Part shown: positions 1 to 34,396 of the stretch, piece after piece | Numbering within the stretch: position 1 is the stretch's first letter | Layout of the letters: the number at the start of each line of letters is the position of its first letter | Origin: Anaerolineae bacterium | GTDB taxonomy: Bacteria > Chloroflexota > Anaerolineae > J102 | Direction of reading: 5' to 3' | DNA: 34,396 nucleotides | NCBI GenBank assembly: GCA_026991225.1 | Contig: JALXCB010000184.1 | Span: forward strand, 1-34,396 | Notes under the pieces: generated by a model | Told to the model about the DNA's origin: nothing | Seen by the model: the letters and a program-made list of their open reading frames with translations, nothing else | Database searches by the model: none | Program-made: the position numbers and the translations under genes

Positions 1-2266
1 GTGTGGGGGTGGACGTGGGGGTGGGCGTGGGCGGCGGCCAATCCTGCAACACGACGGGCAGATAGAGCATGCACCGATAGCCAAACTGCTGGTGGGTCGT
101 CTGGGCGTAAATCACGTCATCCGTCTGAGGATTCGCGGTGGTGGCGCCACAGCCATTGGCCAGAGCCAGGGTGGTGGTGTAAGTCCCCACCGGCAGATTC
201 TCCCACAAAACGTCGCCGTTGGGATCGGTGACGCCCACGCCCGTTTCGCCATATGCGTTGAGGTAATTCAAGCTGAAGCCAGGCTGATCGGGCTCGCCGG
301 GCCCCTGCACGCCATCGCCATTGATATCCCAGAACACGTGCGGGGAGAGCGCGCCCAGGCGACGATTGGCGAAGGTGACCGTGCGGGTCATGGCGTATTC
401 CAGCGTCGTTCGCACGATCTGATCGGACCCGGCTGCGGAATGTGGCGGCAATTCCTCAGTCACGGTGTAAACTCCTATCGGGCGGAGGAGGAACGCGCAT
501 TCGCCATTTGCGTCGGTGATGCAGGCGTCCACATCACCGAATTCATTGGTGACCGTAATGGTGACGCCGGGCCAGAGGGGCTCGCCTGCATCCCGCACGC
601 CATTGCCATTGATATCCTCGAATTTGATGACTTCGAGATCGCCCAGGCGGCGATTGGGAATGATGACCTCGCCCATGCCGCTGGGAGGCACGGTGGTGGT
701 GAAGGTCGTGCCAGCGACGCCTTCGGAGTAGGGAGGCAGGGTCTCGGTGACGGTGTAGACGCCCCGCGGGAGATCGAGGAGGAGGCATTCGCCGTTGGCA
801 TCCGTGGTGCAGGTGTAGACGTCGCCATAGGCGTTGGTGATGGTCATAGGCACGCCGGACCAGGCAGGCTCGCCCGCATCCCGCGCGCCGCTGCCATTGA
901 CGTCCTCGAATTTGATGATCTTCAGGAAGCCCAGTCTGCGGTTGGGGAAGGTGACCGTGACGGTGGCGGCAGGCTGGACTGTGGCGGTGTACGTATCGCT
1001 GCTGGTGGGGGTGCTGTTGGGTGGGAGAATCTCGGTGACGGTGTAGCGCCCTTCGGGCACAAGCTCGAAGAGGCATTCGCCATTTTGGTCCGTGGTGCAG
1101 CTATCCGTGTCGCCGTACTCGTTCTCGTAGACGACGTTCACGCCCGACCAGAAACCCTCGCCAGGGTCCTGAACGCCGTTGCCGTTGATATCCTCGAACT
1201 TGACGACAGCCAGATTGCCCAGCCCCTGATTGCCAAAGATGACCGTACTGGTCACGTTGGACGTCACCACCACAGTTTGCACGCCCGGCGTCGTGAGGCG
1301 ATAGTTGGCTGGCTCTGTCTCCGTAATCGTCCAGGTTCCCACGCAAAGATCGGGCCATTGCACCGCGCCGTCGTCGTCCGAAGCGCCGGTGCGCGTCATG
1401 CCGCAGGGCGCACTGGCGTCGAAGCGCACGCCTCTGAGTGGGCCTTCGCCCGGATCGCGCACGCCGTTGCCGTTGCGATCGTGGAACTTGAGCACTTCGA
1501 TGCCGCCGGGAATGAGCGCATTCCCGAACAGCACCGTAGTCGTCGTATCTTCGGACACGGTGACCGCGCGCTCGTGGGGCGTCGTGGGAATCCTGCCATC
1601 CGGAACGACCTCGATCACCGTGTAATCGCTGGCCGCTCCCAACTGCGGATACACGATTTCCCCGGCGCTGTTGGTCTGAGTCAGCAGAAGGGTGTCGGTG
1701 AAAGGAGGGGGAAATCGCAGCCGGAAGATGACGCCGGGCACAGTTGGTTCGCCCGGATCGCGCACGCCATTCAAGTTGAGATCATCGTATTTGACGATTC
1801 GCAACGCCCCAGTCTTGTCGCTGACGAAAAAGGTCACATAAGCGCCGATAGCTTCCCCCGAACCGGACGTGTAATCCACTTTGGCGATATATTTTTCAAA
1901 GGGGACATGGGGAGGAACGGTGTAAGTAACCGGCAGCGTGTAAACATAGGTGTAGGGCCCGAACAATCCCGGCTGGGAGGCGTACGTCTCCTGAACGATG
2001 ACATCATTGTCCTGGTTGATGATGGTGAACACCGTCTCCATGGGCGGTTGCTGGGTGTCGGGGGTAATCACCCAGGTGATATACTCCTGTTCTCCAGGTC
2101 GGATAGCCACCGAAGGGCCCGGAATCACCGACATATTTATGACAGAGTTCGGTCTGGCCAGGCTTACATAGCCAATCCCGAGCAAAATCGCCATCATCCC
2201 AAATGTCAGCAACATGCGCCCAAGGGTTCGAAAGCGGAAAGACCTGTTTGAATTTGGGGGAAGCAT
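1..2266 (-). CDS. Secreted multi-domain protein with six SdrD-B/Cna-B-like repeats (C-terminus beyond left edge)
   Basis: 755 codons are visible, open through the left edge. The start ATG at 2266 follows AGGAGGG at about 8 bp. Residues 17-37 form a hydrophobic signal or anchor. Residues 40-150 are a beta-rich domain without assignment. Six repeats of about 95 residues follow (about 153-250, 255-347, 350-443, 446-540, 543-636, 640-735). Each opens with a D-x-N-G-N-G-V-x-D-P/A-G-E motif typical of SdrD-B/prealbumin-like domains, where such Asp/Asn loops bind Ca2+. Each closes with YTVTE and FxNRRLG. Paired cysteines in repeats 3-5 (CTTD..GEC) may form disulfides. After the repeats come YLPVV and a Pro-Thr linker (PPPTPTPT), common in Chloroflexota surface proteins, so further domains probably lie off-window. 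Role inferred: cell-surface adhesin or stalk. A long open frame on the opposite strand is a shadow. Confidence 0.88.
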   Translation of the reverse strand, partial: MLPPNSNRSFRFRTLGRMLLTFGMMAILLGIGYVSLARPNSVINMSVIPGPSVAIRPGEQEYITWVITPDTQQPPMETVFTIINQDNDVIVQETYASQPGLFGPYTYVYTLPVTYTVPPHVPFEKYIAKVDYTSGSGEAIGAYVTFFVSDKTGALRIVKYDDLNLNGVRDPGEPTVPGVIFRLRFPPPFTDTLLLTQTNSAGEIVYPQLGAASDYTVIEVVPDGRIPTTPHERAVTVSEDTTTTVLFGNALIPGGIEVLKFHDRNGNGVRDPGEGPLRGVRFDASAPCGMTRTGASDDDGAVQWPDLCVGTWTITETEPANYRLTTPGVQTVVVTSNVTSTVIFGNQGLGNLAVVKFEDINGNGVQDPGEGFWSGVNVVYENEYGDTDSCTTDQNGECLFELVPEGRYTVTEILPPNSTPTSSDTYTATVQPAATVTVTFPNRRLGFLKIIKFEDVNGSGARDAGEPAWSGVPMTITNAYGDVYTCTTDANGECLLLDLPRGVYTVTETLPPYSEGVAGTTFTTTVPPSGMGEVIIPNRRLGDLEVIKFEDINGNGVRDAGEPLWPGVTITVTNEFGDVDACITDANGECAFLLRPIGVYTVTEELPPHSAAGSDQIVRTTLEYAMTRTVTFANRRLGALSPHVFWDINGDGVQGPGEPDQPGFSLNYLNAYGETGVGVTDPNGDVLWENLPVGTYTTTLALANGCGATTANPQTDDVIYAQTTHQQFGYRCMLYLPVVLQDWPPPTPTPTSTPT

Positions 2267-2428
2267 CGGACAGCCCTCCTGTTGGGGAAATGAAAAGGCG
2301 TGAAAATAGCAATATGTCACAGAACGCCACAAACGTCAACGCGACGCCGGGGGACGCGGCGTCCGCGATAAAATTCCTTTCAAGAGAAGACGGGAAAGCC
2401 GTCAAAAAGTTGCTGTCAAAAACGCGCT

Positions 2429-2611
2429 TCAGGCCCGGGCCGCGGCCCGGGCGCCTGTCTGCACCCGCCAAAGCGCCGCATAAAGCCCGTCCGCGACCAG
2501 GAGTTCATCGTGTGCGCCCTGCCCCACAATGCGCCCGCGGTCGATGACGAAAATGCGATGCGCATTCCGCACGGTAGACAGGCAGGGGATGGATACGGGG
2601 GAAGAAGTCAT
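2429..2611 (-). pseudogene. Relic of an ABC exporter ATPase C-terminus
   Basis: 60 codons. From about codon 10 the translation reads LSTVRNAHRIFVIDRGRI, then VGQGAHDEL and GLYAALWRVQTG. This is the end of the nucleotide-binding domain of an MsbA/LmrA-type ABC exporter: the H-loop region, the D-R-G-R-I-V-x-x-G strand and the last helix. The H-loop His is replaced by the junction sequence, and the Walker A, signature and Walker B regions and membrane domain are all absent upstream, where the glycosyltransferase gene now begins. A TGC-TATACT element 6 nt before the ATG at 2611 could still drive a leaderless transcript. I read it as a deletion remnant; a functional 60-residue protein is unlikely. 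Confidence 0.75.
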
Positions 2612-2617
2612 GATGAG

Positions 2618-2626
2618 AGTATAGCA
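2618..2626 (-). promoter_or_regulatory. Extended -10 (TGC-TATACT), leaderless geometry
   Basis: On the minus strand TGC-TATACT is followed by six bases and then the ATG at 2611. The same TGN-TANNNT-N6-ATG arrangement precedes the genes at 2655, 11460 and 30445. No clear -35 hexamer is seen. Confidence 0.45.
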
Positions 2627-2639
2627 AATCCTGAATCGA

Positions 2640-2648
2640 TGATAAAAT
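2640..2648 (+). promoter_or_regulatory. Extended -10 (TGA-TAAAAT), leaderless geometry
   Basis: TGA-TAAAAT lies six bases before the glycosyltransferase ATG at 2655, so transcription would start at or next to the A of the start codon. No Shine-Dalgarno sequence lies between them. It is divergent from and overlaps the region of the minus-strand -10 at 2618-2626. Confidence 0.5.
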
Positions 2649-2654
2649 GCAGCC

Positions 2655-3776
2655 ATGCACGTCGTTATGATCTCGAAAGCCTGCATCGTGGGCGCGTATC
2701 AGAAAAAGCTGGAGGAGCTGGCCCGATTGCCCGACATCCACCTCACGGTCCTCGTTCCTCCGAGCTGGAAGGATGACCGGGGCGAGCAGCCGTTGGAACG
2801 CGTCTTCACCGAAGGGTATGACCTGCGGGTGACGCCCATCGCTTTCAACGGACGCTTTCACTTCCACTATTACCCCCATCTGGCCGCGGAGCTGGACGCG
2901 TTGCAGCCTGATCTCCTGCACATCGATGAAGAGCCCTACAACCTGGCCACATGGCTGGCCATGCGCCAGGCCGTGCGCCGCCGCATCCCCGCCATCTTCT
3001 TCACCTGGCAGAATCTGAACCGAGCGTATCCTCCGCCCTTCCGCTGGTGGGAGCGCTACAATTATCGCCATGCGGCCTATGTCATCGCCGGCAATCACGA
3101 CGCCGCGGACGTGTTGCGGACCAAAGGCTACGCGGGCCCCATCGCCATCATCCCCCAGTTCGGCGTCGACCCCGACCTGTTCGCCCCGCCCTCGCAGCCG
3201 CGCTCAACCGACCGCCCTTTCGTCATCGGTTACGCGGGCGGACTGGTGCAAGCCAAAGGCGTGGACGTGTTGCTGCGGGCCTGCGCTCGACTGCCCCAGC
3301 CGTGGGAGCTGCATCTGGCCGGAACCGGGCCCGAGGAGGCCAGCCTGCGAGAACTCGCCGCATCGCTGGGGATCAGCGATCATGTGCGCTGGATGGGCAA
3401 ACTGCCCTCCCTGGCCATGCCCGATTTCCTCCGATCCCTGGACGTCCTCGTCCTCCCCTCCCGCACCATGCCCAACTGGAAGGAACAATTCGGACGGGTG
3501 TTGGTGGAGGCCATGAGCTGCGAGACGCCCGTCATCGGCTCGGACAGCGGCGAGATCCCCCACGTCATCGCTGACGCGGGCCTTGTCTTCCCCGAAAATG
3601 ACAGCGACGCCCTGGCCGCCCTTCTCCTCCGCCTGGCTGCGGATGTAACCTTGCGAAAGGCGCTGGGCAGGCGCGGGCGTCAACGCGTGCTGCAAAATTT
3701 CACCCAGGCGCAGGTCGCCCGGGCGACGGGTGAGGTGTATTGGACTGCTTTGAACGTAGATTTGGGAAACCGGTAG
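2655..3776 (+). CDS. GT4-family glycosyltransferase
   Basis: 373 residues, the usual length of a GT-B fold retaining glycosyltransferase of family GT4. The N-terminal acceptor domain (about 1-165) begins with the strand HVVMIS. The C-terminal nucleotide-sugar domain (about 187-365) has IGYAGGLVQAKGVDVLL, where K201 would contact the diphosphate, then LHLAGTGPE and the E-x7-E motif (E277 and E285, in EQFGRVLVEA), followed by TPVIGSDSGEIP. It probably transfers a sugar from an NDP-sugar to a glycan or lipid at the cytoplasmic face of the membrane. Donor and acceptor cannot be told. The gene stands alone and is convergent with the Trm112-like gene 13 bp downstream. It appears leaderless (see 2640-2648). 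Confidence 0.9.
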   Translation: MHVVMISKACIVGAYQKKLEELARLPDIHLTVLVPPSWKDDRGEQPLERVFTEGYDLRVTPIAFNGRFHFHYYPHLAAELDALQPDLLHIDEEPYNLATWLAMRQAVRRRIPAIFFTWQNLNRAYPPPFRWWERYNYRHAAYVIAGNHDAADVLRTKGYAGPIAIIPQFGVDPDLFAPPSQPRSTDRPFVIGYAGGLVQAKGVDVLLRACARLPQPWELHLAGTGPEEASLRELAASLGISDHVRWMGKLPSLAMPDFLRSLDVLVLPSRTMPNWKEQFGRVLVEAMSCETPVIGSDSGEIPHVIADAGLVFPENDSDALAALLLRLAADVTLRKALGRRGRQRVLQNFTQAQVARATGEVYWTALNVDLGNR

Positions 3777-3789
3777 ACCAGTTTAACAA

Positions 3790-4023
3790 TCACACCACCG
3801 GTTCGGGCGGCGTATCGGGCAGGGATTCCACGGGCGCGTTTTGCCAGCGGTCGCCCTCCTCGATGAGCATGACCGGGATCTCGTCGATGATGGGGTATTT
3901 GCGACCGCAGGTCTGGCAAACCAGCCACACATCTTTGACCAGCTCCAGATGACCCGCGTCGTCGTCTTCCTGCACGCAAGCAGGGCAACGTAGAATTTCC
4001 AGCAGTTCGGGAGAGATGCTCAT
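3790..4023 (-). CDS. Trm112-like zinc-ribbon protein
   Basis: 77 residues from the ATG at 4023, chosen because GAGGT lies 7 bp upstream and because homology begins at once with MSISPELLEILRCPAC. A longer frame upstream has no homology. The sequence has the Trm112/UPF0434 pattern: ELLEILRCPAC near the N-terminus, a second pair in VCQTCGRKYPI, then DEIPVML. The four cysteines make a zinc-ribbon. In eukaryotes and archaea Trm112 binds and activates SAM methyltransferases; small bacterial homologues are widespread and their partner here is unknown. An acidic Pro-rich C-terminal tail (PDTPPEPVV) follows the domain. No methyltransferase adjoins it. Confidence 0.85.
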   Translation of the reverse strand: MSISPELLEILRCPACVQEDDDAGHLELVKDVWLVCQTCGRKYPIIDEIPVMLIEEGDRWQNAPVESLPDTPPEPVV

Positions 4024-4204
4024 GGATGGACCTCGTTTGTCTTTTTGGGATGATGATGATGAGAGCGCCGCAGGGCAAGTATAACCCAGAGCGGTCGGGC
4101 CGCCAAAACTTGCTGGCGAGAATCCGAATCTTTGGGGACGATCGTCTCGCGTCGATCGAGCTGAAGCGTGCCGGTTCGGGTGAATCCACCCGTCGTCAGA
4201 GGAG
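4024..4204. other. Short intergenic region, no gene seen
   Basis: Separates the minus-strand Trm112-like gene from the plus-strand PhaR-like gene. It holds a GAT/GAT-rich stretch near 4047-4065. I see no conserved reading frame. Confidence 0.5.
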
Positions 4205-4210
4205 ATGAAG

Positions 4211-4240
4211 TTGACACAACGCGGCATGAATGCCTATAAT
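4211..4240 (+). promoter_or_regulatory. Consensus sigma70 promoter TTGACA-N18-TATAAT
   Basis: Perfect -35 TTGACA (4211-4216) and -10 TATAAT (4235-4240) with an 18-bp spacer. Predicted start near 4247, giving a leader of about 33 nt with AAAGGA before the ATG at 4280. It is the strongest promoter match in the window and shows that the in-frame ATG at 4205 is not the start. Confidence 0.8.
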
Positions 4241-4279
4241 GAGGCTACCATCCCGCGCTTTGGAAAGGAACCGGGTCTC

Positions 4280-4939
4280 ATGCGAACGATTAAACGTTAT
4301 CCCAACCGTAAACTCTACGATCTGTCCAGCAAGCGCTATGTCACGTTGGATGACATCGCCTTGATGATTCAGGACGGCGAAGACATCCAGGTCATCGATC
4401 ACGAATCGGGGGAAGACCTGACCAGCATCACCCTCTCGCAGATCATCTTCGAACGGGAGAAGAAACGTTCGGGCTTCTTGCCCAAATCCATCCTCACCGC
4501 GCTCATTCGCACCAGCAGCGCGCCCTTCGACTACCTCAAGAAGTCGGTGACGTCCTCCATCAACGCGCTTCACCTCCTGGAAGAGGAGATCGACCATCGC
4601 ATCGACGCCCTGGTTTCCAAGGGCGAGCTGGCCCAGGAGGAAGCGGAGCGCCTGCGCAAGGAGCTCTATGGCGGCGCGACGGCCACGGCCAAAGGTCTGC
4701 TGCCCGACATCAAGCTCGATTCCGCCCTCAACAAGCTCAACGTCCCCACCCACGAGGATATCAAAGCGCTGGAAAGCCAGGTGGAGAAGCTGATGGCCAG
4801 CGTGGATAAGCTGTTGGAGGTGACGGAAAGCCTGCCGGAGGCAGCGGCCCGAGCAGAGGAGACGGCGACGCCTGAAGCGCCTTCCGCGTTGGAGGAAGCC
4901 GCCCAGCGGGACGACGCGCCCGAGTCAGACGCCGCGTAA
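4280..4939 (+). CDS. PhaR-like polyhydroxyalkanoate synthesis regulator
   Basis: 219 residues. Residues 1-60 match the PHB/PHA accumulation regulator DNA-binding domain of PhaR (MRTIKRYPNRKLYD, RYVTLDDIA, VIDHESGEDLTSITLSQII). The rest (about 75-219) is helical and coiled-coil-like with Glu/Lys heptads, as in phasin-type tails, ending in an acidic Ala/Glu/Asp-rich segment. In known systems PhaR binds both DNA and PHA granules and releases phasin and synthase genes when polymer is present. The start at 4280 fits AAAGGA spacing and lies downstream of the promoter at 4211. The patatin gene follows after 8 bp, so the two are probably one operon. No phaC is in the window, so PHA itself is unproven and the target could be another lipid-body system. 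Confidence 0.85.
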   Translation: MRTIKRYPNRKLYDLSSKRYVTLDDIALMIQDGEDIQVIDHESGEDLTSITLSQIIFEREKKRSGFLPKSILTALIRTSSAPFDYLKKSVTSSINALHLLEEEIDHRIDALVSKGELAQEEAERLRKELYGGATATAKGLLPDIKLDSALNKLNVPTHEDIKALESQVEKLMASVDKLLEVTESLPEAAARAEETATPEAPSALEEAAQRDDAPESDAA

Positions 4940-4947
4940 ACGCAATC

Positions 4948-6306
4948 ATGTCCATCATCACCGGTTATCAACCCGAATTCATCGAAAAACTGGAGCGGAT
5001 CGAATCATCGAAGACCGCCATCGTGCTGGCGGGCGGGGGCTTGACGGGCGCGGTCTATGAGGTGGGCGCGTTGCGGGCCATCGACGCCATGCTCGTCGAC
5101 CGCAGCGTCAACGATTTCGATATCGTCGTGGGCACCAGCGCCGGCGCGTTGGTGGGCAGCATGTTGGCCCGTGGCGTCACCCCCGCCGAGATGATGAGGG
5201 TGCTGGATGGATCGTCGGCCAGTGCCTCGCGCATTTTGCCCAGCCATCTCTTCTCACTGAACACGCAAGAGTTCTTGCGCAAGGGCTTGCGCTTTCCCAT
5301 CACGGTCAAGAACGCCATCAGCCACTATCTGCGCCATCGCAACGACATGAATGTAGCCGACATCCTCTGGTCGCTGACGGAAGCGCTGCCCTCGGGCCTG
5401 TACGACAACCGCGCACTGGAGGAGTTCGTGCGCACGGTGTGGAAGGAGTATGGGCTGAGCGATGATTTTCGGGATGTGCAGCGGGAGTTGTATGTCATCG
5501 CCACCGACCTGGACACGGGCAAACGAGTGGTCTTTGGCGCGCCCGGCTGGCGGCATGTCCCTATCAGCAAGGCGGTGGCCGCGTCCAGCGCCGTGCCCCT
5601 GCTCTACCGGCCCGTGCGCATCGACGATCAGGAATTCATCGACGGCGCGGTGCGGGGTAACGCCAGCCTGGATATCGCCATCGAGGCGGGCGCCCGGCTC
5701 ATCGTCTGCATCAACCCGCTGGTCCCCATCGATAACAGCCGCAAGCAGGCGATTCCCCTGCTGGGCGAGGATGGCCGCTTCATCAGCGAGAAGGGCGCGC
5801 AGGCTGTGCTCTCTCAGTTCATGCGCATCTCCCTGCGCAGCGGACTCGCCTACCACATCAAACAACTGCGCCGCCGCTACCCCGATATCGACATCATCCT
5901 CATCGAACCCCGGCGGGATGATTTCGCCATGGCGTTTTACAACATCATGCGCTACTCCGCCCGCGTCACCATCGCCCAGCATGGTTACGAATCAGTCACC
6001 ATCGATCTGGAGAACCAGTACCGCGAGCTGAAGGCTATCCTCGCCCGCCACGGCATCCCCATCACCCGCCGCCTGGTGGCCGAGGAGCTGGAAGCCATGC
6101 GCGAGGCGAATTACGATATCGAGGTGGTGCGCAAGACCCTGGAGAAGAGCGAGCGGCGGCTGCGCTTCCGTCGCAAACAGCGGCAGCCGCAACAGCTCTC
6201 GCCCGCGCAGCCCACGGAGAACCTGCGCGACGCCCTGGCCCAACTGGAATACTCCCTGGCTTCCTTGCAAGAGCGGGTGGAGGGGAGAGAGATCAGTAAT
6301 CAGTAA
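4948..6306 (+). CDS. Patatin-like phospholipase / acyl hydrolase
   Basis: 452 residues with the Ser-Asp dyad of the patatin family: oxyanion loop GGGLTG (29-34), nucleophile elbow GTSAG (62-66, Ser64) and DGA with Asp232. It probably hydrolyses acyl esters of lipids; the fold also occurs in some intracellular PHA depolymerases. The C-terminal part (about 360-452) is helical and rich in Arg/Lys/Gln. There is no signal peptide, so it should be cytoplasmic or membrane-peripheral. It starts 8 bp after the PhaR-like gene and appears co-transcribed. The last residues, ISNQ and stop, are encoded by a repeated AGTAATC word (6292-6320), so the natural C-terminus may have been replaced by an inserted repeat. 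Confidence 0.9.
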   Translation: MSIITGYQPEFIEKLERIESSKTAIVLAGGGLTGAVYEVGALRAIDAMLVDRSVNDFDIVVGTSAGALVGSMLARGVTPAEMMRVLDGSSASASRILPSHLFSLNTQEFLRKGLRFPITVKNAISHYLRHRNDMNVADILWSLTEALPSGLYDNRALEEFVRTVWKEYGLSDDFRDVQRELYVIATDLDTGKRVVFGAPGWRHVPISKAVAASSAVPLLYRPVRIDDQEFIDGAVRGNASLDIAIEAGARLIVCINPLVPIDNSRKQAIPLLGEDGRFISEKGAQAVLSQFMRISLRSGLAYHIKQLRRRYPDIDIILIEPRRDDFAMAFYNIMRYSARVTIAQHGYESVTIDLENQYRELKAILARHGIPITRRLVAEELEAMREANYDIEVVRKTLEKSERRLRFRRKQRQPQQLSPAQPTENLRDALAQLEYSLASLQERVEGREISNQ

Positions 6307-6320
6307 TCAGTGTTCAGTGA
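6292..6320. repeat. Tandem 7-8 bp word repeat (AATCAGT-type)
   Basis: ATCAGTA-ATCAGTA-ATCAGTG-TTCAGTGA. It overlaps the end of the patatin gene and supplies its stop codon TAA at 6304-6306. The same word family recurs at 11344-11430 (CAGTGTGCAGTG and ACTGAATACTGA). Confidence 0.75.
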
Positions 6321-6358
6321 GGTGGGCGCGGGAAGCTGATTTCGTCAAACGTCAACGC

Positions 6359-6555
6359 TGGTTGGCTGACAAAAGTCTGTGGTCTTTTCCTTCGGCCGCA
6401 TGGCCCTTCCAACCTCCAGTTCTGCAAAACTTTCCCCAAGAGACCATGTGCCCCCTCCCCTGAAAACGAACGGAGCGAGTATCGGGGGAGGGGGCAGGAG
6501 TGGGGGCGGCGTTGGCGGATCGCCGCCTCTGCCGGTTTGTTTTGTAGCCTGCTTG
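6359..6555 (+). mobile_element. Degenerate copy of a MITE-like element
   Basis: The left end TGGTTGGCTGACAAAA (6359-6374) matches the terminal inverted repeat of the intact copy at 13248-13471. The next about 35 bases (GTCTGTGGTCTTTTCC onward) and the block 6420-6497 (TTCTGCAAAACTTTCCCCAA onward) are nearly identical to the reverse complement of that copy. The right end near 6540-6555 (TTTTGTAGCCTGCTT) is a poor terminal repeat. No coding capacity. Confidence 0.7.
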
Positions 6556-6643
6556 GGGTTTGCCAACATTATCGCTTCAGCGCCGGGCGGGCGTGGCCTC
6601 GGTTTCAGGGATGATGACCTTAGCAGTCGCCCGATTCATTTGC

Positions 6644-7639
6644 TTATTCATTCGCCCGGCGCCGTCGCCCGCCCCGACGTCGTTCACGGCGCTCGCGCTG
6701 GGGCGTAGAAGGCGGTGGGGGCGGCGCCGGCGGCAGTTCCAGCTTGATTTCGGGGATGGGCTTCGTGTGCAGGGCCTCGTTCATGGCCCGGATATGCTCG
6801 GGCGTGCTGCCACAGCAAGCGCCGATGATATCCACGCCCAACCCCGCCAGCTCCAGCGCCAGGTCGGCCATGACGTCGGGCGTGCCGTCGTAGTGGATAT
6901 GGCCGTGGTCGTAGTGGGGCAGCCCCGCGTTGCTCTGGGCGTAGACGTACACGCCCTCGGGCCGCACAGCCAGCATCTCGCGGATGACGCGGCGGATCTC
7001 GTCCGGGCCGTTGCCGCAGTTGGCGCCGATGATCTTCACGCCCATCGCGGCCAGCTCTTGCATGGCCTGGGCCGGGCTCACGCCCATCATCGTGTGATAG
7101 TTCGTGTCGAAGGTCATGGTCGTGGCGATGGGCAGGTCGCTGACGCGTTGACAGCCTTCCACCGCGGCCTTGACCTCGTTCAGGTCGCTCATGGTCTCGA
7201 TGAGGAAGAGATCGACGCCGCCGTCGGCCAGGGCTTTCGCCTGCTCCGCGAAAGCGTCGATAGCCGCCTCGTAGGTGAGCTCGCCCATGGGCTGCATGAG
7301 TTCGCCCGTGGGGCCCATGGACCCGGCCACGAAGATGTCGTCGCCCGCGACCTCGCGGGCCAGGCTCGCGCCTGCGTAGTTCAGCTCATACACCCGGTCT
7401 TGCAGGTTGTGCAGGGCCAGGCGGTAGCGCGTGCCGCCAAAGGTGTTGGTTTCGATGATTTGCGAGCCTGCATCCACGTAGCTTTGGTAGATTTTGCGGA
7501 TGATGTCGGGGCGCTCCACGTTCCACAGTTCGGGCGCGCCGCCTGTGGTCAGGCCCATCTGTTGCAGCATCGTGCCCATGGCGCCGTCGCCCAGCACGAA
7601 ACGGTTGGATTCGATGAATTTGAACAGATCTCTTTGCAT
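6644..7639 (-). CDS. Homocysteine S-methyltransferase family protein
   Basis: 331 residues: a single (beta/alpha)8 domain as in the N-terminal module of MetH, BHMT and MmuM. Zinc ligands are visible as C208 (GANCG) and C275-C276 (GACCGS). LGDGAMGTMLQ (16-26) and ETNTFGGTRYRL (63-74) are family motifs. It should move a methyl group from a methyl donor to homocysteine or another thiol, giving methionine. No corrinoid-binding or folate-binding domain is attached, so the donor (S-methylmethionine, betaine, or a separate corrinoid protein) is not settled. Residues about 302-331 are an extension of prolines followed by an Arg cluster (RERRERRRGGRRRR), not part of the fold. AAGGTG lies upstream of the ATG at 7639. 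Confidence 0.88.
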   Translation of the reverse strand: MQRDLFKFIESNRFVLGDGAMGTMLQQMGLTTGGAPELWNVERPDIIRKIYQSYVDAGSQIIETNTFGGTRYRLALHNLQDRVYELNYAGASLAREVAGDDIFVAGSMGPTGELMQPMGELTYEAAIDAFAEQAKALADGGVDLFLIETMSDLNEVKAAVEGCQRVSDLPIATTMTFDTNYHTMMGVSPAQAMQELAAMGVKIIGANCGNGPDEIRRVIREMLAVRPEGVYVYAQSNAGLPHYDHGHIHYDGTPDVMADLALELAGLGVDIIGACCGSTPEHIRAMNEALHTKPIPEIKLELPPAPPPPPSTPQRERRERRRGGRRRRANE

Positions 7640-7686
7640 GGTGGCACCTTATCAATGAAGCCTTTGCCGACTGGGCAAGAAAGTGT

Positions 7687-7761
7687 CTCACGCAAAGTCG
7701 CAGAGCCGCAAAGGAAAAAAGATGCAAAGAAAAGCTTAGCGCCTTAGCGACTTTGCGTGAG
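7687..7761. repeat. Word palindrome between two genes
   Basis: Perfect 15-bp inverted arms CTCACGCAAAGTCGC (7687-7701) and GCGACTTTGCGTGAG (7747-7761). Between them are further CGCAAAG/TTAGCG words. It fills most of the 149-bp gap between the two genes. Transcribed, it would fold into a long imperfect hairpin without a T-run. Confidence 0.8.
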
Positions 7762-7788
7762 GTATTCTTTTGGCTCTCGCTTGCCAGG

Positions 7789-8478
7789 TTAGGATGAGGA
7801 TTGAGGATGGGAGGGATCGCGGCCGTCGCGATAGGCGATGACGCGGGCGGGGGAGCCCACGGCGATGGCCAGGGGCGGGATGTCTTTGGTGACCACCGCG
7901 CCCGCGCCGATGACCGCGCCCCGCCCGATGGTCACGCCATCCATGACGATGACGCCCACGCCCAGCCAGGCGTCATCTTCGATGATGATGTCGCCTTTGG
8001 TGGTGAGAGGCTGTTTGGCGATGGGCGCGTTCAGGTTGGAGATGCCGTGTTGGTAGGGATAGAGGGCGCAGCGGGGGGCCAGTTGCACGTGATCGCCAAT
8101 GCGGATGCTGCCCAGGGCCGCGGTGAGATTGCAGCCAGACTGAATGTGCGTGTGCTGACCGATGACGATCTCGCCCCCGCGGATGGTCTCGAAGATGGTG
8201 TAACGCTGCACTGAGGAGAAATCGCCGATGCGGATGCCGCCGCCGTCGGGGTGGGCGTAGAGGGTGACGTGGTCGTCGATGAAGACCATCTGGCCGAGAT
8301 GGAGGTCCGGGCAGTGGATGTCGGCATGGGGCGAGATGAAACTGCGCCGGCCGAGATTGACCAGCTTCCGGCGATTTTTGTAAGGCCCGACCAGTTTCAT
8401 GGCCCCGTGCAGAAACGCGCCCCCCACCAGGGGCAGCGTCGAGAAGGCGAGAAGGAGTTTGATCAAACGAATGCGCAT
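7789..8478 (-). CDS. Left-handed beta-helix acyltransferase
   Basis: 229 residues. A short hydrophobic N-terminus (about 3-24) is followed by hexapeptide repeats from about residue 50 to 215, including ISPHADIHCPDLHLG, IVIGQHTHIQSG, GVGVIVMDGVTIGRG, IGAGAVVTKDIPPLAIAVGSPAR. The last block is the signature of trimeric O-acetyl- or acyltransferases of the WbbJ/LacA type that use acyl-CoA. Likely job: acylation of a sugar in surface polysaccharide synthesis, though the substrate is unknown. I start at 8478 (MRIRLIK); an alternative in-frame ATG at 8496 lies next to a repeat element. The N-terminal hydrophobic stretch may anchor the trimer at the membrane. Confidence 0.85.
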   Translation of the reverse strand: MRIRLIKLLLAFSTLPLVGGAFLHGAMKLVGPYKNRRKLVNLGRRSFISPHADIHCPDLHLGQMVFIDDHVTLYAHPDGGGIRIGDFSSVQRYTIFETIRGGEIVIGQHTHIQSGCNLTAALGSIRIGDHVQLAPRCALYPYQHGISNLNAPIAKQPLTTKGDIIIEDDAWLGVGVIVMDGVTIGRGAVIGAGAVVTKDIPPLAIAVGSPARVIAYRDGRDPSHPQSSS

Positions 8479-8490
8479 GGTCTGTTCAGG

Positions 8491-8571
8491 ACACACAGAT
8501 AAAAGGAAACACGGATGAAAATCATTGAAACGGAGGAATTTTCTGTTATCCGTGTTTTCCTATCCGTGTTG
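8491..8571. repeat. Word palindrome (ACACGGAT family)
   Basis: Arms GGAAACACGGAT (8505-8516) and ATCCGTGTTTTCC (8548-8560, one extra T), with further ACACAGAT and ATCCGTGT words. A second fragment at about 8595-8633 (GCTCTGCGTCTTGGCGTGAG) resembles the family at 7687-7761 and runs up to the stop codon of the LutA-like gene. Confidence 0.7.
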
Positions 8572-8633
8572 AAGAATCGAAAAGATTTTGTCTTTTCCCT
8601 TCGCTGCTCTGCGTCTTGGCGTGAGATCGATTT

Positions 8634-9332
8634 TCAAAGCAACGCGGCCAGGAATTCAGCGGGATGGAGGAGGTGGGGCGTGTCTTTGCCACGGAACAAA
8701 TGCCCCAGTCGCCACAGACAGCCCGGCTCGTGCACGAGGATGGCGTCGGCCCGACTGTGCAGCAGGGGCGCGGCGATGGTTTCGGCGATGGCCCCGGCGA
8801 TATCGGGATGGCGGCGAGAAAGATCGTGGCTGAAGCTGCAACAGCGCACGGGCGATCGTAGAATGGTCAGGCCGGGGATGGCTTCGAACAACGAGCGACA
8901 CACGTCGCAACCTGGCGCGTTGCACACATCCAGAAGGACGATCCTGCCTTCATAGCGAAGCTGATGGCCTCCCAATCTCTCAGAGTGCTCGCCCACCAGG
9001 GAGCACCAGCTTCGGGCTTTTTGGGCCAGCGCCCGAGCCTCTGCGGCCAAAGGGTCCGCTGCCAGCAGGTCGGGGATATGTTGCTGGAACATGGTCAGGC
9101 AGGCGGTGGAGGGCGTGACCACGGCCTCCGCGTCTTGGAACAGGCGCACGGTGTGCCGGGCCGCATCCCGAGCCGCGTCCTCGAACCCGGCTTCCCAGGC
9201 AGGCAGCCCACAGCAAGTCTGACCCTTTGGGATGGTCAGCTCCCAGCCCAGCGCCTGGCCCACGCGCTGCATGGCCTGCATGAGCTGCGGGCGATGGGCC
9301 TGAACCAGGCAGGGCGCGTGGAGGGCGATCAT
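8634..9332 (-). CDS. LutA-like protein with two cysteine-rich (CCG) domains
   Basis: 232 residues, the length of LutA/YkgE. Half one has C8, QTCCG (C40, C41), SGF-like EAGFEDAARDAARHTV and PSTACLTM (C78), closely following the LutA pattern for binding a cubane Fe-S cluster. Half two has C137, C142, C145, RCCSFS (C164, C165) and PGCLW (C205). The second CCG is CCS, a departure from the family. LutA works with LutB and LutC in L-lactate oxidation; neither is present here, so an electron-carrier or other oxidoreductase role is equally possible. The ATG at 9332 lies in a 14-bp sequence duplicated at the 3' end of tyrS. Before that duplication the start probably overlapped the tyrS stop as ATGA. 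Confidence 0.82.
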   Translation of the reverse strand: MIALHAPCLVQAHRPQLMQAMQRVGQALGWELTIPKGQTCCGLPAWEAGFEDAARDAARHTVRLFQDAEAVVTPSTACLTMFQQHIPDLLAADPLAAEARALAQKARSWCSLVGEHSERLGGHQLRYEGRIVLLDVCNAPGCDVCRSLFEAIPGLTILRSPVRCCSFSHDLSRRHPDIAGAIAETIAAPLLHSRADAILVHEPGCLWRLGHLFRGKDTPHLLHPAEFLAALL

Positions 9333-9385
9333 GCGAGAGAGCGAGAGAGCGAGGGGGCGAGGGGGCGAAGGGGGCGATCATGCGA
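9323..9385. repeat. 8-bp word element flanked by 14-bp direct repeats
   Basis: GGGCGATCATGCGA occurs at 9323-9336 and again at 9372-9385. Between them are 35 bases which on the minus strand read as CGCCCCCT words followed by CGCTCTCT words. The left copy carries the start of the LutA-like gene and the right copy the stop of tyrS. A related word array lies inside the O-antigen ligase gene (31923-31994). Confidence 0.85.
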
Positions 9386-10610
9386 TGAGGCGGACGAAGC
9401 GGCGCTTGCCCTTTTGCAGCACCATGCCCTCCGGGCCCGGCTGCGGGTGCAGTGTGATATCGCGCACGACCTGGCCGTCGAGACGGACGCCGCCGCCCTT
9501 GATATCGCGTTTGGCCTCGCCCCGGCTTTTGGCAAAGCCCGCGCGCACCAGCAGGTCCACCACCGTGTCCTTGGGCCCGACCTGAAGTTCGGGCATGTCC
9601 TCGGGCAGTTCTTTCTTCTGGATGGTACGGATGAAGTAGTCTTCGGCCCGCCTGGCGTCCTCCTCCGAATGAAACAGGGTGACGATCTCTCGGGCCAGCA
9701 TCATCTTCAGATCGCGCGGATGGATCTTTCCCGCCTCCAGATCGGTGAACAGCTTCTCGATGAAGTCGGGATGCCAGCTCGTGACCAGCTCCGCGTAATT
9801 GCGCATGGCGTGGTCGGGAATGGACATGACTTTGCCATACATTTGCTCGGGCGGCTCGGTGATGCCGATAGTGTTGCCCGTGCTCTTGCTCATGCGCTCG
9901 CGGCCGTCGGTGCCCACGAGGATGGGCAGGGTGAGCGCGATCTGCGGGCGCAGGCCAAAAGCTTCCATGAGCTTGCGCCCGGCCATGAGATTGAAGAGCT
10001 GGTCCGTGCCGCCGATCTGCACGTCCGTCTTTAGGGCCACCGCGTCGTAGCCCTGCATGAGCGCATAGAAGAACTCATGCAGCCAGATGGGCTCGCCCGA
10101 CGCGTAACGTTTGGCGAAATTGTCGCGGGCCAGGAATTGCTGCACGGTGAAGTGGCTGGCCAGGCCGATGACATCCTGGAAATTGAGCTTGCTCAGCCAT
10201 TCGTGATTGTATCGAATCTCGGTGCGCTCCGGGTCCAGCACCCGAAAAGCCTGCTGAGCGTAGGTCTTGCCCTTTTCCATGGCCTCTTCCAGGGTCTGCT
10301 GGGGCCGGGCGCTCTCCTTGTCGCTGGGATCGCCCACGATGCCCGTGAAGGTACCGATGAGGAAGATGGCCTGATGCCCCAGGTCCTGGAACTGGCGCAG
10401 CTTGCGCATGGTCACCGTGTGGCCCAGGTGCAGGTCGGGCGAGGTGGGATCGTAGCCGCAATAGACGCGCAGGGGGCGGCCCGTGTCATGGCTTTCCTGG
10501 AGGCGCTGGCGCAGTTCCGCCTCCATGTTCTTGTAGGTCTGGGCGTCACCGAAATCGACGCCGCGCATGAGGATGGTGAGTTGTTCGTCGACGGGTGGGA
10601 ATTGAGTCAT
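9378..10610 (-). CDS. tyrS: Tyrosyl-tRNA synthetase
   Basis: 410 residues. Charges tRNA-Tyr with tyrosine in the cytoplasm. The class I Rossmann core carries HLGH (61-64) and RMSKS (239-243), the HIGH and KMSKS counterparts. [16 protein letters not shown] and [10 protein letters not shown] are typical of the TyrZ/TyrS2-type branch. The C-terminal S4 RNA-binding domain (about 345-410) includes [23 protein letters not shown], then a basic end [11 protein letters not shown]. The stop is immediately followed by the 8-bp word element and the LutA-like gene. No T-box leader was recognisable in the upstream 200 bp, which are filled by word repeats (ATTGGAGATT twice at about 10631-10652, and 10685-10736). 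Confidence 0.97.
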
Positions 10611-10684
10611 GATAGCGATAGGGATAAAGATTGGAGATTATTGGAGATTGCAGTTACGCTGGCGCGGAAAGACGAGCCCGTAAA

Positions 10685-10736
10685 ACGTAATGCGTGATGC
10701 GTAACGACCTCACGGATTACGCATGACGCATCACGT
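10685..10736. repeat. Word palindrome (GTAATGCGTGATGCGTAA family), copy 1
   Basis: Arms 10685-10704 (ACGTAATGCGTGATGCGTAA) and 10717-10736 pair at 18 of 20 positions around a 12-base loop. Preceded by GGCGCGGAAAGACGAGCCCG. Related copies lie at 12138-12195 and 20858-20915. Confidence 0.8.
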
Positions 10737-10809
10737 CAGTCGTCGCCTCGCCCAACGTTGGATCGGCGAACATTTCAGCAAAAACGCGGACGGGATTCGC
10801 AGAATCGGC

Positions 10810-11316
10810 CTATTCTTCCAGAAGTTTACGGGCGATTTTCAGGGCCATGGATTTGCTCATCTGGCCCTCGATCTTGCCGCGGAGGATGCCGTTGCGGTCG
10901 ATGAACCAGGTGGTGGGCATGTGCTTGAGCTGGTAGAGGGGATTGACCGTGGCGTCGGGGGAAATGATGATGGGGAAAGTAAGTCCTTTTTCCTCGGCGA
11001 AAGCCCGCACCTTCTCCGGCTTCTCCTCGACGTTCAGGCCGATGACCACGAAATCCTCGCCCTGCAGCGTCTCATAGACTTCCTGGATGTCGGGGAGCTC
11101 GGCCACGCAGGGCGGGCAATACGTCCCCCAAAAGTTGAGGAAGATCACCTGACCCCGAAAATCGGACAGGGAGAGCATGTCGCCGTCGGGCGTGGGCAGG
11201 GCGATGTCAGGCGCGGGCTCGGTTCCGCTCAGGTCGGGCAGGGGGGCGACGACGCCGCCGCAGGCGGCGAGGGTGAGGGAAAGGATAAGCAGTAAGAGGA
11301 GGATGGCGCGTTGCAT
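10810..11316 (-). CDS. TlpA/ResA-like thioredoxin-fold lipoprotein
   Basis: 168 residues. A lipoprotein signal (hydrophobic 4-16, lipobox LAAC with Cys19) anchors it outside the membrane. The thioredoxin fold follows: PDIALPTPDG, FLNFWGTYCPPC with the redox pair C67-P-P-C70, and the cis-Pro loop MPTTWFID. Such proteins reduce apocytochrome c or other exported disulfides (ResA/CcmG/TlpA role). No cytochrome c maturation genes are adjacent. It stands alone, followed by word repeats on both sides. Confidence 0.9.
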   Translation of the reverse strand: MQRAILLLLLILSLTLAACGGVVAPLPDLSGTEPAPDIALPTPDGDMLSLSDFRGQVIFLNFWGTYCPPCVAELPDIQEVYETLQGEDFVVIGLNVEEKPEKVRAFAEEKGLTFPIIISPDATVNPLYQLKHMPTTWFIDRNGILRGKIEGQMSKSMALKIARKLLEE

Positions 11317-11343
11317 GAGAAAGTGAGATAGAGAATCATCTAG

Positions 11344-11430
11344 TTTTCAGTGTGCAGTGTATCGGCCAAGCGCGGAAGGGCAGACCAACGCATTCACTGA
11401 CTACTGAATACTGATAACTGAATACTGTTA
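11344..11430. repeat. Word repeat cluster (CAGTG/ACTGAATACTGA)
   Basis: CAGTGTGCAGTG at 11350-11361 and, after a GC-rich spacer, ATTCACTGACTACTGAATACTG and AACTGAATACTG. Same word family as 6292-6320, in the opposite sense at the right side. It lies directly upstream of the promoter of the methyltransferase gene. Confidence 0.6.
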
Positions 11431-11444
11431 TTCTACCTTACCCG

Positions 11445-11453
11445 TGCTAAAAT
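11445..11453 (+). promoter_or_regulatory. Extended -10 (TGC-TAAAAT), leaderless geometry
   Basis: TGC-TAAAAT ends six bases before the ATG at 11460. Same arrangement as 2640-2648, 2618-2626 and 30452-30460. Confidence 0.5.
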
Positions 11454-11459
11454 CAGGGA

Positions 11460-12140
11460 ATGATGGAGATTATCCGGCATCCCAGCGTCAATCGCCCGAC
11501 TTACGACCAGGCCCGATGGGACAAGCGCTATCGGGAGGGGCATCACGCCGCCCGGACCATGGAGCCCGATCCCTGGGCCGCGGCCCACGCCCAATATCTG
11601 CACGGCGGACGGGCGTTGGATGTGGCTTGCGGCCGCGGGCGGCACACGCTGTGGCTGGCCCGGCTGGGCTATCAGGTGGACGCGGTGGATATCAGCTATG
11701 AAGGGCTGCGAGACCTGGCCCGCCGGGTGGAAGCGGAAGGGCTGGCGGACCGGGTGCGTCTGATCCAGGCCGATCTGGAGGTGTGGCGGCCCGATCCCAA
11801 CGCCTATGACCTCATTCTGGTGGTGCGCTATCTCAATCGCGACCTCATCGCCAGCTTTTGGGACGCGCTGAAGCCCGGGGGACTTGTCCTTTACCGAACG
11901 TTCAACACCGATTGGGCCAAACTCCGCTCCGATTTCCAACGGGGATTTCTGCTGCAACCGGGCGAGTTTACGCAATTGTTCCGGGATTGGGAATGGCTGG
12001 CGTATGAGGAGCGCCGGCTGCCCGCGGATGGGGGAACCTCTGAGGATTGCACCAGCGCCATTCTGGCGAGGAAAAAGGACGCGTCCCCATTAGCTGACAG
12101 CGATGTCGATGAGGAGCCTCGCGGGCGGCCAGGTCCGTGA
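11460..12140 (+). CDS. Class I SAM-dependent methyltransferase
   Basis: 226 residues. Motif I ALDVACGRGRHT (52-63) is the SAM-binding glycine loop, followed by the acidic end of strand 2 (VDAVDIS, 73-79), IQADLE and ALKPGGLVLYRTF. The pattern resembles TehB/Tam-like methyltransferases; substrate unknown. The first of two adjacent ATGs is chosen because it sits six bases after an extended -10. The last about 20 residues (after AILARKK) are low-complexity and end inside a repeat: EEPRGRPGP and the stop come from the GGCGG-CCAGGTCCGTGAAACG sequence that also precedes the palindrome copy at about 20880-20925. The true fold therefore probably ends near residue 207. Confidence 0.88.
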   Translation: MMEIIRHPSVNRPTYDQARWDKRYREGHHAARTMEPDPWAAAHAQYLHGGRALDVACGRGRHTLWLARLGYQVDAVDISYEGLRDLARRVEAEGLADRVRLIQADLEVWRPDPNAYDLILVVRYLNRDLIASFWDALKPGGLVLYRTFNTDWAKLRSDFQRGFLLQPGEFTQLFRDWEWLAYEERRLPADGGTSEDCTSAILARKKDASPLADSDVDEEPRGRPGP

Positions 12141-12195
12141 AACGTAATGCGTGATGCGTGAAGGCGTCACGCATCACGAGTTCACGCATCATGCA
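12138..12195. repeat. Word palindrome (GTAATGCGTGATGCGTGA family), copy 2
   Basis: Perfect 12-bp arms CGTGATGCGTGA (12150-12161) and TCACGCATCACG (12167-12178) around a 5-base loop, with a further TTCACGCATCATGCAAC word. The family flank at its left reaches into and terminates the methyltransferase gene. Confidence 0.85.
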
Positions 12196-12248
12196 ACGTC
12201 AACCGCGCCAAATATCGCCTCAATAATCTTTTCATCAACCGCGCCAAG

Positions 12249-13229
12249 CTACGCCCTTGCGTATACGTCCGGATTGGCGCAGTGGGGCAGGGGGCGGCCC
12301 GCCAGGCCCGCCAGCAGGTTCTCCACGGCCATCTCCGCCATTCTGATGCGGGTGGCGATGCTGGCGCTGCCGACGTGGGGCAGGGCGACCACGTTGGGCA
12401 AGGCCAGCAGGGGATGGTCGGGCGGCAGGGGTTCGGGCGTGAACACGTCCAGGCCCGCAGCTCGAATCTTCCCTGACCGCAGGGCTTCCAGCAGCGCGTC
12501 CTGATCGACCACGCCTCCGCGGGCGGTGTTGATGAGGATGGCGGTGGGCTTCATCAGCGCCAGCGCGCGGGCGTCGATGAGGTGGTGGGTGTCGGGCGTG
12601 TAGGGGCAGTGCAGGGTGACGAAGTCGCTGGCCGCCAGGAGGTCATCCAGCGAGACGTAGGTTGCGCCCAGTTCCTCGGCCTGGGGATGGAGACGGCGGT
12701 TGTGATAGAGCAGACGCACATTGAAGCCTTGCAAGCGCCGGGCCACGGCCTGGCCAATGCGCCCCAGGCCCACAATGCCCACCGTGCTGCCGTGCAGGTC
12801 GGGCCCGGTCCAACCCATGGGCTCCCAGGTGGTCCAACGGCCCGCGCGCATGTCGGCATTCGCCTCGAAGAACCGACGCGCGGTCGCGATCATGAGGCCG
12901 ATGGTGAGATCGGCCACCGCGTCGGAGAGGACGCCGGGCGTGTGGCCCACAGGAATGCCGCGGGCCGTGCACGCGGCCAGGTCGATATTGTCCACGCCCA
13001 CGGCCATCTGGCTCACGACCCGAAGCCCCGGCCCGGCCGCGTCCAGCAGACGGGCGTCGATGCGGTCGGTGAGCAGCGTCAGCAGGCCATGCACGCCCGC
13101 GACGCGGCGCAAGAGTTCGTCGTAGGGGGGCGGGCCGGGCTCGGGCCAGACGTCCAGGGCGAGATCGGCGGCGCGTAGCCGCGCCATTGCGGGTTCGGGC
13201 AGGATACGGGTGACGAAAACGCGGTTCAT
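12249..13229 (-). CDS. D-isomer specific 2-hydroxyacid dehydrogenase (glyoxylate/hydroxypyruvate reductase-like)
   Basis: 326 residues, full family length. The NAD(P)-binding Rossmann motif GLGRIG is at 154-159. The catalytic triad is visible as R237 (NTARGG), E266 (DVFTPEP) and H285 (LPHVGSA). Such enzymes reduce 2-keto acids such as glyoxylate, hydroxypyruvate or phenylpyruvate to D-2-hydroxy acids. The WTTWEPMGWTGPDLHGSTVGI segment resembles GRHPR-type glyoxylate reductases. The ATG at 13229 is 19 bp downstream of a MITE-like element, and AGGGAGT, part of the element's target duplication, is the only Shine-Dalgarno candidate (about 12 bp spacing). Expression may therefore depend on the insertion. 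Confidence 0.92.
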   Translation of the reverse strand: MNRVFVTRILPEPAMARLRAADLALDVWPEPGPPPYDELLRRVAGVHGLLTLLTDRIDARLLDAAGPGLRVVSQMAVGVDNIDLAACTARGIPVGHTPGVLSDAVADLTIGLMIATARRFFEANADMRAGRWTTWEPMGWTGPDLHGSTVGIVGLGRIGQAVARRLQGFNVRLLYHNRRLHPQAEELGATYVSLDDLLAASDFVTLHCPYTPDTHHLIDARALALMKPTAILINTARGGVVDQDALLEALRSGKIRAAGLDVFTPEPLPPDHPLLALPNVVALPHVGSASIATRIRMAEMAVENLLAGLAGRPLPHCANPDVYARA

Positions 13230-13237
13230 TAGTCAGA

Positions 13238-13247
13238 ACAACTCCCT
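13238..13247. repeat. Left target duplication of the MITE-like element
   Basis: ACAACTCCCT, identical to 13473-13482. Its complement supplies AGGGAGT, the likely Shine-Dalgarno of the hydroxyacid dehydrogenase gene. Confidence 0.65.
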
Positions 13248-13471
13248 TGATTGACTGACAAAACGTTGTATATGCGTTTGCCGTGTCCTTTTTGCCCCCT
13301 CCCCGGCCCTCCCCCGAAACTCGCTCCGCTCGTTTTCAGGGGAGGGAGCACATGGTCGCTTGGGGAAAGTTTTGCAGAACCAGATGGCCTCCCCCTGAGC
13401 GCAGCTCGGGGGGAGGTTGGAGGGGGGCATGCGACCGAAGGAAAAGACCACCGACTTTTGTCAGTCAACCA
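13248..13471. mobile_element. MITE-like element with 16-bp TIRs and 10-bp target duplication
   Basis: Ends are TGATTGACTGACAAAA (13248-13263) and TTTTGTCAGTCAACCA (13456-13471), inverted repeats matching at 15 of 16 positions. ACAACTCCCT occurs at 13238-13247 and again at 13473-13482. The 224-bp interior has two GC-rich hairpins (about 13307-13345 and 13388-13426) and no reading frame of note. A degenerate relative lies at 6359-6555. The transposase class is unknown. Confidence 0.82.
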
Positions 13472-13472
13472 G

Positions 13473-13482
13473 ACAACTCCCT
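13473..13482. repeat. Right target duplication of the MITE-like element
   Basis: ACAACTCCCT, one base beyond the right terminal repeat. It is also the start of TCCCTCAATGGCTTCACTG, which returns with three changes at 13622-13640. Confidence 0.65.
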
Positions 13483-13640
13483 CAATGGCTTCACTGCAAA
13501 AAGGTTTTTCAACACGGAGACACGGAGGAATAAGGGGATTCACGGAGAAAATTTTCTCCAAACCTTATCTTTTCCTCCTCCGTGCTCTCTGTGTCTCCGT
13601 GGTTAATGTTTTTTCAGGAAATCCCTCAATGAGTTCACCG
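13478..13640. repeat. Word palindrome (CACGGAGACACGGAGG family) between imperfect direct repeats
   Basis: AACACGGAGACACGGAGGA (13511-13529) pairs with TCCTCCGTG and CTGTGTCTCCGTGGTT on the right side (to about 13604). It is bounded by TCCCTCAATG-GC-TTCACTG (13478-13496) and TCCCTCAATG-AG-TTCACCG (13622-13640), 16 of 19 identical, which could be an old target duplication. Confidence 0.6.
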
Positions 13641-13666
13641 GACATGGCTTTCTGCAACCGAAGTCG

Positions 13667-13800
13667 GATTCACGGGCGTGTCCCAGAAATTGGCGCTGCA
13701 GGCGACCTCCGGGAGGTGGCGTCAAACGCTTCATTTTGACCAAAACGCTGTCGCCACCTCCCGGAGGCCTTGCCAAAAAATTGGGACGCACCCCTGATTC
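13667..13800. repeat. Large imperfect palindrome abutting the nitroreductase stop
   Basis: Two inverted halves: GATTCACGGGCGTGTCCCAG onward on the left and its relative from 13800 leftwards on the right. The core arms CCTCCGGGAGGTGGCG (13706-13721) and CGCCACCTCCCGGAGG (13752-13767) match perfectly, around a 30-base centre with GTCAAA/TTTTGAC. The right edge overlaps the nitroreductase stop codon (13799-13801). Confidence 0.8.
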
Positions 13801-14311
13801 ACCATGTTTCCCAATGAACGACTTGTTCCAGCGCCCGCTTGCGACCTTTGCGAGGCGGGCGCTTCAGCGCCTCGGGGTCGGCGGGATAGCCGAAGGAGAT
13901 GGCCGCGTAGCACATTTTGTCGTCGGGAAGATGCAGCAGCGCGTGGGCTTTGTCCATGTCGTAGATGTTGGCGATGACCGAGCCAATGCCCATCTCGTGC
14001 GCGGTCAGCATCATGTTCTGTGCTGCCCGGCCCAGGTCGAAGGCCACGGGCCAGCGCTCCCGCCAATCGCCCGTGACCAGGGCGACGCCCACCGCGGCCC
14101 CGGCCAGATGCCCGGCCCACGGGCCGCACTCGCTCAGCGCCCGCAGCCGTTCCCTATCCCGAATGACGATGAAATCCCAGGGCTGAATGTTCTTGGAGCT
14201 GCCCGCGAGCCGTCCCGCATTCAGAATGCGCAGCAAGGTCTCTTCGGGGATGGGCTTGTCCGAGAACGTGCGAATCGCGCGTTTGGTGCGGATGGCGTCA
14301 TAAACGTCCAT
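13799..14311 (-). CDS. Nitroreductase-family flavoprotein
   Basis: 170 residues, a short nitroreductase. The FMN-binding start RTKRAIRTFSDKPIPEE, then GSSKNIQPWDFIVI, and the C-terminal GIGSVIANIYD and AISFGYPAD are family landmarks. It should form FMN-containing dimers that use NAD(P)H; members reduce nitro groups, quinones, enones or halogenated aromatics, or act as dehydrogenases. It begins 6 bp after the CoA-transferase gene and is the last gene of the liv-type unit, suggesting a reductive step on the imported compound. The stop codon touches a palindromic repeat. Confidence 0.87.
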   Translation of the reverse strand: MDVYDAIRTKRAIRTFSDKPIPEETLLRILNAGRLAGSSKNIQPWDFIVIRDRERLRALSECGPWAGHLAGAAVGVALVTGDWRERWPVAFDLGRAAQNMMLTAHEMGIGSVIANIYDMDKAHALLHLPDDKMCYAAISFGYPADPEALKRPPRKGRKRALEQVVHWETW

Positions 14312-14317
14312 GATTGC

Positions 14318-15529
14318 TCAGATCACTCCCTCATCTCGCAGACGAGCGATGGCGTCTTCGTCCAGCCCCAGGAGCTCCTGCAGCACGGCGTCGGTGTGTT
14401 CGCCCAGCATGGGCGGCGGCGTGCGAATGGCTGCAGGCGTGCGAGAGAGCTTGGGCACGGGCCCCAGCAGGGTCAACTCGCCCGCCTGGGGATGCTGGAT
14501 GGTTTGGGCCATGTCCCGATGCTGCACCTGCGGATCGGCAAAGACCGCGGGAATGTCATTGATGGGACTGGCGGGGATCTTCGCCGCCCAGAGCGCGTCC
14601 AGCCAGGCCTGGGTGGGGCGGGTGCGGAAGACCTCCTGGAGCTGGGGGATCAGGACATCCCGGTGGGTGACCCGACCCGCATTGGTCTGGAACCGTTCAT
14701 CCTTCCAAAGATCTGGCCGCCCGATGACCTGGCACAACCGCTGATATTGGGCGTCTGCGCCCACGGCCAGAGCCAGATAACCGTCCGCGGTCTCAAAGGT
14801 CTCATAGGGAACGATGTTGGGATGGGCGTTGCCGTAGCGTTTGGGCTTTTCGCCGGTGGCGAAGTAATTCTGCGCCACATTCACCAGCCATCCCACCTGG
14901 GCGTCCAGCAACGCGATATCGATATATTGTCCCTGGCCCGTGCGCTCCCGATGGTGAAGCGCGGCCAGGATGGCGCTCACCGCATACAACCCCGCGGTCA
15001 CATCCACCACCGCCACGCCCACTTTGTAGGGCGGGCCTTCCACCGGCCCCGTGATGGACATGACGCCTCCATGGGCCTGGATCATGAAATCATAGCCGGG
15101 GCGATCCTTGTAGGGGCCGGTTTGGCCGTAGCCGCTGATGGAGCAATAGATGAGGCCAGGATGGATCGCGGCCAGAGTGTCGTAATCCAACCCCAGCCGC
15201 TTCATGGTCCCGACCTTGAAATTCTCCACCAGGATATCGGAGCGGAGGACCAGGGCTTTGATCAGCTCCCGGCCCCGCTCCGATTTGAGATTGATGGTGA
15301 CGCTGCGCTTATTGCGATTGACGCTGAGATAATAGGCGCTAAAGGGGCCCACCCAGGGCGGCCCCCAGGCCCGCGTGCCATCGCCCACGCCTGGCTGCTC
15401 CACCTTGATCACCTCGGCGCCCAGATCGGCCAGCATCATCGTGGCGTAGGGGCCAGCCAGGATGCGAGAGAGGTCCAACACGCGGATATCGGCCAGCGCC
15501 TTCATGGCGGGCGTTGTTGCATTCATCAT
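14318..15529 (-). CDS. Class III (CaiB/BaiF/Frc) acyl-CoA transferase
   Basis: 403 residues, full length. IRVLDLSRILAGPYATMMLADLGAEVIKVE (15-44) is the family N-terminus, followed by SVNRNKRSVTINLKSERG and VENFKVGTMKRLGLDYD. D176 in VVDVTAG is the expected nucleophile that forms the aspartyl-CoA intermediate. MSITGP precedes it. The enzyme moves CoA from an acyl-CoA donor to a carboxylic acid (formyl/oxalyl, carnitine, succinyl/benzylsuccinyl, mesaconyl and others); the substrate cannot be read from sequence. It lies 59 bp after livF and 6 bp before the nitroreductase, same strand, so it probably activates the acid imported by the adjacent ABC transporter. Confidence 0.9.
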   Translation of the reverse strand: MMNATTPAMKALADIRVLDLSRILAGPYATMMLADLGAEVIKVEQPGVGDGTRAWGPPWVGPFSAYYLSVNRNKRSVTINLKSERGRELIKALVLRSDILVENFKVGTMKRLGLDYDTLAAIHPGLIYCSISGYGQTGPYKDRPGYDFMIQAHGGVMSITGPVEGPPYKVGVAVVDVTAGLYAVSAILAALHHRERTGQGQYIDIALLDAQVGWLVNVAQNYFATGEKPKRYGNAHPNIVPYETFETADGYLALAVGADAQYQRLCQVIGRPDLWKDERFQTNAGRVTHRDVLIPQLQEVFRTRPTQAWLDALWAAKIPASPINDIPAVFADPQVQHRDMAQTIQHPQAGELTLLGPVPKLSRTPAAIRTPPPMLGEHTDAVLQELLGLDEDAIARLRDEGVI

Positions 15530-15588
15530 GATGGGGAATCCGTGAGCATGGAAGAATCAGACGGCTCGCGAAGCGAGCACACTGACCA

Positions 15589-16293
15589 TCAAATCCCCAG
15601 GTAGGCTTCTTTGATCTTGGGATTTTCCATGAGCTCGTCCGCGGGGCCAGACATAACGATATGGCCAACGTCCAGCACATACGCCCGGTCCGCCTGCTCC
15701 AGGGCCAGGAACACATCCTGCTCCACGATGAGCACGGTCATGCCCCGCTGGATCACCTTTTCCACGGCGTTGTAGATGTTCTCCACCACCAGGGGGGCCA
15801 GGCCCAGGGAGAGCTCATCCACCATCAGCAGCTTGGGCGCGGCCATGAGCCCTCGGGCCACCGCGCACATCTGCTGTTCGCCGCCGGAAAGACTCCCGGC
15901 AGGCTGGTTGAGGCGCTCCGCCATGCGGGGGAAGAGATCGAGCACGAACTCGAAATCCTCCTTCACAGCCTTTTTGTCTTTGCGCAGATACGCGCCCATC
16001 ATGATATTTTCCTTCACCGTCATGCCTGCGAAGAGATGACGGCCCTGGGGCACCTGGCCGACGCCCAGTCGCAGCACCTCATCCGCGGAAAGTCCTGCGA
16101 TCTCCTTTCCCATGAACTGGATGCTGCCCGACTTGGGCTTCAACAACCCGGAGATGGTGTAAAGCAGGGTGCTCTTGCCCGCGCCATTGGCGCCGATAAG
16201 GGCCACCACCTCCGACTCATGGATTTCCATGTTCACGTCCCACAGGACCTGAACCTCTCCGTAAGCGACGTTGAGATCGGTAATTTTCAGCAT
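15589..16293 (-). CDS. livF: Branched-chain amino acid-type ABC transporter ATPase LivF
   Basis: 234 residues, the LivF length. Walker A GANGAGKST (34-42), signature LSGGEQ (135-140), Walker B LLMVDE (155-160) and the LivF-typical VPQGRHLFAGMTVKENI (81-97). It powers uptake together with LivG at the inner face of the membrane. The family transports branched-chain amino acids but also amides, urea and aromatic acids. Preceded by livG after 22 bp, followed by the CoA-transferase gene. Confidence 0.95.
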   Translation of the reverse strand: MLKITDLNVAYGEVQVLWDVNMEIHESEVVALIGANGAGKSTLLYTISGLLKPKSGSIQFMGKEIAGLSADEVLRLGVGQVPQGRHLFAGMTVKENIMMGAYLRKDKKAVKEDFEFVLDLFPRMAERLNQPAGSLSGGEQQMCAVARGLMAAPKLLMVDELSLGLAPLVVENIYNAVEKVIQRGMTVLIVEQDVFLALEQADRAYVLDVGHIVMSGPADELMENPKIKEAYLGI

Positions 16294-16315
16294 CGTCTTG
16301 CCTCCAAACCTGCCT

Positions 16316-17086
16316 TCATGCGGCCTTTTGCTGGCGGAAGAAGCGCGCCACGAACTTTTCGCCCAAATAAGCCTGGATCACCGCGGGGTTGTTCAACACC
16401 TCCTGCGGGGCGCCTTGGGCCAATTCTTGCCCGAAATTGAGGACGAAAACCCGCTGGGTGACGCCCACAATGGCCTTCATCACATGTTCGATCACCAGGA
16501 TGGTGATGCCTTTTTCGTTGATCTTGCGCACCAGCTCCATGGCCGACTCGATCTCCTTCGTATTCAATCCAGCCATTACCTCATCCAAAAACAGCAGTTC
16601 CGGGTCCATGGCCAGGGCTTTGGCCAGCTCCAACCGTTTGAGATAGGGCAGCGTGAGTTCATCCGCATGTTTCTCGCGCAAATCGGCCATGCCCACGAAT
16701 TCGATGATGTGATCGACGTGCTCCAAGGCCTCCCGAGGGCTGCGCTTGGCGCCGCCATGTCCGAACATGGCGCCCACGGCCACATTTTCCTGGACCGTCA
16801 TCCCGCGGAAGGGTTTGACGATCTGAAAGGTGCGAGCGATGCCCAGGCGACCGATCTTGAACGCGGGCCAGCCCGTGATGTCCTGCCCCTTGAAATAGAC
16901 CTTGCCGCTGGTAATGGGCAACATGCCAGTGATGATATTGACGAAGGTCGTCTTGCCCGCGCCGTTGGGGCCAATGAGCCCCAAAATTTCGCCTTTGTAG
17001 ATGGTCATATCCACCTTTTCGACCGCGGCCAGACCACCGAAATGTTTGGTTGCTTGTTTTGTTTCGAGAATAACCTCTCGTTCCAT
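16316..17086 (-). CDS. livG: Branched-chain amino acid-type ABC transporter ATPase LivG
   Basis: 256 residues. Walker A GPNGAGKTT (39-47) and LivG-typical GIARTFQIVKPFRGMTVQENV (82-102), Walker B LLFLDE (164-169) then VMAGLN. The signature loop is unusual: LTLPYLKRLELAKALA (144-159) stands where ABC ATPases have LSGGQ and most LivG proteins have LPYG-Q-RRLEIARAL. The conserved glycine is missing. Some LivG-like subfamilies share this LTL-x-x-KRLELA form, and pairing with LivF, whose signature is intact, could leave one good ATP site. The C-terminus (GEKFVARFFRQQKAA) is basic. Two bases separate it from livM. Confidence 0.94.
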   Translation of the reverse strand: MEREVILETKQATKHFGGLAAVEKVDMTIYKGEILGLIGPNGAGKTTFVNIITGMLPITSGKVYFKGQDITGWPAFKIGRLGIARTFQIVKPFRGMTVQENVAVGAMFGHGGAKRSPREALEHVDHIIEFVGMADLREKHADELTLPYLKRLELAKALAMDPELLFLDEVMAGLNTKEIESAMELVRKINEKGITILVIEHVMKAIVGVTQRVFVLNFGQELAQGAPQEVLNNPAVIQAYLGEKFVARFFRQQKAA

Positions 17087-17088
17087 AG

Positions 17089-18123
17089 CTATACCCTATA
17101 AGTGCGAATGTTTTCCAGAAGCGCGTTGATGGAAAGCTTTTTGCGACCGCTGATGAAATCCATCAGGCCTTTCGGCGTGAAGACCATGACCAGGATGATG
17201 ATGGCGCCAAGAATGGTGGCGTGCAACTGGCCGACCGGCAAGAAGAACACGAGCAACGTGATGAGAATGTAGTAGATGAATGCGCCGATGAAGGGGCCAA
17301 AGATGGTGCCGGTGCCTCCCAGGACCGCGGCCAGGATCATCTGCAACGTGTATTCGATCTTGAACACCTCTTCGGCCAGCACGAAGGTCTTCCAATAAGC
17401 GTAAATGCCTCCGGCCAGCCCGGCCATGAGCGCGCTGAGGGCAAAAGCCATGACCTTGGACCAGGTCGTGTTGATCCCCATCATATTGGCGGCGTCCTCA
17501 TCCTCGCGGATGGCCACCCAGCTATACCCCATCTTGCGATTGAGGATAAACCAGGTGAGAAGCAATCCGCCGATAGCCAGGAGATACGCCATATAATAGA
17601 AGAACTGCCCGCTCCATTCAATAGGATCGAAAAAGGGCAGGGTGATGCCCGCCGCGCCGCCGGTGAAGCTCGTCCAGCTATCCGCGATCTCGCCCAACGC
17701 GGTGGCGATGGCCACAGTGGCGATGGCGAAATAGTGTCCCTTGAGACGCAGAATGGGCAGGCCAATGAGGATGGCGAAGACCATGGCGGCCACCGCACCG
17801 ATGAGCAGGGCCGGGAAGAAACTCAGCCCCAGCCGGATCATGCTCAATCCGGTGCCATAGGCTCCAATGCCGAAAAAGGCCACATTGCCGAACGCGGCGT
17901 AGCCGGTGTAGCCGCCGATGAAATTCCAGCCGATGGACATGGCCGCCAGCAGCAGGATCAGGGTCAGTGTGTTCAACCAGAAACCGCTGGCAAAGGGCAG
18001 GAAGGGAAAGACGCCCAGAAAGAGAATGAAAAGCAGAAAGATGCTGAATAAAACGCCTTGGCGGCCCTTGAACAGCCCATCCAGGGAGCTGAAGCGAATG
18101 GGCGCTTTTTTCTGATCAGACAT
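17089..18123 (-). CDS. livM: Branched-chain amino acid-type ABC transporter permease LivM
   Basis: 344 residues, polytopic. After a cytoplasmic N-terminus (1-24) there are about 8-10 hydrophobic segments. Family motifs seen are GGYTGYAAFGNVAFFGIGAYGTG, LKGHYFAIATVAIATALGEI, SWVAIREDEDAANMMGIN (the EAA-like loop facing the ATPases) and AAVLGGTGTIFGPFIGAF. It forms the membrane channel with LivH. The gap to livH is 18 bp. Confidence 0.95.
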   Translation of the reverse strand: MSDQKKAPIRFSSLDGLFKGRQGVLFSIFLLFILFLGVFPFLPFASGFWLNTLTLILLLAAMSIGWNFIGGYTGYAAFGNVAFFGIGAYGTGLSMIRLGLSFFPALLIGAVAAMVFAILIGLPILRLKGHYFAIATVAIATALGEIADSWTSFTGGAAGITLPFFDPIEWSGQFFYYMAYLLAIGGLLLTWFILNRKMGYSWVAIREDEDAANMMGINTTWSKVMAFALSALMAGLAGGIYAYWKTFVLAEEVFKIEYTLQMILAAVLGGTGTIFGPFIGAFIYYILITLLVFFLPVGQLHATILGAIIILVMVFTPKGLMDFISGRKKLSINALLENIRTYRV

Positions 18124-18141
18124 AATCGCAACTCCTGAACA

Positions 18142-19014
18142 TCAGTGATAGAACGCCTTGCCTGCAATGCCGCTGGGCCGGAAGATGAGCACCAGCACCA
18201 ACACCAACAACGCGATGGCATCCTTCAAGCTGGGAGCCCAGATGCCGCTGAACACTTCGATAAATGAAAACAGCAGCGCCCCCAGGATAACGCCGGGGAT
18301 GCTGCCCAGACCACCGAGCACGCAAATAACGAAGGCCCGCAGCGTGTACGCCCCCCCCATGGTGGGATCGATAGGGAAACTGATGCTGATGAGCGTGCCT
18401 GCGCCCGCGGCCAACGCCGTACCCAGGGCATAGGTCAGCGCATAGGTCTGCGGGATGCGCACCCCTTGCAGCCGGGCGGCGTCGATATCCATGCCCGTGG
18501 CCCGGATGGCGTTGCCCGTCTTGGTATAGGTCATGAACACGTGCAACAGCCCCGTCAGCACCAGGGAGATGACGAATGCGGCCAGGCGCACATAAGGGAT
18601 TTGCACGTCGCCGATGGTGAAACCCAGCCCCGCATAATCGGGAGTCACCGAGCGCAGGTCGCCCTTCCAGAAGAATGTGGCCAGGTTGATGATGATGATC
18701 TCCAAGGCGAAGGTCAGCAGGAATGTCACCAGCAGAGGCGCGCGAATGACCAGATTGATGAGATACCGCTGGACCATATAACCCACTACGAACATGGTGA
18801 GCATGGAGATGGGCAGCGAGAGGAAGGGATCGACGCCATACAGCGTGAACAGCCAATAAGTGATGTACGCGCCCACCATCAAGAAGGCGCCATGGGCGAG
18901 ATTGATGATATTCAGGATGCCCCAAACGATGGAAAAGCCGATGGCGACCAGAGTTAATGTACCGCTTAGCAGGATAGCATTGACAACGCCTTGCGTGAGC
19001 TGTAACGTTTCCAT
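18142..19014 (-). CDS. livH: Branched-chain amino acid-type ABC transporter permease LivH
   Basis: 290 residues with about 8 membrane segments. QGVVNAILLSGTLTLVAIGF and WGILNIINLAHGAFLMVGAY are the typical LivH start, and AIRATGMDIDAARLQGV is the loop contacting the ATPases, followed by VICVLGGLGSIPGVILGALL. First gene after the intergenic terminator that follows the binding-protein gene, so its level is probably set by read-through. Confidence 0.95.
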   Translation of the reverse strand: METLQLTQGVVNAILLSGTLTLVAIGFSIVWGILNIINLAHGAFLMVGAYITYWLFTLYGVDPFLSLPISMLTMFVVGYMVQRYLINLVIRAPLLVTFLLTFALEIIIINLATFFWKGDLRSVTPDYAGLGFTIGDVQIPYVRLAAFVISLVLTGLLHVFMTYTKTGNAIRATGMDIDAARLQGVRIPQTYALTYALGTALAAGAGTLISISFPIDPTMGGAYTLRAFVICVLGGLGSIPGVILGALLFSFIEVFSGIWAPSLKDAIALLVLVLVLIFRPSGIAGKAFYH

Positions 19015-19044
19015 AATCTATCTCCTGTTTTCAGATATAAAAAG

Positions 19045-19080
19045 CCGGGGGTTGGCCCAAAACGCGCAGCCAACCCCCGG
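19045..19080 (-). terminator. Intrinsic terminator between livJ-type gene and livH
   Basis: Perfect 12-bp stem CCGGGGGTTGGC / GCCAACCCCCGG (19045-19056, 19069-19080) with a 12-base loop. On the minus strand it is followed by C then TTTTT, and a T-run also flanks the other side. It lies between the binding-protein gene and the permease genes, so partial read-through would give excess binding protein, as is usual in such operons. Confidence 0.88.
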
Positions 19081-19091
19081 TTTTTCACACA

Positions 19092-20381
19092 TTACCGCTG
19101 ATCCCAGGGTACAAAGGGATAGAGGAACTCTTTCACGGCGGCTTCTTTGGGCCAGACCGTGTAGAGTCCGCCATCGGTGTAATTCTGCATCACCGCCATG
19201 GGCTTGTAAACGTTCATGCCCTGCTCGTTGAACTTGAGCTTGCCATAGAAGGAATCATAGTCCAATGCTGCCAGAGCATCCCGCACCTTGTCCTTGTCCA
19301 GGCTGCCCGCAGCCTCGATGGCCTTCTGATAGGCGATGAGTGCGGCCGCGGATTCTGCCGCCTGGTAAGGCGGAATCTCGCCGTACTTCGCCTTGTAAAG
19401 CTCGGTGAAATGCTGCGGGGTGCCGAAGATGTCATCGCTCTTGTATTTCAACTCGGGCGTCCACTGGGCCGCGCCCACCACGTAATCCGCATCCTTGCCC
19501 AGGGCCTTGCGGAATTCGGGCGAGGTGGGGCCGACACTGAATCCAAACACCTTGGGAGACAGCCCCAGGTCCTTGGATTGCTTCATCACCAGGATGGTGT
19601 CCTGCAGGTGACCTGCGCCCAACACGATGTCGGGATTCTTGGATTTCATGGCCGTGATCAAGGAGGACACGTCCTTGGCCGCTTTGGCGTACTTGTCGAA
19701 GTACACCACGTCCAACCCCTTCTCTTCCGCGTAATCCTTGGCGCCCTGGGCCACCTCCAGCGCAAATGCGCCATTCTCGATGACGATGGCCACGGTCTTC
19801 AGATTCGGGTCCTTATCCAGGGCCATGTCGATAATGCCCCGCAGGTAGTAAGGCGCGGGGGTCAGCACGGCGAAGGAGTACTTGAAGCCGCGGTTGAAGA
19901 TCTTGGTGGCCGCGCCGTTGGCCTCCACCATGGGCACCTTGTACTTCTCAGCGATGGCGGTGGTGGCGAAGGTGTTGCCGGAGCCATAGGGCCCGAGCAA
20001 GAACGTCACCTTATCCTCGGTGATGAGCTTCTCGACCAACTGGGCGCTGCGATCGGCGTTGCTCTCGTCATCGTAGATCTTCAATTCCACCTTGCAACGC
20101 TTGTCACCCACAGGGATGCCACCCTGCTTGTTGATTTCCTCCACATAGAGCTCATACCCATTCTTGACGTATTCGCCCTCTTTGGCGTACTTCCCGGTCA
20201 AGGACACCGCGGCGCCAAAGACCACCTTGCACTCCTCGCCGCCGGCTGGCGCTTTCTCTTCGGTGGTTTGCTCCTGTGTTTGCTCCTGGGCGGGCGCAGG
20301 AGTCGTCGCCTTGCTGCACGCCGCCAGAGCCATGACGGTAATCAGCAGGACCACAATGAGGATGAGCAGCCTCTTCGACAT
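19092..20381 (-). CDS. Branched-chain amino acid-type substrate-binding lipoprotein (LivJ/LivK-like)
   Basis: 429 residues from the ATG at 20381, chosen because AAGGAG precedes it and the lipoprotein signal starts there; a longer frame to 20483 has no signal. Lipobox LAAC places Cys22 as the lipid anchor. A Thr/Gln/Glu-rich linker (23-48) precedes the type I periplasmic-binding fold: VVFGAAVSLTGKYAKEGEYVKNGYELYVEEINKQGG, then VTFLLGPYGSGNTFATTAIAEKYKVPMVEANGAA, VVGAAQWTPE, YQAAESAAALIAYQKAIEAAGS. It captures the ligand outside the membrane for LivHMGF. Ligand not determinable; the neighbouring CoA-transferase suggests an organic acid. Confidence 0.93.
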   Translation of the reverse strand: MSKRLLILIVVLLITVMALAACSKATTPAPAQEQTQEQTTEEKAPAGGEECKVVFGAAVSLTGKYAKEGEYVKNGYELYVEEINKQGGIPVGDKRCKVELKIYDDESNADRSAQLVEKLITEDKVTFLLGPYGSGNTFATTAIAEKYKVPMVEANGAATKIFNRGFKYSFAVLTPAPYYLRGIIDMALDKDPNLKTVAIVIENGAFALEVAQGAKDYAEEKGLDVVYFDKYAKAAKDVSSLITAMKSKNPDIVLGAGHLQDTILVMKQSKDLGLSPKVFGFSVGPTSPEFRKALGKDADYVVGAAQWTPELKYKSDDIFGTPQHFTELYKAKYGEIPPYQAAESAAALIAYQKAIEAAGSLDKDKVRDALAALDYDSFYGKLKFNEQGMNVYKPMAVMQNYTDGGLYTVWPKEAAVKEFLYPFVPWDQR

Positions 20382-20598
20382 TTCCTTACTCCTTTTTGAA
20401 TGAGTGGGGATGAATGAAACAACGTTCACAACGGCGCGATACGCGCAGTTTGAAATTTCCACTTCGGTCGACTCAACAGGCATGTGCGACCGCAGATTGG
20501 GAAGTTTTTTGACTTGTTGTTTGTGAATCGTCTAATTTTAGCCACAGACCTACAGCCAAAAAGCTGATAGGCGCTTACCGCCTCATCAGTGACATCTT

Positions 20599-20741
20599 GT
20601 AACTGCTAACGTAGTCCTGGTCACTCGACACGGATACGAGGAAACACGGATAAATCTTTTTTGAATGACTTCGCGCCTTCGTTTCCTTCGTGTCTTCGTG
20701 GCAAAAGAGGGGCGATTGGGGCCAACTACCTTAGCAGTTAC
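20599..20741. repeat. Word cluster bounded by 16-bp inverted repeats
   Basis: GTAACTGCTAACGTAG (20599-20614) and CTACCTTAGCAGTTAC (20726-20741) are inverted, 15 of 16 matching. Inside are ACACGGATACGAGG, AAACACGGATAAAT and TTCGTTTCCTTCGTGTCTTCGTGG words. Confidence 0.75.
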
Positions 20742-20857
20742 GACATTTTAGCCCAGCGAGCTAAAAGTTACACAGAGTTCACTGAACTGTTCCGAAAATA
20801 ACGTTTGTTGGTTTGCAAAAGCAACTCGAAGCCCACGTTGGGCGAGGGCAACGGACG

Positions 20858-20915
20858 TGATGCGTGAAACGTGAAACGTGAGCATCTTACGCATCACGTT
20901 TCACGGTCCGCCAGC
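20858..20915. repeat. Word palindrome (GTGATGCGTGAAACGTGA family), copy 3
   Basis: GTGATGCGTGAAACGTGAAA on the left pairs with TTACGCATCACGTTTCAC on the right. The right flank (GGTCCGCCAGCCTGGC) is the reverse complement of the sequence that precedes copy 2 at 12138 and encodes the methyltransferase tail. Confidence 0.75.
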
Positions 20916-20973
20916 CTGGCTGCGAGGCGTTTTCACCCGTATCGGTGGACAGTCGTCCGTGGTGACTGTTTTG

Positions 20974-21060
20974 GAGCCACACAGAGCTCACAGAGATTCA
21001 TCGGATCATTTTTCTCTGTGCAACTCTGTGATTTCTCTGAGCAACTCTGTGTAACTTCTT
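20974..21060. repeat. Word palindrome (ACACAGAGCTCACAGAG family)
   Basis: ACACAGAGCTCACAGAG (about 20980-20996) faces CTCTGTGCAACTCTGTG and CTCTGAGCAACTCTGTG on the right. A similar CACAGAGTTCACTGA word lies at about 20772-20786. Confidence 0.65.
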
Positions 21061-21282
21061 GGTTCCGGCTTGTCCGGGTTAGGAGCTATGGATCGGATTG
21101 GGGAAATGTCTCAAGATGGCTGTGCTTCATTGCAAAACAGCCAGAGGTTTTTCATTTCTTTGAATAATCCCTTTTATATCACCAATACTGACGATTTCGC
21201 AAATCATCATCCCCGGCGGAGAGCGATTCTAAATCACGTCCAACGCAGCATTTTCCAGACCTCTTGAAGGGGCGGCATGTGA

Positions 21283-22338
21283 TCACGCCCGCAATGCCTG
21301 GTGCAGGCGGCGCAACTGCTCCGCTGTGCCGACAATGATGATGACATCGCCCGGTCGGAGCACGGCGTCCGGGCCGGGATTCAGCTCGAATCCGCCGGTG
21401 GCGTTGTCGGGCCGCCCGCCATCGCCGCGATAGAGGGCGATGACGGTAATGCCGAAGCGCCGCCGCAGATCCGCCTGGGCCAGGGTCTTGCCCACCAGTT
21501 CAGAATTTTCTTCCACGCGAATCTCATCCATCTCCGCGCCCCGGCCTTCATCGAACACGACCTCGCTCAGGAACTCGGCCACATGGGGGCGCAGCAAGGT
21601 GAGGGCCAGACGCCGCCCTCCATAATCGTAGGGCGAGACCACTTCATCGGCCCCGGCCCGCCGCAGCTTATGATAGGCATCCTCCCGCACGAGACGGCTG
21701 GCGATCCAAAGATCGGGATTGAGCTCACGGGCGCTGAGCACCGTCACAATGTTGGCGTTGTCTTCATCCAGGGTGGTAATGAGTTTGGATGCCCGTTTCA
21801 CGCCCGCGGCCAGCAAGGTCGCGTCCTCAGTGGCGTCGCCGCTGATCACATGGTATCCTGACTCCCGCAGACGTTCGATAACCTGCGGGTCCCGTTCGAT
21901 GACGATGAATGGCTCGTTGTTGCGCTTTAGCTCCGAGGCCGCGGCCTCGCCGATGCGCCCGAAACCGCATAAAATCGTGTGATTTTCCATGCGCCTTGCC
22001 TTACGAAGTGAACGAAGCTGAAAGACGGCCTCGCGAAATTCATCGCTGAGGATGGTGGAAAGCAGCGATTCGATGGCCCAGGCCCCCCAGATCATCGTGG
22101 CGAAGATGAGGATGATGGTGAAGACGCGTGTGACTCTCCCCACCTCCCCCAGTTCGCCATAGCCCACCGTCGAAATGGTGATGACCGTCATGTAGAGGGC
22201 GCTGAGCCAGTCGAGCCGGGCCGTGATATGATAGCCAATGGTTCCCGCCGCGATGATGCACACTACCAGCGCCAGCGCCAGCAGCACGCGACGAATATCC
22301 TTGGGGCGCAGGCCCAGAAGAATGGACAAACGCTTCAT
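21283..22338 (-). CDS. Two-TM potassium channel with RCK (TrkA-N/TrkA-C) domains
   Basis: 351 residues, MthK-like. TM1 (about 18-38), pore loop with selectivity filter TVGYGE (57-62), TM2 (about 71-97). The RCK N-domain starts at MENHTILCGFGRIG (GxGxxG at 125-130), with E148 after the second strand (FIVIERD). The TrkA-C domain is about 260-351. A ligand-gated tetrameric K+ channel in the inner membrane is expected. An internal Met117 corresponds to the separate RCK start known in MthK, but I see no evidence that it is used here. The gene is divergent from the M24 peptidase with 42 bp between them; GATAAT lies 8 bp before its ATG. Confidence 0.93.
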   Translation of the reverse strand: MKRLSILLGLRPKDIRRVLLALALVVCIIAAGTIGYHITARLDWLSALYMTVITISTVGYGELGEVGRVTRVFTIILIFATMIWGAWAIESLLSTILSDEFREAVFQLRSLRKARRMENHTILCGFGRIGEAAASELKRNNEPFIVIERDPQVIERLRESGYHVISGDATEDATLLAAGVKRASKLITTLDEDNANIVTVLSARELNPDLWIASRLVREDAYHKLRRAGADEVVSPYDYGGRRLALTLLRPHVAEFLSEVVFDEGRGAEMDEIRVEENSELVGKTLAQADLRRRFGITVIALYRGDGGRPDNATGGFELNPGPDAVLRPGDVIIIVGTAEQLRRLHQALRA

Positions 22339-22346
22339 GATGACGT

Positions 22347-22352
22347 ATTATC
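22347..22352 (-). promoter_or_regulatory. Possible -10 (GATAAT) of the K+ channel gene
   Basis: GATAAT on the minus strand lies eight bases before the ATG at 22338, implying a leader of only one or two nucleotides. No TGN extension and no clear -35. Confidence 0.35.
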
Positions 22353-22380
22353 CCCCAAAAACTCGCAAAAGGAAATCATC

Positions 22381-23568
22381 ATGAACGCCGACAAGCTGCA
22401 TCGCATTCAAAACCTGTTGGTCCAATGGAGCATGAAAGGATGGCTGCTCTATGGCTTTCACGATCTCAATCCCATCGCCAAACGTATCGCCCCCCTGCCC
22501 GAAGGGGCCATGATCTCTCGCCGCTGGGCTTACTGGATTCCGGCCCAGGGCGAGCCCGCCTGGCTGGTGCACGCCATCGAGCGGGGCCAGTTCGCGGGTT
22601 ACGAGGATGGCTTCGTCACTTACAGCTCGTGGCAGTCCTTCGAGCAGGGGTTGCTGGCCCTCACCGACGGGCCCGGCCCCATCGCCTGCGAATACTCGCC
22701 CGATTGCGGCATCCCCTACGTCTCCTGGGTGGATGCGGGCACCGGGGAGCAGCTTCGCCGTCTGGGCTATGAGCTTCGCTCATCCGCGGACCTGATCCAG
22801 GCCATCGACGCGGTGTGGACGCCCGCGCAGCTCGACAGCCATCGCCGGGCTGTGAGCATCTGCCTGGAGGCCAAGGAACGGGCCTTCGACGCCATTCGCG
22901 AGGGACTGAAGGCGGGCGCGATCCTCACCGAAATCGACATCCAGCGCGTCATCCTCGACTTTTTCCAGGCGCACGGCCTGGAGCCCGTCCATCCTCCCAT
23001 CGTGGCCGTGAACGAACACGCGGGCGATCCTCACTACACGCCCACGCCCGAACGGGCTGCGGTCATCCTGCCGGGAGACGTCATCCTCATCGACCTGTGG
23101 GGCAAGCTGAAGGACGTTCCCGAAGCGGTGTTTGCGGATATGACCTGGATGGGCTATGCCGGGAAGCGGCCGCCCGCGCGGATGCAAGAGGTCTTCGATA
23201 TTGTGGCCCGGGCGCGGGATGCGGCCTTCGCACTGGCGGACGCCCGCATTCGGGCAGGGGAGCCTGTCCACGGCTGGGAGGTGGACGACGCCGCCCGGAA
23301 TGTGATTCGGGCCGCGGGCTATGGCGATGCGTTCATCCACCGCACGGGCCACAATCTGGACACGCACATTCACGGTTCGGGCGTGAATATCGACAATCTG
23401 GAAACCCGCGACACCCGCCGCATCATTCCCCACATCGGTTTCACCATCGAACCGGGCGTCTACCTGCCCGAGTTTGGCGTGCGCCTGGAGATCGACGTCT
23501 ATGTGCACGACGACCGGGCGGAGATCACCACCCTGCCGTTGCAATATGAGTTCGTGCGGGTATTCTGA
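22381..23568 (+). CDS. M24 metallopeptidase (Xaa-Pro aminopeptidase-like)
   Basis: 395 residues. The start at 22381 follows AGGAAA. The N-terminal creatinase-like domain (about 1-150) leads to a pita-bread domain. Dinuclear metal ligands are visible in ILIDLWG (Asp), FADMTWMGY (Asp), TGHNLDTHIHG (His), FTIEPGVYL (Glu) and RLEIDVYV (Glu). Such enzymes remove N-terminal residues before proline or act on related amide bonds. The sequence NEHAGDPHYTPTPERAAVI before the first ligand is variant from classical PepP, so substrate is uncertain. Cytoplasmic; no signal. Confidence 0.9.
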   Translation: MNADKLHRIQNLLVQWSMKGWLLYGFHDLNPIAKRIAPLPEGAMISRRWAYWIPAQGEPAWLVHAIERGQFAGYEDGFVTYSSWQSFEQGLLALTDGPGPIACEYSPDCGIPYVSWVDAGTGEQLRRLGYELRSSADLIQAIDAVWTPAQLDSHRRAVSICLEAKERAFDAIREGLKAGAILTEIDIQRVILDFFQAHGLEPVHPPIVAVNEHAGDPHYTPTPERAAVILPGDVILIDLWGKLKDVPEAVFADMTWMGYAGKRPPARMQEVFDIVARARDAAFALADARIRAGEPVHGWEVDDAARNVIRAAGYGDAFIHRTGHNLDTHIHGSGVNIDNLETRDTRRIIPHIGFTIEPGVYLPEFGVRLEIDVYVHDDRAEITTLPLQYEFVRVF

Positions 23569-23595
23569 AATCGGGCGTCTACTTTCAACGAAAAA

Positions 23596-23624
23596 CCGCC
23601 GAGGGGACGCTTCCTCCTCGGCGG
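23596..23624 (-). terminator. Intrinsic terminator of the LRR gene
   Basis: Perfect 9-bp stem CCGCCGAGG / CCTCGGCGG (23596-23604, 23616-23624) followed on the minus strand by TTTTT. It lies 25 bp downstream of the LRR stop codon. Confidence 0.85.
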
Positions 23625-23649
23625 TGCATGGGCGTTTGGACGGGTTGAC

Positions 23650-25785
23650 TCAGGGCGCGCCGGGCACGAGTTCGTAGTTGAACAGGCCCATCTCCTTGCT
23701 GTGGATGACCTCCACTTCGTTGGGGTCCATGCCCACGATATGATAGAAGTAGTTGGTCAGGGAAGCGTCGGGGGCATTGGTGTCGGTGAAACTCATGCTG
23801 GCGCCGGGCGTGGTCACCATGACTGTGCTGTAAACGGTGGACACGGTGGGGGTGTAGTAGGGAGACGTGTCGCGGTGGATGTCATAGTCGGACACGCCGC
23901 CGCCCACGTCGGTCCATTTCAGCACGGCATTCGTGGTCAGCGTGATGCTGGGGAGGATGTTGCAGACGCCGTCCCCGCGCACATAATTCACGCTGTCGAT
24001 CCAGGTCTGGAAGGCGTCATTGTCGGGCTCGCACAGGCCCGTATTGTGATACCAGAGCTCGCCCAGGTGGGGGAGATTCGTGAAGCTCATGGGCAGCAAC
24101 CCGGCCATATTGCTGTTGTCGAAGCGGAAGGAGTTGGCGTTGATGAGGTTGCCAAAGCTGTCAGGCGGGACGCTCTCGGTTTGCAGGTAGTCCACCCACA
24201 TCTCCTGCAAAGCGGATAACTGCCCTAGCTCGCTGGGCAGCGCGCCCGTAAGGTTGTTGCTGTATAGGTATAGCCGACTCAATTGGGATAGATTCCCCAG
24301 TTCGGGGGGGATCTCGCCGGACAGTTGGTTCCGATCGAGTTTCAGGGCGTAGAGTGCGCTCAACTGGCCCAGTTCCGCCGGAATCGTGCCGGTAAGCTCG
24401 TTGCCGGAAAGCACAAGGTTGTGTAGGCTGGCCAGATTCCCCAGCTCGGGAGGAATGCCCCCCGTGAGGCTGTTTTCCGAAAGATCCAGGGTGGTCAGGT
24501 CCAGCAGTTGGCTCAGCGAAATGGGAATCGTGCCTGTCAGTTGGTTGTTGTTCAGTTTGAGCCGTTGCAAGCTGACCATATCACCCAGCTCGGGCGGAAT
24601 CGTTCCCTCCAGCTTGTTGTACCCCAACCGCATATTCTCCAGTGAGCTCATCTGGCTGAGGGAGACTGGAATCGTGCCTGTAATCTGGTTCTGCTCCAGA
24701 TTGAGCGTGCGCAAGGTATCCAGGTTGCCCAGCTCCGGGGGCAGCGGCCCGTCCAGATAGTTGCTCGTGAGGTCCAGGGTGTCGATGAGAGGGAAGTTGC
24801 CAAACTCGGGCGGGATGGGACCATCGAGTCGGTTGTTGGAGATGTTCAACGTGCGCACTTTGGGCAGGTTCCCCAGCTCCGGGGCCAGACTCGAAAGCCG
24901 ATTGAAGCTCAGATTCAGGTCTATCACCTGGGATAGATTCCCCATCTCGGGAGGAATGGCGCCCGAGAATTTGTTGTTGTTCAGATAGAGCGTTTGCACG
25001 CTGGCGAGATTCCCGATCTCGGTTGGAATCTCGTATTTGAATTGGTTGTGATCGAGATACATCTCCACCGCGTTGGTGAGGTTGCCGATCTCGGGCGGCA
25101 GCGCGCCACTGAAGTAGTTGTTTTCGATATGGAATTCCTCAACCGCGGTCAGAGTCCCAATCTCAGAAGGAAGCGGGTCCCAGAAGCTGTTCTCGTCGAT
25201 GTAGAATTTTTGCACATGGGTGAGGTCGCCGATTTCGGGCGGCAAGGCCCCCTCGAACTGATTGTGGCTGATGTCGAACCAGACCGTGTTGGTCATTGCG
25301 CCGATCTCGGCGGGCAGGGTGCCCGTCATCTGATTGTTCGCCAGCAGGAACCATTCGATTTTGGTGAAGTTTTGTACGGTTGTGGAGACGATGCCGCCAG
25401 TAAGCTGATTGACGCTCAGCACCAGCTTCTGCAATTCGGTGAGGTTGCCGATTTCGGGCGGCAAAGGCCCGTTGAGGCCGTTGGCCTGTAATTGCAATTC
25501 AATCACATGCCCGGCGCTGCACGTCACCCCAAACCAGGTGCAGGGTTGATCATTCTGAAGCCAGTTTGTGTTGTTCTGCCAGTTGTCTCCATCGGTGCTA
25601 TTGTACAGGGTTTCCAGCGCCTGGCATTCGGATTGAGGAATTTCAGTCACAGTGTCGCAAACGCCGCCTCCCTGGGCCGAGACGCCTCCTGTCAGCAAGC
25701 CCGCGCCCAACACCATCAACAGGGCGAACGCGATGATGGCAAACAGTAGATGTTTGAGACCATGAAGACGAGATGAAGCAAACAT
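23650..25785 (-). CDS. Secreted plant-type leucine-rich repeat protein
   Basis: 711 residues from the ATG at 25785, chosen because AGGGGG lies upstream and a signal peptide follows (hydrophobic about 13-36, ending GGVSAQ). An LRRNT_2-like cap (about 48-90) has ALETLYNSTDGDNWQNNTNW and CTWFGVTC, as in plant LRR receptors. About 21 repeats of 24 residues follow with the plant-specific consensus LxGxIPxELGNLxxL. A C-terminal FnIII-like domain (about 610-711: VLKWTDVGGGVSDYDIHRDT and ending GLFNYELVPGAP) closes the protein. No sortase signal or membrane anchor. Predicted extracellular binding protein; ligand unknown. A terminator lies just downstream. No adjacent partner gene. Confidence 0.93.
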   Translation of the reverse strand: MFASSRLHGLKHLLFAIIAFALLMVLGAGLLTGGVSAQGGGVCDTVTEIPQSECQALETLYNSTDGDNWQNNTNWLQNDQPCTWFGVTCSAGHVIELQLQANGLNGPLPPEIGNLTELQKLVLSVNQLTGGIVSTTVQNFTKIEWFLLANNQMTGTLPAEIGAMTNTVWFDISHNQFEGALPPEIGDLTHVQKFYIDENSFWDPLPSEIGTLTAVEEFHIENNYFSGALPPEIGNLTNAVEMYLDHNQFKYEIPTEIGNLASVQTLYLNNNKFSGAIPPEMGNLSQVIDLNLSFNRLSSLAPELGNLPKVRTLNISNNRLDGPIPPEFGNFPLIDTLDLTSNYLDGPLPPELGNLDTLRTLNLEQNQITGTIPVSLSQMSSLENMRLGYNKLEGTIPPELGDMVSLQRLKLNNNQLTGTIPISLSQLLDLTTLDLSENSLTGGIPPELGNLASLHNLVLSGNELTGTIPAELGQLSALYALKLDRNQLSGEIPPELGNLSQLSRLYLYSNNLTGALPSELGQLSALQEMWVDYLQTESVPPDSFGNLINANSFRFDNSNMAGLLPMSFTNLPHLGELWYHNTGLCEPDNDAFQTWIDSVNYVRGDGVCNILPSITLTTNAVLKWTDVGGGVSDYDIHRDTSPYYTPTVSTVYSTVMVTTPGASMSFTDTNAPDASLTNYFYHIVGMDPNEVEVIHSKEMGLFNYELVPGAP

Positions 25786-25917
25786 GGCAAAACCCCCTGA
25801 GGTAAAGAAGACCCGGCTCTCCAACGCGTGAGGATGAGCTGAGTAGTGGAACATCCTGCAAATGAACGTGATGGTTGCCTTCGACGACAGTGTCAAATAG
25901 CTACTAACGTACCCCGG

Positions 25918-26022
25918 TTAACAAACCACAAAGGGCACAAGGCACTAAGAACACGAAGAAAAAATGTATAAATTTCCCTTTGTGCCTTTGTGTCTTAGTG
26001 TCCTTAGTGGTTTTCGGGTGCC
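25918..26022. repeat. Word palindrome (ACCACAAAGGCACTAAG family)
   Basis: AACCACAAAGGGCACAAGG and CACTAAG words (25924-25948) face CCTTTGTGCCTTTGTGTC and TTAGTGTCCTTAGTGGTT on the right. Imperfect hairpin with an AT-rich centre. Confidence 0.75.
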
Positions 26023-26070
26023 GACCTAAACTAAACGCATTTTGAAATCAGGTGTTTTCGGCCTCGGCCA

Positions 26071-26193
26071 CCCGGAGCTGAAGCTCCGGGCTACGAAACG
26101 ACGCCGGGTGAACCCGGCTTCCTGCGGCGCGCGACCTGCACCGTAGCCCCATTCATGAGGCGTCGTTTTTGGCCCGCAGGTTCACCTGCGGGC
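26071..26193. repeat. Array of four hairpins with TGAA/TTCA loops, two next to GTAG (REP-like)
   Basis: Hairpin 1: CCCGGAGC-TGAA-GCTCCGGG (26071-26090), followed by CTAC, i.e. GTAG 5' of it on the minus strand. Hairpin 2: GCCGGG-TGAA-CCCGGC (26103-26118). Hairpin 3: GCCCCA-TTCA-TGAGGC (26146-26161, one mismatch) next to GTAG at 26143-26146. Hairpin 4: GCCCGCAGG-TTCA-CCTGCGGGC (26172-26193). GTAG plus an imperfect palindrome is the hallmark of REP elements moved by RAYT (TnpA-REP) transposases. No RAYT gene lies in the window. Confidence 0.8.
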
Positions 26194-26415
26194 GGCAGCG
26201 CGGCCAGAGAATCGCCTTTCATGGATGGTCCAATGCAAACCAAAAGCCTTGGTTTCAATTTGCTTTCCGTTTAGGGATCTTTCCTGGCGCTTGGATGCCG
26301 GAAGCGCGTCGAATTTCACAGGATTATACCATAGCGTTCGACAATCTCAAAAGCCGTCCTGTCTGAGCCTCAAAATCAAAAAACGATCGGGTCGATTGGC
26401 GTCATCCGTATGCGC
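26194..26415. other. Intergenic, no gene seen
   Basis: Follows the hairpin array. Two overlapping frames of about 65 codons exist but lack a ribosome-binding site and recognisable composition. Confidence 0.5.
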
Positions 26416-26962
26416 TCACTGAGCCCATACGGGCATGCCGTCGGGGGTGCGCAGGTTCTGAATCCAATCGACCTCCATGTGTTCGGGGCTTTCGAAGCCT
26501 TCCAGCTCAATGGGGTCGCCCGGAACCAGCTCGATGCCGTTCTCCGACCACCACCAGGGCGGGCCCAGCATGGCCTGGCGCTGGACGCCTGTCTGGTCGG
26601 CGAAGGTAAGCTGATTGTCCACCACCTGGACGACCTGGCCCGTGAAGTGCAGGGTCGGGCACGCCCTCGCGGATGATGCGGGCCAACTCGTCTGCACCGG
26701 TGGCGCGGGTGTCTTCGTCATTCAGGGCCGGAGCCAGGTCCGTGCCCTCGCCGTTGACGCCGTGGCAGGTGGTGCAGCTTTTGGCGTACGTGGCGATGCC
26801 GTTGGCCCAGACTTCGCCCTCGGACCCAACGCCGCCACCTGCTGCAGGAAGTCGTCATGCACTTCGGGCACGGGCATGGCGGGCGGGATGGCAGGTGGCC
26901 GATGGAACTGGTGGTCACAGTGATAGCCCAATGTGAGGATTCGTCACGGCTTGTGTGGTCAT
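26416..26962 (-). pseudogene. Frameshifted cytochrome c-domain gene
   Basis: Read with three single-base corrections the minus strand gives a protein starting MTTQAVTNPHIG at 26962, then HCDHQFHRPPAIPPAMPVPE, a cytochrome c domain with haem motif CTTCH (26762-26776) in YAKSCTTCHGVNGEG and LAPALNDEDTRATG, then HFTGQVVQVVDNQLTF to the end VWAQ. The indels lie in G/C runs at 26927-26929 (one extra), 26822-26823 (one missing) and 26652-26654 (one extra). After the third, no Met-ligand half of the cytochrome domain is seen, so more may be lost. Either a decaying gene or run-length sequencing errors. It would encode a membrane-side electron carrier. An operator-like array lies about 150 bp upstream of its start. 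Confidence 0.75.
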
Positions 26963-26988
26963 GATTGCTCCTGGCTTGAAAAGATAAT

Positions 26989-27058
26989 TTAGGAACGCAT
27001 ATGACGCAGATTGGATCGGATACACGCAGACCAAAAGGAATAATCTGCATGACATCCG
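26989..27058. repeat. Word repeat (GACGCAGATT family), copy 1
   Basis: AGGAACGCATATGACGCAGATTGG, ACACGCAGACC and, inverted, AATCTGCATGACATCCGCGG. Same family as 30001-30106. Confidence 0.7.
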
Positions 27059-27098
27059 CGGGACCAGCGCTCCATTTTCCTCCGTTGCTTTCTACCTC

Positions 27099-27155
27099 AG
27101 TCTACACTTCGATCTTGGAGAAATTTGGGAGGAATTATGGGGATTTTGTGGAGAT
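27099..27155 (-). promoter_or_regulatory. Four tandem 11-bp repeats plus -10-like hexamer, copy 1
   Basis: Plus-strand units ATCTTGGAGAA (27112), ATTTGGGAGGA (27123), ATTATGGGGAT (27134) and TTTGTGGAGAT (27145). On the minus strand they read as TCTCC-centred direct repeats, and seven bases beyond lies TAGACT (27099-27104). The flank ACCTCAGTCTAC is conserved with copy 2. Eleven-base direct repeats are the binding pattern of PhoB/OmpR-type response regulators. It faces the cytochrome c pseudogene; the CopD-like gene starts about 310 bp to the right. Confidence 0.6.
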
Positions 27156-27190
27156 GGAATCCAACACTACTTTTTCTTGACAAGATGGAG

Positions 27191-27219
27191 TTGACAAGCA
27201 TGGATGCCGATGATATTGT
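27191..27219 (+). promoter_or_regulatory. Possible promoter of the leader ORF / CopD-like gene
   Basis: TTGACA (27191-27196), 17-bp spacer, TATTGT (27214-27219). The -35 is perfect, the -10 weak. A second TTGACA lies at 27177-27182. Confidence 0.35.
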
Positions 27220-27363
27220 TAGTTAATTAAACTAAACTCATTTCCCGCGGCGGCCTCGTCCCACCGACAAACGAAACGCAATCAGCGCCAAAAAACGAAA
27301 GTCAAAGTTACGTCAACCAACGAATCCTACAAAGCCACCCCTCAACCTTCTCAGGAGTAACCT

Positions 27364-27441
27364 ATGAACCTAAACAAGATTGCTTCCATCCTGATATATC
27401 TGCAATCACGCCGCAATCAGAATCAACTGACAACCATCTGA
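27364..27441 (+). CDS. Possible 25-residue leader peptide
   Basis: MNLNKIASILIYLQSRRNQ and six more residues, then TGA. CAGGAG lies 6-7 bp before the ATG, a better ribosome site than many genes here. It ends 27 bp before the CopD-like gene and could couple translation to it or be a small peptide. It has no recognisable homologue and may be chance. Confidence 0.4.
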   Translation: MNLNKIASILIYLQSRRNQNQLTTI

Positions 27442-27468
27442 CAGATCCAACCAGGAGGATAAGAACCC

Positions 27469-28065
27469 ATGTCTCCCAAACTGTTTGGCTTCGCCCTGAT
27501 TTCTTTTCTTCACACCCTGTTCACCGTCATCTGGTTTGGTGGCATGATGGTCACGCTCTTCACCTACATGCCCGCGGTCAAAGAGGCGTTGGGCCCGGGC
27601 CCGCAAACCAAACGCGTGATGGCTGTCTTCAAAAAGAAACAGCGCATTTGGGTTTACGTCAGCATGGTCGGTCTGCTCATCACCGGTCTGCTCATGAGCA
27701 ACCGCAATCCCCAGTTCGTGCGCCTCTTTTCCCTCAGCAACCCATTCTCCATCGCCCTCACCATCAAACACGCGCTGGTCATCGTGATGATCGGTATCGC
27801 CCTGTACCGTTCCATCGTCCTGATGCCCAAATCGCTGCCTGCAGCCGGAGGCGCTCCCGGGAAGGTAGGGCCGGGAGGCAAGAAGCCGGAAGGAAAACCG
27901 GGCGCTGAGCCGGGAGGAAAGCCTGACATGGGGTCCGGCGGTCCTCGATCTGCGGCCGCCGCCAAACGGGAAAAGCTCAACGTCACGCTGTTGATCATCA
28001 ACGTGGCGCTGGCTGTGCTGGTGTTGTTCAATAGCGCCGTGGTGATGGCGTTAGCTCGGGGATGA
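27469..28065 (+). CDS. CopD-like integral membrane protein
   Basis: 198 residues, start preceded by AGGAGG at 10 bp. Four hydrophobic segments: about 7-32, 58-77, 92-118 and 173-196. FLHTLFTVIWFGGMMVTLFTYMPAVKEAL with an early His and the W-x-G-G motif, and the ITIKH-like ALTIKHALVIVMIGI, resemble the CopD/CopC-D copper-resistance membrane domain and relatives that may bind metal or haem through histidines. Between segments 3 and 4 is a Gly/Pro/Lys linker of about 45 residues (KVGPGGKKPEGKPG type). Substrate unproven. The neighbouring DUF2202 lipoprotein and cytochrome relic suggest a metal or redox theme. Confidence 0.75.
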   Translation: MSPKLFGFALISFLHTLFTVIWFGGMMVTLFTYMPAVKEALGPGPQTKRVMAVFKKKQRIWVYVSMVGLLITGLLMSNRNPQFVRLFSLSNPFSIALTIKHALVIVMIGIALYRSIVLMPKSLPAAGGAPGKVGPGGKKPEGKPGAEPGGKPDMGSGGPRSAAAAKREKLNVTLLIINVALAVLVLFNSAVVMALARG

Positions 28066-28086
28066 ATCGATAACGGAACAAAAAAG

Positions 28087-28121
28087 CCCATCGGGCCGGA
28101 GCTGGCTCGCGGCCCGATGGG
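28087..28121 (-). terminator. Intrinsic terminator of the DUF2202 gene
   Basis: Perfect 11-bp stem CCCATCGGGCC / GGCCCGATGGG (28087-28097, 28111-28121), followed on the minus strand by C and six T. It lies between convergent genes; the plus-strand side lacks a T-run. Confidence 0.85.
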
Positions 28122-28155
28122 TGAGAGAGGGAGAGGAGTGAAGTGAAAAGGGGGG

Positions 28156-29133
28156 TTAGCTGGTGGGGGCGGTGCGATGGATGGCCTGGCCATTGCCGTC
28201 TTGTCCTTGACCGTGGCCGTTGTCCTGGCCGCCCTGGCCGCCGCGGCCCTGGCCATGTCCGCCGCCCTGACCGTGGCCGCCGCCCTGACCGTGGCCGCCG
28301 CCCTGACCGTGGCCGCCGCCCTGACCGTGACCGTGGCCGTTGCCCTGGCCGTGGCCGTTGCCGCCCGCCATGATGGCGTCATAGGCGGCCTGGTCCAGGT
28401 ATTGCGGGGTGTAGGTCTCGCCGGTGACCATCTCGTAGGTGCGGGAGAAGGCCCGCAGGTGGCTTTTGGAGCCGGACATCAGGCTGTTGTACACTTGCTG
28501 GATGTCAGCGTTGTCCGTGTCGGCAATCGCCCGCTCCAGGTCCTGGATATCGATCTCCTCGATGGCTCCGCCCACCAGAAGGGCGTCCGCCTGGGACTGA
28601 CTACCCTGTTCGATGAGCTGGTCATACAGCGCTTGCAGTTCGGAGTTGGTGAAGACGCCCACCGGGTTGTCGCCCACCGGGTCTTCGATGCCGTAGCGGT
28701 CCAGCAAGAGGCCAACGGCGTCCATGTGCTGCTGTTCGGCGTTGCTGATATGCGTGAAGACCTGGATGTCCCACTGTTCGCCCAGGGTGATGTACACGTC
28801 TCGGGCCAGCTTCTCTTCCTCACGCATCCACAGCAGGTCTGCGATCTCCTGGTCATCCACATCCCCAGCGGGAGGGAGATTCGTCAGATTCTGGGTCTGG
28901 GCCTGATGGGCTGCGCCCTGGCCCTGAGAGCCTTGGGCCGCCTGGCCATAACCCCCGTCCTGCTGCAAGGGCGTCTGGGCCACAGTCGTATCCGCCATTG
29001 TCTGCACAACGGGAGCGGGATTCGTGGTGGTCAGTTCGGCGCTATCCGCCTCGGCGGACGTGCCGCAGGCCGCCAGGGTCAGCGCCAATGCGCCAACTGC
29101 GAGGGTTGCAATGAAAGTCTTGGTGCGTTTCAT
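28156..29133 (-). CDS. DUF2202 ferritin-like lipoprotein with Gly-His-Gln-rich tail
   Basis: 325 residues; GGAGG precedes the ATG at 29133. Lipobox LAAC (Cys23) anchors it outside the membrane. A Gln/Ala/Thr linker (24-85) leads to the DUF2202 domain (about 92-255), a four-helix ferritin-like bundle with E105/E106 (MREEEKLARDVY), E133-x-x-H136 (AEQQHMDAVG), E192/E193 and SKSH with H225, consistent with a metal site although not a full canonical diiron set. Residues 258-312 are GHGQGG repeats with about 10 histidines, a plausible metal-binding tail. Function of the family is unknown. An operator-like repeat array lies 111-155 bp upstream and is shared with the cytochrome pseudogene. A long frame on the opposite strand is a shadow. 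Confidence 0.88.
   Translation of the reverse strand: MKRTKTFIATLAVGALALTLAACGTSAEADSAELTTTNPAPVVQTMADTTVAQTPLQQDGGYGQAAQGSQGQGAAHQAQTQNLTNLPPAGDVDDQEIADLLWMREEEKLARDVYITLGEQWDIQVFTHISNAEQQHMDAVGLLLDRYGIEDPVGDNPVGVFTNSELQALYDQLIEQGSQSQADALLVGGAIEEIDIQDLERAIADTDNADIQQVYNSLMSGSKSHLRAFSRTYEMVTGETYTPQYLDQAAYDAIMAGGNGHGQGNGHGHGQGGGHGQGGGHGQGGGHGQGGGHGQGRGGQGGQDNGHGQGQDGNGQAIHRTAPTS
28264..28335. repeat. 18-bp tandem repeat coding the GGGHGQ tail
   Basis: Unit GCCCTGACCGTGGCCGCC repeats almost exactly four times inside the DUF2202 gene. Repeat number is likely to vary between strains by slippage, in frame. Confidence 0.85.
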
Positions 29134-29231
29134 GTTCGTTATCCTCCGTAAAGGTGATGGGGGGTGATTGTCTAATGGTTGGGGAGATAGCGTCTGTGAG
29201 TGCGTCGCCGCATCTCCTTTATCTTGACCTC

Positions 29232-29288
29232 AGTTTACTCCCCGATCTTGGAGAAATTCGGGAGGAATTGTGGAGATCCTGTGGAGAT
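29232..29288 (-). promoter_or_regulatory. Four tandem 11-bp repeats plus -10-like hexamer, copy 2
   Basis: Plus-strand units ATCTTGGAGAA (29245), ATTCGGGAGGA (29256), ATTGTGGAGAT (29267), CCTGTGGAGAT (29278). Unit 1 is identical to unit 1 of copy 1. On the minus strand TAAACT (29232-29237) lies seven bases beyond, the same distance as in copy 1, and the ACCTCAGTTTAC flank is conserved. It faces the DUF2202 gene and also ends 7 bp before a candidate -35 for thrH. Confidence 0.65.
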
Positions 29289-29295
29289 GCGATTT

Positions 29296-29324
29296 TTGCT
29301 CCCATCCCCCGGACCTTGTATCAT
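29296..29324 (+). promoter_or_regulatory. Candidate promoter of thrH
   Basis: TTGCTC (29296-29301), 17-bp spacer, TATCAT (29319-29324), then a leader of about 45 nt to the ATG at 29375. Adjacent to the 11-bp repeat array, so both genes could share its control. Confidence 0.4.
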
Positions 29325-29374
29325 TGTCCTGTCATCATCGTATTCCAACCCCGCTCCATGTCATCCAAACCATC

Positions 29375-29989
29375 ATGCACCCACATCCCACCATCGTCAC
29401 CCTGGACCTGGAAGGCGTGTTCACGCCCGAAATCTGGATAGCCTTCGCGGATCAGGTCGGCATCCCCGAACTACGCCGCACCACCCGTGATGAGCCCGAT
29501 TACGACAAGCTCATGCGTTTTCGCATCGCCTTGCTGCAGGAACACGGCCTCACCCTGACCGACATCCAGGCCGTCATCGCCAGAATGGACCCCCTGCCCG
29601 GCGCCCGCGAGTTTCTGGACTGGCTACGGGCCCGCGCCCAGGTCATCATCCTCTCCGACACCTTCTACCAGTTCGCTCAGCCCCTCATGGCCAAACTGGG
29701 CTATCCCACCCTCTTCTGCCACCGCCTCATCGTGGACGAAAAGGGGATGATCACCGGCTATGAGCTGCGCATGCCCGACAGCAAGCGGGCCGCGGTGAAC
29801 GCGCTCAAGGCCATCAATTTCACCATCGTGGCCGCGGGCGACAGCTACAACGACGTCACCATGCTCAAGGAGGCGGACCAGGGCTTCCTCTTCCGCCCGC
29901 CCGAAAACGTCAAAGCCGAATTTCCCCAATTCCCCGTGGCCGAGGACTACGAGACCTTGAAGGGCTACATGGAGCCGTGGTTGTTTTGA
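29375..29989 (+). CDS. thrH: Phosphoserine phosphatase / homoserine phosphotransferase ThrH
   Basis: 204 residues, very close to the Pseudomonas ThrH pattern: [20 protein letters not shown] at the start with nucleophile Asp11 in [30 protein letters not shown], and [15 protein letters not shown] with the Mg-binding aspartates, then [17 protein letters not shown]-family enzyme that dephosphorylates phosphoserine and can move the phosphate to homoserine. Start chosen at 29375 where homology begins; the longer upstream frame is unrelated. No ser or thr biosynthesis neighbours. Confidence 0.94.
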
Positions 29990-30000
29990 AAATAAGATTA

Positions 30001-30106
30001 GGGAACGCAGATGACGCAGATTGAATCGGATGAACGCAGATGAAAAGAAAAATCTGTGAAAATCATCTGCGAAAATCTGCGTCGCATCCGCGTTATCAGC
30101 GTTCCC
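30001..30106. repeat. Word palindrome (AACGCAGATGACGCAGATT family), copy 2
   Basis: Outer arms GGGAACGC (30001-30008) and GCGTTCCC (30099-30106); inside, CAGATGACGCAGATT and AACGCAGATGA face TCATCTGCG and AATCTGCGTCGC. It fills the space between convergent thrH and the hypothetical gene and ends 3 bp before the latter's stop codon. Confidence 0.82.
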
Positions 30107-30109
30107 ATT

Positions 30110-30445
30110 TCAATCCCCCAACAACGCCTCCGCCAGCCACTGCGCCTCGGCCACCAGGTCGACGTCCACGGGCAATTCGTAGTTTTCGTTCACCCGCAGC
30201 GTCATGTGGTCGATGACCTCGGTTGCGCCCGGCGGCAAATCGGGCCAGGTGCGCAGGAACTTGACCCGGTCGTACGCGGTCATGTTGGGCGTGGACACGC
30301 CGCGGCGCTTCAGGTATTCCATGGCCACGATACCCGCAGCCCGGCGGGCGCACACCCGGGCCTTGCCCTCGTTGCCCTGGGCCCGGGCCTGGGCCGCCAT
30401 CCGCATCTCGCGGTCGAATTTCCAACGCCAGTCTCGCGTTTGCAT
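30110..30445 (-). CDS. Conserved-looking hypothetical protein
   Basis: 111 residues, cytoplasmic by composition. The N-terminal half is basic and Ala-rich (MQTRDWRWKFDREMRMAAQA, CARRAAGIVAMEYL); the C-terminal half includes AYDRVKFLRTWPDLPPGATE, IDHMTLRVNENYELP and ends VAEAQWLAEALLGD. I do not recognise the family. The start at 30445 is supported by TGC-TACAAT exactly six bases upstream, giving a leaderless transcript. Divergent from the O-antigen ligase gene with 22 bp between starts. Confidence 0.7.
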   Translation of the reverse strand: MQTRDWRWKFDREMRMAAQARAQGNEGKARVCARRAAGIVAMEYLKRRGVSTPNMTAYDRVKFLRTWPDLPPGATEVIDHMTLRVNENYELPVDVDLVAEAQWLAEALLGD

Positions 30446-30451
30446 GCCCCG

Positions 30452-30460
30452 ATTGTAGCA
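30452..30460 (-). promoter_or_regulatory. Extended -10 (TGC-TACAAT), leaderless geometry
   Basis: TGC-TACAAT then six bases then the ATG at 30445. It lies within the 22 bp separating two divergent start codons. Confidence 0.5.
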
Positions 30461-30467
30461 CAGCCCC

Positions 30468-32759
30468 ATGTCCCGCCGTAAACGCCGCCTATCGGCCGCC
30501 ACCCGCCCTCGGGGTCTCGCGCCCGCGCCCCACGAGATGGCGCTGCTCCTGGCCCTGGTCGCGGTCCCCGCCCTGTTCAACATCCAGAGCGGGGCCAGCT
30601 TCGAGCCGGACAAGGCCGCGATGCTCGTGTCGCTGGCCGCCGTGGCCCTGGCCGCGCGGCTGTGGCGGGCCTGGCGCCAGCCCCAGCGACTGGAGATCAC
30701 ATTTCCGATGGTCATGCTGGCGGGCCTGGCCCTGTGGGCGGTGATCGCCACCCTGGCGTCCATCGATCTCGTCACCAGCGTGTGGGGGAATTATGACCGG
30801 GGCTACGGGCTGCTGGTCGTGCTGGCGGGGTTCGTGTTTCTGGGCGTCGCCTGGGAGATGACGCGGGCGGGAAAGGGTTGGAGCCTGGTGGATGCCGCCA
30901 TCCTGGGCGCGGCGATCCCCATTTTCTACGGATACATGCAGATGCTGGGGCTGGACCCGGTGCGGGGCTTCGGGATCAGCTTTCCACTGGGCGAGCGCGC
31001 AGCCTCGACCCTGGGCAATCCCCTCTACCTGGGGGATTATCTCCTACTGGCGGGCGTCCTCCTCCTGGCCCGACGCCTCCTGCAACCGCCCGACGCCCCT
31101 CTCGCCCGCCATCTCCTCACCCTGACGCTGCTCCTCACGGGCGGCCTGCTGCTCCTCACCTTCAGCCGCAGCGCCTACCTGGGCCTTGCTGCGGCCATGG
31201 CGGTCTTCGCCCTCTTCTGGTGGGATGGGCGTCGCCGCCGGGGCGAAGCCGGGCGTCTGGATCGCTGGGTGTTGGTGGGCGCGCTGATGGCGGTGGGGCT
31301 GGGAGCCGCGGGCATGGTCATCCTGTGGCCGCGGTTGCAGCATGGGGGCACGCTGCAACAACGCCTCCTCATCTGGCAGGCGGTTATCGATCTGTTGCAG
31401 GCCCGGCCGCGGGCGCTGCTGACGGGCCTGGGCTTCGACACGCTGCCCCTGGTCCTTGCGCCCCATCTGTCTCCCACGCTGGCCCACTTCGAACCCGACT
31501 GGGCCTTCCGCATCCCCGACCGGGCCCACGCGTTGCCCCTGGAGATGGTGACCATGGCCGGGCTGCCCTGGCTGCTGGGGTGGGCGGCGCTGGCGGGATG
31601 GACGCTTTGGCGGCTGGGGCGGCGGGCGCATCCCCTCGCGCCCTTCCTGGCCGCGGCCATCCTGGGCCGGGCCGCGCTGCTGCTGGTCAGCTTCCCTACC
31701 CACGCGCCCGATCTCCTCTTCTGGGCCATCCTGGGCATGGCGCTGGCCCTGGCCGCCGCGCCTCCAAAAGCGCCCGACCCCTGGCCCGACGCTGTTCCCA
31801 TCCCCCTCGATGGGGAGGCGTGGGCGCTGCTGGCCGTCGCCGCATGGGGAACCTTCGGCTTCAGCCTCAGCGCGGCCTGGCCCGGCGGCCTTTGGCTCTG
31901 GCTGCTGGCCCTCGCGCCTCTGCTCGCCCTGGCCTATGCCCTCTCGCCCCCTCGCCCATTCGCCCCCTCGCCCATTCGTCCCCTCGCCCTGGCCATCCTC
32001 TTCCTCCCCGCTATCCTCCTGAACCAGCGCATCGGCCCGCCCGCGCTGTTGGCCTGGATCTGGCTTCACGGCGTCCTCATCCTGACTGCATTCCTCCCCG
32101 CCTTCGTTCGCGGTTCCAGGCTCGCACTTCAGCGCGCCCTCCTCCTGGCTGTAACGACCCTCGCCCTGGCCCTGCTGCTCACGGCCACGGTGCAGCGCCC
32201 CCGCCTGGGCGACATCGCCTACAAGAGCGCCTGGCTGGCTTCCGACCCCAACCAGCGCGACCTCAATTTGCACCGGGCGTTGACTCTGGCCCCTTATGAC
32301 CATGTCATGGCCGCGGGCATGGCCTGGATCGAGGCCCAGCGGGTGGAAGCAGAGGATGCGTGGGGTGATGAAGCGCGTTTGCAGGGCATTAGCGCACTCT
32401 ACCAGCGGGCCATCGCGGCCCAACCCCTCGCGCCTGAGCCAGTGATGGGCTACGCCCGCTGGCTGGCCCGCCTGCCCAACGCGCACCCCCACGCCCTGGC
32501 CATGTTCGACCGGGGCCTGGCCCTCTCTCCCAACGACATTCAGGCCCTGAACGACCGGGCCATGGAGCTGGCCGCGCTGGGCCGCCCCCACGACGCCCTG
32601 GCCGAACTCCAACGCATCCTCGCCCTCGATCCGCTCTACGGCCCCACCTACGGGCATCTGGCCCGGGTCTACCGCCAGCTTGGGGATGAAGACGCCGCGC
32701 GGGCGATTTTGGAGGCGGGCCGGGCGAAGGTCCCCTGGTGGGAGCCAACGGATCACTGA
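30468..32759 (+). CDS. O-antigen ligase-like (Wzy_C) membrane protein fused to TPR domain
   Basis: 763 residues. About 12 or more hydrophobic segments between 22 and 580. The periplasmic-loop signature of the O-antigen ligase/polymerase family is seen in RAASTLGNPLYLGDYLLL and LLLTFSRSAYLGL, followed by RLLIWQAVIDLLQARPRALLTGLGFDT and RAHALPLEM. The soluble C-terminus (about 595-763) has TPR-like helices (ALAMFDRGLALSPNDIQALN, DALAELQRILALDPLYGPTY, HLARVYRQLGDEDAARAIL). It probably joins glycans to a lipid or protein carrier outside the membrane. A 20-residue segment LSPPRPFAPSPIRP between two membrane helices comes from an in-frame 8-bp word element with 12-bp direct repeats (31923-31994). 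Its stop abuts the stop of HyuB with no gap. Confidence 0.87.
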   Translation: MSRRKRRLSAATRPRGLAPAPHEMALLLALVAVPALFNIQSGASFEPDKAAMLVSLAAVALAARLWRAWRQPQRLEITFPMVMLAGLALWAVIATLASIDLVTSVWGNYDRGYGLLVVLAGFVFLGVAWEMTRAGKGWSLVDAAILGAAIPIFYGYMQMLGLDPVRGFGISFPLGERAASTLGNPLYLGDYLLLAGVLLLARRLLQPPDAPLARHLLTLTLLLTGGLLLLTFSRSAYLGLAAAMAVFALFWWDGRRRRGEAGRLDRWVLVGALMAVGLGAAGMVILWPRLQHGGTLQQRLLIWQAVIDLLQARPRALLTGLGFDTLPLVLAPHLSPTLAHFEPDWAFRIPDRAHALPLEMVTMAGLPWLLGWAALAGWTLWRLGRRAHPLAPFLAAAILGRAALLLVSFPTHAPDLLFWAILGMALALAAAPPKAPDPWPDAVPIPLDGEAWALLAVAAWGTFGFSLSAAWPGGLWLWLLALAPLLALAYALSPPRPFAPSPIRPLALAILFLPAILLNQRIGPPALLAWIWLHGVLILTAFLPAFVRGSRLALQRALLLAVTTLALALLLTATVQRPRLGDIAYKSAWLASDPNQRDLNLHRALTLAPYDHVMAAGMAWIEAQRVEAEDAWGDEARLQGISALYQRAIAAQPLAPEPVMGYARWLARLPNAHPHALAMFDRGLALSPNDIQALNDRAMELAALGRPHDALAELQRILALDPLYGPTYGHLARVYRQLGDEDAARAILEAGRAKVPWWEPTDH
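31923..31994. repeat. 8-bp word element with 12-bp direct repeats inside the ligase gene
   Basis: CTCGCCCTGGCC at 31923-31934 and 31983-31994, 60 bp apart (20 codons). Between them are CGCCCCCT, CGCCCATT and CGTCCCCT words in 8-bp steps. The frame is kept. Same word type as 9323-9385. Confidence 0.85.
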
Positions 32760-34337
32760 TTACTTCTCCCCCCATCCTCCCCCGCCCGGAGTGGCGATGC
32801 CGATGCGGTTCCCAGCGCGGGCGTGGATGGTGGTCTTGCCGGGCAGACGTTGGGGCTCCCCTCCGTCGCCCGGGATCCGCCAGTTCTCGCCCCGCGCGCC
32901 GGGCTCGCCCCCGGCCAGGCCGTAGGGCGCGTGACGTCGCCGCTCGGTGAGCAGGGTCACCGTGGCGTCGGCCAGCAGCTCCACCTCCCGGTAGATGCCG
33001 TCGCCGCCCCGGTGCAGGCCCGCGCCGCCCGAGCCATCCCGCAGCTCGTAGCGGGTCACCCGCAGGGGGTAGGCGTAGGCCAGGGCCTCGGCCGGGGTGT
33101 TCAGGGTGTTGGTCATGTGCACGTGCACGCCCGAGAGCCCATCGTGCTGCGCGGACGCGCCCATGCCTCCGGCGATGGTCTCGTAATAGGCGAAGCGCGC
33201 GCCCGTGCGGGGGTCGGTGCCGCCGATGGTGATGTTGTTCATGGTGCCCTGGGACGCGGCCGGGACCAGGTCAGGCAGGGCCTGGGCAAATGCGCCCAAC
33301 ACCGCGTCGGTGATGCGCTGGGAGGTCTCCACGTTGCCCGCGGCCACCGCGGCGGGGAAGCGGGCATTGACCAGGGAGCCTTCGGGCGCGATGAGGCGCA
33401 CGGGCCGGAAAAGCCCGGCATTGGTGGGCGCGGCGTCATCGGCCAGCAGGCAGCGGATGACATAGAACACCGCGGAGAGGGTCACCGAATAGACCGCGTT
33501 GATCCCGCCCACGGTCTGGGGGTCCGTGCCCGTGAAATCCACGGTCAGCCGGTCGTCCTCCACCCGCACCGTGACCTGGATGCCGATGTCCTCATGACCG
33601 AAGCCGTCGTCATCCATGACGTCGCGGAAGGTGAAGACGCCCTGGGGCATGCGGGTGATGAGGTCCCGCACCATGCGTTCGGAATAGTCTTGCAGGTGGG
33701 CCATGTACGCGGCCAGGAGATCGGGGCCATAGCGTTCTGCCAGGGCCTGCAGCCGCCGCGCGCCCACCTGTTGGGCCGCGATCTGCGCGGCCAGGTCCCC
33801 GCGGCGTTCGTCGGGCGTGCGGCTGTTGCGCACGATGAGGTCGAGCACGCCTTCGTCCACCTCGCCCGCGCGTTGCAGTTTCACGGGCGGGATGATGAGT
33901 CCTTCCTGGAAGAGTTCCCGGCCCAGGGGCATGGACCCAGGGGACATGCCGCCCACGTCCGCGTGGTGGGCGCGGCTGGCCACATAGCCGATGAGCCGGT
34001 CATGGAGATAGACCGGGGAGACCAGGGTGATGTCGGGCAGGTGGGAGCCGCCGAAGTAGGGGTCGTTCAGGGCCACGATGTCGCCCGGTTCCAGCCGACC
34101 GAAACGCTGCAGGCTGGCCTTGACCGAAAGGGGCATGGCGCCCAGGTGCACAGGGATGTGCGCGGCCTGGGCCACCATGTCGGCCTGGGTGTCGAACACC
34201 GCGCAGGAGTAGTCGCGGCGTTCCTTGATGTTGGGCGAGTAGCCGGTGCGACCCAGCGCGCCGCCCATCTCCTCAGCGACGGCTGTCAATAAGCTTTTGA
34301 GGATCTCAAGGAGGATGGGATCGGGGTTCTTCGACAT
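32760..34337 (-). CDS. hyuB: Hydantoinase B / oxoprolinase-family protein (HyuB)
   Basis: 525 residues, family length. DPILLEILKSLLTAVAEEMG, GRTGYSPNIKERRDYSCAVFD, HIPVHLGAMPLSVKA, PGDIVALNDPYFGGSHLPDITLV and VASRAHHADVGGMSPGSMP are the conserved HyuB N-terminal blocks; FTGTDPQTVGGINAVYSVT and AAVAAGNVETSQRITDAVLG follow, and GSGGAGLHRGGDGIYREVE lies near the end. HyuB works with HyuA in ATP-dependent opening of hydantoins, 5-oxoproline or, in relatives, carboxylation of acetone or acetophenone. hyuA is not in the window but may lie upstream beyond the right edge. TTAATA lies six bases before its ATG. The symbol denotes the family rather than proven substrate. Confidence 0.93.
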   Translation of the reverse strand: MSKNPDPILLEILKSLLTAVAEEMGGALGRTGYSPNIKERRDYSCAVFDTQADMVAQAAHIPVHLGAMPLSVKASLQRFGRLEPGDIVALNDPYFGGSHLPDITLVSPVYLHDRLIGYVASRAHHADVGGMSPGSMPLGRELFQEGLIIPPVKLQRAGEVDEGVLDLIVRNSRTPDERRGDLAAQIAAQQVGARRLQALAERYGPDLLAAYMAHLQDYSERMVRDLITRMPQGVFTFRDVMDDDGFGHEDIGIQVTVRVEDDRLTVDFTGTDPQTVGGINAVYSVTLSAVFYVIRCLLADDAAPTNAGLFRPVRLIAPEGSLVNARFPAAVAAGNVETSQRITDAVLGAFAQALPDLVPAASQGTMNNITIGGTDPRTGARFAYYETIAGGMGASAQHDGLSGVHVHMTNTLNTPAEALAYAYPLRVTRYELRDGSGGAGLHRGGDGIYREVELLADATVTLLTERRRHAPYGLAGGEPGARGENWRIPGDGGEPQRLPGKTTIHARAGNRIGIATPGGGGWGEK

Positions 34338-34396
34338 GGCGTCTATTAAGCTTGCGGGGGTCTGGGTATGTGTGGGTGTACGGGTTTGCAGGTGGC
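34338..34396. other. Right-edge intergenic sequence
   Basis: G/T-rich sequence upstream of the HyuB start. Too short to assign. Confidence 0.3.

Follow-up and report, generated by a model that had tools for sequence, protein, structure and literature searches.

The window (the whole stretch of DNA that was analysed, 34,396 nucleotides) carries an O-antigen-ligase-like gene that contains an array of six octamers of the type TCGCCCNN, which reads as a GGGCGA-type word on the other strand. The sequence-only reading of this DNA had placed such words in frame inside this gene, and the array was found where it had put them. The two variable letters (NN) of the six words are, in order, CC, AT, CC, AT, CC, and TG, and the fifth word (CC) has a single core mismatch, TCGTCC. 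The 8-bp register was evident from Tandem Repeats Finder (TRF) output, which gave period 8/16 at 31938-31989, and the two-word pattern CGCCCNNTCGCCCNNT had four matches in the window as compared with 0.02 expected from dinucleotide shuffles. A further array lies at a junction next to a tyrS-like gene. The names tyrS, recG, glycosyltransferase, hisG, and feoA were assigned here by reading translations and are to be taken as presumptive. The coordinates of all features are collected in Table 1.

Table 1. Genes, octamer arrays, and 12-mer copies in the window
Feature	Position	Strand	Remark
Octamer array of TCGC type	9333..9377	-	Between tyrS-like (tyrosyl-tRNA-synthetase-like) gene and next gene
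Gene with start codon 4 bp past the array	8634..9332	-	Orthologous in relatives
O-antigen-ligase-like gene with C-terminal TPR repeats	30468..32759	+	Pfam Wzy_C above its cutoff; TPR by Pfam
First CTCGCCCTGGCC copy	31923..31934	+	Leu-Ala-Leu-Ala codons; not a target-site duplication
Six-word TCGCCCNN array	31944..31991	+	In frame in ligase gene; no gap versus five orthologues
Second CTCGCCCTGGCC copy	31983..31994	+	Overlaps last word of ligase array
Third CTCGCCCTGGCC copy	32160..32171	+	Same ligase gene

Searches of the whole genome showed that the words are not confined to these two places. Paired words (TCGCCCNNTCGCCC) gave 35 matches as compared with 2 for a backwards control, and a three-word pattern gave 10 as compared with 0. 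A tolerant search of a 422-kb sample detected ten arrays as compared with zero in five first-order shuffles; some of the contigs that went into the sample were known beforehand to contain words, and the density of arrays in it is therefore not a genome average. The statement that the same words occur at unrelated loci was thus borne out by the paired-word counts; local slippage alone does not explain their recurrence. According to a custom-built gene caller, seven of the ten sampled arrays were intergenic, and three lay within genes, namely in the ligase, in a recG-like gene (in its low-complexity N-terminal linker), and in a glycosyltransferase-like loop. Six of the intergenic arrays have a gene nearby, and every one of these ended in the interval from 28 bp before the start codon to 2 bp inside it; the C-rich strand was sense and the G-rich strand antisense. 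Because the intergenic repeats tend to directly precede starts in this orientation, they may act as leader or G-quadruplex elements. A strict G4 pattern was present in six of the ten sampled arrays and failed in the other four; in the ligase arrays of word-bearing relatives it was present in one species (G004) and absent from another (G007). Among 298 genomes of the class, the three-word pattern was found in 25, with a patchy distribution. In distant families of the class, for example in G246, G138, G198, and G081, homogeneous TCGCCCAT arrays, with NN always AT, were among the matches listed.

The ligase array had been interpreted as an insertion of 20 codons bounded by a 12-bp duplication. 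Two exact copies of CTCGCCCTGGCC are indeed present in frame at a spacing of 60 bp (31923 and 31983). However, a third copy occurs at 32160, and in the relatives the sequences at the two places are unequal, the identity being specific to this genome (G000). A target-site duplication was ruled out on these grounds. Exact 12-mer pairs of this spacing are nothing special, and such pairs are not rare: a 388-kb sample contained 96 positions with exact 12-mer repeats 30-100 bp apart, and the window contained 11, a single long repeat being counted several times. The gene was then compared with its same-genus orthologues. The five closest that could be aligned, those of G004 (76% identical to the ligase of G000), G007, G001, G005, and G008, all possess an equally long segment, with zero gaps over the array and no empty site among them, an outcome that the sequence-only reading had itself named as speaking against an insertion. 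Thus, no 60-bp insertion occurred in the ligase within the genus, and the claim of 20 added codons was not supported. A sixth same-genus orthologue (G003) was more divergent and gapped over the array, and more distant family members differed by only a few residues in this region.

Words were recognized in the ligases of three related species, G000, G004, and G007, the latter two bearing NN letters other than those of G000; clear words were not seen at the array site of G001, G005, and G008 in the orthologue alignment. In both the G000-G004 and the G000-G007 comparison, 3 of 36 word-core sites differed as compared with 7 of 12 NN sites (nominal Fisher p 0.0009). The two sets of sites have an identical codon-position make-up in these comparisons, and the word core changes less than the remainder of the ligase gene. 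Between G004 and G007, 3 of 12 NN columns differed (Fisher p 0.09). The low divergence of the core and the high divergence of the NN letters, as seen in three related sequences, fit a maintenance of the word at the DNA level, although constraint acting on the linker as protein may have a share in the conservation.

We favor, with moderate confidence, the explanation that the ligase array is an old, in-place array of the genome-wide degenerate octamer, residing in a tolerant linker, where it is probably carried along as a passenger and contributes a Pro-rich loop. The words would persist via period-8 slippage or conversion among neighboring words, and gains and losses would have to be balanced, since gaining or losing one or two words on balance shifts the reading frame. 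This proposal would not account for the arising of the ancestral array at unchanged length, and it must be held against it that the word core could also be kept by selection on the residues of the linker, and that the array is known from three related species, two of which, G004 and G007, are little diverged from each other even in the NN columns.

Indeed, the repeated linker might be maintained by protein selection, the core being conserved for its residues and not by a DNA process. The residues S-P-x-R-P-x-A-P are conserved among G000, G004, and G007, and the conservation of third positions at core sites, where 1 of 12 and 2 of 12 differed, is on its own weak evidence for a DNA-level process given the few sites. 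The orthologues of G001, G005, and G008, however, do not have these residues, and the same core is found in the intergenic words, which serve no protein. We consider protein selection as the sole cause unlikely.

Comparison of other sites between species widens the picture. At the tyrS junction, the sequence-only reading had seen a second, independent case of an array bounded by perfect direct repeats (9323-9385). The array and its flanking TCGCATGATCGCC copies are present; the copies lie close to the 8-bp register, with one 9-bp step, and hold the stop codon of the tyrS-like gene and the start codon of its neighbor. The junction has the same layout in a degenerate form in G004, a short stretch in G002, TTGACAATT-type sequence in G007 and G006, and TCAGTNN and CACTTGC words in G005. 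In view of the register and of the relatives' layouts, it is plausible that slippage produced the flanking repeats as additional words, and insertion is also possible there. Words upstream of hisG and feoA were seen only in G000 among the relatives examined. Long regions rich in words precede a radical-SAM-like gene in G000 and G005, and none was found by tblastn in G004, G001, and G007. In the glycosyltransferase-like loop (L085:3861-3924, G000:C8), which lies between hydrophobic stretches, G000 has TCGCCCNN words in frame and exceeds by seven codons the loop of G004, which is without words; words of the TCAGTNN type occur in frame in G001, G006, and G007, and the loop is shorter in G003. These differences between species lend support at this locus to the broader suspicion that words may enter genes and alter proteins, of which the ligase is not an example.

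Several other word families populate the same genome. Four-word TCAGTNN matches numbered 124 in G000 (1 in the control) and 1114 in G005 (5 in the control), the latter count being approximately nine times that of G000 and far above those of other genus members. Approximately 96 intergenic arrays of degenerate 6-9-bp words were found in approximately 90 kb of intergenic DNA of the 422-kb sample, with families including CGTAATG, CACCTGC, AATCCT, TCAGTNN, and GGTCTACC; examples lie at 11396-11427 and 20855-20881 of the window. An exact inverted partner of at least 12 bp within 150 bp accompanied 24 of the 96 arrays as compared with 10 with a reversed-flank control, and thus some families seem to form hairpins with arms made of words. 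A tandem repeat of another kind, with approximately five copies of the 18-bp unit GCCGCCGCCCTGACCGTG, lies inside a predicted gene at 28240-28363 of the window. It is conceivable, but quite doubtful in our estimate, that an unknown templated process copies arrays of several unrelated families from locus to locus, such that one site, be it an intergenic junction or a protein loop, receives different families from species to species and, inside genes, the core is kept at the DNA level while the reading frame fixes the length.

Another possibility is chance, because a linker of Ser, Pro, Arg, Leu, and Ala written in preferred GC-rich codons resembles repeated words. The linkers of the relatives are likewise Pro/Ser-rich, and CCC, CGC, and GCC are preferred codons. 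When the linker peptide of G000 was back-translated with the codon usage of the genome, however, the observed word count was reached in 0 of 20,000 trials; the observed array was reached in 0 of 20,000 trials for G007 and in a fraction of 0.0003 for G004, i.e. in at most 3 of 10,000 trials for each of the three species. Coincidence through codon bias was rejected on this basis; the same words are, moreover, found between genes, and chance is very improbable as an explanation. Least credible of all, with hardly any probability left to it, is a tiny mobile or templated sequence that lengthened the ligase by 20 codons and duplicated a 12-bp target: the occurrence of words at unrelated loci, the other sites with words in one species and none in relatives, and the in-frame differences of the glycosyltransferase-like loop agree with it, but, as judged from the aligned sequences, it is refuted for the ligase gene by the five same-genus ligases of equal length, two of them with shared words, and the G000-specific identity and third copy of the 12-mer also oppose it. 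The result corrects a likely misreading of the array as an insertion with a duplication. The ligase linker, the glycosyltransferase-like loop, and the tyrS and hisG junctions provide concrete sites at which to ask how words spread and persist.

The TCGCCCNN words form a dispersed family of short degenerate repeats, and repeats of this kind are known from other bacteria. Cyanobacterial STRR sequences are short imperfect tandem words between genes, and the present arrays are like them in this general layout. A description of a TCGCCCNN-type word in Chloroflexi was not found in the literature searched, subscription journals being mostly outside the search.

The GGGNATC repeats of Xanthomonas and Nostoc are quadruplex-forming, consist of a short degenerate unit with a G tract, and are dispersed genome-wide with an enrichment in non-coding DNA; most of them lie on the antisense strand no more than 50 bp ahead of ORFs, and many arrays have four or more G tracts (PMC4692102). 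Like them, GGGCGANN is short, is arranged in tandem, has a G tract of three or more, and is dispersed at many loci, and the six sampled intergenic GGGCGANN arrays that have a gene nearby are all start-proximal with the G-rich strand antisense. In contrast to the 7-bp GGGNATC, the unit here has 8 bp, GGGCGA plus two variable letters, and the host belongs to the Chloroflexota; GGGCGANN would therefore work like those repeats but is not a member of their sequence family. A further difference from these quadruplex-forming repeats, judged from sequence alone, is the failure of the strict G4 pattern in 4 of the 10 sampled arrays.

TAACTGA heptamers, known from Beggiatoaceae, Cyanobacteria, and Bacteroidetes, lie mostly within several nucleotides of start codons, are patchy across lineages with occasional copies in genes, and give stops in all forward frames (PMC4679880). 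The TCGCCCNN arrays are likewise start-codon-proximal, patchy, and sometimes genic, and a word similar to TAACTGA, TCAGTNN, is abundant in this genus. Unlike TAACTGA, TCGCCCNN is a different word whose arrays give no forward stops, and reverse stops only if NN is TA. With the arrays described here, the known range of start-codon-proximal G-rich short repeats is extended to a genus of the Chloroflexota.
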